Positions 1 to 64,000 of a stretch of 64,000 nt of DNA are shown here, in pieces; positions within the stretch are counted from its first letter, which is position 1, and every line of letters begins with the position of its first letter. The position numbers and the translations under genes were made by a program. The notes under the pieces are model-generated. The model was not told where the DNA came from and made no database searches. It was given only the letters and a program-made list of their open reading frames with translations. The stretch is from Pseudomonadota bacterium (GTDB lineage: Bacteria; Desulfobacterota; Desulfobacteria; Desulfobacterales; RPRI01): contig JAHITX010000058.1 of assembly GCA_018817425.1 (NCBI GenBank), positions 1-64,000 of the forward strand. The letters run 5' to 3'.

Positions 1-193
1 AATTATACAATATTGGGAAAAATGACTGAAAGATCGTTCCGCGGGCCTTACCCTCAACCCGTCCCAGTTTCTCCATGTTTTCAGAAGGTTTTGGGACAAT
101 CAATGTTCTTTGGGATGCACAACCCACTGTGAATAGTACCAACAATAAAATAATACATAATGTACTGCCTTTTGATTTAATATTTTGTTTCAT
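1..193 (-). CDS. Small lipoprotein, partial at left edge (paralogue of the gene at 991-1329)
   Basis: The gene starts at the ATG complementary to 191-193 and runs off the left edge, so about 64 codons are visible. The N-terminus is a lipoprotein signal: basic residues, a hydrophobic stretch, then a lipobox reading TVGC followed by ASQRT. The mature part (SENMEKLGRVEGKA, then a GTIFQ block) aligns residue by residue with the lipoprotein at 991-1329. The two genes therefore derive from a tandem duplication, supported by the shared intergenic sequence to the right. Export to the periplasm and lipid anchoring are inferred from the lipobox. The biological role is unknown. Confidence 0.7.
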   Translation of the reverse strand, partial: MKQNIKSKGSTLCIILLLVLFTVGCASQRTLIVPKPSENMEKLGRVEGKARGTIFQSFFPILYN

Positions 194-538
194 TTCGACT
201 CCATACTTCTTATTAACGGTTCATAATATTAAAAAAACAAAAGCCCCATACTTCAATTTTATGAAGATTGGGGCTTATTTGTATCCGGTCATATTAAATC
301 CTCGAGAGCTTTAAAAAAAGTAAAATACAAAATGAGATATAGGATTATATATTCCTCAAAATATCACAACTTGTATAATGAACAAAAATACAAAAATCCC
401 GATAGCACTTTGCCTGAATTAAATCAATAAAATTTTTAGAATAAAAGTGTAGAATTTAATGCTTTTGAAAAAATTGCTCAGGGCAATAAGCTATTATGGG
501 GATGCGCTATTTCAAAACTCTATTGATATAAGAAATAA
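194..538. repeat. Copy 1 of a duplicated intergenic block (about 330 bp)
   Basis: Positions 220-547 are nearly identical to 1554-1856 plus 1999-2024. The block holds the terminator hairpin at 241-276 and otherwise no credible gene. Copy 1 is uninterrupted, whereas copy 2 carries the 142-bp element at 1857-1998, so copy 1 preserves the empty insertion site. Confidence 0.85.
241..276 (-). terminator. Intrinsic terminator of the lipoprotein pair
   Basis: The arms AAGCCCCAT-CTTCA and TGAAGAT-GGGGCTT pair with one mismatch around a short AT loop. Read leftwards, the hairpin is followed by a T-rich run (complement of 230-240). It lies just downstream of the leftward pair at 539-1329. A second copy is at 1575-1610. 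Confidence 0.75.
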
Positions 539-994
539 TTATTGTTTTAAGAAATTGCTTAAAAGCTGTTGCCGTGCCTTTTCATATTCTTTTTCTGATA
601 TCTCTCCACCTGCATAAAGAGTTTTCAGCGCTTCTATTTTGTCAGTAAGAATCTGTTTGGAATCGATTGCCAAAGGATAAGCGTCCGCTGTTAAAATTGT
701 TACATACTTATGACCGATAAAAACCCAGCGCCACACTTCTTGAATTGCAATATTTGTTAGATAATTATTTCCAGCTTCATCTTTCAGAAGTTCATAAGCA
801 TAAGCTTGTCTGTTGTTAACACCAATGGGTATGAAATCAAAAAGAAGAAGGCCTACTGCTCTGGCTCTCACCTTGTGTCTCTGTGACAAATCGAGTTTTG
901 CTATCGGTGCATCTGAAAAATGCACCGGAGTTCCGGCACAGCCAAACATAACTGCCGACAAGAGCACTGTTATGAGTTTTGTTTTGATATTCAT
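539..994 (-). CDS. Lipoprotein with C-terminal SHOCT-like domain
   Basis: The product is about 151 residues. I chose the ATG at 994 rather than the longer frame from 1048, because it is preceded by GGGGAGG and opens directly into a lipoprotein signal ending in MFGCAGT. The middle is hydrophobic and probably beta-rich (GLLLFDFIPIG, VWRWVFIGHKY). The last 35 residues match a SHOCT-type short C-terminal domain (KIEALKTLYAGGEIS then EKEYEKARQQLL), usually found in oligomerising membrane or envelope proteins. The start overlaps the stop of the upstream lipoprotein in an ATGA arrangement, so the two are translationally coupled. Function unknown; an envelope stress or scaffold role is only a guess. 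Confidence 0.75.
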   Translation of the reverse strand: MNIKTKLITVLLSAVMFGCAGTPVHFSDAPIAKLDLSQRHKVRARAVGLLLFDFIPIGVNNRQAYAYELLKDEAGNNYLTNIAIQEVWRWVFIGHKYVTILTADAYPLAIDSKQILTDKIEALKTLYAGGEISEKEYEKARQQLLSNFLKQ

Positions 995-1329
995 CTTACA
1001 GCCTCCCCTGAAATGGTCAAGATTGAAAAGGTGCCTAAAGAGTACCACAACCAGTCTTCCTGGAGCGTTACATCAATCAGGGCTGTTGCTCCCGGTGCTT
1101 TTGCAAGTGCGTCAGCATAGGCACGGTCCGTACGAGAATTATGAAATATTGAGAAAAACATCTGAAAGATCGTTCCGTAAGCTTTACCCTCAACCCGTCC
1201 TAGTTTCTGCATATTTTCAGGTGGCATAGGAACAATGGTCGTCCTCTGAGATGAGCAACTCGCTATTAATACCACCAAAAGCAGAGCAAGGCATAATGTG
1301 CGGCCTATCGGTCTATTTTGTATTTTCAT
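991..1329 (-). CDS. Small lipoprotein, first gene of a coupled pair
   Basis: The product is 112 residues when started at the ATG at 1329, which has GGAG just upstream and leads into a classical lipoprotein signal with lipobox IASC. The longer frame to 1365 adds residues unlike a signal peptide. The mature sequence contains MPPENMQKLGRVEGKA, shared with the partial lipoprotein at 1-193, and ends with DVTLQEDWLWYSLG, which resembles the VWRWVFIGHKY block of the downstream gene. All three lipoproteins are thus probably distantly related. The stop overlaps the next start (ATGA). Role unknown. Confidence 0.75.
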   Translation of the reverse strand: MKIQNRPIGRTLCLALLLVVLIASCSSQRTTIVPMPPENMQKLGRVEGKAYGTIFQMFFSIFHNSRTDRAYADALAKAPGATALIDVTLQEDWLWYSLGTFSILTISGEAVR

Positions 1330-1574
1330 TTTGGCTCCATATTGGTTATTTAAAAATGTGAGCACTTATAATCATCGTGCTCCAAAGTTCTTCACGGCTT
1401 CCACAATTGCTTTGTGGTGATCAGGGCCATACGCATGTTCGTTATTCAATTTATTTTTTTCATCGCTTCTTTCTCCTTTAGGCATATAACCTGTTCCCAT
1501 CTAATTGAGCTAAAAACTTGCTACCTTAAGATTTTCATCCCAATTTTTAATAGTTCACAATATTAAAAAAACAA

Positions 1575-1610
1575 AAGCCCCATACTTCAATTTTATGAAG
1601 ATTGGGGCTT
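1575..1610 (-). terminator. Terminator hairpin, second copy
   Basis: Same 36-base hairpin as 241-276. It is followed leftwards by a T-rich run but has no intact leftward gene immediately upstream, as expected if the genes of this duplicated copy were lost. Confidence 0.6.
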
Positions 1611-1856
1611 ATTTGTTTCCGGTCATATTAAATCCTCGAGAGCTTTAAAAAAGTAAAATACAAAATGAGATACAGGATTAATATATTCCTCAAAATATCA
1701 CAACTTGTATAATGAACAAAAATATAAAAATCCCGATAGCACTTTGCCTGAATTAAATCAATAAAAATTTAGAATAAAATTTAGAATTTAATGCTTTTGA
1801 AAAAATTGTTTAAGGCAATAAGCCAGTATGGGGATGCGCTATTTCAAAACTCTATT

Positions 1857-1998
1857 GAGCCAGTTTCAAAACGCCCCAGTTTGGCCGATCTCTGCGTTGG
1901 GCTCAAATTGCAATCCTCGAAATACTCAATGTATTCCTGCGGTTGAAATTTTCGCCCGCCTTGAGCTTGACCAAACTGAAACGTTTTGAAAGTGGCTC
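1857..1998. mobile_element. 142-bp MITE-like hairpin element, copy 1 (TSD TATT)
   Basis: Ends are GAGCCAGTTTCAAAACG and its near-perfect inverted complement CGTTTTGAAAGTGGCTC. TATT stands on both sides (1853-1856 and 1999-2002). The paralogous sequence at 515-545 has a single TATT and no element, which gives the pre-insertion site. There is no coding capacity. Internal inverted repeats (CAATCC with GGTTG, AATAC with GTATT) make the whole element one long imperfect hairpin. Confidence 0.85.
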
Positions 1999-2152
1999 TA
2001 TTGATATTAGAAATAATTATTGTTGATCAGTTATTACTTCATTGGGAATTTCTATAAATTATACCTTTAGATATTAATACTATCTATTTGACACGCAGAT
2101 GAAATCGGTGAGAGGAATATTCACGGATTAATGCAATTAAGGAAAAACGGAT

Positions 2153-3304
2153 ATGAAAATTACACCTTTGATGAATGACGGATATGATGGCGAACCGGCT
2201 AAAAGAGTTTTGAACTATTTGCAGGGCCGAAAACAAAACGGGGTTCCGATAGTCGGTATATATTGCGGTTATGCGCCTATGGAGCTGATTCACTCTATGG
2301 GTATCGCACCGGCAAGTCTATGCGCATTTTCAAAAGTCCCTATAGAAGCTGCGGAAACAGTATTGCCGGCAAATCTCTGCCCTTTAATAAAATCGAGCTA
2401 TGGTTTTATTATTGAAGGGACCTGCCCGTTTTATGCCATGTCTCAGGCAGTAATTGCGGAAACTACTTGTGACGGGAAGAAAAAAATGTTTGAACTTATC
2501 GCAGATATCAAACCGATACATATTATGGATTTGCCGCAGGTGCCGGATGAAGTTGAAGCTGTGCAAAACTGGAAGAAAATGATTTTAAATCTTCAAAGGT
2601 TTCTTGAAAATACTTTTAATTGTAAAACATCGGATGAAAAAATTGAATCATCACTTTGCGCATCAAACATAAAAAATACTTTGATGCAAAAAATTTTCGA
2701 ATATGCATCACTCAAGCCTCCTGTTATAAGCTGGCAGGAGATGTATGATGTTTCCTTTTTGGCACAACCGGCAACTGCTGACGATGTTATACCCGTTCTT
2801 GAACAAGTGATAGAAAAACTGGAAAAGCGTGTAGAAGAAGGCGTTTATTTTGGAAAGCCTGATTCGGTGCGGGTTTTGGTAACGGGTTGCCCCATAGGAG
2901 GGGATGCAACAAAAGTTTTTAAAGTGATAGAAGAATCAGGCGGTATCGTTGTAGCCCCGGATTCATGCACTGGAATGAAGACATTTATGGGCCGGTTCGA
3001 AGAAAACACAGATGATCCTGTAACTGCTATGGCCGAACGTTATTTGAAAATTCCCTGTTCCTGCATGACACCGAATAGTAAACGACTTGATGATCTATCC
3101 TTTTTAATAGAAAAATTTAAACCGGATGTTGTGATTGATTTTATACTTCAGGCTTGCCACTCCTATAATGTTGAGTCGTATAAGGTCGGCAATCATGTGA
3201 CCGGTAAACATTTGTTGCCGTTTCTTAAAATTGAAACAGATTACTCCGATGGAGATATCGGTCAGCTTAAAACAAGAATTGAGGCACTTTTTGAAAGTAT
3301 ATAA
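2153..3304 (+). CDS. Double-cubane-cluster-type reductase (2-hydroxyacyl-CoA dehydratase / BcrC-HgdB family)
   Basis: The product is 383 residues, a normal single-subunit length for the double-cubane cluster protein branch of the family. Conserved cysteines are visible at about 38 (YCGYAP), 57, 76 (NLCPL), 91 (GTCPFY) and 106, with further ones in TGCPIGG, PDSCTGM, PCSCM and QACHSY. In the family, cysteines of this kind bind iron-sulfur cubanes that receive very low-potential electrons from an ATP-hydrolysing partner. That partner is the next gene, 30 bases downstream. No second dehydratase subunit is present, which favours the single-subunit double-cubane reductases over true dehydratases or benzoyl-CoA reductase. 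Substrate unknown; acetylene reduction is described for a relative but physiological substrates are not. Confidence 0.8.
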   Translation: MKITPLMNDGYDGEPAKRVLNYLQGRKQNGVPIVGIYCGYAPMELIHSMGIAPASLCAFSKVPIEAAETVLPANLCPLIKSSYGFIIEGTCPFYAMSQAVIAETTCDGKKKMFELIADIKPIHIMDLPQVPDEVEAVQNWKKMILNLQRFLENTFNCKTSDEKIESSLCASNIKNTLMQKIFEYASLKPPVISWQEMYDVSFLAQPATADDVIPVLEQVIEKLEKRVEEGVYFGKPDSVRVLVTGCPIGGDATKVFKVIEESGGIVVAPDSCTGMKTFMGRFEENTDDPVTAMAERYLKIPCSCMTPNSKRLDDLSFLIEKFKPDVVIDFILQACHSYNVESYKVGNHVTGKHLLPFLKIETDYSDGDIGQLKTRIEALFESI

Positions 3305-3334
3305 GATTTATAATGGAGAGTTCAAGGTAAGATC

Positions 3335-4078
3335 ATGAAGTATGCAGGCATTGATATCGGATCTCGTACAATAGAACTTGTAGTTATCGAAGCGGATAAA
3401 ATCATATATTACTTCATGACCGATACCGGTTATGATCCTGTTTCACAGGTGAAAAGGCTGTTGCGCAAAATATCATACGATAAAATTATGGCAACAGGTT
3501 ATGGGCGCTCTCTGATCGGGTCATCTTTTGATATGCCTACGATAACTGAAATTAAAGCTCATGCCAGGGGTGCGCGGGCTTTATTTCCCGATGCTCAGAC
3601 TGTGCTTGATATTGGCGGTCAGGACAGCAAAGCTATTTTTATGAATAGTAACGGAAAAGTAAAAAAATTTGAAATGAATGACAAATGCGCTGCCGGTACA
3701 GGAAAGTTTCTGGAAATCATGGCGAAAACTTTGGGGTTTGATATTGACGATTTTGGCACGGAAGCATTTTATGGAAAAAACGATATCAATATTTCAAGCA
3801 TGTGTACTGTGTTTGCCGAATCCGAAGTCGTTTCCCTTATTGCAAGAGGTTGCAAAAGGCGTGAAATTGCAAAGGGTTTGCACAATAGTGTCATACGCCG
3901 TACAACCGGAATGATTAATCGTGTATCATCGGAAGGAGAAATCGTTTTTACGGGCGGTGTAGCAAAAAATCCTTGTATGCGTAACTTACTTGCAGAAAGA
4001 CTGGGTCGAAAAATTCTGATACCAAATGATCCCCAGATGGTTGGTGCTTTTGGAGCAGCTCTTCTTGCGGGAGAATGA
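3335..4078 (+). CDS. ATP-dependent activator of the double-cubane reductase (BadF/BadG/HgdC family)
   Basis: The product is 247 residues, typical for homodimeric activators of the ASKHA fold. It opens with the phosphate-binding loop GIDIGSRT and has the second ATP motif DIGGQDSKA around residue 92. Cys118 (NDKCAAGTG) and Cys157 (SSMCTVF) match the two cysteines per monomer that hold the shared [4Fe-4S] cluster at the dimer interface. A C-terminal GGVAKNP and VGAFGAALLA complete the family signature. It would inject electrons into the protein encoded 30 bases upstream at the cost of ATP. The two-gene unit has no obvious pathway genes beside it. Confidence 0.88.
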   Translation: MKYAGIDIGSRTIELVVIEADKIIYYFMTDTGYDPVSQVKRLLRKISYDKIMATGYGRSLIGSSFDMPTITEIKAHARGARALFPDAQTVLDIGGQDSKAIFMNSNGKVKKFEMNDKCAAGTGKFLEIMAKTLGFDIDDFGTEAFYGKNDINISSMCTVFAESEVVSLIARGCKRREIAKGLHNSVIRRTTGMINRVSSEGEIVFTGGVAKNPCMRNLLAERLGRKILIPNDPQMVGAFGAALLAGE

Positions 4079-4279
4079 ACAAGGGGGAATATAGGGTACA
4101 ATTATATGATGCATCGCTCCAGGAGCATCTATTCGTGATTTTCTTGGCATAAAACTCAATTAATATATCAGCCAGAATTAATAAAGTTTAATAGTTCAAA
4201 ACGTACCTAATACTACACCCAATACTACTCTCTACTTCTCAAAACAGAAATGCCAAGCTCAATTTGATAAGGTTTGCTA

Positions 4280-5293
4280 TTACTCTTTTATCACAGATAT
4301 TTTGGAAAGTTTCTTTCTTGATTTAGCAACTTCTTCTACCAACCATTGCCAAGGTCCTTTGGGTCTCATCAGAAGATCTAATTTTACCTCATAGAGTTTA
4401 TTACAAACTTCGGAGTTTACACTTTCATAACTTCTGAATACTTTCATATCCATATTGCTTAACAGTTCATGTACTTCTTCCGTAAATGAATTGGCGGCAA
4501 TCAGGTATTTACTTTTATGTTTTATTTCAGCAAGGTTCCTTCCGACATTCATTATCTGACAATGTGCCATGTTCAAGCTGGCTGAATATGAAGAGTAGTT
4601 GAAAAATGTGCCCTCATCAAGAGCGATAATATCGCAAATTCTATCGGGAGTAAGATGATTTTCAATTGAATTAAGCTGTCGGAGTTGCTTATAGTCATTT
4701 GTTTTTAAAGGCAGCCAGATGCTGTGACCAACATAATGGCCCCAGGAGTCAAAGGTAATGCGGTTGAGATCAGGAAGAATCATGGAAGCCTTTTTGATGA
4801 CATCTGCCTGCAATGATTCGGGCATACAGTAAAGATCACTATGACAAGAAAGTATAATGCTTATGTGTTTGTTTGTTGAAATGCACTCGCTTTTTAATAT
4901 AATTTCATTGCTTGATTTATTAGGATATCTGAATAATTCATGATGCACACAATGCGCTTCTAATGAAGAGTATGCAAAATGCCTTTTCTGCATGGAATAC
5001 CAGAGTGGCTGATCCGCGTTAAGAGCAACAAATACTTGCATCGGAATGCCGGTAGCTTCAGCAAGATCATGAAGGTTTTCAATACGGGCGCGGCGGCATC
5101 CTGCTTCCCAGTTTTGTAGTTGGCGAACGCTCACTCCAACCAAGCTTGAGATTTTTTCCTGGCTTATTCTACGCCAGTGACGATAATCTTTAATCAGAGA
5201 CCCCATCGAATTATATAATTTGGGTTCACTATACGAATTCTTTGTTCGTTGTAAAGAAGTCATAAACTGTTTATACCCCTCGATAGAAATCAA
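4280..5293 (-). CDS. XRE-family helix-turn-helix protein with a large uncharacterised C-terminal region
   Basis: The product is 337 residues. An XRE-type helix-turn-helix lies at about residues 30-80 (IKDYRHWRRISQEKISSLVG, then VSVRQLQNWEAG), continuing into LHDLAEATGIPMQVF. The remaining 250 residues show no family I can name; they are mixed alpha/beta with scattered Cys and His. The start is uncertain: Met at residue 11 or Met30 are alternatives. The gene stands alone, convergent with the activase gene and divergent from the DUF1302 gene about 285 bases away. Regulating that envelope operon is possible but unproven. Confidence 0.65.
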   Translation of the reverse strand: MISIEGYKQFMTSLQRTKNSYSEPKLYNSMGSLIKDYRHWRRISQEKISSLVGVSVRQLQNWEAGCRRARIENLHDLAEATGIPMQVFVALNADQPLWYSMQKRHFAYSSLEAHCVHHELFRYPNKSSNEIILKSECISTNKHISIILSCHSDLYCMPESLQADVIKKASMILPDLNRITFDSWGHYVGHSIWLPLKTNDYKQLRQLNSIENHLTPDRICDIIALDEGTFFNYSSYSASLNMAHCQIMNVGRNLAEIKHKSKYLIAANSFTEEVHELLSNMDMKVFRSYESVNSEVCNKLYEVKLDLLMRPKGPWQWLVEEVAKSRKKLSKISVIKE

Positions 5294-5578
5294 AATACAT
5301 TAAAGCATATAACATATCTTTGGTTAACCTATAAAAAAATAGAGTGTGTTGTCAATAAATAATAAATCACTAATTGGCTGTTTCTGAGTTTGCCCAATAA
5401 TCATGTTCTTTACGATAAATTGTATATCGGGAATCTAAAGCATTTTGAATTGTCATTGTGTTCTTTGTTTGTTCTGCTTTTGTGTAAGGGGTGTTTTTTT
5501 AAAAAAAAGGGGGTGAGAATTACAAATTAAAACTAAGAGGAGCTTGTATTTATTAACACTTAATTTAGGAGGAAAAAC
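5294..5578. promoter_or_regulatory. Divergent intergenic region between the XRE gene and the DUF1302 gene
   Basis: AT-rich, no gene. It contains plausible promoter material but no match I would defend. The DUF1302 start at 5579 has a very good ribosome site, AGGAGG, eight bases upstream. Confidence 0.35.
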
Positions 5579-7177
5579 ATGAGTAAGAGAAGATGGGGGG
5601 AAACAGGTTTGTTTGTGTTTGCAATTTTTGTGCTGTTAGGAATTTTCTCTTCAAGTGCGTCAGCAGAAATGGACGCCAATTTTCATGGTTTTTTTGAATC
5701 CAGTTTTGTTTTGCGTGATACAACTGGTATTCAAAACGGTTTTTTCGATCAAACAGAAGGAGTTCAACAGCGAAATACATTAAAGTTTGATATTGATGTT
5801 GACCCAAATATGAATTGGGGTCCTATTGCAGTAGAAAAAGTCCATCTGACCTTTCGAGGCGCATATGATTCGATTTTTGATCTTCGTGCAAATGAATATG
5901 ACATCGAGGAAAATCTGGGTGCTTCCAGATTCGATTATGGCTTAAAAGATATTAGATTCGAAGCTGATTTAAGGGAAGCTTTTATAGATTTTTCATATAA
6001 AGGATCTCTTGGAAGAGGCTTCTTCAGACCGGGAAGACAAATTGTTTCCTGGGGCGAGGGCATGCTCGAAACACTTAATGATGTTATAAACCCACCGGAT
6101 AATTCTTTCAATTTATTTTTTCAGAATCCTGATGATGTTAAAACTCCCCTTTGGATGGGCCGGTTGAATTTCAGTTTGCCCTCCACGGCTAATCTTGGCC
6201 TTAACTTTGATTTGTTGTTAATTCCGGACATCAGACCTACTCAGTTCGGGCCTCTTGATACAAAAGCAAATGGTACATCTAAGGGTCAATTGGAAGCTCC
6301 ATATGCAAAAATACTACCGTTTGCCGATTTTAGGGGTATTGGAGAATTCCGGTATAATGTTCCCACCGACAATAATGAATACGGAGCAAAGGTATCTGCA
6401 CAAATCGGAGACAGACTCAACCTCTCTTTTGTATATTTCAGAGATGTGGTCAATGAACCGAGCGTAGCGTTGAAGAATTTTATTGGGCGATTCCCAACAT
6501 TAGTTGAGTTGAATTATAATAAACAGCATGTTTACGGTGGGTTTTTCAGCTATCAATTACTAGTCTTTGGTATGGAAGCTATAGTCAGAGGTGAGGTTTC
6601 CCGTTATACAGCTTATCCTATAGGCCGACCAGGTTCAGATTATAAAAGAACTACCGATGATCTTGGCAATATGGCAATAGAAACTTATACATACAAGCCG
6701 GTTACAAAAACAATGCTTGCGCTTGACAAGGATCTGCGCTTGAGGTGGCTTTCTAAAGATCTAACAAAAGTTTCAGTAGAATGGATACATAAAACTATTA
6801 ATGAATGGGAAAGCTATTTGAGCAACAAGCATTATGTCAGTCATTATGAAGGCACCCTGATGGTAGGAGGCGATACTAGTAAAACACTCAGATACGACCG
6901 CAGAAATATGAGAGAACAAGATGTGTTCATGTTTCAGATCATGACTTATTGGTGGGCTTCCAAACTCAATCCATTGCTTGTAATTGGAGTTAATCCCGGG
7001 AAACATGGTGAAGGCACTACATATCTTATTAAACCTTCAATCAAGTGGTATATTACCCCCCAGCTTTATACTGATCTCAAAATGCAGGCCTTTCTTGGAG
7101 ACAAGGACGCATGCTATGGCTTTGCTGATGGTATAGAAACCAGTGAGGTAACTTTAAAACTGGGATATGAATGGTAA
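5579..7177 (+). CDS. DUF1302 family outer-membrane protein
   Basis: The product is 532 residues, with a signal peptide ending in SSSASAEM. Family features are GFFESSFVLRD near the mature N-terminus, a FRPGRQIVSWGEG block around residue 148, a PPDNSFNLFFQNPDDV stretch, and alternating aromatic/polar strands to a C-terminal KLGYEW, as in a beta barrel. DUF1302 proteins are typically encoded next to DUF1329 proteins, as here (112 bases to the next gene). The pair is thought to take part in envelope lipid or hydrophobic-compound traffic, often with an RND transporter. No RND gene is in the window. Strong ribosome site AGGAGG. Confidence 0.8.
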   Translation: MSKRRWGETGLFVFAIFVLLGIFSSSASAEMDANFHGFFESSFVLRDTTGIQNGFFDQTEGVQQRNTLKFDIDVDPNMNWGPIAVEKVHLTFRGAYDSIFDLRANEYDIEENLGASRFDYGLKDIRFEADLREAFIDFSYKGSLGRGFFRPGRQIVSWGEGMLETLNDVINPPDNSFNLFFQNPDDVKTPLWMGRLNFSLPSTANLGLNFDLLLIPDIRPTQFGPLDTKANGTSKGQLEAPYAKILPFADFRGIGEFRYNVPTDNNEYGAKVSAQIGDRLNLSFVYFRDVVNEPSVALKNFIGRFPTLVELNYNKQHVYGGFFSYQLLVFGMEAIVRGEVSRYTAYPIGRPGSDYKRTTDDLGNMAIETYTYKPVTKTMLALDKDLRLRWLSKDLTKVSVEWIHKTINEWESYLSNKHYVSHYEGTLMVGGDTSKTLRYDRRNMREQDVFMFQIMTYWWASKLNPLLVIGVNPGKHGEGTTYLIKPSIKWYITPQLYTDLKMQAFLGDKDACYGFADGIETSEVTLKLGYEW

Positions 7178-7288
7178 ACCGTTATTTAATTGCCGCAAAG
7201 CCGTTTAAACAAATGTTATAAACATTGTCAGGCAATACTTGAAATAACAAAAGTTTTTTGAATTTGCTAAAAAGCAAAGGAGGAAAAA

Positions 7289-8617
7289 GTGAAAATAAGA
7301 TTGATGCGATTTTTTAACCGGACAGGATTACCGTTACTTTCCCTGCTTGTTCTTCTTTTGGGTATCGGTGGTACTTTACAGGCTGCGGATTTGCCCAATT
7401 TGATAGACAAAACTAACTGCGCTCAATACAAAGACTTACTCATTCCGCCATTATACAGGGCGGTTGAAAGGGGAGGCTGGGTTGTTACGCCTGGCACGAT
7501 AAACTTTCAATACAAGCATTTGGACAGCTATCTTGCTGCAACTGCTAAGAATGCCGGGAGATTCGATGTCAATGCTACTGGTGATTTAATCGAAAAGAGC
7601 ACAGGAAAAATTGCTGAAACAAATTTTTATGGTATGCCTTTTCCGAATATTGACCTTAATGATCCCAAGGTGGCAAACAAGATCATTTGGAATTTCAATT
7701 ATCAGAGATATCGTTTAATGGGGACAAAAATAGCTTCTTATGTAACGTGGATTAACAAAACCACAGAGGAACGTTATATAACCGGAATTGATACGCGCCT
7801 TTATATGATGGGAAGGCCTCTGGGCACGGAAATAAGAAATCCTAAAAAAGTTCTTACATATGAATTTCAGAGAGTTTCTGAGCCGATGAGTATCAAGGGC
7901 ACCAATACCATGTCCTACGTCTATATAGACGAAAGGGATAATAGCAACTATGCTTATGTGCCTGCTATCAGAAGGATACGTCAAACAGCATCAACGGCAA
8001 GATCCGACCCATATATGGGTTCTGATGCATGGCTTGATATGAATTACATGTGGAGCGGTAAAAACGATTCCATGAAATGGAAGGTTGTAGGAGAAAAGAC
8101 AGTTCTTGTTAGTTTTACCAGCCCAAACATGATTCCAATGCAGGATGTGCCTGATGGCAGTGTCATTCCTAAATATCCCTGGAGCGGCAAACGCATGAAA
8201 TTAGGATTTGAAGTTCCTGGATGGAAGGGTGATGCATGGGCTCCGGCTCCGGGCACGCTTACCTATGTCCCAAGAAAAGTATGGGTTGTAGAACAGATAC
8301 CTACAGATCCTTATTATAACTGGGGATTGCATGTAAACTATATTGATCAGGAAACTTATACAATATGGTATAAGGAGGTATATGACAAGGCAGGCGCATT
8401 CCATACCTGGGTTTGCATGCTGTTGCACTATAGTGAATCGCCCAGCGGCAAGGTCAGCACGGGAGATTATGATAGCCAGCTCTATATTGATGAAATATAC
8501 AAACACGCAACATGGTCAGGCCGTATGGATCATCCTGAAGCACGCGTGTACTTACCTTCGTCCAAGTTGGATCCTGACTATTTTACTGTAAATAATTTCT
8601 TATTGCTGTCTAAATAG
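7289..8617 (+). CDS. DUF1329 family periplasmic protein
   Basis: The product is 442 residues and starts with GTG at 7289 after AAAGGAGG. A signal peptide runs to about residue 32 (GTLQAAD). The mature protein has the DUF1329 pattern of repeated aromatic strands: NFNYQRYRLMGTK, a YVYIDERDNSNYAYVPAIRR-type strand with IRRIR, GSDAWLDMNYMW, and a late WVVEQIPTDPYYNWG. DUF1329 is related to LolA/LolB-type lipid-binding folds and works beside DUF1302 barrels. The gene follows the DUF1302 gene in the same operon and is closed by the terminator at 8630. Cargo unknown. Confidence 0.8.
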   Translation: MKIRLMRFFNRTGLPLLSLLVLLLGIGGTLQAADLPNLIDKTNCAQYKDLLIPPLYRAVERGGWVVTPGTINFQYKHLDSYLAATAKNAGRFDVNATGDLIEKSTGKIAETNFYGMPFPNIDLNDPKVANKIIWNFNYQRYRLMGTKIASYVTWINKTTEERYITGIDTRLYMMGRPLGTEIRNPKKVLTYEFQRVSEPMSIKGTNTMSYVYIDERDNSNYAYVPAIRRIRQTASTARSDPYMGSDAWLDMNYMWSGKNDSMKWKVVGEKTVLVSFTSPNMIPMQDVPDGSVIPKYPWSGKRMKLGFEVPGWKGDAWAPAPGTLTYVPRKVWVVEQIPTDPYYNWGLHVNYIDQETYTIWYKEVYDKAGAFHTWVCMLLHYSESPSGKVSTGDYDSQLYIDEIYKHATWSGRMDHPEARVYLPSSKLDPDYFTVNNFLLLSK

Positions 8618-8629
8618 GAATGCTTTTTA

Positions 8630-8681
8630 AAGTTATTTGGGGTGTATTTAAAACCCACCCCAAATAACTTCTTGTTTTTTT
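8630..8681 (+). terminator. Strong intrinsic terminator after the DUF1302-DUF1329 operon
   Basis: Fifteen-base perfect arms (8630-8644 and 8656-8670, reading AAGTTATTTGGGGTG) with an 11-base loop, followed by CTTG and a T run. Confidence 0.85.
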
Positions 8682-8788
8682 ACTTTTACTGTTTTATTTT
8701 TGACTTCTCCTATATTCAAACTAAATTTAAAGAAAATTACCAATAATCATAGTATTAAATAAATAATATTTTAATAAAACAGGATATT

Positions 8789-10216
8789 ATGAAAGAAAAT
8801 ATTGAAAATATTGTGATAGGTGCCGGTTTTGCCGGTTTAGTGTGTAGTGGATATCTGGCAAAAGGAGGGCAGAAGACTTTGCTGCTCGAAAAGGGGCCTG
8901 TTGTTGGCGGACGGGCGGCAGCGCACAGCTTTAACGGATACAATATAGTCATGCACCTACCGCTTATCATGACAACGCTCAACAATGGCGGAGGTTATGG
9001 TTGGGCAAATGCTGCGAAAGACTTTGGCGCAAACATACGCTATCACACCAGCCGGGAACCGCGAATTTATTTCAAAGGTTCCAAAAAAACTTTTATGACG
9101 GTTCCTAAATGTCTGACTACAGATGCAGCTGTGGAATGGATGATTGAATTTCTTGATGCGATACGTCCGGATCTTGTCAAAGATGGCCTGAAGCAGGAAT
9201 TGTGCCCTCTCGTACATGAGATTCTCACAAAGCCTTTCAACGAAATGTGCCGTGAGTGGGATCAGCTTTCGGTAAAACAATGGGTTCAGGCAAGATCTTC
9301 AAACCCTTCTGTCAAGTACCTGTTTACCAGTCTCTGGGCAGGCTATGCCTGGACAGGAGATGCAAATTTTACCTGGGAACGTGGTTCCATGGGCAAGGGC
9401 GCTGTAATGTTCAGGATATGGATCGGAGGCCAGGGATTGATGAGTGTTGCTATGCCGGATGTGCAAAAGGGCATTTGTGAACCAATTGCTGATGCAATTA
9501 CCAAAAACTTCGGATGTGAAATCAGGACTGGCCAGAACGTATCCGAAGTGCTTATAAAAAACGGCAAAGCAATTGGTGTAGTGATAAAGCACGAAAAAAA
9601 ATCAGACGAAATCATAAAAGCCAGGCGGGTCATACTGGCAACAACATGGCTTGACTACTTTAACCTGTTCAAGATTATGCCGGCTTCACTTGCAGATACT
9701 CTTCGTTTACCTATGAATCAGAAAATGGGCGGAGTTTTTCTTATAACAGGCCTAAATGAATCGATACCTCTTGATGGAGCTTTTTTTATGGTTTACGATC
9801 CTGAGACGGGTTCCACCATACAGGGAGGATGCGCACAGAACATAGAACAGCCCTGGAATGTTCCGGCAGGTAAACAACTAGTCTGGTCGTACTCGATCAG
9901 GTCTGAGGAAGAATTTAACAGGCTTGGTTTGGAAGGTATAACTGCTGAGATGAATGAGAACTTTGAAGAAATCTATCCCGGTTTCAAAAAAGCCATCGAG
10001 TTTCAGACACCTCCCAAAGGCGCTGTACACCCTTCACATTACGAGTTCAGTTCACTTCCCAAAATCGGACAGAAATCACCGGATGTTAAAGGGCTTTATT
10101 TCTGTGGTGAGGCAACCTGGCCTATGTATGGTCAGATTACCGATGGTACCGCCAGTACCGGTGTCTCAGTAGCTAACATGATCTTATGTACTGATAATCC
10201 CTTTGGTAGAATATAA
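8789..10216 (+). CDS. FAD-dependent oxidoreductase of the phytoene desaturase / carotene isomerase (CrtI-like) type
   Basis: The product is 475 residues. The N-terminal dinucleotide-binding motif IGAGFAGLVCSGYLA is followed by the acidic LLLEKGPVVGGRA, the amine-oxidase/CrtI signature. The C-terminal FAD motif is GLYFCGEATWPMYGQITDG. The middle contains the expected GGQGLMSVAMPDV segment. Relatives desaturate or isomerise polyisoprenoids or act as retinol-saturase-like enzymes. No phytoene synthase or other carotenoid gene is nearby, so the substrate is open; a lipid substrate linked to the upstream DUF1302-DUF1329 pair is speculative. Single gene with its own leader. Confidence 0.7.
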   Translation: MKENIENIVIGAGFAGLVCSGYLAKGGQKTLLLEKGPVVGGRAAAHSFNGYNIVMHLPLIMTTLNNGGGYGWANAAKDFGANIRYHTSREPRIYFKGSKKTFMTVPKCLTTDAAVEWMIEFLDAIRPDLVKDGLKQELCPLVHEILTKPFNEMCREWDQLSVKQWVQARSSNPSVKYLFTSLWAGYAWTGDANFTWERGSMGKGAVMFRIWIGGQGLMSVAMPDVQKGICEPIADAITKNFGCEIRTGQNVSEVLIKNGKAIGVVIKHEKKSDEIIKARRVILATTWLDYFNLFKIMPASLADTLRLPMNQKMGGVFLITGLNESIPLDGAFFMVYDPETGSTIQGGCAQNIEQPWNVPAGKQLVWSYSIRSEEEFNRLGLEGITAEMNENFEEIYPGFKKAIEFQTPPKGAVHPSHYEFSSLPKIGQKSPDVKGLYFCGEATWPMYGQITDGTASTGVSVANMILCTDNPFGRI

Positions 10217-10336
10217 TAATTGGCTACAATATAATTAATGTGCAAAACAAGGGACGCATCACACTTATAAATTTACTTATCAAAAAGCAAATATTTATTT
10301 GCCTTTGCGAGTTTCTCGCCACGTATTACAGATTTG

Positions 10337-10640
10337 CTAACAGCTGTTACTGTTATATTCAACAAATTCGCCATCTCCCAAAATCCTCTCAACACCCTTC
10401 TCAAAAGCCTTTGCCATCAATACACTATGGCCGCAGTATGGATAATTTTCCAATCTTGCTAAATCAGGAACAAGTCCGGCCCTAAGAGGGTTTAGATGGA
10501 TGTAGCGCACCAGTTCCAATAAGTAAGAGTTTTCCTGGCATAAAATAGATTTGTAGCGGTTTTGAAACAGATGTCCGGATCTGCGGTGTCTGCGGTTGTA
10601 CCAAAGTGCGTATCCGGTAAAAAGCCGTCAGAACTTATAA
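10337..10640 (-). pseudogene. Remnant of a REP-associated tyrosine transposase (Y1/RAYT family)
   Basis: Reading leftwards from about 10640, one frame gives LFTGYALWYNRRHRRSGHL, then FQNRYKSILCQE and LVRYIHLNPLRAGLV, the conserved C-terminal half of RAYT/IS200-like transposases. It ends VEYNSNSC at 10337. The N-terminal half with the catalytic HUH motif is missing, and a stop precedes the fragment, so it cannot be active. It abuts an integrase fragment, suggesting a site of repeated insertion and deletion. Confidence 0.75.
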
Positions 10641-10699
10641 AAAATGCCAATCCGTTCTTGCAGAGACCTTGAGAATACCCCCCTCCGAAACAACAAATA

Positions 10700-10830
10700 A
10701 AATATATCGGAACAATATCAATAAAAGAATTAAACTCCCTTAATCTTATTGTAAAAGTCTCTATTGATTTCTTTGAAAAATTTGATACTTTGCAATAGGT
10801 TAAAAAATCATTTATCTTTTCTTCAAGCAT
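10700..10830 (-). pseudogene. N-terminal fragment of a tyrosine recombinase (SAM-like core-binding domain)
   Basis: The ATG at 10830 is preceded by AAGGAGG at ideal spacing and encodes MLEEKINDFLTYCKVSNFS, then KKSIETFTIRLREFNSFI. This is the alpha-helical core-binding start of phage-type integrases. After about residue 40 the sequence stops resembling an integrase and runs into the transposase remnant. The catalytic Arg, His and Tyr residues are absent. The intact ribosome site suggests a recent truncation. Confidence 0.6.
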
Positions 10831-10991
10831 TGGAAAACCTCCTTTATATAGAGAAACTTTTGTGTTTGTGAGTTTCCCAATGCTTTTAGAATAAAATTGC
10901 AATATTATCACCATGGATTGCGCTGACCGCTGGGTTTGTAGGTTGGACGATAAAGACAGCATCAAGCTAAGTGAATGGTGAAGGGAGAAAT

Positions 10992-11684
10992 ATGGGTACA
11001 AAAATTGATAAACATGGCTACTGGTATGCCATCCATCGTATAAGCCTTATCCTTGTGTATGCGGTGATTCTCTTTGTTGCAGCTGGTACCGTTCATTGGG
11101 TACGGGGTTGGATCTGGATCATTTCCACATTAGTTTTGGAAATCATTATGCTTGTTATACTCGCTCAACGAGTCCCGGAAACGCTCAATCATCGTGGAAC
11201 TTCGCATAGCGGTGTAAAGACATTTGATAAACTGTTCACATTATGCTGGATGGTTATCCAGGAGCTGATTGCGCCTGTTGTCGCAGGTATGGACTGGCGT
11301 TTTGGATGGTCTGGCATGTCTCTTACAGCGCTATATATCGGGTTTGGTCTCTTGGCTCTAACGTGGCCATTCGGTACATGGGCTATGATCACAAATGCAC
11401 ATTTCGAACAATTCGTACGCATACAAAATGATCGCGAACATCAAGTTGTTACAACGGGACCATACAGTATCGTTCGACATCCCGGATACGCATCCTATAT
11501 CATATTTTTAGCAGCAATGCCCTTGATCCTGGGTTCCTGGTGGACATTTTTTCCTGCCGGTGCGTTGATGCTATTGTTCACTATCAGAACCGCTCTTGAG
11601 GATCGCACTCTCCACAAAGAATTGGAAGGTTATAAGGCATATGCTGAGGAGACCCGCTATAGGCTTCTGCCTGGCATATGGTAG
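10992..11684 (+). CDS. Integral-membrane methyltransferase of the ICMT/PEMT type
   Basis: The product is 230 residues from the ATG at 10992, chosen over 10971 because GGGAG lies just upstream. There are five or six membrane segments. The C-terminal signature VVTTGPYSIVRHPGYAS followed by EDRTLHKELEGYKAYAEE is diagnostic of the isoprenylcysteine carboxyl methyltransferase / phospholipid N-methyltransferase superfamily; RHPGY and the EE pair line the SAM and acceptor site. Bacterial members methylate lipids or small isoprenoids, and the acceptor here is unknown. The gene is isolated between mobile debris and a broken epimerase gene. Confidence 0.75.
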   Translation: MGTKIDKHGYWYAIHRISLILVYAVILFVAAGTVHWVRGWIWIISTLVLEIIMLVILAQRVPETLNHRGTSHSGVKTFDKLFTLCWMVIQELIAPVVAGMDWRFGWSGMSLTALYIGFGLLALTWPFGTWAMITNAHFEQFVRIQNDREHQVVTTGPYSIVRHPGYASYIIFLAAMPLILGSWWTFFPAGALMLLFTIRTALEDRTLHKELEGYKAYAEETRYRLLPGIW

Positions 11685-12000
11685 GGGAATATCGGGAACG
11701 TTCTTTAGTTATATAGTTTCTATCAGATATCTTTCTTAGCATGTTACTATAAAGGAAATTAAAAAAGAAAGAAGCGTATTCAGGGGTAGTATTAGGTGCG
11801 TATTAAACTAGTAAACTTAATTTGCAAATAAGATACAAACTGCTTTGGAATTAGACGCTATGCGATTTTCCCTGATTTGGAGTGGCTTGGTATGGAACTA
11901 AGAAAAAGTTGTATCATTCGTACTTTCTAAAAAACAATAAACCCGACCGAACGATAACACGCAGCCCAGCGTGTTATCGTTGCGGTAGCCGGATAAAATC
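11685..12000. other. Intergenic region with a 13-bp-arm hairpin
   Basis: No gene seen. 11950-11981 is a perfect inverted repeat, AACGATAACACGC with its complement around the loop AGCCCA. A stretch at about 11782-11815 (GTAGTATTAGGTGCG, then TAAACT) resembles, inverted, 4190-4240, hinting at another dispersed repeat. Confidence 0.5.
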
Positions 12001-12858
12001 ATGAAAAAAATTATTCCATTGGTATTATTTTTTCATTGAGAAAATCCAAGGATCAAAGTAAGAAGCGCGGACCTTTCAAAACCTGAAACATTGTATGAAT
12101 GTCTTGATGGTGCTGATGCAATAGTTCATTTTGCAGGAGTACTGTTTAAGGCTGATCCGGAAAAGTTCCTTTATGAAACAAACATTCAGTATTTTAAAAA
12201 TCTTATTGGAGTTGCCAAAGAAAAAAATATAAGTAAAGTGATATTAATCAGTTTTCCCCATGTTGAAGGGCCAACCTCAAGAAAGCTGCCTGCCACGGGC
12301 AGCTTGGTCGGCAACCCTGTATCTGTCCATGCCAAGACAAGACTTGAGGAAGAAAAATATCTTTTCAATGAAATCGAAAACTCGGTATCGCTTAGGGTGG
12401 GAATGGTTTATGGTAAAGGTATTCTGATGATAGATGCTGCAAAATGGTTTGCAAAAAGACATCTGCTTGGTGTTTGGAAGGACCCAACTGAAATTCATTT
12501 GATTTCTAAGACTGACTTTTGCAGAGCAGTTGTGGCTGCAATAAGGAAAGAAAATGCAATTGGTGTTTACCATGTCGGTGATGAAGGCAATGATACCTTA
12601 CAGTCATTTCTCGATTTTGCATGCGATTTATGGGGATGCAGTAAACCATGGCGAATGCCCTTATGGCTCATATATTTTGCTGCTGAAACATTTGAGTTTG
12701 TGTCAAGAGTATTTGGATCTAAAAGTCCATTGACCAAGGACTTCATAGACATAGGGCGGGTATCTTATTATGGAGAAACCTCCCGGTTTAGGAGTGAATT
12801 GTTGCCGGAGTTAAAACATCGGCATATTTATGAAGGCATTGAAGAAATGAAGGCGTAA
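12001..12858 (+). pseudogene. NAD-dependent epimerase/dehydratase family gene, broken near the N-terminus
   Basis: From 12037 the frame reads ENPRIKVRSADLSKPETL, then YECLDGADAIVHFAG, typical of extended SDR epimerases about 40-70 residues after their start. The GxxGxxG nucleotide-binding loop that should precede it is missing. In the same frame, 12001 encodes MKKIIPLVLFFH followed by TGA, as if the gene start were fused to the later part by a deletion of roughly 40-50 codons. The rest (to KHRHIYEGIEEMKA) is open, so a shortened protein from a TTG at 12091 is conceivable, but it could hardly bind NAD. Confidence 0.65.
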
Positions 12859-12932
12859 AATTATTTCAGGCGGATTAGACCTATTGCCACTGTCAAATAC
12901 GTAATAAATATCTATAAAAAAGGGTAAAAAAT

Positions 12933-13265
12933 TTGGCTGACGAAAAACCGGAAATTGATTCAATAGCAATTAATGAGGCGCAGCTTGTTTTGGCGGAAAA
13001 GCGCACGTCATTATCCGTAATGCGAACAGGAATAGCAGTATTGGCTTTACCATTGTCTGTGGTTAGCTTTCTGATAGCTACTTCAAAATATTATGATATC
13101 CTTAATGTATTATATCTGCTCGTTCCATTAGGTGCATTTAGTCTTGCCCTGATTGTTTTTGGTGCTTACCTGATTGTTCGTTCCATAATCCGAATGCGAC
13201 ATTATGATCGCCTTATTCATGAAATTAAGATCAATCATAGTGTGATTGGAAAATATATAGATTAA
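12933..13265 (+). CDS. DUF202-type small membrane protein
   Basis: The product is 110 residues with a likely TTG start after AAAGGG. It contains the DUF202 hallmark AEKRTSLSVMRTGIAVLALP around residue 22, then two hydrophobic segments (about 40-60 and 68-90). DUF202 proteins are small inner-membrane proteins of unknown function, also found fused to transporter chaperone domains. It stands alone between the broken epimerase gene and a membrane protein gene. Confidence 0.65.
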   Translation: MADEKPEIDSIAINEAQLVLAEKRTSLSVMRTGIAVLALPLSVVSFLIATSKYYDILNVLYLLVPLGAFSLALIVFGAYLIVRSIIRMRHYDRLIHEIKINHSVIGKYID

Positions 13266-13420
13266 TTATGAAGTTATTACACAATCCATATAGTCGAATA
13301 CTATTTATTATACTTCACTTGAAAAAAGTGGCGCAAAATCTTCCCAGCATAAATAGCCCAAGTGCTGTGCCTTAAATCTTGTGGCTACAATTTCTCATTT
13401 TGCAAGGAAACAAAAAAAAA

Positions 13421-13813
13421 ATGAAAAAATTATTAATTTACTTTGCAGCCGGGTGTTTGGGAGCTTTAGCGAACAGCCTGGTTGTTTGGCTGTTCGGTGA
13501 TTTAGGGATAAGTAAATCTTTGGGAGTTTCAATTGCTCCTGCTTTAACTTCGGGATGGTTATATCCTCGTATAGTCTGGGGGGGTATCTGGGGGCTGATA
13601 TTTTTCCTGCCTATGTTAAGTTCCAAACCATTTTCCAAAGGGACTTTACTGAGTCTTTTTCCGACAATGGTTCAATTGTTTGTCGTTTTTCCCTATAAAG
13701 CAAATAAGGGTATTGCAGGCCTTGATCTTGGGCTTTTAACACCGGCACTGGTTTTTTTGTTTAATTGGATTTGGGGAGTTGTCACGTCTTTAACAATCAG
13801 GTATTCGAAGTAA
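13421..13813 (+). CDS. Conserved small integral-membrane protein
   Basis: The product is 130 residues from the ATG at 13421, selected because AAGGA lies upstream and the protein then begins MKKLLIYFAAGCLGALANS, a natural membrane-insertion start. Four hydrophobic segments alternate with short loops (GISKSLGV, YPRIVWGG, PYKANKGIAG). No catalytic motif and no named family recognised. It ends 16 bases before the next gene and is probably co-transcribed with the NAD(P)-binding protein there. Confidence 0.6.
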   Translation: MKKLLIYFAAGCLGALANSLVVWLFGDLGISKSLGVSIAPALTSGWLYPRIVWGGIWGLIFFLPMLSSKPFSKGTLLSLFPTMVQLFVVFPYKANKGIAGLDLGLLTPALVFLFNWIWGVVTSLTIRYSK

Positions 13814-13829
13814 AGGAGTATATATTATT

Positions 13830-14462
13830 ATGAAGCTGACTGTTTTTGGAGCAACCGGTTTAAGTGGAAGAATACTTACGAGACAAGCGCTTGATGAAGG
13901 TTATAAAGTAACGGCATATGCCCGTAACCCATCTAAGATAGACTTTAGCCACCCAAATCTAAAAATTGTACAGGGTGAATTAAATGATATGGGAGCAATA
14001 AAACAGGCTGTAGAAGGAGCAGATACGGTCATCAGCCTTTTAGGTCCTCCAGGAAGAGTAAAAGGCTGTTTGGTTGCAGAAGGTATGGCAAATATAGTTA
14101 AAGCAATGAAAGAGAAAAATATAAACCGGTTAATTGCTACGGCAACGCCTAGTGCTTCCGACCCCAATGATTCTTTTGATCTAAAATTCAGTTTTGCGGT
14201 CATGATGATAAGACTTCTGATGGGGGATGCCTATGTAGATATTGTTAAAACTGCCGGTATTATCCGGGAATCAGGATTAAATTGGACGATTGTAAGACTT
14301 CCGTTTCTAAACAATAAACAAAAGACAGGAAAAGTCAATTCCGGCTATACAGGCAAAGGAGTAGTTAATTTTACATTATCCAGAAACGATTTGGTTGATT
14401 TTATATTGGCTCAGGTGAATGGAAAAGAATTTATGCTAAAAGCACCTGCAATAAGTAATTAA
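13830..14462 (+). CDS. NAD(P)-binding protein of the NmrA/atypical SDR type
   Basis: The product is 210 residues. The N-terminal Rossmann loop is TVFGATGLSGRILTRQAL, followed by YKVTAYARNPSKID, where the Arg suggests NADPH preference, and ADTVISLLGPPG. A TATPSAS segment and the late SGLNWTIVRLPFL are typical of the PF13460-type NAD(P)H-binding family. It lacks the YxxxK pair of classical SDRs, so redox catalysis is uncertain and quinone-reductase or regulatory roles are possible. A good ribosome site (AAAGGAG) precedes it. It sits between a membrane protein and a patatin gene. Confidence 0.75.
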   Translation: MKLTVFGATGLSGRILTRQALDEGYKVTAYARNPSKIDFSHPNLKIVQGELNDMGAIKQAVEGADTVISLLGPPGRVKGCLVAEGMANIVKAMKEKNINRLIATATPSASDPNDSFDLKFSFAVMMIRLLMGDAYVDIVKTAGIIRESGLNWTIVRLPFLNNKQKTGKVNSGYTGKGVVNFTLSRNDLVDFILAQVNGKEFMLKAPAISN

Positions 14463-14523
14463 ATAATCTTGTGTTTAGTACTTAAATACTAAATTCCATA
14501 GTAAGAAAAAATAAGGATAAAAA

Positions 14524-15441
14524 ATGAAAATTGGTTTAGCGCTTGGAAGTGGTTCATCACGTGGATGGTCGCATATAGGTATTATAAAAGCACTTATTGA
14601 TATGGGAATTGAGCCTGATGTGGTATGCGGCACTTCTATCGGCGCATTGGTAGGAGCATCTTATGTTTCAAATAATCTTGATAAGCTGGAAGTTTGGGTA
14701 TGTTCATTAACCAAATTTAAACTAGTAAAATATTTTGAGATAAAAGCTTCTTTAAACGGGTTCATAGACAAAAAAAAGCTTCAGGAATTTTTGAATGAAT
14801 ATGTTTCTGAAAACAGTTCTTTAATTGAAGATCTTCCTAAAAAATATGCGTCTGTAGCAACTGAGATAGCAACTGGCAGAGAAGTTTGGATTACCAATGG
14901 TTCGATTCTGGATGCGGTGTGGGCATCTATTTCGCTGCCTGGTCTGTTTCCGGCAATAAATAAAGATGATCAGTGGCTTGTAGATGGTGGTTTGGTTAAT
15001 CCGGTGCCTGTTTCTGTTTGTCGTGCATTGGGTGCGGATGTAGTAATTGCAGTAAATCTGAATAGTGACATTGTTGGTAAACATTTTAATAAAACAAAGA
15101 GACCGGTTAAAAATAAAGAGGCGGATGTTTTCAGCAAGATTTCCGGTTTCGTGAAAAAGTATAGTGACTGGGAATTCAGATCAACCGTAGATGAAGATAA
15201 AGATGAAGAAGTTGATAACGCGCCAAACTTAATTGATGCAATCGCCAACTCGATTAATATTGCGCAAGACAGAATTACGCGAAGCCGTATTGCCGGAGAC
15301 CCACCGGATATATTACTGACTCCGAAATTATCTCATATCGGATTATTGGATTTTCACCGTGCAAAAGAAGCAATTGCCGAAGGCAGACAATGTGTTGAAA
15401 GAGTGAAGGAAGAGATTAACTATCTGTTTAAAAAAACCTGA
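14524..15441 (+). CDS. Patatin-like phospholipase (RssA/NTE type)
   Basis: The product is 305 residues. The oxyanion loop GSGSSRGWSHIG is at residues 8-19, the nucleophile elbow GTSIG has Ser38, and the dyad aspartate is Asp154 in LVDGGLVNP. This is the complete Ser-Asp catalytic set of bacterial patatins. No signal peptide is seen, so it is likely cytoplasmic or membrane-associated and acts on phospholipid acyl chains. An acidic insert (DEDKDEEVD) occurs around residue 223. A terminator hairpin follows at 15554. Confidence 0.82.
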   Translation: MKIGLALGSGSSRGWSHIGIIKALIDMGIEPDVVCGTSIGALVGASYVSNNLDKLEVWVCSLTKFKLVKYFEIKASLNGFIDKKKLQEFLNEYVSENSSLIEDLPKKYASVATEIATGREVWITNGSILDAVWASISLPGLFPAINKDDQWLVDGGLVNPVPVSVCRALGADVVIAVNLNSDIVGKHFNKTKRPVKNKEADVFSKISGFVKKYSDWEFRSTVDEDKDEEVDNAPNLIDAIANSINIAQDRITRSRIAGDPPDILLTPKLSHIGLLDFHRAKEAIAEGRQCVERVKEEINYLFKKT

Positions 15442-15553
15442 TTGCCTACTGTTTATCCCTGAGAAACCACAAATTATTGCGGCATTGGGTGCGGCCTTTA
15501 GCGCCGGAGAGTTATCGCCGATAAGGTATTAACCAATTTCAGATTGACTTGCA

Positions 15554-15582
15554 TTCCCCGCTGCAAGCAACGGGGAATTTTT
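15554..15582 (+). terminator. Intrinsic terminator after the patatin gene
   Basis: TTCCCCG and CGGGGAA arms separated by CTGCAAGCAA, followed by five T. It lies between the convergent patatin and TonB-receptor genes. Confidence 0.75.
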
Positions 15583-15624
15583 ATGTGCTGATGCGGTTTG
15601 GGAAATGCCATAATATTTTCATAT

Positions 15625-17712
15625 TCAAAAATCAACACAAAAAGAAGCATAAACGCTAAAAGGCATTCCTGGGGAATAGCTGGTACTCCCACTCCAGTAA
15701 CTTTCGGTGGCTGGGTATTTTTCATCAAACAGATTGATGATATTAAGTGCAATCTGATATTTCCTTTTATCGCCGAAACGATAAAAAAGGTTTGCATCAA
15801 CTTTATCCCATGATTCTCCTTTTAATGTATTGGCTTCATCCAGATTTGCCCCAGATTGATAGTGATATCTGAGCCAGCCGCCGAAACCTTTTGGTGCATT
15901 ATAACCGATTTCTAAGTTTGCAATATCGGTAGGAACTCTTGGGAGCTGATTGCCGTCGTATGAAACTGTACCGGATGAATAAGAGTCATATTCGGCATCA
16001 ATATAAGAGTAATCACCGTGCAGGTATCCGTAGTCAAATGCAAAAAAATCAAGTGATATTTCTATTCCGTCCCTTGTTGTTTCACCGGCATTTGCATATT
16101 CAAGAGTGACCGGATCTTGAATGAAATCGTCTTCGGTGTTAAGCCGAAAAACAAGAAGTTGCCCGCTGAACCAGGTAAAAGGTCTTGTTCTCATACCCAG
16201 TTCGTATTGAGTTCTTATTTGAGGATCCCAGTCATCCTGGGTATATTGGGCCAGTTCGGCAAAACCTGACATGATGGCAAACCCGCGGCTGTAATTACCA
16301 AAAAACTCCAGACAATCATCAAAAAAGCTTAGTTCAAGGCCTCCTTTAGGGCTGAAAATATTAACATCATTCATGGAAGACTTTTGGTTATTTAATAGAT
16401 GATCTGTCAATTCACCTGTAAAATGGTCGTAACGCGCTCCAATGATTAATCTAAGAGGTTTGATTACCTGATAGTTTGCGTCAGTATAAAATCCGAAAGA
16501 TTTAAAATCAATATGATAGTCGATATATTGATCCCCTTTTTCTCTGCCATTACCGGCAGTAAGTGTCCATCTGTTACGTTCTATATCTTCCGCCATATAG
16601 TCCGTTCCTATTGAAAACCGTAATTCCCTTTCACTGATTTCTCCTATAAAATTATAGCTGATTCCGGAACCATAGACAAAACGGTCAAAATCGCGCAAAT
16701 TTCCAATGTTGGTGCCGGGTGACAGACCGTCTTCGCGACCGGCATAGTATCTTTTAAAATTTTGGTCGTATCCCCAGACCTGTAGCATTATTTTTGATTC
16801 ATTCGTAATTCGATAGTCTACATCTATTTTGCCGGAAACTCTGTCTTTACTTCCTCCGTTTGCATCATTTACAGATTTTTCAGGATCTTTTTCATACTCT
16901 TCCCGATTCAACCATCCGGGTGCATCCCAATCGGAGTTGAAACTTCTGAGGCTAAGCCTAAGATCCAATCCGTCTTTTAAGTGATGCGTAATCCGGGTGG
17001 CGGCATTGAGCTTGTCCCATTCAGAATTATCCTGATACCCGTCCGTATGATATGTTTGAAATGAATATACATGATCCCATTTTCCGTCATTGGTTGATAA
17101 TCCGCCTACGTAATTTCCTTCTGAAGTGTTATAGTCTCCATGCAGCAATTTGATGTGCTGATGGTCCACTTTTTTTTGCGTATAAAAATGTACAACTCCG
17201 GCTGATGCAAAATTCCCGTAAAGCGGAGAAACAGGACCCTTGATTACTTCAACTCTTTCCAGTTCTTCAGAGTTTACGATATTAGTGTCTGCATAACCAT
17301 CGCCTTCGTTTAAAGGAATGCCGTCCATATATATCGCTACATCCGAACCATGGGAACATTGCGTGAACCCTCTCATTTGAAAAGATGCGGCAGTCCCTCC
17401 CTGTTTATATTGGTTAATGGATATACCCGGAGCAAGACTTATGATTTCCAATGGGTTTTCATATACTCTGTTTGCAATATCTTCGTTAGACAATATTGTT
17501 GCAGATGTGGCATCAAGATTTTTATGGCTGACATCACCGCGCACAACGACATCTTCGAGCTTTATTACTTCAGACAGCTTTTTGCCTTTATTTATTTTAT
17601 TCGCTTCGACCGGTTGAATTAACTCTTCTTCATATGATTCCTGTGAATATGTATAAGGTGTGACAAACAGTAATATGCTTAAAATCAACACCACATAATT
17701 GTAGTACTTCAT
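15625..17712 (-). CDS. TonB-dependent outer-membrane receptor
   Basis: The product is 695 residues. The signal peptide ends near TYSQE. A TonB-box-like LEDVVVRG is at about residue 51, followed by the plug domain (LSNEDIANRVYENPLEI, QMRGFTQC, DVAIYMDGIPLNEGDG, VEVIKGPVSPLYGN). The barrel ends with the aromatic FSVYASFCVDF. It is the second gene of a leftward unit behind a DUF4198 protein, with 163 bases between them. That partnership, and the similar receptor encoded divergently at 19744, point to uptake of a metal complex, most likely nickel, cobalt or a corrinoid. Substrate not provable from sequence. Confidence 0.88.
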   Translation of the reverse strand: MKYYNYVVLILSILLFVTPYTYSQESYEEELIQPVEANKINKGKKLSEVIKLEDVVVRGDVSHKNLDATSATILSNEDIANRVYENPLEIISLAPGISINQYKQGGTAASFQMRGFTQCSHGSDVAIYMDGIPLNEGDGYADTNIVNSEELERVEVIKGPVSPLYGNFASAGVVHFYTQKKVDHQHIKLLHGDYNTSEGNYVGGLSTNDGKWDHVYSFQTYHTDGYQDNSEWDKLNAATRITHHLKDGLDLRLSLRSFNSDWDAPGWLNREEYEKDPEKSVNDANGGSKDRVSGKIDVDYRITNESKIMLQVWGYDQNFKRYYAGREDGLSPGTNIGNLRDFDRFVYGSGISYNFIGEISERELRFSIGTDYMAEDIERNRWTLTAGNGREKGDQYIDYHIDFKSFGFYTDANYQVIKPLRLIIGARYDHFTGELTDHLLNNQKSSMNDVNIFSPKGGLELSFFDDCLEFFGNYSRGFAIMSGFAELAQYTQDDWDPQIRTQYELGMRTRPFTWFSGQLLVFRLNTEDDFIQDPVTLEYANAGETTRDGIEISLDFFAFDYGYLHGDYSYIDAEYDSYSSGTVSYDGNQLPRVPTDIANLEIGYNAPKGFGGWLRYHYQSGANLDEANTLKGESWDKVDANLFYRFGDKRKYQIALNIINLFDEKYPATESYWSGSTSYSPGMPFSVYASFCVDF

Positions 17713-17875
17713 TTGTTATTCTCCTTTTAAATATTAAAGAGAAAAAACAATTTCCTCTTTGATTTACACCTTTTCCGCAAATTGCCTTCATGGAAAAGGT
17801 GTTCCTATAGACAATTATATTAATAATGCTGTTAAGATATTTTCTTACAGAAATTTGCGGCTGAATAATAAATTA

Positions 17876-18667
17876 TTATCTGATCTCAAATGTTAACGAG
17901 GCCGATAGTTTTTGTTCATCACATATTTTGGCATCAGGATAATCTTCCATGTATGATGTGGTTATCAGCCAGATGCCTGAGTTTAGCATTTTGATGTTGG
18001 CCGTGCCCTTTTTGTCTGTTTTTGTGGCGTAAGCAAAAGTATTTTTATCAGTAGAAAATCCTATATATGTGGCAGTTACAAGGCTGGATGGAAGAGGATT
18101 TCCTTTTAATAAAACCTTGATTGGCAAAAATTCTCCCTGCTTCAATGTCCCCGGATCAGACATGGGAATAATTTCCAGATCATGTCCGATAGGATTTAAA
18201 AAAGCCGATCCACCGGGTTTACCTGCATTTACTACGGCTTTTGAATATTTTGCATAATAACCGCAACTAATTACATCCTTTAAGTCTTTTTTGGTATATC
18301 CCTTTTTGTATCCTTCCGTGGTTTTGGAGAAAAAGCCGCCTTTATTTTTAGCTGCAACTATATATGTTCCTGCGGTTTTTAATGGTTTTTGAGTTTTTAA
18401 CTCTACTTCGGAGAAGTTATTGAATCCTGTTTTATCTCCCTTATTATTGCAGAGAAAAATTTCTTCCAGATCGTTTGGATTCATGAATTCGCGGGTGGGA
18501 AAGTGATGATCGTAAGCTATTACAATGTTGATTTCTTCACCAGGTTCAGGTGTATAGTCTCTAACCTCAAGCCACATGTCATGAGCCATAAGCGGATGAC
18601 TTGTTAGAATTAAAATTATTATACAATTAACAAACAAGATAAATTGATTTTTTAAAATACACTTCAT
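17876..18667 (-). CDS. DUF4198 periplasmic protein (NikK-like, nickel/cobalt uptake)
   Basis: The product is 263 residues. A signal peptide is cut just before His-Asp-Met-Trp-Leu-Glu, giving the mature start HDMWLE that characterises DUF4198 proteins. Next come PEPGEEINIVIAYDHHFP with paired His, a GGFFSKTTEGYK loop, a lone Cys in ISCGYYAKY, and a second Ig-like half ending CDEQKLSASLTFEI. In several lineages DUF4198 proteins (NikK) accompany nickel/cobalt ECF transporters, and here the partner is a TonB receptor. A periplasmic metal- or metallophore-binding role is inferred. A paralogue is at 34993. The leader upstream holds hairpin motif copy a. Confidence 0.78.
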   Translation of the reverse strand: MKCILKNQFILFVNCIIILILTSHPLMAHDMWLEVRDYTPEPGEEINIVIAYDHHFPTREFMNPNDLEEIFLCNNKGDKTGFNNFSEVELKTQKPLKTAGTYIVAAKNKGGFFSKTTEGYKKGYTKKDLKDVISCGYYAKYSKAVVNAGKPGGSAFLNPIGHDLEIIPMSDPGTLKQGEFLPIKVLLKGNPLPSSLVTATYIGFSTDKNTFAYATKTDKKGTANIKMLNSGIWLITTSYMEDYPDAKICDEQKLSASLTFEIR

Positions 18668-19077
18668 AATTTTCTCCTTTTCTGTTGGAAATAGTAATTA
18701 CATTATTTACATCATTTTATTCAGCCGCATTTAAGCCGTTGTAGCGAGCGTTATTTCTGTTGCCGGCAACGGGAAGTTTCAAGTGATTTTACCGTTTCCG
18801 GGTTTTTGCATATTTTTGCGAATGCCCGGAGATAACAGCCATTGAATATTTTTGTAAAAACCGCTATTTTAAATTATTTTGTGCGAGTACAAATATGAAG
18901 CCGGAATGAAAAAAGATTGGTTTGACAAAAAGAAAATTCCATGGGAATAATACTTTAAGCATTCCTTATTCCAAGGGTGGCAGGGGAGGGCGGCTTAAAA
19001 GCACTGGCCGGTGTTTACCGCTTTCCCCAACCCGCTGTAAATCATTTACTTCTTTACCCGCTGATACCACAAAAAAA

Positions 19078-19126
19078 ACCACTCAGGCATTTTATCCGTT
19101 TTTGGATAACAGCCTTCGTGGCTTTT
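19078..19126 (-). promoter_or_regulatory. Leader hairpin a (GCCACGAAGGC family), minus strand
   Basis: On the minus strand the 5' arm is AGCCACGAAGGC, an inner stem TTATCC/GGATAA follows, then GCCTGAGTGGT and eight T. It is terminator-shaped but sits about 410 bases before the DUF4198 start with no leftward gene upstream, so it is a leader element. Confidence 0.55.
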
Positions 19127-19191
19127 GATTAAAATTAGTTTATAGTACTATTGTAGATAGCTTCTACTATCTTGCTGAGAGGTATGGGTGA

Positions 19192-19220
19192 TTGATATAA
19201 AGTTTTAAATCATCTGTCAA
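19192..19220 (-). promoter_or_regulatory. Probable sigma-70 promoter for the DUF4198-receptor unit
   Basis: On the minus strand: TTGACA, 17-base spacer, TATCAA. The -35 is a consensus match; the -10 is weaker. Confidence 0.4.
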
Positions 19221-19296
19221 CAACAAATGCTTGTCTGCATCAATTTGTGTAATTAAAAGGTTTAACAGGAGGGATTTGGATGTTGTAATAAAATAC

Positions 19297-19326
19297 TTGA
19301 CAAAAATTGGTGTTAACGTGTATTTG
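19297..19326 (+). promoter_or_regulatory. Probable sigma-70 promoter for the receptor gene at 19744
   Basis: TTGACA, 18-base spacer, TATTTG. It lies about 75 bases before the first of three leader hairpins. The spacer contains GTTAAC. Confidence 0.4.
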
Positions 19327-19398
19327 CATTAAATATATTATCTATAATAAGAAATTATAATCTTAATATAATTGTAAAATATAAGCATTAGTTGAAAC

Positions 19399-19451
19399 AG
19401 CCAAGAAGGCATGACCGGATAGAAATCCGCCATATGTTCTTGGCTTTTTTT
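19399..19451 (+). promoter_or_regulatory. Leader hairpin b (GCCAAGAAGGC family)
   Basis: AGCCAAGAA pairs with TTCTTGGCT, followed by a T run. The interior carries ACCGGATAGAAATCCG, which also occurs in hairpin c. Confidence 0.6.
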
Positions 19452-19536
19452 ATGTGATTTTTCAGAAGTTCCGATTCTTAAAAGAAAATAATCGATAAAT
19501 ACTTCTTTAATTTTAAATAGAATTAAGCCGTTAAAC

Positions 19537-19590
19537 AAGCCAGGAAGGCAAAACCGGATAGAAATCCGGTAAGTACTTTTCTGGTTTTTT
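19537..19590 (+). promoter_or_regulatory. Leader hairpin c (GCCAGGAAGGC family)
   Basis: The 5' arm AAGCCAGGAAGGCA pairs with CTTTTCTGGTT, followed by a T run. The inner ACCGGATAGAAATCCGG is shared with hairpin b. Confidence 0.6.
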
Positions 19591-19623
19591 TATTTTGTTT
19601 GATTGAAAACAATAACACAGTGA

Positions 19624-19668
19624 CAGGAAGGCAGCATATACGATTAAAAGAACTTGCTACCTTTCTGA
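19624..19668 (+). promoter_or_regulatory. Leader hairpin d (CAGGAAGGCA family)
   Basis: CAGGAAGGCAGCA pairs with TTGCTACCTTTCTG. It has no long T run. It is third in the tandem series, 76 bases before the receptor start. Confidence 0.45.
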
Positions 19669-19743
19669 GAATAATAATTTTGCCAAAAAGAAAAGTATTA
19701 CTTTCGAAATGTTGGCAAATTCTAGAAATAAAGGGAGAATTAT

Positions 19744-21747
19744 ATGTTTTGTAAGAAGAATGTGATCAGAAAAATTAATATAATCATTATTGTTTGTGTT
19801 CTGTTTTATTCCGTTTCGGTATGGGGGAGTGAACCCAGTAAGGTATTACATCTTGATGATATTATTGTATCCGAAAAAGCGGAAAGCGTTTCTATGCCGC
19901 CTCCGTCATCAACTATTATCGGAAGCGATGAGATAGAAAAGGAAAACTATGACAAGACACTATATATACTTCAAAAAGTACCCGGAGTGGTCATACAGGA
20001 TTATGGACAGGGAGCAGTGGCCAGTCAATTCACCATGCGAGGTCTTCGTTTGGGGCACAACACCGGTGTTGCCATCTTTGTCGACGGTGTGCCCTTGAAT
20101 GAGTCGACCTCACACGGCGACGGCTATGGTGACTTCAATACCATAATTCCGGAGGACATCAATTACATTGAAGTTATTAAGGGGCCGGCCTCGGCACTTT
20201 ACGGTCAGTTCGCCAGAGCCGGTGTTGTGAACATTATCACCAAAAGGAGCGGGGACTTTGCCCTATACAAGTTCGGCGCAGGTGATTTTGATAAACAACG
20301 ATTTGCAGCATCGGTTGGTCATGATGACGGAAATATCAGCTCGGTCATTGGTGCGGAACTTTCACGCAGCGAGGGGGCAACCGATCATTCCGACTGGAAA
20401 TTAGGCAACGCCACCGGCAAATTTACTTACGATTTTAATAAAAAATTAAAGGGTGGGTTGACAGTTAACCTGCACAGTACGGAATGGGATCATCCTGAAT
20501 ACCTGACCCGCGAACAATGGGATGCCCACGATTATTGGAGTGCGAAATCATTGGGTAGCGGAGAAAGACATCGCTACGGGGTCAACACAAATTGGACCTA
20601 TGATGTGGCCGATAACGCCTTTGCCAATCTGTTGCTTTATGGATATACCATGAATCTGACACGATACCGGGATATGGATACCTATGTTCGCGAAGAGTAT
20701 CATGACAGGGACATGTATGGTGGCAGCGCAAGTTATGTCTGGGCAACCGATTTTAACGGAATGGGGAATAATCTTACTGTGGGCGTTGACGGCCAGGTGG
20801 AGCTTACCCATACCTTAAATGCTTCCAACCCGAGCCGCATCCCTTCTGCACGGGAGATCATAACCGTGGACGGCGATTCGACCATAAATACGCTTTCCGG
20901 ATATTTTCAAAATCAATTCTCGCCTTCCCAGGCATGGAGAATCAGTCTGGGACTGCGTTATGACCATATCAACGGCGATCTGGACGACAACCTGACGGGC
21001 ATAGAAACTAGCATGGGAACGTTTGAAGTTATCAGCCCCAAAGCCGGCCTGGAGTTCACACCAATAGATGGATACACATTGTTTGCTACATACGGGGAAG
21101 GCTTCAAACTTCCGGGAGGTTTTGACAAGTTTACATATCCGGATCTTACAGAGGAGACCTACAAGCAGTACGAACTCGGAATAAAATTTATGAAGCTTTT
21201 AAATTTTGAAAGCACATTAACCGGTTTTATTCTGGATGTGCAAGACGAAATCGTTACCGACTCAGCTGCCGGCACAAAGGAAAATCAGGGGGAAACCCGA
21301 CGCAAAGGGGTGGAGCTGGAAGTAAACTATGCTCCTGTGGATCATCTTTCCATATTTGGCAATGCTTCTTACACAAAAGGGAAATACAGGGATTATGTTA
21401 ATAACGGGATCGACTACTCTGATACGGATATTTCCCTGGTGCCGGATTGGTTGTTTAGCTTCGGCGCCAGGTGGAAACCGCCCGAGGGCCTTTTTGCAGG
21501 ATTTGACTATCGCTATGTAGGGGAAGCCGATCTGGAAGATTACCCTTCCAATTATACCGGCAACCAAAAGACAACCATTGATTACTGGGTGGCGAATGCC
21601 CAGATTGGCTACCAGTGGAACCAGTATTCCCTTACCCTGGATATCAAAAATGCCTTTGATAAACGTTATCCCAGTACTGAATCGGCAAGTTCTCTCAGAA
21701 CTGCCAATCCAAGAGCCTTTTTTGTTACTTTCGCAATGAGCTATTAA
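19744..21747 (+). CDS. TonB-dependent outer-membrane receptor
   Basis: The product is 667 residues with a signal peptide to about residue 28 (VWGSEP). LDDIIVSEKAES is TonB-box-like, and the plug domain contains PGVVIQDYGQGAVASQF, then TMRGLRLGHN, VAIFVDGVPLNE and VEVIKGPASALYGQ-type blocks (here IEVIKGPASALYGQF). The barrel ends in RAFFVTFAMSY. Plug sequences and C-terminal repeats (NAFDKRYPSTES) closely resemble the receptor at 15625, so the two divergent receptors are paralogues. Its long leader has three tandem hairpins. Base composition rises in GC inside the gene relative to its leader. Metal-chelate or corrinoid uptake is inferred from context. Confidence 0.88.
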   Translation: MFCKKNVIRKINIIIIVCVLFYSVSVWGSEPSKVLHLDDIIVSEKAESVSMPPPSSTIIGSDEIEKENYDKTLYILQKVPGVVIQDYGQGAVASQFTMRGLRLGHNTGVAIFVDGVPLNESTSHGDGYGDFNTIIPEDINYIEVIKGPASALYGQFARAGVVNIITKRSGDFALYKFGAGDFDKQRFAASVGHDDGNISSVIGAELSRSEGATDHSDWKLGNATGKFTYDFNKKLKGGLTVNLHSTEWDHPEYLTREQWDAHDYWSAKSLGSGERHRYGVNTNWTYDVADNAFANLLLYGYTMNLTRYRDMDTYVREEYHDRDMYGGSASYVWATDFNGMGNNLTVGVDGQVELTHTLNASNPSRIPSAREIITVDGDSTINTLSGYFQNQFSPSQAWRISLGLRYDHINGDLDDNLTGIETSMGTFEVISPKAGLEFTPIDGYTLFATYGEGFKLPGGFDKFTYPDLTEETYKQYELGIKFMKLLNFESTLTGFILDVQDEIVTDSAAGTKENQGETRRKGVELEVNYAPVDHLSIFGNASYTKGKYRDYVNNGIDYSDTDISLVPDWLFSFGARWKPPEGLFAGFDYRYVGEADLEDYPSNYTGNQKTTIDYWVANAQIGYQWNQYSLTLDIKNAFDKRYPSTESASSLRTANPRAFFVTFAMSY

Positions 21748-21812
21748 ATGACAGGCGCTATTGGAAAACCGGTTTTCATCTTGATGAAATCGAAAAATGA
21801 GGTTACCAGTGT

Positions 21813-23435
21813 ATGAAGAACTTATTGAGAATATATATCCAAACCAGTACTGATAGAATTATTATACGAAAAAGTACGATAGTACTATTCTCTATTGTTT
21901 TATTAATATGTTGTTTATTTGCTTATCCGGTTTGCCGGGCTGATGAAAAACTGCCGCCTATAGTGGTGCGAACCACTGCGCCCGATGCAGATGTTTACAG
22001 TTCGCCCGTGACCGGTATTATTATACCGGAAAACCAAATTTCCGCCGGCCAGATCAGCGGTCTTACCGATCTGCTGAAGTTGAGCAATTCCATTTTCATT
22101 CAAGACTCTTCCTATGGCAAGCAATTATACCTGCGCGGCATGTCCGACCAGGATATGTGTATCTTGATAAATGGTATGCCGTTGGGGCAATTGGGAAAAT
22201 ACTACGCCCGTTCGGTGGCCTGGGAGGCTATACCATTGGAAAATATTGAGCGTATTGAGGTCGTTCGTGGCGTCGGTTCGGCGGAATACGGCAATACTCT
22301 GGCCGGGACTATCAACATCATTACTAAAAACGGGAAAGAAAAATCACAGAGCAAAGTTACGTTGAATTACGGTACGTTCAACGATTCTAAGGCCAATGCG
22401 ACCACCGCCGGATCGGCGGGCAAAATAGACTGGACATTGGGCGGCGCTCATCGCAGTAGAGACGAATATCTCAATAACAACGACATTGAACAAAGGAATG
22501 CCAGCGGATCGGTAGGCGTGGATATTGGCCAGGTGGGCGCACTGAGACTGACCGCATTTACTATATGACGCGAAGAAGGCTTGACATTGGATGACCGGGT
22601 GACCTGGAATGTCTGGAGCGATTCTCGTGGATTTGATGACGGCAGTAAAACCAACCAGGATACTGACACGGTAATAGCCGCCTATACTTCGGGTTGGCTG
22701 GATATCGGCGTTTCGTATTTGCGACACAAACGTGACGAAGACTATAAAAACGCCGACCGGTCAGTGGGTGATTATGAGGATTACAGTCTGGATTTTAAAA
22801 TTCCGGCTTTAAAGGCTAAACTACACCACCAATTCGGTAACCATAAATTGAAATTGGGTACAACATACTCTTATGGAGATGCCTGCGCTCATTGGGATTA
22901 TTATATGCAAAACGCAAGTAAAGTGGAATGGGAGCAGGATTTGGCAGGCGCTTTCCTTGAGGATTCATGGCAGATGCTTCCAAGACTCAACATAACTGTC
23001 GGGCTGCGCTATGACTACTTTAAAAACAATGCCAAAAGTTACGGTGAAGAACCCGAAACCGTTGTAAAGCTTTCTGATAGCCAATACTCCCCGCGGGCCA
23101 GTCTGACCTATGACCTGCCTGATAACTGGCAGACGTTTGTCTTTGCAGGGCGGGTGTTTAAGTCCCCTACTCTGGCGGACATGTATCGCTGGGATGGCAG
23201 TTATTGTTTAAAATCGTTTGCCGGGCGCGCCGTACTCCGGGCTTATTACGGCCTCAATCAGCCACCGGGTGCGCCTGCCGGCATCATTCCTTCCCAATAT
23301 ATCCAGGCATGGCAAAACCTCATCGGACAAATTAAACCCGTCAAAGGCTGGGACTATGAAACCGGTCTGAGACATTCGGGAAACAACAGAAAAAGAAAAG
23401 TTCATGGGTCTTCTGTTTATTGGACGTTTTCTTGA
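21813..23435 (+). pseudogene. TonB-dependent receptor broken by a nonsense codon and C-terminally truncated
   Basis: The first 251 codons give a signal peptide, LPPIVVRTT and a plug domain (LKLSNSIFIQD, LYLRGMSDQDM, IERIEVVRGVGSAEYGN). The frame then hits TGA at 22566-22568 and continues in the same frame as REEGLTLDDRVTWNVWSD through barrel strands. At about 23385 homology stops (ETGLRHSGNNRKRK), roughly 100-150 residues short of a normal barrel end. One point nonsense mutation plus loss of the 3' end argue for a dead gene. It follows the intact receptor by 65 bases, suggesting a former receptor pair. Confidence 0.8.
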
Positions 23436-23662
23436 GTTAGAAGTGTTATTGAAGAATTTTTAGGATCCAGCAGCCTATCAACTGAAGATCGACTTGTTTT
23501 CATCATTTTAGCCAAAGCTGTTTTTGAAATGTTACGTAATTCCATTTCCTGTTTAATCTGATAAGCAAGTATGCGTTTTAGAGCCGCTGCTTCGGCTTCT
23601 GCCAGTAGGCCTTCCTCTTGAAGGGAATCATCAAAACTACTTCCAATATGTTTGTCTTTCAT
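23417..23662 (-). CDS. HigA/XRE-type antitoxin, apparently C-terminally truncated
   Basis: The product is 81 residues. It begins MKDKHIGSSFDDSLQEEGLL, the characteristic start of antitoxins paired with Gp49/HigB-like toxins. A helix-turn-helix follows (MELRNISKTALAKMMKTSRS, SVDRLLDPKNSSITL). Family members continue with about 15 residues ending near GKRLKIEL, but here the frame diverges into LTQENVQ and stops. The stop overlaps the end of the broken receptor by 19 bases on the opposite strand, so one deletion probably clipped both genes. The gene follows the toxin remnant by two bases. Confidence 0.7.
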   Translation of the reverse strand: MKDKHIGSSFDDSLQEEGLLAEAEAAALKRILAYQIKQEMELRNISKTALAKMMKTSRSSVDRLLDPKNSSITLLTQENVQ

Positions 23663-23664
23663 CC

Positions 23665-23862
23665 TTAATCCTCCTGATATTCTTTCAACCGGGAAAGAGC
23701 TGTTTCTAATTCATTCTTAGGAATTTTCTGCGATTCTTTAATAAACCCGTGTAATAGGGTCATCATATTCCCGTCAACAGTGAATAAAACTCTGGCGATT
23801 CCATCCGGAATCTTGGACCTTACTTCCCATAGGAACGGTTTTAATTTTTCAACCAAAGGCAT
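23665..23862 (-). pseudogene. HigB/Gp49-like toxin, N-terminally truncated
   Basis: The product is 65 residues starting at MPLVEKLKPFLWEVRSKIPD and continuing GIARVLFTVDGNMMTLLHGF, then IKESQKIPKNELETALSR. This is the C-terminal two thirds of the phage-derived Gp49-like / HigB RNase toxins, normally about 110 residues. The first 40 or so residues are missing and no frame upstream supplies them. The surviving half keeps the GIARVLF core and the LLHGF-KK/Q motif. With both partners clipped, this is an eroded toxin-antitoxin pair. Confidence 0.65.
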
Positions 23863-23917
23863 GCCAGGTGGTGTGGGGGCTGGGGGTTAAATACCCCCGG
23901 CTACCCGATTGAAGTCA

Positions 23918-24256
23918 TTACATGGTAGATAGATACTGTTCCAGAGCTTCTGTAACCACTTTATTTAAATTTAACCCTTTTTCTTTTGCATATAAAGCAG
24001 CTCTCCGATGCAGCTCACTTCCCGCACGAACATTAAAACTACCTTTGAAAGGTTGTTCAGGCTCAAGCTCTTCTTGCGTGCAAAGTTCCAGATAGTCTTC
24101 AACCGCTTCCTCGAAGGAATGTTTAAGGCTTTTTACATCGGTTCCTTCGTAATTTACTAAGCTTTTAATGTATTCGAGCTTTCCAAAAAATAATTGGTCT
24201 TCATCGCTGTAGTGCACTGAACCAATGTATCCTTTATAACTCATCATATCTTTCAT
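23918..24256 (-). CDS. hicB: HicB antitoxin
   Basis: The product is 112 residues. The N-terminal partial RNase-H-like fold (YKGYIGSVHYSDEDQLFFGK, YEGTDVKSLKHSFEEAVEDY) is followed by a ribbon-helix-helix DNA-binding tail (FNVRAGSELHRRAALYAKEK, LNLNKVVTEALEQYL), the standard HicB layout. The ATG at 4254-4256 of the 24-kb stretch overlaps the hicA stop, with GGAGG seven bases upstream. HicB neutralises the HicA RNase and represses the operon. Confidence 0.88.
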   Translation of the reverse strand: MKDMMSYKGYIGSVHYSDEDQLFFGKLEYIKSLVNYEGTDVKSLKHSFEEAVEDYLELCTQEELEPEQPFKGSFNVRAGSELHRRAALYAKEKGLNLNKVVTEALEQYLSTM

Positions 24257-24507
24257 ATCATATCCTCCTGTTCCAATACTTCAATGATTTGATCAATTGC
24301 ATACTGTTTTAAAGTGTTTTGAGGATGTGGTTTATGCAAACTTATTGTTGCTGCGTTATCATGTATGAATCTTCTTCTTGAGCCTCCGGACTTTCCTGTT
24401 TTAGCCTCTTTGTAATCAAATGATTTTAATAAACTGGTTAACTCATTCCATGTAAAATTATTTGGACATTGCAGCAGTTTAGCTATTAATTTTTCTTTTT
24501 TGCTCAT
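24253..24507 (-). CDS. hicA: HicA toxin (mRNA interferase)
   Basis: The product is 84 residues with a double-stranded-RNA-binding-like fold. TWNELTSLLKSFDYKEA is followed by the GSRRRFIHD strand and ISLHKPHPQNTLKQYAID, where the His of HKPHP is the catalytic residue of HicA toxins. It precedes hicB with a four-base ATGA overlap, the usual order. Both genes look intact, unlike the neighbouring HigBA-like pair. The region upstream (24508-24560) should hold the autoregulated promoter. Confidence 0.88.
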   Translation of the reverse strand: MSKKEKLIAKLLQCPNNFTWNELTSLLKSFDYKEAKTGKSGGSRRRFIHDNAATISLHKPHPQNTLKQYAIDQIIEVLEQEDMI

Positions 24508-24977
24508 TCTCTCCCTTTTTCATCTTAGGATAAGGGATTTATTGTCATATTGCAACTAATTATAGTTGCTTTTTCAAAATTCCAATAATTCAAAGGTTTT
24601 CATGCACATAACAAGTTATTGTAAAGTTTTGGATAGCTTTACCATTGTAAGAAACTCTGGAAAGATTAAAAATAAATTATTCTAAAACCAAATTGAAAAA
24701 TGGACAAAAGAGGAGACAGGTAGTATTTTAGATAAATATTTCTATAGTACATAGACGTTGTAATAAAAGGGGCCTTTTCATGCAGCAATCTGATGCTTTT
24801 GAAAAAAATGGCTCTTCGCTGTTTTGTGTGGGTAAACAGTTGCCGCAAGTATTATTGACGCAACGCATATATTAACCAAGGTTTTTAGACAGGATTAACA
24901 GGATGGTCAGGATGTTGCCGACCGGCCGTAAGCCGGTCAGGCAATAAACCATCGCCTGTGGCGAGGAGGGTAACCCG
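24508..24977. other. Intergenic region upstream of hicA and of the GxxExxY fragment
   Basis: AT-rich to 24880, without a supportable gene. 24880-24977 reads like a dispersed genomic repeat (ACAGGATTAACAGGATGG, then GACCGGCCGTAAGCCGGTC as a palindrome) and supplies GGAGGG just before the GTG at 24978. Confidence 0.45.
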
Positions 24978-25175
24978 GTGGAGAAAGAAGACGTAACCCA
25001 CAAAGTAATCGGCTGCGCTTACCAAGTCTATAACTACTTGGGATTTGGATTTTTGGAAAGCGTCTATCGAAAAGCGATAGTCATCGAAATTGAAGCCTCC
25101 GGACTGCGAGTACAGCAGGAAAGTCTTTCCGCGAAGCGGCTGCGTGTTTTAGGCCGCTCTTCCAGAGCGGTCTGA
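24978..25175 (+). pseudogene. GxxExxY protein, N-terminal half only
   Basis: The GTG start is preceded by GGAGGG. The sequence EKEDVTHKVIGCAYQVYNYL, GFGFLESVYRKAIVIEIEAS, GLRVQQE is the N-terminal half of GxxExxY proteins (signature GFLESVY), usually 125-130 residues. After residue 50 it leaves the family (SAKRLRVLGRSS) and stops at 65. GxxExxY genes are often found beside group II introns, defence or mobile islands, and their function is not established. Here it lies in a debris zone. Confidence 0.6.
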
Positions 25176-25418
25176 CAAATCTACTGTTAATCATGTAAAT
25201 CCTGTCAGATAAGGTTTTGTTGTGACCCTATGTTTATTGAATTGCATCCAAGGGTGAGAGTCACCCACACGAAATAGCGAGGAATCAAAAAGAATTGGAC
25301 CAGGTGGCCGCATGGGGTGTGAATTCCGGTGGTTAATAGATCCGGAAGCTGTTGTTTTTAACGATCCCCTTTACAAACAGCTACAACGTGAAAGCAAAAA
25401 TCTTACGGCAAATAAATG

Positions 25419-25447
25419 TTGACAGACATATGATAGTATTTTAATAA
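25419..25447 (+). promoter_or_regulatory. Probable sigma-70 promoter of DUF3842-cooT
   Basis: TTGACA, 17-base spacer, TAATAA: a near-consensus promoter about 80 bases before the leader hairpin. Confidence 0.55.
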
Positions 25448-25527
25448 GAAGCATCGAATACGCAATACGAAATTGCGATGTTATTAAAATAGTAGTTAAA
25501 AATTTAGTACTTCAATATAGAAATATA

Positions 25528-25586
25528 AAGCCAAGAAGGTTTTAACCATAGAAAAAACAGGTTGAGCATTCTTGGCTTTTTTTTTT
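25528..25586 (+). promoter_or_regulatory. Leader hairpin e (GCCAAGAAGG family)
   Basis: AAGCCAAGAA pairs with TTCTTGGCTT, followed by ten T. It stands between the promoter at 25419 and the DUF3842 start, with no gene in between, so it is a leader terminator or attenuator rather than a gene-end terminator. Confidence 0.65.
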
Positions 25587-25640
25587 GGAACATACAAACA
25601 TTGTTATTTAAATAAAGTTATAAATAAAAAGTGAGTATAT

Positions 25641-26063
25641 ATGCCTGAACGGGTTTGCATTGTTGACGGTCAGGGCGGCGGTATCGGCGCTACTTTGATA
25701 AAATACCTTAAGCATGCATTTGCTGAAAATGTAGAGTTAATAGCTTTGGGAACAAACGCAATTGCAACGGCACAAATGCTTAAAGCTGGTGCAAATAAGG
25801 GGGCAAGCGGAGAAAATGCTATTTGCCGGATGTTAATTGATGCCGATTGTATAGTAGGATCTGTTGGTATCACATGGGCAAATGCCATGCTTGGCGAAGT
25901 AACGCCTAAAATTGCAGAGGCAGTTACATCAAGCAAGGCTGTAAAAATATTACTGCCTATTTCACAGGAAAACACAAATATTATCGGAATATCTATGGAA
26001 CCATTGCCGCATCTTGTGCAGGTGGCGGTGGAGAAAATCAAGGAGGTGATAAAAGATGTGTGA
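25641..26063 (+). CDS. DUF3842 family protein
   Basis: The product is 140 residues. It begins RVCIVDGQGGGIGATLIKYL, a nucleotide-binding-like glycine loop, followed by ELIALGTNAIATAQMLKAGA and a GENAICRMLIDADCIVGSVG block, all typical of DUF3842. The stop overlaps the cooT start by eight bases, so the two are translationally coupled. DUF3842 genes commonly accompany cooT in anaerobes, suggesting a shared role in nickel handling, but no biochemical activity is known to me. No signal peptide; cytoplasmic. Confidence 0.8.
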   Translation: MPERVCIVDGQGGGIGATLIKYLKHAFAENVELIALGTNAIATAQMLKAGANKGASGENAICRMLIDADCIVGSVGITWANAMLGEVTPKIAEAVTSSKAVKILLPISQENTNIIGISMEPLPHLVQVAVEKIKEVIKDV

Positions 26064-26253
26064 GGCTAATGCATATCTGGTTAAAGATGGTCAAGAGCAA
26101 CTTCTAATGGAATCAGTAGATATTATTGAACCGGAAGACGATGAGACATGGCGGTTGGTAGGTATTTTTGGCGATCAAACAATGGTGAGGGGCAAGATTA
26201 AAGGAATGAAGCTTGTGGAACACAAGATTTTGTTTGAAGAACTAGTTGACTGA
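26056..26253 (+). CDS. cooT: CooT-type nickel-binding protein
   Basis: The product is 65 residues, the usual CooT size. It opens MCEANAYLVKDGQEQLLMES, with the conserved Cys2 that takes part in nickel binding in the CooT dimer, and continues VDIIEPEDDETWRLVGIFGD and KGMKLVEHKILFEELVD. CooT helps nickel delivery for carbon monoxide dehydrogenase. The catalytic subunit cooS is in this window, 18 kb to the right. The gene overlaps the end of the DUF3842 gene and is followed by hairpin f. Confidence 0.85.
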   Translation: MCEANAYLVKDGQEQLLMESVDIIEPEDDETWRLVGIFGDQTMVRGKIKGMKLVEHKILFEELVD

Positions 26254-26292
26254 AAATACCGGTAGAATTTAACATAAAAGACTTGTAGTAAT

Positions 26293-26350
26293 AAAAAAGC
26301 CACGAAGGCTTAAGGGCGAATATCGCCCTTAAGCCTTCGTGGCTTTTTTT
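26293..26350 (+). terminator. Hairpin f: 25-bp perfect inverted repeat between cooT and the TonB2-type operon
   Basis: The arms contain AAAAAAGCCACGAAGGC and TTAAGGGC with perfect complements, a seven-base loop and a terminal T run. It can terminate cooT transcription, but the next start (26373) is only 22 bases further with no room for a promoter, so any read-through into the next operon must pass it. Confidence 0.8.
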
Positions 26351-26372
26351 GTTGTTTTAATAAGGAGGCAGA

Positions 26373-27149
26373 TTGATAAAAATTGTTAATGTTATAAGAA
26401 TGTTAATTGCCATTGCCGTAATTATACCGCTTCAAATAGTATATGCCGGCAATGATGTTTATGATCAGATTGAAAAGCCTGTTCGGAAGGCAATTGACAT
26501 ACGCCGTGAAACACAAAAGGCCCAAACAAGCTGGCAGGAACAAAGTCAAAGACTCTTAGATGATTATGAGCAACTGCAACTGGCCAATGAGCAATTGAAG
26601 ATGCAAAGAGAAAATCTTAAGAAAAGCGTTTCCGCCGCAAAACTCCGTGTTGCAGAAAAAGAAACGCAGCTAAAAGATATTAAAAAAATATCCGTTCAGA
26701 TCAAGCCATTTCTAAATGAATTGGTTATCAGCATGCATCAAATGATTGAAGATGACATGCCGTTTTTAAGTGATGAGCGTTGTAAACGTCTCAACAGATT
26801 AGACCAAATGCTATTGGAACCTGATGTGGCGGTAAGCGAAAAATTCCGTAAAATTATGGAAGCTCTGATGGTGGAGGCTGAATATGGGCGGACTATCGAA
26901 GTTTATCAGGAAACAATAGAAACGGACGGCAGCAAAATACTAGTCAATATCTTCAGGCTTGGCCGGATTGCTCTGTTTTACCAGAGTCTTGATGGAAAGG
27001 AATCCGGGTTTTACAATGTTGCTTTATCTGCATGGGAACCCCTGCCGGAATCTTATAACTACACAATTCAAAACGCCATTGATATCGGAGCTAAAAGACG
27101 GCCGGTTGAAATGTTGAATCTGCCTATAGGAAGGATAACTGTAAAATGA
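26373..27149 (+). CDS. DUF3450 periplasmic coiled-coil protein, first gene of a TonB2-type energiser operon
   Basis: The product is 258 residues with a TTG start after AAGGAGG. A signal peptide ends near VYAGND. Residues 35-110 form a long coiled coil (QEQSQRLLDDYEQLQLANEQ, LKMQRENLKKSV). The C-terminal half matches DUF3450 (EDDMPFLSDERCKRLNRLDQ, NIFRLGRIALFYQSLDGKES). In Vibrio and Shewanella the same kind of protein opens the TonB2 cluster ahead of TtpC, ExbB2, ExbD2 and TonB2, which is the order seen here. It overlaps the next gene by four bases. Confidence 0.82.
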   Translation: MIKIVNVIRMLIAIAVIIPLQIVYAGNDVYDQIEKPVRKAIDIRRETQKAQTSWQEQSQRLLDDYEQLQLANEQLKMQRENLKKSVSAAKLRVAEKETQLKDIKKISVQIKPFLNELVISMHQMIEDDMPFLSDERCKRLNRLDQMLLEPDVAVSEKFRKIMEALMVEAEYGRTIEVYQETIETDGSKILVNIFRLGRIALFYQSLDGKESGFYNVALSAWEPLPESYNYTIQNAIDIGAKRRPVEMLNLPIGRITVK

Positions 27150-28579
27150 AATATCTGCTTTACCCGGTATTAACCGGATTCATTATATCTGCGATATTGG
27201 TTTTTTCGGTTTATGCTCAGGATATGCGTGCAATTCAGGTACAGGCACAAAAAACAAAAGAGGTGCTGATTCAAAAAGCGGCTACCGAGCTTGAGTCTGC
27301 CAGGCAGGAAGCGACAAAAAATCTGGAGCATATTGCCAGCGACAGGTCTGCCATGGAAAAAGCCGTTGCAGAATTAAGAGCGAAAAACCGTCAAATAGAA
27401 AAAGAAAATGAAGTGCTTAATACTCAGGAGCGTAACCTTTTGGAAAAAGAGAAAATATTAATCCTGGAACTGGCCGACTCTGACAGTATGGTTCGTGAGC
27501 TTGTGGGGGTAATCCGGATTAACGCAAAAGACATATCTGCACTGGTGAATGAAAACCTTCAGAGCGCAATAAGTAAAAATAATTCTGATTTTCTGCAGGC
27601 TGTAACAGCTCAGTCAAAATTTCCGGGGATGGAAGAGATTCGCAGTATGGCCGAAATGCTTTTCGGGCAAGTAAAAACATCAGGAGAAGTAAGTATTAAA
27701 AAAGGTATTATCGTTGACCGTGCAGGTAAAGAAACTCATGCAGATATTCTTAGTTTGGGATGTTTCACCGCAGCATATAGATCCGGCGGTGAAACAGGCT
27801 TTTTGAATTATTCCGAAGCAGGGAAAAAACTCTATGCTCTTTCAAAGCTGCCTTCAGGACGCCTTCAAAAACAGTTAGTCCGTTACATGGAAGGCAGGTC
27901 TGAAGCAGTACCCATAGATGTTTCAAGGGGTGCCGCCCTTCGGCAGTTAACCCATGAGTTAAGTCTGTGGCAACAGATTCCCAAGGGGGGGGCCCTGGTT
28001 TGGCCGATTCTCACGATCCTGTTTATAGGTGTTATAATTGTAGTTGAACGTATCGTATTTTTGAACCGAAAACGCATTAATGACAGCAGCGTTATCGGAA
28101 AGATTGAAACCATGGTCAATGAGCAGAATTGGGAAGGGAGTCAAGAAATCTGTGCATCTTATCCTGGAAAATCTGTTATCAGGGTATTGAAAGCCGCTTT
28201 GAACTGTCGCAACATGCCTCGCGAAGATATGGAAAATGCAGTGCATGAGTCCATCCTGACGGAGATTCCTCCTTTGGAGCGCTTTTTATCCACCCTTGGT
28301 ATGCTGGCTGCGATTGCTCCACTTTTGGGTTTATTGGGTACGGTAACCGGTATGATCGATACCTTCCATATAATTACTCAGTACGGCACAGGTGATCCAC
28401 GTATGATGTCCGGCGGCATTTCGGTGGCTTTGGTAACCACAATGCTTGGTTTATCTGTGGCTATTCCTATTATGTTTGCACATACATTACTCAGCCGTGC
28501 TGTGGATAACATGGTCGGTCAGATGGAAGAAAAAGCTGTGGCGCTGATAAATATTATTCATAAAAACCGGGGGAACTGA
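27146..28579 (+). CDS. TtpC-like large ExbB/TolQ protein with N-terminal coiled coil
   Basis: The product is 477 residues. A signal or first membrane segment ends at VYAQDM, and residues 30-125 are coiled coil. A middle periplasmic part resembles the upstream DUF3450 protein (SLGCFTAAYRSGGETGFLNY). From about residue 285 there is a MotA/TolQ/ExbB channel domain with three membrane helices and the signature LAAIAPLLGLLGTVTGMIDT. This fusion architecture is that of TtpC, needed by TonB2 systems. The stop and the next ATG overlap. It would couple proton motive force to TonB with the smaller ExbB that follows. Confidence 0.85.
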   Translation: MKYLLYPVLTGFIISAILVFSVYAQDMRAIQVQAQKTKEVLIQKAATELESARQEATKNLEHIASDRSAMEKAVAELRAKNRQIEKENEVLNTQERNLLEKEKILILELADSDSMVRELVGVIRINAKDISALVNENLQSAISKNNSDFLQAVTAQSKFPGMEEIRSMAEMLFGQVKTSGEVSIKKGIIVDRAGKETHADILSLGCFTAAYRSGGETGFLNYSEAGKKLYALSKLPSGRLQKQLVRYMEGRSEAVPIDVSRGAALRQLTHELSLWQQIPKGGALVWPILTILFIGVIIVVERIVFLNRKRINDSSVIGKIETMVNEQNWEGSQEICASYPGKSVIRVLKAALNCRNMPREDMENAVHESILTEIPPLERFLSTLGMLAAIAPLLGLLGTVTGMIDTFHIITQYGTGDPRMMSGGISVALVTTMLGLSVAIPIMFAHTLLSRAVDNMVGQMEEKAVALINIIHKNRGN

Positions 28580-29190
28580 TGGTTAATGCGATCCGGTATA
28601 TTTATTACGGCATGGATGATTATATCAAAGCAGGGGGAGTTGTTATGGTACCGCTTTTTGCGGTCAGTATCGTTATGTGGTTGCTTATTATCGACCGTGC
28701 CATGTTTTTCAGACGCCTGTATCACAAGAATATGGATTCAAAAACTGCATGGAGTCATACTAACGAAGGTCGTATGCCGGACCCTGCACAATATCGTGGG
28801 GTGGTTTCACTGCTTGTGGCGGAATTTGTGAGCAGGCGTCACGGGAACAAGGAGTTGGATCTTCATATTCTTGATGAAATTATACAGAAGCTCAGCCGCC
28901 GCCTTACTGGTTATTTGGCGTTAATCGGCGTACTTGCAGCTATAGCGCCACTTTTGGGTTTGCTGGGTACTGTAACCGGCATGATTGCAACATTTGATGT
29001 GCTGGCAGTATTTGGAACAGGTAATGCAAAAGCTATGGCAGGAGGTATTTCAGAAGCTTTGATTACTACTCAAACCGGTCTTTTGGTGGCGATACCAGGT
29101 TTGTATATGAAAGGTTTTCTGGACCGACGAGCGCAGATATTAAAACAACGAATTGAAGCAGTAGGGTTTTATTTAAAACGGCATTTATAA
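28579..29190 (+). CDS. exbB: ExbB/TolQ family proton channel subunit
   Basis: The product is 203 residues with three membrane helices. The channel signature VLAAIAPLLGLLGTVTGMIA is followed by GGISEALITTQTGLLVAIPG, the pore helix with conserved Thr. It overlaps the preceding gene by one base. It has the ordinary short ExbB architecture without an N-terminal extension, so the operon carries one large and one small ExbB, as in TonB2 clusters. Confidence 0.88.
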   Translation: MVNAIRYIYYGMDDYIKAGGVVMVPLFAVSIVMWLLIIDRAMFFRRLYHKNMDSKTAWSHTNEGRMPDPAQYRGVVSLLVAEFVSRRHGNKELDLHILDEIIQKLSRRLTGYLALIGVLAAIAPLLGLLGTVTGMIATFDVLAVFGTGNAKAMAGGISEALITTQTGLLVAIPGLYMKGFLDRRAQILKQRIEAVGFYLKRHL

Positions 29191-29226
29191 GATTTGATAG
29201 TTGATTTTGTTTAAGGGAAAAATATT

Positions 29227-29646
29227 ATGCTAAATATCACAGCAGCAAGACGAAGTAAGCGCGGTGTAACGGAATTGAACATGGCGCCGCTTATAGACAT
29301 GGTTTTTATCCTGTTGATCTTTTTTCTGGTGACAACTTCTTTTGTAAAAGAGACGGGAATCGATGTGAACCGGCCCACTGCCTCTACAGCAGTCAGCCAA
29401 TCCAAAGCAACCATTCTTATTGCAGTGGATCAGCAAAACCGTATTTTTATAGATCATCGTGAAATTGATATCCGCGCAGTGCGTGCTAATGTTGAACGCA
29501 ATCTTGCCGAGAATCCTGATGGTGCTATTATTGTTGTTGCGGACAAAGCCAGTACTACAGGAACAGCTATTACGGTTATGGACGGATGCCGTATGGCAGG
29601 TGCAAAAAATGTTTCTTTGGCTGCCGGTCTGCCGGAGAGTCAATAA
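29227..29646 (+). CDS. exbD: ExbD/TolR family protein
   Basis: The product is 139 residues. The cytoplasmic start RRSKRGVTELNMAPLIDMVF contains the proton-relay Asp in PLIDMVF within a single membrane helix (ILLIFFLVTTSFV). The periplasmic domain carries DQQNRIFIDHREID and IIVVADKAST. It forms the stator with the two ExbB-type proteins. A 142-bp mobile element separates this gene from tonB. Confidence 0.88.
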   Translation: MLNITAARRSKRGVTELNMAPLIDMVFILLIFFLVTTSFVKETGIDVNRPTASTAVSQSKATILIAVDQQNRIFIDHREIDIRAVRANVERNLAENPDGAIIVVADKASTTGTAITVMDGCRMAGAKNVSLAAGLPESQ

Positions 29647-29655
29647 GAAAGAATA

Positions 29656-29797
29656 GAGCTAGTTTCAAAACGTCCCATTTTGGCCGATCTCTGCGTTGGG
29701 TAAAAATTTTAATCCTCGAAATACTACATGTATTCCTGCGGTTAAAATTTTTACCCGCCTTGACCTTGACCAAACTGAAACGTTTTGAAAGTAGCTC
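29656..29797. mobile_element. 142-bp MITE-like element, copy 2, between exbD and tonB
   Basis: Ends are GAGCTAGTTTCAAAACG and CGTTTTGAAAGTAGCTC. The flanks AATA and AAAA are only a near match for a target duplication. The inner stem reads TTTTAATCC with GGTTAAAA, where copies 1, 3 and 5 have a CAATCC/GGTTG-type pairing, so both sides changed together. It sits inside an operon. Confidence 0.8.
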
Positions 29798-29843
29798 AAA
29801 AGTATTTATTTTACGAAATATGGGGTATCGGAGATTTGATAGC

Positions 29844-30536
29844 ATGGATGACTTTCGACAGTACTATTATAAAGTAATTCACCGTAAAAACTGGGCTACC
29901 TGGATGTGGGCCGGGGTAGGGGCATTTGGTATGAATTTGATGTTGTTCGCCATGATGCCCAATCTGTTGCATCGTTCATCCGCTCCGCCGTTACTGGATA
30001 CTCTGGTTCCCCAGATTAATGTGATTCGTATCAGGCGGCCTGATACACCGGTGGAACGAAAACAGCCAAAACTCCCTGAGCCTGTGGCCAAAAAAATCGA
30101 AGTTTCTGTTCCTGCCTACCGTCTGTCTACGCCACGGAATTATAATATTCCGTTTGAAGTCAATACCAGACTGCCGGCCGGGTCAGATAGCGTTCAGGTT
30201 CCACCCATGGCTCAGATGGCAGTAAATATACCTGATACTTCCGGCATTGCCATGTTGGGTGACCTTGATCAACCGCTGGTGACGTTAACACGCATGCCGC
30301 CGTTTTATCCTCTTGAAGCCAAACGCAGAGGGATTGAAGGATGGGTTAATGTAAAGTTTGTTGTCAACAAACAGGGTCAACCGGAAAATATATCAGTTGT
30401 TGAAGCAAAACCTCCCCGTATTTTTGATGCAAGTGTTTTGCGCTGTATATCAGGCTGGCGTTTTAAGCCTGGAACCATACAAGGCTTGCCCGTAAAGGTA
30501 TGGGCAGAAACAACAATCCGTTTTGAATTGGAATAA
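29844..30536 (+). CDS. tonB: TonB family energy-transducing protein
   Basis: The product is 230 residues from the ATG at 29844, which has GGAG ten bases upstream. The open frame to the left runs into the mobile element and exbD and is not real. One N-terminal membrane helix (WMWAGVGAFGMNLMLFAMM) is followed by a Pro-rich spacer (RRPDTPVERKQPKLPEPV) and a C-terminal TonB domain (PPFYPLEAKRRGIEGWVNVK, DASVLRCISGWRFKPGT). The YPLEAKRRGIEG motif contacts receptor TonB boxes. Four receptor genes in the window are potential clients, the nearest two genes downstream. Confidence 0.87.
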   Translation: MDDFRQYYYKVIHRKNWATWMWAGVGAFGMNLMLFAMMPNLLHRSSAPPLLDTLVPQINVIRIRRPDTPVERKQPKLPEPVAKKIEVSVPAYRLSTPRNYNIPFEVNTRLPAGSDSVQVPPMAQMAVNIPDTSGIAMLGDLDQPLVTLTRMPPFYPLEAKRRGIEGWVNVKFVVNKQGQPENISVVEAKPPRIFDASVLRCISGWRFKPGTIQGLPVKVWAETTIRFELE

Positions 30537-30540
30537 AAAT

Positions 30541-31944
30541 ATGGAAACCTTAAAAAAGATAATGCAAAGTGTATTACTGGTAATATTGGTGTCGGCAGCT
30601 ATAACCTTTACTTGCCCATCAGTCTGCAAGGCCGGGTATGACTTTGGGAAATTACCCGTTTCAGTGAGATTAGTACTATCTGATGTAAGGGATTTAATGA
30701 ACAAAAAAGAGTACGATCGGGTTGTAGAAAGAATCCTTGCATTCCGGACAGGTGAATGCAAAACCTCATCAAAAAAAACCGAAACCGGGGAATATGGGCA
30801 TCCCCTTATTTGCTTTACTCTTGGCAACTGTTATCTTTTGCAGGGAAATTATTTAAATGCAAAAAAAGAGTATACAGCATCGGTAAAGCAAACTCCGGAG
30901 TTTTTAGAAGGCTGGTTGAATCTGGCTAAAACCTGTTATGAACTCAAAGAATATAATGAAGCCGCAAAATGTTATGCCCGTGCCTATGAACAATCGGGTC
31001 AATCGAATCAATCAGGCCAATCAGGCCGGAAAAATCCTGATTACCTTTACTATTGTGCGGCAGGTTATCTCATGGCCAAAGAATACAGTCTCTCAATTGA
31101 TGTATTTGAAAGACTGTTTCAAGACTACTCAGGAAATATCCAACAGCAGTGGCGGGAAAATTATATCCATGCGCTGCTTTCCGCCGATCAACAACGTCGT
31201 GCACTGCCTGTAATTGAAGCGGTTATAAATGACTCAAAAGGAAAGGATAAAACCAGATGGCAGGAAATACTGCTTCATCTTTATCTGCAACTGGATATGC
31301 GCACGCAGGCACTTTCTTTTGCTGCAAGGCTGGCACGCGATAATCCTTCTGTGGCCGGATGGTGGAAGGCCCTTGTGCACATATATTTACCGTGTGGACG
31401 TTACGAAGATGCTTTGGCAGCTCTTACTATCTACGGATACCTGACGCCGCTCACAGACGAAGAGAAAAAACTGTGGGCCGATTTAAATCTTCAACTTGAA
31501 ATTCCTGTCAGGGCTGCCGGGATTTATGAAAATATATTAAAAGACAATCCTGATAAACGGCTGCTGCAAAATCTTGTGGCGGCTTATCGCAAGCTAAACA
31601 ACAATGAAAAAGCACTGGAACTTTTGGAAAATTTTTTTGCTAAAACCAATGATCCTGAGCTGTTAATGCTAAGAGGAGATTTGCTTTATACGCTAAAACG
31701 TTTCAATGAAGCAAATAATACCTATTGTCGTGCTGCAAAAACCGGTTCACAGGAAGTAGGTCGGGCCTGGTTAATGGCCGGTTATTCAGCATGGAAAACT
31801 AAAGAGTTTGATGCAGGATGCAAAGCTTTTCAAATGGCTGCAAAATACAACGAGCAACGTAAAGCAGCTCTCCTGGCAATGGCCGAAATAAAAAAGAATG
31901 GTAGTGCTTTAAAGTCAAAGAATTCAGAGGAAAGGAAGATGTAA
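30541..31944 (+). CDS. TPR-repeat periplasmic protein of the TonB2-type operon
   Basis: The product is about 467 residues from the ATG at 30541. A signal peptide runs to about residue 30 (PSVCKAGYD). There are at least six tetratricopeptide units: GNCYLLQGNYLNAKKEYTAS, WLNLAKTCYELKEYNEAAKC, CAAGYLMAKEYSLSIDVFER, and more to AWLMAGYSAWKTKEFDAGCK. A TPR protein in this position is a regular member of TonB2/TtpC clusters. A low-complexity SGQSNQSGQSGR insert is at about residue 160. The following receptor gene starts one base after its stop. Confidence 0.82.
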   Translation: METLKKIMQSVLLVILVSAAITFTCPSVCKAGYDFGKLPVSVRLVLSDVRDLMNKKEYDRVVERILAFRTGECKTSSKKTETGEYGHPLICFTLGNCYLLQGNYLNAKKEYTASVKQTPEFLEGWLNLAKTCYELKEYNEAAKCYARAYEQSGQSNQSGQSGRKNPDYLYYCAAGYLMAKEYSLSIDVFERLFQDYSGNIQQQWRENYIHALLSADQQRRALPVIEAVINDSKGKDKTRWQEILLHLYLQLDMRTQALSFAARLARDNPSVAGWWKALVHIYLPCGRYEDALAALTIYGYLTPLTDEEKKLWADLNLQLEIPVRAAGIYENILKDNPDKRLLQNLVAAYRKLNNNEKALELLENFFAKTNDPELLMLRGDLLYTLKRFNEANNTYCRAAKTGSQEVGRAWLMAGYSAWKTKEFDAGCKAFQMAAKYNEQRKAALLAMAEIKKNGSALKSKNSEERKM

Positions 31945-31945
31945 G

Positions 31946-34078
31946 ATGATAAAATTATTGACAAAATGCTTTATCCTTTTAACAGGGATATTAGTAATAA
32001 CCATATCTCCGCTCGCTTATGGCGGGGAAGAAGTTACAGATGAAGTTAAACACCTTGATGATATGGTGGTCAAGGAAAAGGCAGGGGCGCCGGGTCTTGA
32101 ACAAAGCCCTTCGGAAACGATTATTGAGATTGACAAGTTTACTACAATAGGTCCTCAGACCAGTGTGATGGATGTGCTTAAAACACAAGCTATCGTTGAC
32201 TTTCGCGGGGAGAGCGGCCTTGATCCCGGTGTTGACAGCATTTATCTGCGGGGTTTTGACAGCAAGCGATTTGTTACGGCCATTGATTCACTGACCGTAC
32301 AGAAAACCGGTGGCCGGAAATCAAGCAACATTGTGGACTATGCTCTAATGCCCACTTTTTTAATTGAAAAAGTGGAAATTCTGCCAGGACCTCATTCGGC
32401 CCTTTATGATAGCAAAAGCATAGGCGGTGTTGTGAATATGATTTCCAAAAAACCCAGGCGCTATGACACGTTAAAGCCGGATCTTACATTTAAGACCAGC
32501 TATGGCTCTTACGATACCGTAAATAGTGAAGTAGTGGTTCAGGGGGCTGTAAATGTGTTCACATATGACATGGCCTATAAGAAATACAGCACAAACGGTT
32601 ATCTGCGCAATAACGAGACGGATATCGATACTGTTTTCAGCCGTTTTGGTTTATTGTTGCCGGCTGACGGCTTTGCTGCTTTCAGTGTATCCTATTCCGA
32701 GGTAGGACGTGAGGCTCCGGTTAATAATCCAGGATCTGCTCCTCCTTACGAGACTGATTATAATTCAAATTATCCGAAAGTATCGGACAGCCCATGGGAT
32801 CCCGTGCAAAAACCCACCTGGGACGGCAGATCATATTCTTATCGCCTGAATATAGAACAGCCTAGTCCTATAGGTAATCTGACATTCGGCGGCTATTACG
32901 GTGAAGACAATCGTGAACGGGCCTATGAAGAGTGGAACAACAGCAATAATCATGCGCTGGGAACCTATCACACCATAATGGATACGGATTGGTGGCAGCA
33001 GGGAGGCAAGATCCAGGATGAAATAAAATGGACGGATAACCATATTACTACTGTCGGGTATGATATGGTAAAGCTTTATGACGACGGTCTCGATGACCGC
33101 AAGACCAAGCGTATACATAAAAATGGCGGTTATGTACAACACCAGTGGGCTATAACTCCTTCGGTAGATCTGAGACTGGGGATGCGCTATGAAGATGTCG
33201 GGGTATGGGTTACAAATACCGGAACAAATTCCATACCGGGAAGAGATGAAAAAATTAAACGCAACTGGGACGAACTTATGCCCAAATCATTTGCCACCTG
33301 GAAAATGGACCAAGTGGCTCCCTGGCTGCGTGATACATCGTTATCTGCAGGCATAAGCAAAATATGGCGTGCTCCTGACTACCACGGTGATTATAATCCC
33401 CAAGGCAGGCCGGCAGGTGCCTGGCTTGAGCCGGAGCACGGCATAGGTTATGATCTGGTATTTAACCGAAGATTATTTCGGGACATAAATTTCAAACTAA
33501 ACTATGCTTTTTACGAGATCAAAGATTTTATCGCAACTAACAGTACTTATGCCAATTATACCGGGGCATCTGCCGGCAGCCTGCGTTATAGTGATTATAA
33601 GGTAAATCTGGAAAAGGTTTACCGGCATGGAGTGGATGTGGAAATGGGTGGCCATTTGACGGATGCACTCTCATTTTACCTGACATATGCATGGCAGATT
33701 TTTGAAAACGAAGGTAATGAACCGGCAGCGGAAACCGAACTGGATCAGCGAGCCAGAAACCGGGTGGGAGCAGGTTTGAGATATGCGCTTTATGAAAAAA
33801 CGACACTGATGATGGATTACTATTACCAGAGTGAAGAGACCACTGAGATTTCCGAAGAAATTGCGGAAGATGTCTGGGATTTTCGCAATGTGGATATAGA
33901 TGAATATCATATTGTGGATATAGGCGTTCAGCAAACTTTGGTAGATGATGCCTGGGCATTTAAAAATGTTACACTAAACGTTTATGTTAAAAATCTGTTT
34001 GATAAAGAATACTACGATACATCCGGATACAGGGCTACAGACATGTTCTTTGGCGTGTCGTTCAGTGCGAAGATGTAA
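31946..34078 (+). CDS. TonB-dependent outer-membrane receptor in the TonB2-type operon
   Basis: The product is 710 residues with a signal peptide to PLAYGGEE. TonB-box-like HLDDMVVKEKAG, a plug domain (VMDVLKTQAIVDFRG, IYLRGFDSKRF, VEILPGPHSALYDSKSIGGV) and a barrel ending MFFGVSFSAKM. It starts one base after the TPR gene, so it is the dedicated client of this energiser, and it is followed within 20 bases by an exported tetrapyrrole-methylase-like protein. It is not a close paralogue of the receptors at 15625 and 19744. Ligand inferred to be a nickel/cobalt chelate, corrinoid or other metallated tetrapyrrole. Confidence 0.88.
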   Translation: MIKLLTKCFILLTGILVITISPLAYGGEEVTDEVKHLDDMVVKEKAGAPGLEQSPSETIIEIDKFTTIGPQTSVMDVLKTQAIVDFRGESGLDPGVDSIYLRGFDSKRFVTAIDSLTVQKTGGRKSSNIVDYALMPTFLIEKVEILPGPHSALYDSKSIGGVVNMISKKPRRYDTLKPDLTFKTSYGSYDTVNSEVVVQGAVNVFTYDMAYKKYSTNGYLRNNETDIDTVFSRFGLLLPADGFAAFSVSYSEVGREAPVNNPGSAPPYETDYNSNYPKVSDSPWDPVQKPTWDGRSYSYRLNIEQPSPIGNLTFGGYYGEDNRERAYEEWNNSNNHALGTYHTIMDTDWWQQGGKIQDEIKWTDNHITTVGYDMVKLYDDGLDDRKTKRIHKNGGYVQHQWAITPSVDLRLGMRYEDVGVWVTNTGTNSIPGRDEKIKRNWDELMPKSFATWKMDQVAPWLRDTSLSAGISKIWRAPDYHGDYNPQGRPAGAWLEPEHGIGYDLVFNRRLFRDINFKLNYAFYEIKDFIATNSTYANYTGASAGSLRYSDYKVNLEKVYRHGVDVEMGGHLTDALSFYLTYAWQIFENEGNEPAAETELDQRARNRVGAGLRYALYEKTTLMMDYYYQSEETTEISEEIAEDVWDFRNVDIDEYHIVDIGVQQTLVDDAWAFKNVTLNVYVKNLFDKEYYDTSGYRATDMFFGVSFSAKM

Positions 34079-34097
34079 TTAAAGAGGAATTAAAAAA

Positions 34098-34955
34098 ATG
34101 AGAAAAATCATTTATTGCGTTTGTGTGTTTATACTTATGGCTGTGATAGGCGATGCGTTCGCAGATGAGGTCGGACAGACAACCAAGGCACATTTTTATC
34201 TGGTAAGCGTAGGCAATGGTTCTGCAGATAATATTACCCTGCGTGCCGTAAAAGTAATCAAAAAATCGGATATTGTTTTTTGTCATGAAAGAGTTAAAGA
34301 GAAATTTCCTGAACTTTTGCAGGGCAAGGAAATACATGATCCGGGTTTTGGTATTTTTGCCGTATACGGCAAAAAGGCGGAAGATGTTAGGAAAAACAAA
34401 CGCTTCAATTATGAAGAAAAGGTTAAACAACTTGAAGAGATTACAAAGATTATAAGAAATGCAGTAAAGCAGGGAAAGACTGTATCCGTTTTAGACAGTG
34501 GCGATCCTACCATTTATGGGCCGAATATGTGGTATGTTGAGGCATTTGAAGACCTTGATCCTGAAATCATTCCCGGTGTCAGTTGCTTTAATGCAGCCAA
34601 TGCAGCACTGAAAAAAGGTGTGACATCCGGCATAAAAACTCACTCGGTAATTTTAACCGCATCTTTTGGAAAAGAAGATTATGCAGGAGCAGACAGCATA
34701 GAAAAACTTTCCGAACATCAGGCGACTATGGCTTTTTTTACCATGTTTTTGGATCTGCCGGAAGTAATAAAAAAATTAAAAACCCATTATCCGTCCGACA
34801 CTCCCATAGCAATTGTGCTTTATGCCGGTTATAAAGATAAAGAAAAAGTCATTTATGCTACTCTTGACACAATTTTAGATAAAATCGGCGAAGACAAATT
34901 GCCTTTTGAGCATATGATTTATGTGGGTGACTTTTTGGCTAACCGTTATAACTAA
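34098..34955 (+). CDS. Exported tetrapyrrole-methylase-fold protein (CbiF/CobM superfamily) 1
   Basis: The product is 285 residues. A clear Sec signal peptide (basic MRK, hydrophobic core, GDAFADEV) precedes a complete tetrapyrrole methylase domain: FYLVSVGNGSADNITLRA (family motif VGxGPGDPDLLTLRA, here with Ser for the Asp), VSVLDSGDPTIYGPNM, and IIPGVSCFNAANAALKKG. Normal family members are cytoplasmic SAM enzymes of cobalamin, siroheme or F430 synthesis. SAM is not expected in the periplasm, so a binding or chaperone role for a tetrapyrrole ligand is my inference. It lies in one operon with a TonB receptor and a DUF4198 protein. Confidence 0.78.
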   Translation: MRKIIYCVCVFILMAVIGDAFADEVGQTTKAHFYLVSVGNGSADNITLRAVKVIKKSDIVFCHERVKEKFPELLQGKEIHDPGFGIFAVYGKKAEDVRKNKRFNYEEKVKQLEEITKIIRNAVKQGKTVSVLDSGDPTIYGPNMWYVEAFEDLDPEIIPGVSCFNAANAALKKGVTSGIKTHSVILTASFGKEDYAGADSIEKLSEHQATMAFFTMFLDLPEVIKKLKTHYPSDTPIAIVLYAGYKDKEKVIYATLDTILDKIGEDKLPFEHMIYVGDFLANRYN

Positions 34956-34992
34956 ACAAATTAACAAACCATTTATTTAGGAGAATAATAGA

Positions 34993-35808
34993 ATGAAAAA
35001 AATATTTTGTATAACAGCAGTAATATTCCTGTTTGTTTTAGTATCTTCCGTGAAAGCCCATAATCTCTGGCTGAATCCCGGAAATAACTATCCTGAGATC
35101 GGAACAACAGTGGATATCGGAATCGGATTTGGCCATAAATATCCTGCAAGCCGTGTTGAACAGGAGGTGAAAGATGATCGTCTGGAAGAAATTCAAGTGA
35201 TAGATCCTGATGGCAACATAGCAAATTTGATAAAAGTATCGGCTACGCTTTATAAATTGAAAGTTGAAAAGGCCGGAGCTTATCTGGTAACAGCCAAACT
35301 CAAACCCGGTTATTTTTCGATGACAACCGAGGGCAGAAAATGGGGAGATAAACAATCCGTTGCCAATTGTATTAAATGTACCAATTATCATATAGAAGCC
35401 AAGACGGTCATCATTGCAGGAGGCGATGAAAAAAATCTCAGTCATGTAGCAGGTCAAACTTTGGAATTGATTCCGCTTAATAATCCGGAAAAAATAAAAA
35501 GCGGAGATAAACTAAACGTAAGGGTACTGTTTGATGGAATGCCTCTTTCCAATACATCGGTTAACGCTACTTATGCCGGATTCCAAGACGAAGACATTGC
35601 TCCTCACAAACCTTCGACAGAAGGCAACCAAGGCAGTAGGAGGCATTTTCCTGTTGAAACCGTTACAAACGATAAGGGAGATGCAAAAATCCAATTGGAT
35701 AAACCTGGCTACTGGATGGTGCTTCTTTCACACAAGCCTTCTTATCCGGATAAAGAGATCTGTGATGAATATATGTACAATATTACTTTTACTTTACAGG
35801 TTCAGTAA
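34993..35808 (+). CDS. DUF4198 periplasmic protein (NikK-like) 2
   Basis: The product is 271 residues. A signal peptide is cut near VKAHNLWLNPG, leaving the His-x-Leu-Trp-Leu start of DUF4198. Further features are VDIGIGFGHKYPASR, a GYFSMTTEGRKWG loop shared with the paralogue at 17876, a CIKC pair (residues about 128-131) that could bind metal, and a second half ending ICDEYMYNITFTLQVQ. It lies between the two exported methylase-like genes with gaps of 37 and 27 bases. A metal or metallophore shuttle from receptor to inner membrane is inferred. Confidence 0.78.
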   Translation: MKKIFCITAVIFLFVLVSSVKAHNLWLNPGNNYPEIGTTVDIGIGFGHKYPASRVEQEVKDDRLEEIQVIDPDGNIANLIKVSATLYKLKVEKAGAYLVTAKLKPGYFSMTTEGRKWGDKQSVANCIKCTNYHIEAKTVIIAGGDEKNLSHVAGQTLELIPLNNPEKIKSGDKLNVRVLFDGMPLSNTSVNATYAGFQDEDIAPHKPSTEGNQGSRRHFPVETVTNDKGDAKIQLDKPGYWMVLLSHKPSYPDKEICDEYMYNITFTLQVQ

Positions 35809-35835
35809 TGGATTTTACCCTATGCGGAGGTTTTA

Positions 35836-36678
35836 ATGTACACATCTAATTTGAAAACAAAAATTATCTTTATTGCCATAGTTTATATGGTTTTATGCAT
35901 ATCGGTTGTTGTCAAACAGGCTCCTGCCGGGCAACAAACCAAAAATCAGCTATACCTTGTAAGTATTGGAGTAGGTGATACTGATCTTATCACCTTGCGG
36001 GCCATCAATACTATCAGGGCATCAGATGTAATAGTCTGCCGTAAGGAAGAAACGGACAGATTTGCCGAATACATTAAAGGAAAAGAAATTTTGGATGGGT
36101 CGCAAAGCGGCTGGCGTTCGTACAGGAAAATATGCACAGAAATAGCAGATCCGAAAGAAAGAGCTAAATGTATCAAGAGTAAGGATTCCCGTGACAAACT
36201 GATTTCGCAGATGCGCTCTGCAAATCAGGCTGGCAAAAAAGTGTCGGTGCTTGGCAGTGGTGATCTTATGATCTATGGCGGACCTTATCGCTGGTATCTT
36301 GAGGAATTTCAAGATTTGAATCCGAAAGTAATTCCGGGTGTGAGTTGTTTTAATGCTTCCAATGCAGCGATAGGCAAGGATATCATGTCGGGTAAAGAGA
36401 GTCATTCTGCCATACTTACAACTTACCGTGAAATAGAGAATCTTTCTATATACCATCCAACCATGATTATTTTTACTATGCATACCGGGTTTGAAACATT
36501 GGTTGAGAAATTAAAAACCCAATATCCACCGGAAACGCCCATCGCAATTGTTTTCTTTGCCGGGTATAAAGAAAAGGAACATATCATCCGGGGCCGATTG
36601 GATAATATTTTGCAAAAAACGCAAAATAAAAAATTTCCATTTGAGCATCTGGTTTATATTGGTGATTTCATGATGTAG
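35836..36678 (+). CDS. Exported tetrapyrrole-methylase-fold protein (CbiF/CobM superfamily) 2
   Basis: The product is 280 residues. It has an N-terminal hydrophobic export or anchor segment (IIFIAIVYMVLCISVVV) ending at PAGQQ, then LYLVSIGVGDTDLITLRAIN, an intact GxGDxDLxTLRA motif, VSVLGSGDLMIYGGPYRWYL and VIPGVSCFNASNAAIGKD. It shares layout, spacing and C-terminus (PFEHLVYIGDFM) with the protein at 34098, so the two arose by duplication. Preservation of the SAM-site glycine motif means catalysis is not excluded if the domain faces the cytoplasm. This is the last gene of the ten-gene operon. Confidence 0.76.
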   Translation: MYTSNLKTKIIFIAIVYMVLCISVVVKQAPAGQQTKNQLYLVSIGVGDTDLITLRAINTIRASDVIVCRKEETDRFAEYIKGKEILDGSQSGWRSYRKICTEIADPKERAKCIKSKDSRDKLISQMRSANQAGKKVSVLGSGDLMIYGGPYRWYLEEFQDLNPKVIPGVSCFNASNAAIGKDIMSGKESHSAILTTYREIENLSIYHPTMIIFTMHTGFETLVEKLKTQYPPETPIAIVFFAGYKEKEHIIRGRLDNILQKTQNKKFPFEHLVYIGDFMM

Positions 36679-36684
36679 AAGTAG

Positions 36685-36826
36685 TAGCCAGTTTCAAAAC
36701 GCCCCATTTTGGCCGATCTCTGCGTTGGGCTCAAATTTCAATCCTCGAAATACTCAATGTATTCCTGCGGTTGATATTTTCTCCCGCCTTGAGCTTGACC
36801 AAACTGAAACGTTTTGAAAGTGGCTC
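36685..36826. mobile_element. 142-bp MITE-like element, copy 3 (TSD GTAG)
   Basis: Begins TAGCCAGTTTCAAAACG (first base changed from G) and ends CGTTTTGAAAGTGGCTC, flanked by GTAG at 36681-36684 and 36827-36830. It separates the end of the methylase operon from the permease gene and may influence read-through. Confidence 0.85.
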
Positions 36827-36855
36827 GTAGATTAAAAAATTCGGTAAATATTAAT

Positions 36856-38247
36856 ATGAAAAATACATTAAATGGAAATGGCCTGAAAAGAGAGATCGGG
36901 TTGTTCTCAGCCACTATTCTGGTAGTCGCCAATACTGTAGGAACCGGAATTTTTACTACTTCCGGCTTTATTATGTCGGAACTTGGCAATCCCCGTGCAC
37001 TTCTTTTCTGCTGGCTATGTGGTGGAGTGTTCGCACTGTGCGGCGCATTATGCTATGGAGAGCTGGGCGCGCGGTTTCCGCGTGCAGGCGGCGAATATGT
37101 CTTTTTAAAGGAAAGCTTCGGAAAGCCGGTCGCATTTTTATCCGGCTGGATTTCTCTTATCGTTGGCTTTTCGGCACCCATTGCTGCGGCATCCATTGCC
37201 TTTGGCACCTATTTGTTTCAGGCTTTTTCCATCCCTGCATATAATCTACTGTCGCTTTCAATATTTGGGTACACTGTAATAAAGATCTCGTCTTTAAGTC
37301 TTGTGGCCATAGTTGTCATCATCCTGTTTTCCATTGTCCATTATCACAGCCTGCACATGGGTAGCCGGGTTCAAAACGCCCTGACTATTCTTAAGATCAC
37401 CCTTGTGATTTCATTTATAGTGGCCGGATTTTTCCTGGGGAAGGGATCCATCGGCCACTTTTTTGAAACTACTATAATTGAGACACTGCCGGCAGAGAAA
37501 TTTGCAGTATCGCTGATTTTTGTGTCTTTTGCATACAGCGGCTGGAATGCAGCCGCATATCTTGGTGGAGAGATAACCAATCCGCAAAGAAACATACCTC
37601 TTTCCCTGTTTATCGGCACATTTATTGTGATCTTTTTGTATCTGCTTTTAAATGCCGTCTATATTTACGCAATGCCTCCAAAAGATATGGGTGGAGTATT
37701 GGAGATAGGTGCAAAATCTGCGATTTTTCTTTTCGGGGAAAATATAAGCAGGGTTTTTAGCGGTGCTATTTCAATCGGTCTTCTTTCCGTTATTAGTGCC
37801 ATGATTATGACCGGGCCAAGGATTTACTATGCCATGTCGAAAGATCGCATTTTCTTCAATGTGTTTAGCAGGCTGGATACGGCTCATAAGACCCCTGCAT
37901 ATTCCATTTTTCTACAGGCCGCAATTGCCGTTATTATGGTTGTGTCCGCATCATTTGAAACATTGCTTCTTTATATCGGTTTTACTCTTTCACTTTTTGC
38001 CACACTCACTGTGATAGGGTTGATGAAAATCAGAACAAGAGGATTAGAATCCGGGATTATTTATAAGACCTTCGGGTATCCTGTAACACCGTTAATTTTT
38101 ATTGCAGGAAATTTATGGATTATTTTCTTTTCAATAAAAAGCAGGCCGGTGACGGCATTGCTCGGGATTGGAACAATCGGGCTTGGGATAATCGTTTATC
38201 TTTTTTTTGCCGTAAAACAAAAGCACGACAAAGTATTAGCGTCTTAA
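36856..38247 (+). CDS. APC-superfamily amino acid/polyamine permease
   Basis: The product is 463 residues from the ATG at 36856. The longer frame from 36814 begins inside the mobile element and is rejected. About twelve membrane helices. Family signature in TM1 is ILVVANTVGTGIFTTSGFIM, with ALCYGELGARFPRAGGEYVF in TM3 and AYSGWNAAAYLGGEITNPQR in TM6. Members exchange or import amino acids or polyamines with protons. The specificity cannot be read from the sequence. The ribosome site is weak. It lies downstream of the metal operon, but the element between argues against obligate co-transcription. Confidence 0.82.
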   Translation: MKNTLNGNGLKREIGLFSATILVVANTVGTGIFTTSGFIMSELGNPRALLFCWLCGGVFALCGALCYGELGARFPRAGGEYVFLKESFGKPVAFLSGWISLIVGFSAPIAAASIAFGTYLFQAFSIPAYNLLSLSIFGYTVIKISSLSLVAIVVIILFSIVHYHSLHMGSRVQNALTILKITLVISFIVAGFFLGKGSIGHFFETTIIETLPAEKFAVSLIFVSFAYSGWNAAAYLGGEITNPQRNIPLSLFIGTFIVIFLYLLLNAVYIYAMPPKDMGGVLEIGAKSAIFLFGENISRVFSGAISIGLLSVISAMIMTGPRIYYAMSKDRIFFNVFSRLDTAHKTPAYSIFLQAAIAVIMVVSASFETLLLYIGFTLSLFATLTVIGLMKIRTRGLESGIIYKTFGYPVTPLIFIAGNLWIIFFSIKSRPVTALLGIGTIGLGIIVYLFFAVKQKHDKVLAS

Positions 38248-38280
38248 GCAGTGATTATTAAACATTAAATTATATATTAA

Positions 38281-39573
38281 ATGTATCTAAACCGAATAAA
38301 TAAAAACTTTATTAAATTTAATATTAAATCTGTTTCTAATAGCCATATTATATACATTATTTTGGTATTCTTTCAATATTTTGCGATGTCGCTGACTGCG
38401 TCTAACGGAACTATGTATCTGCTGAGCAGAGGCATCTCTATCCAGTGGGTCGGTTATTTGGGAACCGTTGGTGTAATCACTATTTTATTGTTTGAATTTC
38501 CTACCGGTCTAATTGCAGATAGATTGGGAAGCGGAACGTCTGTAGCGGTTTCTTTAATAGTACGTGGCATTGCAGCCTTTCTTACCATATTTTGTTACGG
38601 GCCATTCTTGTTTTCCATTATTACCATTATGCACTCAGTCGGGGCAACATGCTACTCCGGTGCAGCTGAAGCATGGATTTTTAGTAGGGATAGTACTATT
38701 AAACATAATATGGCAAATTTTTTTTCAAATATATTTTTTCTTACAGGAGCAAGCAAGGTCCTTGGTGGATGGTTAGGTGCTTTTCTTGGGTCAATTGAGT
38801 TAAGAATTCCTTTTGTAATTGCTTCGGCAATCTTGGTTTTAATTTCTACTTTATTTATTTTTTACGATATGATTACGAAAGAAAAATATATAAATAAAAT
38901 GAATAAACGCGAGAAGTCAATTATTCGTATATTACTTTTTGATGCGAAGAACTCTTTTGCTTTTATGAAAAAAGAAAAAGATATTTTTTGGCTTATGATT
39001 AGTGGCGTTTTTTTTATTATATTTTGCAGCATTCCATTGGTATATTGGCAGCCATTTTTCTATAACACTGTTCAATCTATAAAATCCTTAGGGTGGATAT
39101 GGGTAGGTTTTATATTTTTTAATATGTGTGGAAATTTATTCGTTAAAAGTAAAACTTTACAAAAAATAAATGACATACATTTGTTTTGGATTACAATATG
39201 CCTATGTGGTATAACACTTTTATTGTCTGCTGTTCTTGATAAGAATTTTTTGATTTCTGTGTTCTTCTTTTGTTCCTATCAATTATTTCTCGGTATTTTA
39301 GGTCCTATAAGGGCAAAGATACTTAATCGTAAAATATCTGATGCTAACAGGGCCTCAATTTTATCTTTAATATCTTTTTCTGAAAGTGCCGGATCAATTT
39401 TTAGTCTTTCTCTTTTTGGATATTTGAGCAGCTTTATGCCCTTGCATTTGATTTTTGGTTTATCTACAGTTCCATTAGTATTCGCTCTAATAATTGCCAT
39501 GAAGATTGCATATCGGTTCAAATTTTTAGAAGGTTCTGCAAATACTCACAGAGTTAACCTGATTAATTATTAA
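38281..39573 (+). CDS. MFS transporter
   Basis: The product is 430 residues with about twelve membrane segments. The loop 2-3 motif is FPTGLIADRLGSGTSVAVSL, an MFS A-like signature, and AEAWIFSRDS resembles the drug/efflux-like branch with charged residues after TM4. The C-terminal half is very AT-rich with many Phe and Ile codons, distinctly different from the flanking genes, which suggests horizontal acquisition. No good ribosome site at 38281; internal starts are possible. Substrate unknown. Confidence 0.75.
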   Translation: MYLNRINKNFIKFNIKSVSNSHIIYIILVFFQYFAMSLTASNGTMYLLSRGISIQWVGYLGTVGVITILLFEFPTGLIADRLGSGTSVAVSLIVRGIAAFLTIFCYGPFLFSIITIMHSVGATCYSGAAEAWIFSRDSTIKHNMANFFSNIFFLTGASKVLGGWLGAFLGSIELRIPFVIASAILVLISTLFIFYDMITKEKYINKMNKREKSIIRILLFDAKNSFAFMKKEKDIFWLMISGVFFIIFCSIPLVYWQPFFYNTVQSIKSLGWIWVGFIFFNMCGNLFVKSKTLQKINDIHLFWITICLCGITLLLSAVLDKNFLISVFFFCSYQLFLGILGPIRAKILNRKISDANRASILSLISFSESAGSIFSLSLFGYLSSFMPLHLIFGLSTVPLVFALIIAMKIAYRFKFLEGSANTHRVNLINY

Positions 39574-39590
39574 CAATAAGGATATGGAAA

Positions 39591-40076
39591 ATGAAACCTT
39601 TTATTTTAATTATAGCTTGTATAGTAATTCAGATTTTATGCGTAACATCAGGGTTTTCACACGGAACATTGGGCCATGTCGCCCGTTCCGATGGGTATCT
39701 TGTAACTGCGGAGTATGATGATGGAGAACCTATGAGCTATGCGGCTGTTGAGATCAGGTCTGCTGATTCGGATATTGCATTTCAAACCGGACGTTGTGAT
39801 CGTAACGGTCATTTTATGTTTTTCCCGGATAAACAAGGCCAATGGGATATTGTGGTTACGGATGGTATGGGGCACCGTATAGCATTAATCTCGGATATAA
39901 GCATTGATGCCAATAATGATGACAAGCCTAAGACTTCCGAAACGAAATCACAGGCGGCTTCTTACGGCATAACACGGGCGGAAAAAATAGTTATGGGTTT
40001 ATCGATCATCTTCGGTATTTTCGGATTGTGGTATGGATGGAAGGCGAAACGTGAAATACGGCAAAAAGCTTCCTGA
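39591..40076 (+). CDS. NikL-like periplasmic protein with C-terminal membrane anchor
   Basis: The product is 161 residues. A signal peptide is cut before SHGTLGHVARS, giving a mature start rich in His, as in nickel/cobalt uptake proteins of the NikL/CbiN kind. The body is a carboxypeptidase-regulatory-like beta sandwich (LVTAEYDDGEPMSYAAVEIR, CDRNGHFMFFPDKQGQWDIV) and the C-terminus is one membrane helix (KIVMGLSIIFGIFGLWYGW). In nickel ECF systems a protein of this layout assists the permease. No NikM, NikQ or NikO gene is visible here, so its partner is elsewhere or novel. The next gene overlaps its 3' end. Confidence 0.68.
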   Translation: MKPFILIIACIVIQILCVTSGFSHGTLGHVARSDGYLVTAEYDDGEPMSYAAVEIRSADSDIAFQTGRCDRNGHFMFFPDKQGQWDIVVTDGMGHRIALISDISIDANNDDKPKTSETKSQAASYGITRAEKIVMGLSIIFGIFGLWYGWKAKREIRQKAS

Positions 40077-43000
40077 CAATTTAACAAATAGCGATAACCT
40101 GTTACAAAACGGGTTTACTATTGTTTCCCTTTTTATTTCCGGTTGCTTTTTTTTGTCAGGAGCTGCAGGGCTGATCTATGAAGTACTGTGGGTGCGCATG
40201 ATAGAAAAGGTTATCGGCAGCGCCCCGTTTTCCGTAGCTGCAGTGCTTTCGATATTCATGGGCGGTCTGGCTCTTGGCGGTTATCTGGCGGGAAAATACG
40301 TGGACCGTTTCCAATCCAGGAATGCCCTTCTTGCTTTTTACGGAAAGATTGAAATCTGTGTTGGTATCTATGCTTTGCTTCTTTCTTTTCTGATTATGGC
40401 TGTAACGCCTCTTTATCGAATAATTTATGACCCGTTAGTGAGCCATTTCTGGTGTTATCAGGCTATTTCTTTTTTAGGGTGTGCAGTACTTCTTATAGTT
40501 CCTACATGTCTTATGGGAGCAACTTTGCCTGTGCTGTGCCGGTTTTATGTAAGCCGTTTAAGTCACATAGGCGGACGTACAGGATGGTTGTACGGACTTA
40601 ATACAATTGGAGCCGCATTGGGTTCCGTTATGTGCGGATTTGTGCTGGTTAAAAACCTGGGTGTATGGCAAAGCCTTGGTATTGGAGCCGCCATCAACAT
40701 TTTATATCTACATTCATAATCGGCCTGGCGCTGGGCAGCATGATCTTCGGGCAAATAGCGGATAAAACAAAACGTGTTTTTCTTTTACTGGTGATCACCC
40801 AGCTTTGTGCTTCGGTAATGGCACTGATAGTCAGTCAGGTTCTGGGCAACAGCCAGTTTCTTTTTGCCAAACTCATCCATACCTTTAACAGCAGTTATTC
40901 GACCATGATAATAGTACAGTCCGTGGTTATTTTTGTAATCCTTATAGGACCTACCATTTTTATGGGCGGAGCTTTTCCTATTGTAAACCGCATTTATATC
41001 CGATCAATGAATGATCTGGGAAAATCCCTTGGTACTGCCTATGCACTTAATACGGTAGGTGCCATTCTTGGATCAATTGCTGCCGGATATCTGATGATTC
41101 CGCTCATAGGCAAGGAAAACGGATTGCGGATTGTTATCATGTTCCAGTTTGTTACAGCCGTACTTGCTCTTTTAACTACATCCACATCCGGTTTAAAACT
41201 AACCAAAAGAGCGGTTGCCGGCATCGGACTGGTCGTTTCCTGTATTTTTCTTATCTTTTATTTCCCATCATGGCATGGAGATCTTCTCTCAAGGGGTTGG
41301 TACCGTGATTTCAGAACCATTGAACATGAACTCGACAGAACTGGATGGATGGAGGCTTTGTGGAAAGGATGTGGCCTTTTATCCAAACAGCGCGAAGGTA
41401 TAGATGTGGTTTTTTATGGCGAAGGGATAGGAGGATTTACAACGGTAGAAAAAGAGATTACAAGCATCGGAACAGTTGAATATGCCATGTTCAACAGCGG
41501 CAAAGCGGATGCTTCCTCCCATGGTGACAGATCTACACAGACATTGTCTGCACATATACCGATGCTTTTTCATTCAAATGCAAAAAACGTTATGGTGTTG
41601 GGGCTTGCAAGCGGAATGACTTCCGGAGAAGTACTATTATATCCTGTGGAAAAACTCGATATTGTGGAAATAAATGAGCAGGTGGTCAAGGCTTGCCGGT
41701 TATACTTCACCGAATGGAATAACGATTGCCTGTCTGATCCCAGAACACGGTTGATCATTCAGGATGGTCGTAATCATCTTGCCTTGACACGGGAAAAATA
41801 TGACGTAATAATTTCCGAACCGTCTAATCCATGGATGGCAGGTCTGGCAAGTCTTTATACGGCAGAATTCTTTCAGATGGTCAGAAATCGCTTAAACGAA
41901 AAAGGTATTTTCGCCCAATGGATTCAGTCTTATGAAATGGATTGGGATACCTTTTGCTTGCTGGGAAGGACTTTTGCTAAGGCATTTCCCAATGCCGCAC
42001 TTATCAAGATCGGCCCGGCGGATTATATGCTTTTGGGTTTTATGGATGAAAAAGGCTTTGACTGGCCGGTTGCTCAGAAAAATCTCAGGTATGCCGGAAA
42101 ATCCGGATATGTTACATTTCCCGGACTGAAATTTCTCGTGCATTTAATACTGACCGAAGACTTACAGGCGCTTTTTGGTCCCGGTTCAGTTCATGCAGAC
42201 AACCGGCCGATCTTGGAATTCTCAGCACCTTTGAAGCTATACAGCGGCAGTTTAAACATAGATAAAGCTGTTGCCGGCAAACGCCGGCTTTCATCCGATA
42301 CCTTAAGAATGCTTGAAACGAATTCTGATTACGATACCATGCTGGATCTGAATGAGTTCTTTGTGTCGGCTAATGTGCCGGCTTTTGATATGGTAAAATG
42401 GCAGAATCTTAATTTGGAACAAAAAGGCCGTTATAAAAATGCTGTGTTGCGTTATTGCAGTCTGGTGCAGGTGCCTTCATACAATAGATTCGATAATACC
42501 GACTTAAAAAGAAATTGCGCGAAACTGCAAATCGACAGGATCAGGCAGAGATCTTCGGCAAATGGGTTACGAACGGTTGATCATTATAATCTGGGACTTG
42601 CTTTGATTGCTGCAGGCAAAGAAGATGAGGCAGTAAATGAATTTCGCACAACGATTAGTCTTGATCCATGGCATGAAAAAGGGCACACCGCCTTGGGGCT
42701 ACTTCTGGCAAAATGCGGAAAGCTGGATGAGGCAGCCCTGTGTTTTATTCGTATTCTTGAGATGTCGCCAAAAATGGCGCAAGCTTATAAATATCTGGGA
42801 ATGATTGATCTTCGCAGAGGAGACTTGAAAAGTGCTGTTTCAAGCCTGTCTAAAGCTGTGGCTCTTCAACCCGATGATCCTGAAATCCTGACTGAATTGG
42901 GCTTTGTACACTTTTACCGGCATAATTACAAAAAAGCGGTTGAATCTTTTTCACAAGTACTTGCACAAAAACCAATGGATGCTGATGCTCATCATAATAT

Positions 43001-43133
43001 AGCACTTGCTTATAAACACCTTGGGGATCCGCAAAAGGCCGGGGAGCATTTTTTGGCAGCAGCGCAAATCGATTCGGAAAAAAATACATTAGTAGAAAAT
43101 CAAAATGAACGGACAAGAAATTATAGACAGTGA
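40051..43133 (+). pseudogene. Membrane spermidine-synthase-like protein with TPR tail, broken by frameshift and deletion
   Basis: The first part (GTG at 40051 after GGAAGG, stop at 40717-40719) encodes a multi-helix half with FLSGAAGLIYEVLWVRMIEK and MGATLPVLCRFYVSRL. The second part, in another frame, resumes at about 40710 with STFIIGLALGSMIFGQIADK, a second membrane half, then a spermidine-synthase-like methyltransferase domain (VLGLASGMTSGEVL, DIVEINEQVV, ISEPSNPWMAG) and four TPR units. Intact relatives have the whole as one protein of about 1,000 residues. Here the start of the second membrane half (YE.LW-like block) is missing at the junction, so a deletion caused the frameshift. Function of the family is unsettled. 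Confidence 0.7.
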
Positions 43134-43324
43134 GGATTTTAAAAGATGTTCCGATTTTGATAATAACCCAGCCGATAAGAAGACTTGTATCCGGGATTGC
43201 CTAAAAAATTGCTGAAGCGATGCAGCCCGTGCCGGTTGAACATAAAGCATTAGCTTATCGGAAATTGTGACAAGTATTTGTTTAAAAACTTAGATACTAT
43301 AACCCAATAATTAATATAACCTGA

Positions 43325-43377
43325 AAGGCCACGAAGACCTTTTAAAGCATTCAGCTTTGGTATTCGTGGCCTTATTT
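43325..43377 (+). promoter_or_regulatory. Leader hairpin g (GGCCACGAAG family)
   Basis: GGCCACGAA (43327-43335) pairs with TTCGTGGCC (43363-43371), with an inner ACC-AAAGC/GCTTT-GGT stem and a T-rich tail. It stands 27 bases before the gene at 43404, after about 190 non-coding bases. Confidence 0.6.
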
Positions 43378-43403
43378 TATCTGAAAAAAAGGAGGAGATA
43401 AAA

Positions 43404-43784
43404 ATGATTGTTCCGGATGGTTATTATGTAATCTACCAGCCGAAGCACCGGATACCCGGTGTATTCGATTTAAATGAGCGCGGAATGTTCAAAACCTGTC
43501 CGTTTGTAACCGAAAACAGGGCTTACCGAATTATAGCAAATGCTGATCTTGATGCTAAATTGGAATATCTTTGCCTGGTGGAAAAAAATATCACAGATCA
43601 AATTACCGGCGAGAGTTACAGTTTTGTTGTTGAAAAAGAATTGATTGATCTGGATGAAGAACTGAACCTGCGTTCTGATGATTTATCAATGCATGTGCCT
43701 GATACAACATTCTTAAACTGGATTTCGGAAGTGTATGGGCAATGGAGAAGTTCTTATATCCCCAATTATATTTGCATAAGTTAA
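43404..43784 (+). CDS. Uncharacterised small cytoplasmic protein behind a leader hairpin
   Basis: The product is 126 residues with an excellent ribosome site (AAGGAGGAG). There is no signal peptide or membrane helix. It is acidic and beta-rich at the start ([20 protein letters not shown]), with a Cys in TCPFV and a Cys in YLCLVEKN, and an acidic stretch [15 protein letters not shown]. No family recognised. The last 25 residues overlap, antisense, the eroded end of the DUF255 gene, so its C-terminus may have been changed by the same event. Presence of hairpin g suggests it belongs to the same regulatory group as cooT and the receptors. Confidence 0.6.
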
Positions 43785-43789
43785 ACAGG

Positions 43790-44209
43790 CAAAAAGAAAT
43801 TTGAATATTGAAGGTGAAGGAAACTTGGGAGCTTTTCCAAAACCTCCATATTTATCATCAAAAGAAGACGAATAATATTTGAAAGCATCGTATAGATGAC
43901 TCTGTTTATCTTTTTTTGAAGGTGAAAACACCTTTTCATGAGAAAGATTCTTTGTTATAATATCAGTAATTTTATAAGCAGATGCAATTTTATTATTTGT
44001 AAATGATTCATATTCCATTACATGGCACAAGTGACATGTAGAATAACCTATCGATAATATAATTGGTTTATTCTCTTTGACGGCTCTGTTGATGGCCTCA
44101 CCTCCCCACGGATACCAGTTAACAGGATTATAGGCATGCTGCAAAAGATAAGGACTTTTTTATTTATCAACCTGTTGGATTCATTTGTAAATATTTTGTT
44201 ATTTACCAT
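43790..44209 (-). pseudogene. DUF255 (YyaL/SSP411 thioredoxin-like) gene, multiply damaged
   Basis: From the ATG at 44209 (GGGGG upstream) the frame reads [18 protein letters not shown], then needs a one-base shift in an A run to continue [47 protein letters not shown], the hallmark of the family with its CxxC. It then jumps directly to [19 protein letters not shown], which in intact proteins lies well over 100 residues later, and dies soon after. So there is a frameshift, an internal deletion and a 3' truncation. Intact relatives are 600-700 residues. Confidence 0.78.
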
Positions 44210-44361
44210 TATATCCCCCATTATTTTTATGTGTATTAAACCTTGTACTTGACAATAATATTAAAAATCTTATTCTTAATAATAATAATTCCTATTATAT
44301 TTTTTGTCCAATTTATTTCAATTCAATATAACATATAATCTTTCCACGAAGGGAGGAGCAC

Positions 44362-46332
44362 ATGGAAAAGGAAGAAAGCGCTTCAAAAAAATCAGTAAAC
44401 ATTAAAGATCTTACAATTTGTGATGCTACAGCCCAGATGCTTGAAAAAGCCAGAAGGGATGGTGTTGAAACTGCGTTTGACAGGGCTTTAAACATGAAAG
44501 CATGTCCTATAGGAGCAGATTCTGCTTGCTGTAAACATTGTGCAATGGGTCCATGCAGGCTTAGCTCAAAGGATCCTTATGGAAAAGTAGGTGTATGCGG
44601 TGCAACTATCGATACAATTATGTCAAGAAACTTTGCCCGTATGGTTGCGGCAGGATCTGCATGTCATAATGATCATGGTATGGCTATGCTTGAACTTTTC
44701 AGAGAAGTAGTAACCGGAAAGAATACAGAGTATAAAATCAAAGATCCTTATAAATTGGAAGAAGTTGCACGTTCAATAGGGATTGAAGTCGATGGACGCG
44801 AAATAAAAGACATTGCGTTAGATCTGTATCATGAACTGGAAAAAACATATACCCAGGTTGAAGGCGAAATTCCTTTTGCAAAAAGAGTTCCTGAAAAAAC
44901 ACTCGAAACATGGAGAAAACACGGCATTGTTCCAAGAGGCGCAATGCGCGAAATCATGGAACTTATGAACAGGACACACATGGGAGTTGACCAGCATTAC
45001 GAAAATATTACAAAGCAATGCAGCAGAACAGCTCTTGCTGATGGCTGGGGCGGATCTATGGTTGCAACTGAAATATGTGATATTCTGTTCGGTACCCCGA
45101 CACCGGTAAGTGCCGAAGTGAATATGGGTGTATTAAAGGAAAATGAGGTTAATGTAATTATTCATGGTCATGAACCCAATCTTTTTGAATCAATGCTTGT
45201 ATCGGTCAATGAACCATCGCTCATACAGGCGGCAAAAGATGCAGGTGCCAAAGGAATAAATCTTGTAGGTATGTGCTGTTCGGGAGCAGAAATGCTTTCC
45301 CGCCATGGAATTCCTCATGCAGGTAATTTTATGTCAACTGAAGCTATCCTTGTAACAGGTGCTGTAGATGCTATGGCAGTAGATATTCAATGCATAAAAC
45401 AAGGCCTTGTAAAAGTTGCCGAATGCTACAAAACCCATCTTTTTACTACCAATCCCCGTTGCCATATAGAAGGCGCTCAGCATATTGAATTTAATGAACA
45501 TGATCCAAGTTCATGCACGGATGAAATAGTAATTAAGGCTATCTCCAGGTTTAAAAACCGTAGTCTTCCTGTTGAAATTCCAAAAATCAAAAATATCGGA
45601 ATTCACGGTTTTTCACATGAGTATATCAATTACATGCTGGGCGGAACTTTCAGAGGGAGCTATACACCTTTAAATGATAATATAATCAATGGAAGAATAC
45701 GAGGAGTAGCAGGTGTTGTGGGCTGTACAAACCCAAGGGTAAAACAGGACTGGGTTCATGTTGAACTTGTGAAAGAACTTATTAAAAATGACGTGCTTGT
45801 AATTCAAACAGGCTGCTCCCAGATTGCTCTTGCCAAAGCCGGACTTTACACTCCTGAAGCAGCTTGCCTCGCCGGCCCAGGATTAAGAGAAGTATGTGAA
45901 GCAGTCGGTATGCCGCCGGTTCTTGGGATGGGGTCATGTGTTGATAACAGCCGTATTCTGATTGCCGCATCACAGATGGTTAAAGAAGGTGGGCTGGGAA
46001 CCAGCATTGCCGATCTTCCGGTAGCAGGCGCTGCTCCGGAATGGATGAGTGAAAAGGCTATTTGTATCGGACAGTACTTTGTAGCATCAGGCGTATATAC
46101 GGTCTTTGGTGTGACTTTCCCGATAATAGAAGATACCAAGTTCCACAAACTTCTTTTTGAAGGTCTAGAGCAGCAGGGATTCGGGAAATGGGGATATAAC
46201 GCTGATCCTTATGAAATGGCAAAAATGATGATAGCCCATATCGACAAGAAAAGAAAAGCCCTTGGCCTTGACAAAGGAAAGGAGCGAGTATTAGTTGACA
46301 TGGCGACAAGAAGAGAAATGTCGGTAGTTTAA
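44362..46332 (+). CDS. cooS: Anaerobic carbon monoxide dehydrogenase, catalytic subunit
   Basis: The product is 656 residues, full length for CooS. The N-terminal iron-sulfur cysteines are at about 48, 56, 57, 60, 65 and 79 (KACPIGADSACCKHCAMGPC). SACHNDHGMAM gives the conserved active-site-region His. C-cluster ligands are seen in GMCCSGAEML, NPRCHIEGAQ, GVVGCTNPRV, QTGCSQIALA and GMGSCVDNSR. It oxidises CO to CO2 at a [Ni-Fe-S] cluster. No CooF, CooC or acetyl-CoA synthase genes are adjacent, so it may be a monofunctional enzyme for CO oxidation or detoxification. GGGAGGAG lies just before the ATG. Nickel supply is plausibly served by CooT and the uptake genes in this window. Confidence 0.95.
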   Translation: MEKEESASKKSVNIKDLTICDATAQMLEKARRDGVETAFDRALNMKACPIGADSACCKHCAMGPCRLSSKDPYGKVGVCGATIDTIMSRNFARMVAAGSACHNDHGMAMLELFREVVTGKNTEYKIKDPYKLEEVARSIGIEVDGREIKDIALDLYHELEKTYTQVEGEIPFAKRVPEKTLETWRKHGIVPRGAMREIMELMNRTHMGVDQHYENITKQCSRTALADGWGGSMVATEICDILFGTPTPVSAEVNMGVLKENEVNVIIHGHEPNLFESMLVSVNEPSLIQAAKDAGAKGINLVGMCCSGAEMLSRHGIPHAGNFMSTEAILVTGAVDAMAVDIQCIKQGLVKVAECYKTHLFTTNPRCHIEGAQHIEFNEHDPSSCTDEIVIKAISRFKNRSLPVEIPKIKNIGIHGFSHEYINYMLGGTFRGSYTPLNDNIINGRIRGVAGVVGCTNPRVKQDWVHVELVKELIKNDVLVIQTGCSQIALAKAGLYTPEAACLAGPGLREVCEAVGMPPVLGMGSCVDNSRILIAASQMVKEGGLGTSIADLPVAGAAPEWMSEKAICIGQYFVASGVYTVFGVTFPIIEDTKFHKLLFEGLEQQGFGKWGYNADPYEMAKMMIAHIDKKRKALGLDKGKERVLVDMATRREMSVV

Positions 46333-46344
46333 TCTTTTTAGCAA

Positions 46345-46388
46345 AAAAAGATCCGGAGAGGTTTTAGCCCTTTTCGGGTCTTTTCTTA
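46345..46388 (+). terminator. Likely terminator after cooS
   Basis: GATCCGG and CGGGTC arms about 16 bases apart, followed by TTTTCTT. Moderate stem. Confidence 0.45.
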
Positions 46389-46398
46389 TATAGCAAAA

Positions 46399-46782
46399 TT
46401 AACGAACGGGTATTATTTGAAAGATCTTATAGAGTATAGTGCCTATGAAAGCGGACATACATAAAAAACCTGCGACAACAATTGCTGCATCACCTGGCTG
46501 AGTCTTAACACGAAGGTTAGCTATTTCTTCAGGAGGTTTTTTGTTACCACGATTATCCGGCCCTGAAGAAAAAACAAAATAGAACCGTTTAAATAAAAGA
46601 GGGATGGAAAAATGCACATCGATTGAATGTTGTATCTTTTTCGGCAAATTTTGTTCAACAGCTTTTTTAATTTCTGCCAGTTGTTCGAAAGATAAAGAAT
46701 ATAATACATCACGACTTATACCATTTAAGATATCGTCAACAATCAAATCTTTTCCGCCAAATTTCATTTTGTTCATTTTCAT
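46399..46782 (-). CDS. Uncharacterised small membrane-anchored protein
   Basis: The product is 127 residues with AGGAGGGG six bases before the ATG. An acidic/basic helical N-terminus (DILNGISRDVLYSLSFEQLA, EIKKAVEQNLPKKIQ) is followed by a hydrophobic patch (SIPLLFKRFYFVFSSG), a polar linker and one C-terminal membrane helix (AAIVVAGFLCMSAFIGTILY). No family recognised. It is convergent with cooS, with its stop close to the cooS terminator. No evidence for a role in CO metabolism other than position. Confidence 0.6.
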   Translation of the reverse strand: MKMNKMKFGGKDLIVDDILNGISRDVLYSLSFEQLAEIKKAVEQNLPKKIQHSIDVHFSIPLLFKRFYFVFSSGPDNRGNKKPPEEIANLRVKTQPGDAAIVVAGFLCMSAFIGTILYKIFQIIPVR

Positions 46783-46887
46783 GACTTCCCCTCCTTGAAA
46801 TTATCTGTTTCAACAGAAATCCAATAATAGGTATTGATCATTTATAATTTGTTATCTTTATATAATTATAAGCTAATACATATTTAG

Positions 46888-46946
46888 GGGTTGATAATTT
46901 CTCCCGCCTTGAGCTTGACCAAACTGAAACGCTTTGAAAGTGGCTC
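46888..46946. mobile_element. MITE-like element, copy 4, right half only
   Basis: About 59 bases from GGTTGATAATTTCTCCCGCC to the TIR end (GCTTTGAAAGTGGCTC). It matches copy 3 best. The left half is absent. Confidence 0.75.
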
Positions 46947-47393
46947 GATAGTTTGTTGATGTGGGAAAGTCGAACAAACATAATTTTAGTAACCCTTTCA
47001 GGCAGAACAAAACACCTTAATTTACTCTTCCGATAAAAAGTAAATTAAATAGAAATAAAATCCTACCTTTTTTTGACAATGTTATCAACAAAATATTTGC
47101 AAAATATTTGCAAATATTAATAAAAAAATATACTAACAATCAGCATTAGTTTTTCTTCTTGTAGTTATAAATTTTTCCCGATTATCTTTATCTCATATTC
47201 ATCGTATATATAAAATTAAAAAAATCCATCCGCTTGATAATTAAAAACAACATATCAACAAAGAAATATAGATTCTATACTCCATTGTTTTATCTGTAAA
47301 GTGTCAATTGTTTGGCGCGTTGTTGTTTTATTTTTTATTTTCATAGTCTTTGTCGAGTATCTTTTTACAGCTTTGCAAAAAACTATAACGTTA

Positions 47394-47578
47394 GAGCCAG
47401 TTTTAAAACGCCTTATTTGGCCGATCTTTGCGTTGGGCTCAAATTTCGCAAGAAGTGACACGTAGTGAAGCATAGCGCTAACCATCAGCGCTATCCTCTA
47501 AATACTCAATGTATTCCTGTGTTTGAAATTTTTTCCCGCCTTGAGCTTGACTAAACTGAAACGTTTTGAAATTGGCTC
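47394..47578. mobile_element. MITE-like element, copy 5, with internal insertion (TSD GTTA)
   Basis: GAGCCAGTTTTAAAACG to CGTTTTGAAATTGGCTC, flanked by GTTA on both sides (47390-47393 and 47579-47582). About 43 extra bases lie inside the left stem and contain the inverted repeat ATAGCGCT / AGCGCTAT. Confidence 0.83.
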
Positions 47579-47677
47579 GTTATCTTGCGATTTTAAATAA
47601 TTATACACATATACCTTGCCAATTTATATTGCTGGCATATTAATTGCTTTTTAAAACAAAAACTTATTATAGCAAAT

Positions 47678-47821
47678 GAGCCAGTTTCAAAACGTCCCAT
47701 TTCGGCCGATCTCTGCGTTGGGTGAAAATTTTAATCCTCGAAATACTCCATGTATTCCTGCGGTTAAAATTTTCCCCCCCACCTCGAGCTTGACCAAGCT
47801 GAAACGTTTTGAAAGTGGCTC
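47678..47821. mobile_element. MITE-like element, copy 6
   Basis: Complete TIRs (GAGCCAGTTTCAAAACG / CGTTTTGAAAGTGGCTC), 144 bases, with the TTTTAATCC/GGTTAAAA inner stem variant also seen in copy 2. The flanks AAAT and TCAA show no target duplication, so it may be older or rearranged. Confidence 0.8.
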
Positions 47822-47884
47822 TCAAGAATGATTTTATTATAAATGGGCAATGTTTATTACTTTGGGATATAGCAAGGATATTAT

Positions 47885-49966
47885 ATGCGAAAAATTTACT
47901 TTTGCTTCAAGAAGATGGTTAATTATGCAAGCAGTTCATTAAAATATAAAATTATTGGGGTTCTGCTAAGTATTTTTTTATCTTTCTTGCCCGGTATGGT
48001 CTTTGCCGGCATATACAATTCGGAATTAAAATCTTCTGCCGACCTGACCGAATTAAGTATCCAGGACCTGATGGAAATAGAAATTACCACGGGTTCCAGA
48101 AAAAGCCAGACAATAGCAAATACGGCTGCAGCCGCTTTTGTTATCACACAGGAAGATATCAGGCGCTCCGGTGTAACATCCATTGCCGAAGCTTTGCGTA
48201 TGGCTCCGGGTTTGCAGGTTGCCAAAATTGATGCAAACAAGTGGGCCATAACCTCACGTGGGTTCAACAGCCGATATGCAAACAAGCTGCTTGTATTGAT
48301 GGATGGGCGTTCAGTATATTCTTCTCTTTATACCGGTGTTTTCTGGGACATACAGGATACTCTTCTTGAAGATATTGACAGGATAGAAGTAATCCGGGGC
48401 CCTGGCGCCGCTTTGTGGGGAGCAAATGCAGTAAATGGCGTTATAAATATTATTACCAAAAATTCCAAAGAGACCACCGGTGGACTTGTCAGCGCCGGAG
48501 CCGGAAAGGAAGAGAGAGGATTCGGTAATTTCCGTTTTGGCGATTCGCTTGGTGAAAACGCTCACTACCGCATCTTTGGCAAATATCAAGACAGGGATGA
48601 ATCTAAATTATCATCAGGACGTGACGCAGCAGATGACTGGGATATTTATACATTAGGATTTCGAACGGATTGGAATCCAACAGCTACGGATTCTTTTATG
48701 TTTGAGGGAAATCACTACCGTGCTGATGAAGGCCAGACAATCACTAATGCTTCTTTGTCTCCACCCTATTCAACAGATATTGATGAAAAAGCCAGATCCG
48801 ATGGTGTAAACTTTCTATTCAGTTGGGAGCGGTTTTTATCAAATACATCGGATTTGAAGCTTCAGATATATTATGACAGGTCAAGACTACAGCAAACCGT
48901 ACTACATGATACAAGAGATACATACGATCTGGATTTTCAATACCGGTTTTCCCCTTGGGATAAACACGAAGTTATATGGGGACTTGGATATCGGCTTACA
49001 ACCGATGATGCAAAATCTTCCTTTGTTATATCTATTGACCCGGATAGTCGCACAGACGATCTTTTGAGCGCATTTGTTCAGGATGATATTACAATAGTAG
49101 AAAATCACCTTAGATTGACTCTTGGCGCAAAGATTGAACACAATGATTATAGCGGTTTTGAATTCCAGCCAAATATCCGGGCACTCTGGACCCCTGATAA
49201 ACAAAACTCGATATGGGCATCATTTTCAAGGGCAGTTAGAACACCTTCAAGAGCCGAACATGATGCGCGCACTAATCTGTTGGTACTTCCCCCGGGCATT
49301 TTTCCAAACACATCCGGTTTCCCAATGATTATATCAAATATTACAGGTGATGATTTTGATTCCGAGACCCTTTATGCCTATGAAATCGGGTATCGTAATC
49401 AAATAAGCAAATCCATTTCAATTGATATCGCTGCATACTACAATGAATATGAAAATCTCAGATCATCCAATTATGATTATACAGCTACATTTTTTGAATC
49501 TTCTCCTCTTCCACCTCACCTCGTGTTGCCTGTATATATTAACAACGATGTTGATGGACACACATATGGTATAGAAGTATCTGCAGAATGGAAGCCGGTA
49601 TTATGGTGGAAAATAAACCCTGCTTATTCCTTTTCGCACATGAACCTGTCGAAAGCTGAAGTTGATGCTCCTGACACCGCAGCCCCAAGGCATCAACTCT
49701 CTTTTCGATCTGCCATGGATCTGCCCATGGATCTGGAACTGGATCTATGGCTTCGTTATACGGACGATGTTTCGGATTTGGATATTGATAGCTATTGTAT
49801 GATAGATGCCCGTCTTGGATGGAAGCCCACTCAAAACCTTGAACTATCCATTGTTGGGCAAAATCTTTTTGATAGCCAACACCAGGAATATAAAGAAGAA
49901 TATCTGAATTCTTCTGATATTGAGGTGGAACGCGCATATTATTTTAAGGTAACTTGGCATTTTTAG
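47885..49966 (+). CDS. TonB-dependent receptor linked to a YfiR protein and a hybrid kinase
   Basis: The product is 693 residues with a signal peptide to about residue 42 (GMVFAGIYN). A short extension with LTELSIQDLMEIEITTGSRK is the start typical of colicin-I/vitamin-B12-type receptors found beside YfiR proteins. The plug has VITQEDIRRSGVTSIAEALR, MAPGLQVAKI, SRGFNSRYAN, LLVLMDGRSVYSSLYTG and IEVIRGPGAALWGANAVNG; the barrel ends EVERAYYFKVTWHF. The next two genes encode a YfiR-like protein and a sensor kinase, so this receptor may be a sensor or have its uptake coupled to signalling. Different class from the receptors at 15-34 kb. Confidence 0.88.
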   Translation: MRKIYFCFKKMVNYASSSLKYKIIGVLLSIFLSFLPGMVFAGIYNSELKSSADLTELSIQDLMEIEITTGSRKSQTIANTAAAAFVITQEDIRRSGVTSIAEALRMAPGLQVAKIDANKWAITSRGFNSRYANKLLVLMDGRSVYSSLYTGVFWDIQDTLLEDIDRIEVIRGPGAALWGANAVNGVINIITKNSKETTGGLVSAGAGKEERGFGNFRFGDSLGENAHYRIFGKYQDRDESKLSSGRDAADDWDIYTLGFRTDWNPTATDSFMFEGNHYRADEGQTITNASLSPPYSTDIDEKARSDGVNFLFSWERFLSNTSDLKLQIYYDRSRLQQTVLHDTRDTYDLDFQYRFSPWDKHEVIWGLGYRLTTDDAKSSFVISIDPDSRTDDLLSAFVQDDITIVENHLRLTLGAKIEHNDYSGFEFQPNIRALWTPDKQNSIWASFSRAVRTPSRAEHDARTNLLVLPPGIFPNTSGFPMIISNITGDDFDSETLYAYEIGYRNQISKSISIDIAAYYNEYENLRSSNYDYTATFFESSPLPPHLVLPVYINNDVDGHTYGIEVSAEWKPVLWWKINPAYSFSHMNLSKAEVDAPDTAAPRHQLSFRSAMDLPMDLELDLWLRYTDDVSDLDIDSYCMIDARLGWKPTQNLELSIVGQNLFDSQHQEYKEEYLNSSDIEVERAYYFKVTWHF

Positions 49967-50002
49967 CAGGATACGTATTATAAGGTAAACACAGCTAATA
50001 AT

Positions 50003-50563
50003 ATGACACATCGGATAATAAAATGTATATGCTGGATTATCATGGTTCCTATGATATCTATTATAATTCCAAGATCATGGAGTTATTCATCGGAATATTT
50101 ATCCATGGAATCCAAGCTGAAGGCAGCCTTTATTTATAATTTCGCCAAATTTGTTGAATGGCCTGCATCAGCCGGTAATGATACAACAGATCAGCCGTTC
50201 GTAATAGGAATATTTGGCGATGATCGTGTTATTAAAGAACTTATGGCTATTGAGGATAAAACCGTAAAGGGCAAAAAACTTCGTGTCAGAATTTTGTCAA
50301 ATACAAAACGAATTAATGGCTGTCATGTTATTTTCATAAGTGCTTCTGAGGAAAATAATCTTATCACAATATTAAATACCTTAAAAAACAGTGACATACT
50401 TACTGTAAGCGATATGAATAATTTTATAGAAAAAGGCGGCATAATTGGGTTTGTAAGAATGGAAAATAAAATACGTTTTGATATTAACTTAAAGGCAGCA
50501 GAAGAGTCCAATCTTAAAATAAGGTCGGATCTTTTGTCGCTGGCACGAAAAATTAAACATTAA
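50003..50563 (+). CDS. YfiR family periplasmic protein (DUF4154)
   Basis: The product is 186 residues with an N-terminal signal (IIMVPMISIIIPRSWSYS). The family signature is SKLKAAFIYNFAKFVEWPAS, followed by VIGIFGDDRVIKELMAIEDK, CHVIFISASE, and the closing GIIGFVRMENKIRFDINLKA, AEESNLKIRSDLLSLA. YfiR proteins bind and restrain periplasmic sensor domains of membrane signalling proteins. The adjacent kinase, 20 bases downstream, has such a sensor. The receptor, YfiR and kinase genes form one operon. Confidence 0.85.
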   Translation: MTHRIIKCICWIIMVPMISIIIPRSWSYSSEYLSMESKLKAAFIYNFAKFVEWPASAGNDTTDQPFVIGIFGDDRVIKELMAIEDKTVKGKKLRVRILSNTKRINGCHVIFISASEENNLITILNTLKNSDILTVSDMNNFIEKGGIIGFVRMENKIRFDINLKAAEESNLKIRSDLLSLARKIKH

Positions 50564-50583
50564 TATTTGAAATATAGGTTGAT

Positions 50584-52854
50584 ATGCAATTACTTAAGGA
50601 TCTGTCGATAAAAAACAAACTGATAGCCATTATTATGTTTATAAGCATAATTTCTCTATTTGTGGCATCTATTGGTTTTATTTCAGCCAATATTATCTCA
50701 TCCAGGCGCGCAGCAATTGCTAAATTATCAACTCTTGCAAATACTATCGGAATCAACAGTAAAGCAGCCATTATATTTAATGATCAGAAGTCTGCCGCAG
50801 AAACATTATCCGCCCTTAAAACAGAGCCTGATATCAGTTATGCCTGCATTGTTGACGGAAACGGGAAATTATTTGCAGAATATTTTCCCGAAAACAAGAT
50901 AACAGAGAAAACCGACTCCGAGAAATTTTTGAAATATAATAAGTTTTTAGCGCTTGACTCAAAGTGGTCCAACTATATGGGCGCTTCATATATGCTTTAC
51001 AAAAAACATCTTTGTATGTTTGTAGCAATTAATTTTGAGAAAGAATATCAGGGTAGTATCTATGTGTGCGCAAACATGGCAAGCCTTTATTCACAAATAT
51101 TATGGAATATATATTTCTGCACCGGGATTTTATGCATTTGCGCTGTTCTAACATATTTTCTTTCCATTAAACTTCAAAAAACCATATCGGATCCTATACT
51201 GAAACTTTCGAATACAATGGAAAAGGTATCTGCGGAAAAAGACTACTCTGTCCGTGTAGATACCAAATATTCAGATGAACTGGGCACACTTTATGACGGA
51301 TTCAACAATATGCTCGCACAAATTCAGGAAAGAGATAATGCTCTTTTGTTTACAAATTATGTGGTTGATTATATGGGAGACATGGCCTTCTGGGTTGACC
51401 CCGAAGGACAATATATTTATGCCAATAATGTGGCATGCGCATCTTTGGGATATACAAGTAATGAGTTTAAATTAAATAGTGTAAATTTTATTGTTCCTAA
51501 TTTTAACAGTGATACATGGAACGCCCACTGGACAGATCTTAAGAATAAACAAGTTGTTACCAGGGAATCCGTGATGCGCGACAAAACAGGAATAATCTTT
51601 CCTATTGAAGCAAATTTTAATTATGTCCGTTTTAAAGGCCAGGAATATTGTTGCGCTTTTGCAAGAGATATTACAAATAGAAAACGCATTGAGACGCAGC
51701 TTCAGCAGGCCCAAAAAATGGAGGCTATCGGTACTCTTGTCGGCGGAGTAGCACATGATCTGAACAATATCCTTGGAGGCCTGGTCGGATATCCTGAATT
51801 GCTTCTTCTTGATATGCCTCCGGAAAGTCCTATGGCAGAGCCTCTTTTGCAGATAATGAAATCCGGTGAAAAAGCCGCAGCTATAGTGCAGGATCTCCTA
51901 ACGCTTGCAAGAAGAGGAGTTACTGTAGAAGAAGTGACTAACCTCAATAACATAGTAGAGGAATATTTAAAAACTCCTGAGTACGAAAAAATGATAGAAT
52001 ATCATTCCAATATCAAATATAAATTGAACCTTGATCCTGAACTTCTTAATAACCGGGGTTCTTTTTTCCATATTACAAAAGTCCTGATGAATCTTATGGC
52101 AAACGGCAGTGAGTCAATTCAAGATGGAAAAGGAGAAGTGCTTGTAACTACACAAAACCATCATTTAGATCAGCCTTACGAAGGGTTCCAAAATATTCCC
52201 GGAGGCGATTATGTGGTTCTTAGCGTATCGGATACAGGAATTGGAATTAGTGCTGAAGACAGATCAAAAATCTTTGAACCTTTTTACACAAAAAAGAAGA
52301 TGGGAAGAAGTGGGACAGGCCTCGGCATGACCGTAGTCAGGGGTACCGTTGAAGATCACAAAGCTTATATAGATATTACAAACAGGGAAGAGGGAGGCAG
52401 TCGATTTGATATTTACTTTCCTGTAACCAGAGATTTTATAAAAATCGAAGCTAAAGATTATTCACTAAAATCCTATTATGGCTCAGAAAATATTCTTGTT
52501 GTTGATGATGTAAAAGAACAGCAGGATGTTGCTTCCAATCTGCTTGGATATCTTGGCTATAGCTTAGACGTTGTCTCAAGTGGAGAAAAAGCATTAGAAT
52601 ATCTTCAAAACAATACACCCGATATCATTCTGCTTGACATGATCATGGAGCCAGGAATTGACGGTTTGGAAACATGCACAAGAATTCTTGAAAGCAATCC
52701 TACCCAGAAGATCATAATATGCAGCGGATTTTCTGAAACAGAAAGGGTAAAGCAAGCTTTAAAACTTGGTGCCTGCGCATATGTGAAAAAACCATATCGC
52801 ATAAAAGAAATCGCAAAGGCAGTAAGAGAGGCTCTTGATTTTAAATTGACCTGA
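50584..52854 (+). CDS. Hybrid sensor histidine kinase (CHASE8-like, HAMP, PAS, HisKA, HATPase, REC)
   Basis: The product is 756 residues. TM1 at about 12-35 and TM2 at about 175-198 enclose a periplasmic CHASE8-like domain (IGINSKAAIIFNDQKSAAET, DISYACIVDGNGKLFAEYF). HAMP follows to about 250 and PAS at about 258-375. The phospho-acceptor is His391 in VGGVAHDLNNILGG, and the ATPase has SDTGIGIS and GTGLGMTVVRG. The C-terminal receiver has Asp685 in DIILLDMIMEPG and Lys in YVKKPYRIKE. Loss of an output domain means a further phosphotransfer partner is needed. The YfiR protein upstream is the likely periplasmic regulator. Confidence 0.88.
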   Translation: MQLLKDLSIKNKLIAIIMFISIISLFVASIGFISANIISSRRAAIAKLSTLANTIGINSKAAIIFNDQKSAAETLSALKTEPDISYACIVDGNGKLFAEYFPENKITEKTDSEKFLKYNKFLALDSKWSNYMGASYMLYKKHLCMFVAINFEKEYQGSIYVCANMASLYSQILWNIYFCTGILCICAVLTYFLSIKLQKTISDPILKLSNTMEKVSAEKDYSVRVDTKYSDELGTLYDGFNNMLAQIQERDNALLFTNYVVDYMGDMAFWVDPEGQYIYANNVACASLGYTSNEFKLNSVNFIVPNFNSDTWNAHWTDLKNKQVVTRESVMRDKTGIIFPIEANFNYVRFKGQEYCCAFARDITNRKRIETQLQQAQKMEAIGTLVGGVAHDLNNILGGLVGYPELLLLDMPPESPMAEPLLQIMKSGEKAAAIVQDLLTLARRGVTVEEVTNLNNIVEEYLKTPEYEKMIEYHSNIKYKLNLDPELLNNRGSFFHITKVLMNLMANGSESIQDGKGEVLVTTQNHHLDQPYEGFQNIPGGDYVVLSVSDTGIGISAEDRSKIFEPFYTKKKMGRSGTGLGMTVVRGTVEDHKAYIDITNREEGGSRFDIYFPVTRDFIKIEAKDYSLKSYYGSENILVVDDVKEQQDVASNLLGYLGYSLDVVSSGEKALEYLQNNTPDIILLDMIMEPGIDGLETCTRILESNPTQKIIICSGFSETERVKQALKLGACAYVKKPYRIKEIAKAVREALDFKLT

Positions 52855-52992
52855 CAGGCTATTTCATAATAATCGGATTCTGTAACTATAAAATAAATCC
52901 ATCAAACTCAAAAACCATGCAACACAGAGTAACCGCATTTGCAAAATTAAAAAGTAAGTATAAAAAGAGTCGGTAAATTGCGAATCAAAATT

Positions 52993-53024
52993 GAAGCTCC
53001 CAGATGCAAGCATCCGGGAGCTTC
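52993..53024. terminator. Bidirectional hairpin between convergent operons
   Basis: GAAGCTCCC-GATGC and GCATC-GGGAGCTTC arms with one mismatch and a two-base loop. T-rich on the minus-strand side. Confidence 0.65.
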
Positions 53025-53061
53025 GACCGTAAGGATTTTAATCAATTTTAGATTCGATATG

Positions 53062-53841
53062 TTATTTTTTCATATCAATTTCAGCAACTGCTTCCTGGAC
53101 AAGCCGGTGAACAATAGTATCTACCGTAACCAATTTTGCAGCCGAACCTGATACACCTAACATGGAAACCGCTTTTTTGCCGGTATCCATTTTTTTCTCT
53201 ATATAGCCGGTAGCTACTTGTTCGGAAGTTGAAGCATCCATTATTTTGTAACGCAGACCGACAAGCCACATTCCGGCAGCATCGCCTGTTTTGCTTGAGG
53301 ACAATACGGTTTCACCGATATTACCGGCTTTTCCGCCTACTACTGTATCAAAAATACTTCCTATAGCTTGCCCTGAAAATCCTGAAGTAGTGTCTGCAAC
53401 GTGTTCAGCTTTTAAAATATCAAATTTGATGAACCATTTGGTTGATTTAAATTTACCACGTTTAAATTTATTTAAAGCGGTTGCATCACCCATATTTACA
53501 GCAAGGTTGATCTCATTTAACATGGGGCCTAAATCAGAACGTTCAAGAACCATAAAATTGGCATTGCCCAGTTCCAACTCGGCAAAATCCGCTATATTGT
53601 TTGAGGTTACCTTCTGAATAAAAGTGGCATTACTACTTTTTATCTGTCCAGGCAATACTATTAGTGTTGGTCCTTTTTTTGATTTGTTCGTGTAGTCAAC
53701 AGGCTGATATATAACTGCGTCAGCTTCGGCATTGGCCTGCTGAAAAACCGAACCGCCGGTTGCAGACGGCACGCACCCTGATAAAAAGATCATCATTGAA
53801 ACAAAAAACACAGCTATGGCAAAGCACAAAATTTTTCTCAT
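53062..53841 (-). CDS. CsgG-like lipoprotein
   Basis: The product is 259 residues. The lipobox is LSGCVPS. The mature part carries a CsgG-type core (GPTLIVLPGQIKSSNATFIQ, NFMVLERSDLGPMLNEINLA, KSTKWFIKFDILKAEHVAD, WLVGLRYKIMDASTSEQVAT, GYIEKKM). CsgG-like lipoproteins form outer-membrane assemblies or help polysaccharide or fibre export. The usual curli genes are absent. It is the last gene of a leftward operon with two further periplasmic proteins, 63 bases after its neighbour, with AAGGAGAA before the ATG. Confidence 0.68.
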   Translation of the reverse strand: MRKILCFAIAVFFVSMMIFLSGCVPSATGGSVFQQANAEADAVIYQPVDYTNKSKKGPTLIVLPGQIKSSNATFIQKVTSNNIADFAELELGNANFMVLERSDLGPMLNEINLAVNMGDATALNKFKRGKFKSTKWFIKFDILKAEHVADTTSGFSGQAIGSIFDTVVGGKAGNIGETVLSSSKTGDAAGMWLVGLRYKIMDASTSEQVATGYIEKKMDTGKKAVSMLGVSGSAAKLVTVDTIVHRLVQEAVAEIDMKK

Positions 53842-53903
53842 TCTTTATTCTCCTTTATTAACTTTATATTAAGATTTAACTTACAAAATTTTTAATTATA
53901 AAA

Positions 53904-55340
53904 CTAAAAATCGGCAATATCTGATGTTCCGGTATTTTTATTCTTACCCAAATCAGGGTTCATTTCTGTAATCTTTTCCATTATCTTTGGATCTTTTACA
54001 ACCGCTTTGATTCTTTCCGGACTGGATGCCGAAAGCGAGGCCGGGGGCATGGTTTTTAATTTTTTCCGGATAGCTTCCGGTTTTTCACCCATATTTACCG
54101 TAATATTTGCTACATTTCCGTGATGGGAAGTAAGCTTGAACGCCTTAACGCCTAACTTAGCATTTATGGGTTTTAAGACATTGGCATTTATTATCTGGGC
54201 AATATTGCTGCTGTTTCCGGCAAATTCGATCTCATAATACGATAAACCTTGCGCATTAAAGTTTCTGAAATCGACATTTAATATAGGTCTGAGTCCGATA
54301 AGCTCCTTTTTTAATAATACTCCTGTATCATAATCAGGCAAACCGGTAAGTTGCACCTGCATGATTTGTGAAGGTTTGGAAAGATGGTCATTAAAAAAAT
54401 CTTCGGAAAATTCATGTCCGATCAAAGTTCCTATAGCCTGGATAGCTTCATCCTCATCAGTCCAGCTCTGTTTTTTCGGTACCTTGTTGTTAAAATAGAT
54501 TTCTTCTCCGGTATGGTTGTTGATGCATTTTACCGTCCATGATGTGAGAATATGTTTTGTCAGTGTAATGCCGGATGCTTTCAGTCTTATCGAGTTTGCT
54601 TTAAATTTTGCTTCACCTATTACCGAAAAATCGGCAATCCGCCGTTTGGAGTCTGTTTTGGCAAGTTCACCACGAAGCATTTTTGTATAATCTTCAGACC
54701 ATACCCTGTAACCGAATTTAACGAAATGCTCTTTAAGTACATTTTCGGCAATTTGAGATGCTTCAGGAGGAGTGTCGGAACCACGTTTTGAGTCCCTTAC
54801 AAGCACTGCAACCGATATTGTAGGATTACCGCTTTCTTTAATAAGACTAAGGCGGTTTTCTTTAGACATGGTTTTTATGGCGCTTTTAACATCACTTAGA
54901 AAAACTTCTGCCTTGATAAACATGTGCATGAGACCGTCTTCACCAAGTGTGGGAGATGTCTCTTTTATTATCCGCTTTATCAACCCCTTGCTTTTGGTAA
55001 GAATTTTATCATTTATCAGCATGTAATTTTCAACAAGAGTTGAGCTGTCAACATATGTGCCTACAGCTTTTTCAACAACCTGTCTTCTGGCATCACGGCG
55101 CAGATCGTCTATCATCAAGCCTTTATCACTTTTGTATATATCGGCATTGGGATCGGCAAGACCTTCGGCGGATACGATTATTGTATTCGCTTCAGTTTTA
55201 TCTGCCGCCATTACCTGGTTTTGGTTGAAAAAAAATATGTAAGATAAAAGAATAAAAAATAAAAAAAAGTTAATCTTTAAATTCGGCGTTAATACATCTT
55301 TTAATGTTTTTGTTCCGGCATATAAAGGTTTTATTTTCAA
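53904..55340 (-). CDS. Uncharacterised periplasmic protein of a CsgG-linked operon (FlgT-like N-terminal part)
   Basis: The product is about 478 residues with a probable TTG start at 55340, six bases after GGGGG; the frame opens at 55355. A signal peptide spans the KINFFLFFILLSYIFFFNQ region to VMAAD. Residues 60-150 (ARRQVVEKAVGTYVDSSTLV, KSKGLIKRIIKE) recall the N-terminal domain of FlgT-like periplasmic proteins. The rest contains ASQIAENVLKEHFVKFGYRV and a late LTSHHGNVANITVNMGEK. It lies between two other envelope proteins in a tight operon. Function unknown; an outer-membrane assembly role is inferred from FlgT-like and CsgG-like neighbours. Confidence 0.62.
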   Translation of the reverse strand: MKIKPLYAGTKTLKDVLTPNLKINFFLFFILLSYIFFFNQNQVMAADKTEANTIIVSAEGLADPNADIYKSDKGLMIDDLRRDARRQVVEKAVGTYVDSSTLVENYMLINDKILTKSKGLIKRIIKETSPTLGEDGLMHMFIKAEVFLSDVKSAIKTMSKENRLSLIKESGNPTISVAVLVRDSKRGSDTPPEASQIAENVLKEHFVKFGYRVWSEDYTKMLRGELAKTDSKRRIADFSVIGEAKFKANSIRLKASGITLTKHILTSWTVKCINNHTGEEIYFNNKVPKKQSWTDEDEAIQAIGTLIGHEFSEDFFNDHLSKPSQIMQVQLTGLPDYDTGVLLKKELIGLRPILNVDFRNFNAQGLSYYEIEFAGNSSNIAQIINANVLKPINAKLGVKAFKLTSHHGNVANITVNMGEKPEAIRKKLKTMPPASLSASSPERIKAVVKDPKIMEKITEMNPDLGKNKNTGTSDIADF

Positions 55341-55385
55341 GTTGTACCCCCACAATAATTTAATATTCTGATTCTTGATTTTTTC

Positions 55386-56039
55386 TTATTTACTGCAAAC
55401 CTCTTTGAAAAGATCCGATATTAAACCGGCTGAGTTTGTTCTGACCAGTTTAAGTGCGGTAGCTGTAGTATTAGAGTCTGAAAAAACCGCATCACTTAAC
55501 ATACCTGAAGCCAGATTTCTTCCTTTTTCGTCAACAACTGTCAGGCTAAGAGTAAGAAAGATTTCATCGATACCGATTACGGGATTTTTTTGTGTTCTTG
55601 TTGATATCAAACCTTTTAAAAAATATTTTGCGCTCAGCCTCGTTGCGGCACTTGCTGCTGCATCAATATCATTTGATAGAAAAGCTTCCTGTTCGGCTTT
55701 TACTATCTGGCTGTTAATTTCTTCAGGCGTATATGTTTTTAAGCCAAGTTGATTTAACTGTTCGTTCAATGCTTCTGCAAGGTGGCTGCTTGAGCTTGAT
55801 TTTATTTTATACCTGCCTTCGATAACCTCTTCACCGACCATAACAGCAATTTTTTTATTTTTAAGACATTTAAGTTCATTTTTTAAATCATCGGAAATAT
55901 TTTCAGCAGCAATTTCGGAACTATCTTCTTTTTCATATTCGGAAAAAGTAAAAGGCCATGCCGCAGATACTCTGAAAATGCAAAAAAAAGATATAATAAT
56001 AAAGGCAACTTTAATTTTATTAATTGGCAATTCATTCAT
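55386..56039 (-). CDS. Uncharacterised periplasmic protein, head of the CsgG-linked operon
   Basis: The product is 217 residues, with AAGGA before the ATG. A signal peptide ends near FRVSAAWPF. The mature part has KNKKIAVMVGEEVIEGRYKI and LAEALNEQLNQLGLKTYTPE, EINSQIVKAEQEA, then SAKYFLKGLISTRTQ and IFLTLSLTVVDEKGRNLASG, resembling the nucleotide-free alpha/beta core of CsgG- or LpoB-like lipoproteins but without a lipobox Cys. It overlaps by eight bases a 34-residue reading frame upstream. No specific function assigned. Confidence 0.62.
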   Translation of the reverse strand: MNELPINKIKVAFIIISFFCIFRVSAAWPFTFSEYEKEDSSEIAAENISDDLKNELKCLKNKKIAVMVGEEVIEGRYKIKSSSSSHLAEALNEQLNQLGLKTYTPEEINSQIVKAEQEAFLSNDIDAAASAATRLSAKYFLKGLISTRTQKNPVIGIDEIFLTLSLTVVDEKGRNLASGMLSDAVFSDSNTTATALKLVRTNSAGLISDLFKEVCSK

Positions 56040-56136
56040 CCTTGTATACTCCGATTTTTGGCTCTGAAGGTTTATTTTTTCTTCCGATTAGAATGAAACT
56101 TCCGGCAAAAGCCAAAACCATGCGATCTATTGTCAT
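56032..56136 (-). CDS. Short DUF2892-like frame (34 residues), coupled to the operon below
   Basis: The ATG at 56136 follows GGGGG and encodes MTIDRMVLAFAGSFILIGRK, the normal N-terminus of small DUF2892/YgaP-type membrane proteins, but it stops after 34 residues without the second helix. The stop overlaps the next start (ATGAATGA), so it may act as a translational leader for the operon or be a truncated relic. Confidence 0.4.
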   Translation of the reverse strand: MTIDRMVLAFAGSFILIGRKNKPSEPKIGVYKDE

Positions 56137-56163
56137 ATCGGCCCCCTTGCTTTGTCTTGTTGG

Positions 56164-56955
56164 CTAAAAATGGCATTCTTTCAATAAGCTGTCAATATCC
56201 ATATCATCTCTTATCCCAAAACGTGTTAGCGTAAAATCATATTTTACAGGATCATCCGGCATAATCTTTTTGAAACCGGAAGTAATTTCAAGAGCCGTTA
56301 CAATATTTGCTTGTTTTCTGTTTGTAAAACCAAGCAGGCGCCCAATTTTGTGCATGTGAACATCAAGCGGGATAATAAGCATTGAAGTTGGTATCATATC
56401 CCAACCTCCCGGATCAACATTATCTTTTCGGATCATCCAGCGCAAAAAAAGATGAAGTCTCTTGCAGGCGCTGCCTTTTTCCACTACCGGAACAAGATGC
56501 CCAGGGCTGGCATTGCAACCTGAAACAATTTTTTTTGCAAAAAATTCCATACTGCCAAGGATGGTTTCATCATTATCTTTTATTCCTTTTAAGAAACACT
56601 CGTACAATGACCCGTACTCCATAAGAATATATTTTAAGCCGGTCAATGCAGCATAGAGATTTTTATCATCAGCAAACCTGTGCTTGAAACCTTTAAAAGT
56701 TTTTTTAATAACTGTTGGTTTTGAATTTACTAAAAATGAGTAAGGAGAAGACCCCATTTTATCGAGAACGGAAGAAACACTTTTTAAAATCTGTGCAACC
56801 CTTCCATATGCAAGCGATGAAGCAATAAATCCTGCAATTTCTCTATCCTTGATTTCACTGTAATTATAGAGAAACTCGAGAGGATCAGGATGCACATATT
56901 CTCTTTTGTTATATCTGCAATAAAGATCTTCAAGTACATTTTTCATATCGCTCAA
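56164..56955 (-). CDS. DUF2400 / TIGR02757 family protein
   Basis: The product is 263 residues. Diagnostic blocks are DREIAGFIASSLAYGRVAQI, FKHRFADDKNLYAALTGLKY, KRLHLFLRWMIRKDNVDPGG, WDMIPTSMLIIPLDVHMHKI and LGFTNRK, all typical of TIGR02757 proteins of about 250-260 residues in Bacteroidota and deltaproteobacteria. The fold looks all-alpha and related to HhH DNA glycosylases by the LDVHMHKIGRLLG helix-hairpin segment, but this is an inference. A TTG (56955) after AAGG or an ATG at 56946 could be the start. Biochemical role unknown. Confidence 0.82.
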   Translation of the reverse strand: MSDMKNVLEDLYCRYNKREYVHPDPLEFLYNYSEIKDREIAGFIASSLAYGRVAQILKSVSSVLDKMGSSPYSFLVNSKPTVIKKTFKGFKHRFADDKNLYAALTGLKYILMEYGSLYECFLKGIKDNDETILGSMEFFAKKIVSGCNASPGHLVPVVEKGSACKRLHLFLRWMIRKDNVDPGGWDMIPTSMLIIPLDVHMHKIGRLLGFTNRKQANIVTALEITSGFKKIMPDDPVKYDFTLTRFGIRDDMDIDSLLKECHF

Positions 56956-57010
56956 TTTCTTTGCCTTGCTAGCGTAAATGAACTTTGCAGTTGTAAATAT
57001 TTCACAAGCA

Positions 57011-59518
57011 TTATGATTCTACTTTACCAATTGATGGCGTTATCTTCAATTCTTTCCCATCTGTTGACATTTCTATAGCTCCGCTTTCATCTGTGCGGTA
57101 TATATTACACATTCTTTTTTCATATCTATCAAGTATCACCGGATGCGGGAAATTATATCTGTTTTTCCAGCCAGCTGATATAATAGCAATTTCCGGATTT
57201 ACTTTATCAATAAACTTTTGTGAGCTGGAAGTTTGACTTCCGTGGTGAGGTACGATGACAACAGTACTTTCAAGTAATCCATCGGCAGCTCTTATAAGGC
57301 CAGCTTCTCCTTTGGCCTTTATATCTCCTGTAAAGAGAAACGATTTTGTGCCAAATACTGTTTTTAAAACAAGTGAACTGTTGTCACCTTTTCTCCATAT
57401 ATCTTTTTTCTCCATAAATTCTGCTTCAGGATACAGTATTTTAAACATCACCCCGTTTATGGTTCTTTCTTTATTTATATCGTTATAATCCTGCATTTTG
57501 ATATTTTTCTTTTTTATAATCTCAAGAAAATTATTATACCCAAGACTATTCTTTGCTTCACCATTAAACCATATTTCTTTTACATGAAAATTCTCGGCAA
57601 TATATAAAAGGCCGTTTAAATGATCACTGTCAGTATGCGAAAGAACAAGGGTATCCACAGTATTTATTTTCTTTTTCCACAAAAAAGGAGCTAATATATA
57701 ACGCCCCACGTCAAATACTGAATTATCTGAAAATCCGCCTCCGTCAACAAGAACATTATAGCCGCCCGGAAGTTCAAGAAGAGAAGAAGTCCCCTGGCCT
57801 ACATCAATAACCGTAACTTTCAAATCCTTGTGGAAAAATCTTTTATCAAGCCAGTACCATGAATCGGCGTATCCTGCAATTATCAGAAATATTAATGCAA
57901 ATAAAGGCGCTCTTAATCTGATTGATTCAAGGATACCGCTGCTTTTTATAGTTTCTTTTCTTATTAAGATTCTTTTTAAAATCACAAAAAGCGTAAATAA
58001 AAGTAAATAGTACCAGACTATTTCAAAAACACTTGGTGTAATGGTTTTAAGAGCTGCAAAAGGCAAATCTGCAAAATATTTAATAAGGCCAAGAGCAATT
58101 TCCAAAACTACTGAAGCTGCCTTTAAAAGCCACATAGAAAAAATGCTGCTTATGGGATAAATACAAAAAGAAAGAAGCCCGGCAGGTACAGCCACAAATC
58201 CGATCAATGGCACGGCGATACAATTTGTAAAAAGACCGACTAATGAAATCTGATTAAAGTAATACATTACAAGAGGTAAAGTGCCTATTATCGCAAAGAA
58301 TGAAACAAGAAAAAAAGCAGCGGTTTTTCTTTTTATGCCGGAAAGCCAGCCTTTATCATATTCACTTTTTTTGTTTTTCCTGTAAATCGTATAATTCATT
58401 CCAAGAATAATAAAAAAAACCGATATAAAAGAAAGTTGAAAAGATATCATAAAAAGAGTGGGGGGATAAAAAGCAAGTATCAGCAATGCAGCAACAGCAA
58501 GAGTATTTATTGCATCCTGATCCTTTTCTATAAAAAAGCTTACAAGAAAAACCGAAACCATAATAACCGCCCTCTGAGTTGAAGGCGACATTCCTGCAAT
58601 CAGCCCGTAAAGTATTACAGGAAACAAGGATAAAATTGCAGCGCCCTTTTTTGTCCATGCATTCCAAAGAAAAAAATTAAAATAAGAAAGTATAGTCTTA
58701 AAAAGCAGAAAGCTTACAGCTGCAACAATTCCGATATGAAGACCTGAAATAGCCAATACATGGCTTGTTCCGGTACGGTTGAAATCCTCACGTATTTGTC
58801 TGGAAATAAAGTTTTTATCTCCTATTATAAGCGCTTTTAAAACTCCGGCTTCTGCGGCAGGAACGGATTTATCGATTAATATTGAAAACTTTTTACGCGC
58901 ATTTTCGATAAGCCGCTTTCCTGATATATTCTCCTCTTCTTTTTCTATTCTTATCTTATCTCCGGCAACATAAGCAGTACCGCTTATACCTTTAAAGCTC
59001 ATATACCTTTTATAATCAAAACTTCCTGGGTTATTAAAATTTCTTATGGATCTGATTTTGCTTTTAAACCAAACTTTGTCACCTATCGATATATCAGAAA
59101 TATTTTTGAATACCTTGACGTTTATCATTCCCGATACGGAAACAATTTTCCTGTTATCTTCTATCTCTTTTACAAGTAACACAAATGAAAGTCTGTTGTT
59201 TTTGATTTCAGGGCTCTCAATTACCTGGCCGGATATATTTATAGGGGCACTGTCGGCATAATAAGATATGTGGGAAGGAGAAAGTTTGTTATAAAGCCAG
59301 GGCTGGATTGAAAGGTATCCAAGAAAGATAAACAGAATGATCGGAAGAATAACGGTTGATTTTTTTCTTATAATTTTTATGAGTAGAAATACAAAACAAG
59401 AAACTGTAAAAAGATATGCCCATAAGCTATAGCCTGGCAAAAGGAGGCCGCATGATATGCCTGTTATCAAAGATACCAAAAGCGGGATAATAGGGCGATA
59501 ATAGATATTGTCGGTCAT
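57011..59518 (-). CDS. comEC: ComEC/Rec2 family competence DNA channel
   Basis: The product is 835 residues, full length. N-terminal membrane helices and the DUF4131 region (ISGQVIESPEIKNNRLSFVL) are followed by the Competence domain (LKALIIGDKNFISRQIREDF, NRTGTSHVLAISGLHIGIVA, LYGLIAGMSPSTQRAVIMVS). A C-terminal metallo-beta-lactamase-like domain has VIDVGQGTSSLLELPGG, LSHTDSDHLNGLLYIAENF, FTGDIKAKGE and VPHHGSQTSSS. It moves single-stranded DNA across the inner membrane in natural transformation. No other competence gene is in the window. Its intactness amid many decayed genes suggests it is used. Confidence 0.9.
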   Translation of the reverse strand: MTDNIYYRPIIPLLVSLITGISCGLLLPGYSLWAYLFTVSCFVFLLIKIIRKKSTVILPIILFIFLGYLSIQPWLYNKLSPSHISYYADSAPINISGQVIESPEIKNNRLSFVLLVKEIEDNRKIVSVSGMINVKVFKNISDISIGDKVWFKSKIRSIRNFNNPGSFDYKRYMSFKGISGTAYVAGDKIRIEKEEENISGKRLIENARKKFSILIDKSVPAAEAGVLKALIIGDKNFISRQIREDFNRTGTSHVLAISGLHIGIVAAVSFLLFKTILSYFNFFLWNAWTKKGAAILSLFPVILYGLIAGMSPSTQRAVIMVSVFLVSFFIEKDQDAINTLAVAALLILAFYPPTLFMISFQLSFISVFFIILGMNYTIYRKNKKSEYDKGWLSGIKRKTAAFFLVSFFAIIGTLPLVMYYFNQISLVGLFTNCIAVPLIGFVAVPAGLLSFCIYPISSIFSMWLLKAASVVLEIALGLIKYFADLPFAALKTITPSVFEIVWYYLLLFTLFVILKRILIRKETIKSSGILESIRLRAPLFALIFLIIAGYADSWYWLDKRFFHKDLKVTVIDVGQGTSSLLELPGGYNVLVDGGGFSDNSVFDVGRYILAPFLWKKKINTVDTLVLSHTDSDHLNGLLYIAENFHVKEIWFNGEAKNSLGYNNFLEIIKKKNIKMQDYNDINKERTINGVMFKILYPEAEFMEKKDIWRKGDNSSLVLKTVFGTKSFLFTGDIKAKGEAGLIRAADGLLESTVVIVPHHGSQTSSSQKFIDKVNPEIAIISAGWKNRYNFPHPVILDRYEKRMCNIYRTDESGAIEMSTDGKELKITPSIGKVES

Positions 59519-59711
59519 ACACTAAGACCTTTAAAAAATGTCAAATCATAATGGTTCCATCATTCTTGATGAAACTGTAAAAATGCTGAAAACATCATCA
59601 TTTTTAGCTGGTTCAATCCAGGACAGCGAATGCAGTTAGTAAGATTTAAAAATTACCAAAGAATATAACAGGTAACATTGTAGGTGCAAGTGAAAAATTC
59701 AGGTTTTAAAG

Positions 59712-59900
59712 TTAATGCCTGGGATGATTTCCGTTCATCTCCGGCATAACCAAATCTGTTATCAGAAGATCTGCTGAAATATGTCTATCTTTAACAAGTT
59801 CAAGTGCTTCTTTTCCATTGGAAGCTTCAAAAACCTGATAGCCAAAATCTTTTAAAAAGGCTAATATCTGGCGGGTTAAATTTTCAGCCGATTTTCAGGC
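59712..59900 (-). pseudogene. Response-regulator receiver domain fragment
   Basis: On the minus strand the frame reads AENLTRQILAFLKDFGYQVF, EASNGKEALELVKD, then DLLITDLVMPEMNGNHPRH and a stop. The phospho-acceptor Asp of ITDLVMPEMNG is present, but the first strand with its acidic pair and everything after the Asp loop are lost. It is a clipped relic, possibly the tail of a hybrid kinase whose rest was deleted. Confidence 0.7.
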
Positions 59901-59979
59901 TTTTAAAATAGATATTAAACATATTTTCCAATGGTTATTTCTTTTTTAATAGAATTTTCAAATAATATATTTTATAAAT

Positions 59980-60229
59980 GTGTCGGAAATCTTTACATTA
60001 ATTATTTAAAATATTGACAATATTAGAATTATTATATTATTAATACTTGTTTTAACGACTTGGTTATGTGTAATTATATATAATTATGCAGTACGGTGTC
60101 GGAAATCTTTACATTAATTATTTAACATATTGACAATATGAAAACTATATTATTTTTAATACTTGTTTTAACGACTTAATTATATGAAATTATATATAAC
60201 TATGCAGTCTGGTGTCGGAATAGTTTACA
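59980..60229 (+). repeat. 116-bp tandem repeats carrying GTGTCGGAAATCTTTACA sites
   Basis: Sites start at 59980, 60096 and 60212, exactly 116 bases apart. The first two repeat units are closely similar over their full length; the third keeps the GTGTCGGAAnnnTTTACA core and then diverges. Position upstream of a sigma-54-type promoter suggests enhancer binding sites. Confidence 0.75.
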
Positions 60230-60333
60230 ATCATGAATATGCAAAAATGATTCGTGTAATCTTGAGAAATACCTAACGAATATTTTACTGTATTTACAAA
60301 GACTTTATAAATATTATATAAAATAATTGTTGT

Positions 60334-60348
60334 TGGCACATCTGATGC
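60334..60348 (+). promoter_or_regulatory. Sigma-54 (RpoN) type promoter
   Basis: TGGCAC-N5-ATGC, with GG and GC twelve bases apart as required, against the consensus TGGCAC-N5-TTGC. It lies 60 bases upstream of the PEP-CTERM start and about 105 bases after the nearest TGTCGG site. Confidence 0.65.
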
Positions 60349-60407
60349 TTGATATGTGCTTTCAATGTTTAATAGCAATACTATGTTTAAAATTTGGAGA
60401 CAATATT

Positions 60408-61448
60408 ATGAAAAAATTTTTGAAAATATTAATATCTTTAATATCTGTGTTTTTAATTATAAATGCAACAGCATTTGCCGCACTAATTATATCCGACGGT
60501 TCTGATGGAGCTTTTAATCCGGTGGGTTCGCTTGTTACTTTGGACCTGCCTGCTGATGGCATCTTCAATTTTACTACTATAAACATACCTGCAGGTGTAA
60601 CTGTGAAATTCAACCGAAATACATCAAACACCCCGGTTTATTTTGCAGCAACAGGAAATGTGAATATAAACGGAGTAATTGACGTTTCTGCAACGGCCAC
60701 TAATGTAATTGTAAATGTGCCAAATAATCCGAAACAGACGGGAGGGCCGGGAGCATACAACGGAGGAGTCGGCGGAAATGGAAATACTCCTGTGGGAAGT
60801 AATGGAGGTGGACCTGGTGGAGGTGGAGGAGGTTATTCTGCCGGTGGAGCTGGTAATGCAATTCCCGGCAATCAGGCAACAAAATACAGTACGGAAAGCG
60901 GCAAGGGATATGCCGGGCCGGCTGTATCTTATCCGCAAAACTTAGCCGGAGGTTCAGGCGGCGGTGGCGGTAGTGCGATTTATAAGTTTGGATGGTATAG
61001 CGGTGGATATGGTGGCGGTGGCGGTGGCGCTATTCAGATATCCACTATAGGTAATATCGATATAGTAGGAGCAATTCTGGCAAATGGCGCCAATGGCGGT
61101 TGGTCATACGCAACAGCCTTGGCCTACGCCGGAGCCGGTGGTGGTGGAAGCGGCGGCAATATGGAACTTTTTGCAAATGCCATAACCCTTGGCGAGAACG
61201 CGCTGATTCAGGCTCTGGGCGGATATGGCGGTGGATTGGGCACTCAGCCTTATTCAAATGATCCGGCTGCATATTCCAGCGGAGCAGACGGAGGAATGGG
61301 CTATGTGAAATTCAGTGCGAATACTCTTGATTTGAAAGGCACGATTGATGCTGCTGTGATTCCGATTCCGGGTGCTGTTTGGCTCTTTGGTTCCGGTTTA
61401 ATCGGACTTGTTGGTTTTAGGAGAAACCACCGAAAGAAAAATCTGTAA
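60408..61448 (+). CDS. Glycine-rich PEP-CTERM-type surface protein
   Basis: The product is 346 residues from the ATG at 60408 (TTGGAGA upstream), which opens directly into a signal peptide ending TAFAALI. The body is very Gly-rich (GGPGGGGGGYSAGGAGNA, GGSGGGGGSAIYKF, GYGGGGGGAIQI), with beta-helix-like spacing. The C-terminus is the exosortase sorting signal: IPIPGAVWLFGSGLIGLVGF followed by basic RRNHRKK, a PEP-CTERM variant with P-x-P. It would be processed by an exosortase/EpsH system tied to exopolysaccharide, encoded elsewhere. Transcription probably uses the sigma-54 promoter upstream. A strong terminator follows. Confidence 0.85.
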   Translation: MKKFLKILISLISVFLIINATAFAALIISDGSDGAFNPVGSLVTLDLPADGIFNFTTINIPAGVTVKFNRNTSNTPVYFAATGNVNINGVIDVSATATNVIVNVPNNPKQTGGPGAYNGGVGGNGNTPVGSNGGGPGGGGGGYSAGGAGNAIPGNQATKYSTESGKGYAGPAVSYPQNLAGGSGGGGGSAIYKFGWYSGGYGGGGGGAIQISTIGNIDIVGAILANGANGGWSYATALAYAGAGGGGSGGNMELFANAITLGENALIQALGGYGGGLGTQPYSNDPAAYSSGADGGMGYVKFSANTLDLKGTIDAAVIPIPGAVWLFGSGLIGLVGFRRNHRKKNL

Positions 61449-61472
61449 ACATTTAAAATATATTAAAATTAG

Positions 61473-61515
61473 AACTCCAGTTTGCTATATTTTCTTTTAG
61501 CAAACTGGAGTTTTT
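61473..61515 (+). terminator. Intrinsic terminator after the PEP-CTERM gene
   Basis: AACTCCAGTTTGCT and its perfect complement (14-base arms) around a 12-base loop, ending in five T. Confidence 0.88.
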
Positions 61516-61633
61516 GCTTAAAGGGCGTCTTAAGTTCAGGCATGCGGGTCCGCACCGGGCAGATCGATATTAGAGCTATTAGATTCACATCTTGAATATC
61601 TGTAATCCTCAATTCTGACAACTATCTATTATT

Positions 61634-63181
61634 TCACTTTTTCATAAAACGATCCTTTAGCTCCCATTTCTGTATTTTTCCGGTATGCGTTAAAGGCATA
61701 CTATCTATAAAATCAACGGACTTTGGAGCCTTATAACGAGCCAGGTTGTCTTTGCATAGCTTTATTATTTCATCTTCCGTAGCTTTTTTGCCTTCTTTTA
61801 AAACGATTACCGCTTTTACTGCTTCACCCCACTCAGGGTCCGGCACCCCGATTACTGCTACAATTTCAACGGCAGGATGTTTGTAGATTATATCTTCTAC
61901 CTGCTTTGGCGTAATATTTTCTCCTCCGCTTATAATAATATCTTTCTTCCTGCCGGTGATATAGATATAATTATCTTCATCCAAATAAGCCATATCCCCT
62001 GAATGAAACCATCCATCCTTTAAAACCTTTGCCGTTTCTTCAGGATTTCCCCAATAACCCTGCATCAGATTATCACCTCTGTATAACAGTTCACCTTCTA
62101 TCCCGCTTTCAACAAATTTACCTTCATCATTAATTATTCTGATATCACAGCTTGGCATTTCCTTTCCGACCGATAACATTCTACGATTTTCTTTTTCTGT
62201 TCCATTGAGTACGTGATCTTTTGGCGGCAAAGCTGTGGCACAACCTGCCAGTTCGGTAAAACCATAAAGATGAACAAACTTATTGCCGAATTTTGGAATT
62301 GCTCTTTCTAAAATTGAAAACGGCATTGGGGCACCGCCATATATATACCAACGCACTGAAGAGTGATCATATTTATCCAAGTCAGGATAGTTCAACACCC
62401 GCAAAAGTGTAGTTAAAACAAAATGTGAAACAGCAGTAATTTTTTCTTTTTCAATAGCATTTAATATAAGATCAGGGTCAGGTCTTTTTATAAACACAAG
62501 ACTTCCGCCCATATAACTTATTGCCATATTAAACCAGAAAAACGGGATATGAAAATACGGACTAAATATCAAAAGATTGTCTTTTTCGGAAAGTTTAAAC
62601 TTGATAACAACATCTCTTGAACCTGCCAGCCAGCTTTTATGCGTCCATATTACTTCCTTGGGCATACCGGTTGTACCGCTCGTATGTATCAAGGCCGCTA
62701 TATCTTCTTCCTTAACAGCCACATCAGGCCGCTCATAAGTACTTTGAGAAATTAATGTCTCGTAATCATATGCATCATTGTTGCTTGGTTTTCCTACGGA
62801 AATAAATATTTGAACTTCTTTTACAGATGGCTTGATTGATTCCATTAACCGGCTGTATGTTTGCTCAAAAAATATTGCCTTAACACCACAACTTGTAATT
62901 AAATGGATTATCTCATCTTCAGAAAAGTGCGCATTTATGGGAATAATAATCATTGCACCCGCTGTAACTGCAAGTACTATTTCCTGCGCTTCAATCATAT
63001 TATGAGGAAACAAAAATGCAACCCTGTCTTCTTTTTTCAGCCCTAAACTTCGTAAAGCATTAGCAAGACCATATATCCTTTTTGCAACTTCTTCAAAACT
63101 TAATCTCTTATCTTCAAAACATACAGCAGTCTTTTGCGGATATCTCCAAAGATTTCTGTCAATAATATCCCCGATAACCAT
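61634..63181 (-). CDS. AMP-forming acyl-CoA ligase (class I adenylate-forming family)
   Basis: The product is 515 residues, with GGAGG before the ATG. The P-loop is LIHTSGTTGMPKEVIW, the A5-type motif is LYGFTELAGCA, the ATP motif is GWFHSGDMAYLDEDNYIYIT, the hinge is GRKKDIIISGGENI, and the C-terminal catalytic Lys is in HTGKIQKWELK. All motifs for adenylation and thioesterification are present. The overall pattern fits long- or medium-chain fatty or aromatic acyl-CoA ligases; chain specificity cannot be read. It is encoded alone. It probably serves anaerobic carboxylate degradation. Confidence 0.85.
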   Translation of the reverse strand: MVIGDIIDRNLWRYPQKTAVCFEDKRLSFEEVAKRIYGLANALRSLGLKKEDRVAFLFPHNMIEAQEIVLAVTAGAMIIIPINAHFSEDEIIHLITSCGVKAIFFEQTYSRLMESIKPSVKEVQIFISVGKPSNNDAYDYETLISQSTYERPDVAVKEEDIAALIHTSGTTGMPKEVIWTHKSWLAGSRDVVIKFKLSEKDNLLIFSPYFHIPFFWFNMAISYMGGSLVFIKRPDPDLILNAIEKEKITAVSHFVLTTLLRVLNYPDLDKYDHSSVRWYIYGGAPMPFSILERAIPKFGNKFVHLYGFTELAGCATALPPKDHVLNGTEKENRRMLSVGKEMPSCDIRIINDEGKFVESGIEGELLYRGDNLMQGYWGNPEETAKVLKDGWFHSGDMAYLDEDNYIYITGRKKDIIISGGENITPKQVEDIIYKHPAVEIVAVIGVPDPEWGEAVKAVIVLKEGKKATEDEIIKLCKDNLARYKAPKSVDFIDSMPLTHTGKIQKWELKDRFMKK

Positions 63182-63547
63182 TTTAATTTCCTCCGGCAGG
63201 TGATAAGAACATGCTTTTTATGTGAAAGATATAAGAAGATCAGCCTTGGGTGTCAAGGAAATAATTGGAAGACAATTGAAGTTAGAATATCTGATTATCA
63301 TACCGATATTATTACTATTAAGCCATACTTTATATAGAATTTCACAATTTCGCCACTGGATAGGATTAAGATCAGATCCAGGACAAGCCCTTGTCTTTGG
63401 GTAGTGTTTATGTTAATGATTTTGTAGATTAACAGGATTAATACACAGGGGACATTTATCCCTTAAATTCATGTCTAAGCCAAGCGTACATCTGTTAATT
63501 CACCGACCCTAAAAAACTGGTTCGGTCATTAAATCGTTAGGAACATC
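63182..63547. other. Intergenic region between the acyl-CoA ligase and a small exported protein
   Basis: No gene supportable. It includes a generic dispersed motif around 63420-63460 (GATTAACAGGATTAATACAC; GGGGACATTTATCCC) similar in style to 24880-24910. Confidence 0.4.
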
Positions 63548-63829
63548 ATGCAAAACTATTATCGCTTAATGCTTTTATGGGTAGTTGCTATCCTGATCGT
63601 TTCATCAATCAGCACAAATGCGTACTGTGAAACAGCTGCTGTATCATTAGATCAACCAGGCCCGGAGAGGATAGTGTGTCGTAGCGCAGGTTCAATTACT
63701 CTTCCGCGAGGAAAGTATCGAATTGAGGTATCGTTACTTGAACCAGTTACTGCTCTAAAAGGTATTCCAGCTTACTTTGGGCTTGGATCATCCTTTAAAA
63801 TCAGCCCAAATCGTGAAGACTGCCGATAA
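63548..63829 (+). CDS. Small exported protein of unknown function
   Basis: The product is 93 residues with TTAGGA before the ATG. A signal peptide (LMLLWVVAILIVSSISTNAY) is followed by a short beta-rich mature part (ERIVCRSAGSITLPRGKYRI, EVSLLEPVTALKG) with one Cys and a second near the C-terminus. No family recognised. The abrupt end could reflect truncation of a larger beta-sandwich protein. Confidence 0.5.
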   Translation: MQNYYRLMLLWVVAILIVSSISTNAYCETAAVSLDQPGPERIVCRSAGSITLPRGKYRIEVSLLEPVTALKGIPAYFGLGSSFKISPNREDCR

Positions 63830-63916
63830 TCCTTAACTTGTGATGTATCAAAAAATTGATGCGGCAGACTGGCGGTTTTGCTATAGTACCTCAACAAGCA
63901 TAGATAAAGAAAACAT

Positions 63917-64000
63917 ATGAAACAAAACGAATATACAAACCGTATTAAATCCAAAATACTCGATTGGGGTGCCGATTTAGTCGGAGTGGCTGATTTGGAA
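63917..64000 (+). CDS. QueG/epoxyqueuosine-reductase-like or related 4Fe-4S protein, N-terminus only
   Basis: Twenty-eight codons are visible before the right edge: MKQNEYTNRIKSKILDWGAD followed by LVGVADLE. The IKxKxLxxGADLVGVADLE pattern is the usual start of QueG-like and reductive-dehalogenase-like corrinoid/iron-sulfur proteins common in deltaproteobacteria. Too little is present to choose between them. Confidence 0.55.
   Translation, partial: MKQNEYTNRIKSKILDWGADLVGVADLE

Follow-up and report, generated by a model that had tools for sequence, protein, structure and literature searches.

A high-copy MITE of Desulfobacterota with a covarying interior hairpin and two end types linked to 4- and 5-bp target duplications

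Background

The window analysed here, a stretch of 64,000 nucleotides of a Desulfobacterales contig (JAHITX010000058.1), contains two closely similar blocks, the second of which is interrupted by a 142-bp palindromic insert. This raises the question of what the insert is and how it came to reside there. The original prediction was that it is a MITE-like element that transposed into a site whose empty form survives in the first block. On the evidence presented below, we consider it very likely that the insert is a non-autonomous DNA transposon (MITE) of the Desulfobacterota that is moved in trans by a DDE transposase, most probably of the IS5 superfamily, with a 4-bp stagger, and whose hairpin is maintained.

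Results and discussion

The element and its preserved empty site

Positions 1850-2007 of the window read CTC TATT / GAGCCAG...GTGGCTC / TATT GATAT, whereas the corresponding site in the block 220-547 is an uninterrupted CTC TATT GATAT. When the element is deleted in silico, the filled and empty blocks align with ~95% identity, and the junction of the filled block retains exactly one additional TATT. Both the 142-bp element and its empty site had therefore been predicted correctly to the base (Table 1). The element is bounded by terminal inverted repeats of 17 bp, left and right being identical at 16/17 positions, and the window contains 12 matches to the end motif at up to three mismatches, as against 0.16 expected. 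The empty site owes its preservation to the duplication of a diverged repeat unit (window 1-547 and 1137-2024) around a small lipoprotein-like gene, the starts of the units lying 1136-1334 bp apart.

Further copies of varying age are found in the same window, and the duplications of equal length that had been predicted for two of them (GTAG and GTTA) are indeed present. The copy at 29656-29797 is close to those amplified in the sister species discussed below; a TonB-like protein ORF (29586-30536) stays open through it, and the true start of this ORF is likely to lie downstream of the MITE (MGYRRF...). The left arm of longer copies (164/165 and 187/188 bp) is extended by one or two units of ~23 bp (CACGAAGTGA..TAGCGCTA), e.g. 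in the copy at 47394-47578 and in those at L137 2774, L138 18676, L152 8833 and others. A similar module is seen in other hosts, where it may occupy either arm (L079, L076).

Table 1. Coordinates of the element, its copies and empty site in the window, and of IS5-family elements from the order
Sequence	Feature	Coordinates	Strand	Target duplication
Window	MITE, GAGCCA type, full length, 142 bp	1857..1998	+	TATT
Window	Left target-site duplication	1853..1856	.	TATT
Window	Right target-site duplication	1999..2002	.	TATT
Window	Left terminal inverted repeat, GAGCCAGTTTCAAAACG	1857..1873	+	
Window	Right terminal inverted repeat, GAGCCACTTTCAAAACG (as read on - strand)	1982..1998	-	
Window	Paralogous block without element, empty site CTC-TATT-GATAT	220..547	+	
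Window	Paralogous block with element (filled)	1554..2024	+	
Window	Older full copy, 142 bp	29656..29797	+	AATA/AAAA (imperfect)
Window	Young full copy, 142 bp	36685..36826	+	GTAG/GTAG
Window	Right-end fragment	46889..46946	+	
Window	185-bp copy with additional internal left-arm module	47394..47578	+	GTTA/GTTA
Window	Older copy, 144 bp	47678..47821	+	lost
L359	IS5-family element	1240-2675		AGTGT
L385	IS5-family element	892-2318		AGCCG
L376	IS5-family element	1303-2725		GATAT

Copy number and target duplications in the genome

Counting the 17-bp terminal repeat through the entire genome (5,123,197 bases in 147 contigs), as the original prediction had proposed, yielded 221 forward and 229 reverse matches at up to two mismatches (450 in total), while the reversed control pattern gave 0 forward and 1 reverse; the genome thus harbors about 220 elements. 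Many contigs end inside copies, as expected of a short-read assembly. In 830 kb of the genome picked for copy richness we collected 84 copies, of which 64 full ones with both flanks could be scored. An exact 4-bp duplication flanks 38 of these 64, against 1.3 expected from shuffled flanks; a further 12 have one mismatch within the four bases, and 5-bp duplications occur in 2/64. The duplications are AT-rich and lack a fixed sequence. Copies with an intact duplication diverge from the consensus by a mean of 3.5%, as compared to 4.6% for the others (one-sided p = 0.03). Length variants among the sampled full copies span 140-188 bp, well inside the roughly 100-500 bp typical of MITEs, and a transposase gene is absent from them. 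The flanks of different copies are mutually unrelated, with at most 19/24 bases alike in any pair, and orientation relative to neighboring genes is random (19 same, 20 opposite). Only 2/64 copies lie inside predicted ORFs though 82% of the sequence is coding, a count based on crude ORF calls in which 18 copies touch an ORF end. The predicted ends and 4-bp duplication accordingly hold in tens of independent copies of the genome; the inconsistent ends or missing duplications that would have pointed away from transposition were not what the genomic copies displayed.

High copy number, the capacity to fold and an intergenic location are also features of REP/RAYT-like single-strand elements mobilized by Y1 transposases. 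But the present element combines constant 4-bp (or 5-bp) duplications with true terminal inverted repeats, neither of which is known from Y1/RAYT elements. REP/REPIN elements are recognized by the lack of a target duplication, and the duplications seen here are clear. We regard a relationship of this kind as highly improbable.

Independent amplification in a sister species and spread across the order

The genome of a sister species (G072) contains ~240 elements, and of its 30 scorable full copies sampled 24 show an exact 4-bp duplication and 2 a 5-bp duplication, extending the claim for ends and duplication length beyond the genome in which it was made. Flank-matched orthologous sites, three starting from this genome and three from the sister, were without the element in the other genome in 6/6 cases, several of these alignments diverging at the exact junction and hence documenting that the element is missing, not an empty site perfect to the base. 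The three window copies at ~46.9-47.8 kb are likewise absent from the orthologous intergenic region of the sister. Transposition is thus backed by the paralogous empty site as well as by the six orthologous sites, and the element has amplified separately in the two sister species.

These data also bear on the view that segmental duplication or homologous recombination carried the copies along as passengers, the TATT repeat being a coincidence. The element does sit in a duplicated block, and two copies lie near each other (47394-47821), but the flanks of the copies are unrelated, 4-bp duplications occur at ~30 times the expected frequency, and at none of the six orthologous sites does the other genome have the element. 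Constant-length duplications at unrelated sites refute passenger spread, to which we assign next to no probability.

In a survey of 389 genomes of the order, 77 had at least one end match and about 25, drawn from many families, had several; most genomes had none. Full-length homologues of ~142 bp can be aligned with the window element from one end to the other and occur patchily in many Desulfobacterales families, with 4-bp duplications in 10 of 14 homologous elements from other families. The exact core pattern (22 fixed bases) recovered at least 117 stretches from GTDB genomes; among the 80 matches listed, all came from Desulfobacterota groups (Desulfobacterales, Desulfobacteraceae, Syntrophobacterales and similar) or from MAGs labeled unspecifically as 'Proteobacteria' or 'Deltaproteobacteria'. 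Plasmid and phage collections gave no match to the element, and matches to the terminal repeat in viral contigs were dismissed as chance hits within phage genes. The open-access literature yielded no published description of the element in Desulfobacterota.

Two end types on one core

The homologues fall into two types that share a core and differ in their ends: those with GAGCCA-N-TTTCAAAACG ends, including the window element, have 4-bp duplications, whereas those with GAGACCTTTGCAAAAC ends (the GAGACC type) have 5-bp duplications. The second set of ends reads GAGACCTTTG(C/A)A-AAC. In a first genome sample, GAGACC-type elements had 5-bp duplications in 21 cases and a 4-bp duplication in 1, while GAGCCA-like elements (GAGCC, GAGGC, GAGTC) had 4-bp duplications in 16 and a 5-bp duplication in 1 (Fisher p = 7e-9). 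A second, partly overlapping sample gave 5-bp to 4-bp ratios of 11:0 for GAGACC and 0:10 for GAGCCA-like elements. When end types are mapped on a tree of the interior, ~3 changes are required, as against 16 with shuffled labels, indicating that a core mostly passes on its ends and seldom exchanges them.

In the viral collection, GAGACCTTTGCAAAA ends are found both on IS5-family elements (L278 4531-5749, L324 12569-13790) and on hairpin elements of 142 and 181 bp (L323 5405-5546, L249 1368-1548); those of L324, L323 and L249 have 5-bp duplications.

The search for a transposase

IS5-family elements of the order begin with GAGACCTTTGCA(T/C)AAC, and three of them have 5-bp duplications (Table 1). 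The transposase of the first (L359) scores above the NCBIfam cut-off for the IS5-family model NF033581 and contains PF05598/PF01609 (DUF772 + DDE_Tnp_1). Another IS5-family element, on a viral contig, has GAGACCTTTGCAAAAC ends with a 5-bp duplication, GGCCT; we take it to be IS1106-like. As these IS elements share both the ends and the 5-bp duplication length of the GAGACC-type MITEs, the latter very probably use an IS5-family transposase.

The window element is of the GAGCCA type, the ends of which only resemble those of IS5. The full-length autonomous relative anticipated by the original prediction, with GAGCCA-N-TTTCAAAACG ends and 4-bp duplications, did not turn up in the element's own genome, the sister or the order genomes searched, and no cognate IS with 4-bp duplications was found for this type in the genomes searched. 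Given this absence of an autonomous GAGCCA partner from the searches, we can assign the GAGCCA ends to the IS5 superfamily only by inference, from their resemblance and the shared core.

Several candidates were set aside. The transposases of the element's own genome (DDE_Tnp_1, DUF772 and DUF4096 domains) belong to a small number of IS of different types that lack these ends, and no convincing long terminal-repeat pair emerged from 830 kb of its sequence. A same-genus genome contains a decayed DUF4096-type IS, frameshifted and 942 bp long, with the ends GAGCCCATTTCAAAACC and GAACCCATTTCAAAACC and no duplication. Its relatives have GAAGCCATTTCAAAACC ends and TA (2-bp) flanks, for which reason we treat this GAGCCC-ended IS as a look-alike rather than a proven mover. 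A 1637-bp candidate between two GAGACC ends in another genome (L205) comprises ordinary host genes, e.g. for a peptidyl-prolyl isomerase, and is not a transposon. Five genomes rich in GAGACC-type ends (G106, G081, G037, G225, G263) have no matching IS5 transposase listed, and thus element-rich genomes tend to be without a detectable mover.

In the mechanism that we propose, a DDE transposase, by its presumed type most likely of the IS5 superfamily, would be supplied in trans and would recognize the inverted GAGCCA-N-TTTCAAAACG ends. Insertion would occur at AT-rich intergenic sites by a 4-bp staggered cut, giving rise to the TATT duplication at the window element. The IS5-type transposase would by now be absent from the genome or not assembled. 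The 142-nt unit itself is kept foldable into a hairpin over its full length, the fold perhaps aiding the persistence or movement of the element, or the arms perhaps correcting each other during replication.

A covarying interior hairpin

Single-strand folding of the element compared with shuffled sequences gave z = -8.8 and -10.6 for the two strands, a far better fold than that of the shuffles, as with any inverted repeat; the informative test concerns the region outside the terminal repeats. Across 47 gap-free 142-mers, pairing is 97.9% intact at the 22 interior pairs, 13 of which have changed on both sides without losing it. Cells with such a two-sided change number 49; shuffling gave 7.5, and sliding the partner gave 2-12. 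Placed on a tree of the remaining columns, they correspond to 29 independent compensatory origins, whereas 300 random re-pairings averaged 4.9 and never exceeded 14, with the qualification that the hairpin was predicted from the same alignment on which it was tested and that this alignment was mostly gathered by the exact core pattern. The excess of compensatory origins suggests either that the fold is of importance or that each arm is corrected from the other.

Both selection on the fold and templated arm correction predict compensatory change. In the latter, strand switching during replication of the quasi-palindrome would copy mutations from arm to arm. This would fit the joint change of both arms even within the terminal repeats (columns 4, 6 and 10) and the simultaneous switch of end type at both ends. 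However, mismatches that arm correction should erase are fixed in most or nearly all copies at columns 64/80, 19/124 and 29/114. Templated correction, which competes with our reading of the hairpin and leaves the MITE itself untouched, is quite conceivable, if short of probable. We also entertain, with somewhat greater reserve, the idea that the hairpin is a working part of the element: its interior may be under selection (e.g. if it is recognized in the form of single-stranded or cruciform DNA or of RNA), and the transposase partner may have been swapped by changing both ends together, the duplication shifting between 5 and 4 bp and the 142-nt core being kept.

A conserved hairpin could also mean that the element, having spread by transposition, is now kept mainly as a host-useful RNA or DNA structure, akin to an ERIC-like regulatory hairpin. 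The compensatory changes of the interior, the strong single-strand fold of both strands and the near-exclusion of copies from coding DNA are all compatible with such a role. Against it, orientation is unbiased with respect to flanking genes, the compared sites are not common to the sister species, the element is missing from most genomes of the order, and positions 1-4000 of the window give no Rfam match at gathering thresholds. A primarily host-serving structure thus appears improbable, and we return to the MITE as the preferred reading.

Comparison with known elements

Enterobacterial repetitive intergenic consensus (ERIC) sequences are short, gene-less, full-length imperfect palindromes. 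They reach up to 711 copies in Photorhabdus and 150 in Salmonella (PMC10969869). The present element resembles them in these structural respects, in its high copy number and in its mostly intergenic location, but differs in sequence and hosts, and its 4-bp (or 5-bp) duplications and IS5-like ends indicate a transposon class. MITEAba12 of Acinetobacter is 113 bp long, with 16-bp ends common to a coresident IS, ISAba12, from which its 9-bp duplications derive; duplications flank 40% of its copies, of which no genome has more than 22, it occurs across a bacterial family without a preferred orientation, and its conservation lies mainly in the ends, the centre being variable (PMC6382973). Our element, by comparison, has ~220 copies, 4-bp duplications and a conserved, covarying centre, and its coresident partner was not found. 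The IS5 family (IS1106-like, NF033581/DUF772 transposases) has GAGACCTTTGCA(A/C/T)AAC ends and 5-bp duplications that match the second end type of the core, but its members are autonomous and 1.2-1.4 kb long, and have ~16 bp of end sequence, not the interior, in common with the element; GAGCCA ends were not seen on the IS5-family elements examined. Chunjie, a MITE of Geobacter uraniireducens in the former Deltaproteobacteria, is described as 235 bp long with 38 copies (PMC10969869), and our element differs from it in length and copy number.

Conclusion

The element is a high-copy MITE, and in this respect of a known kind. Two of its features are unusual: two end types occur on a single core, one going with 4-bp and the other with 5-bp duplications, and the interior covaries. 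Judged against published copy numbers (PMC10969869), it is among the more abundant bacterial MITEs, and it ranges over an order whose members, sulfate reducers and syntrophs, are mostly known from metagenomes alone. It is also of practical consequence as it disrupts short-read assemblies, several contigs of this genome terminating inside copies. One core with paired end types and different duplication lengths constitutes a natural experiment on transposase specificity and target stagger, and the covarying interior raises the question of whether the body of a MITE, usually deemed inert filler, may be functional.
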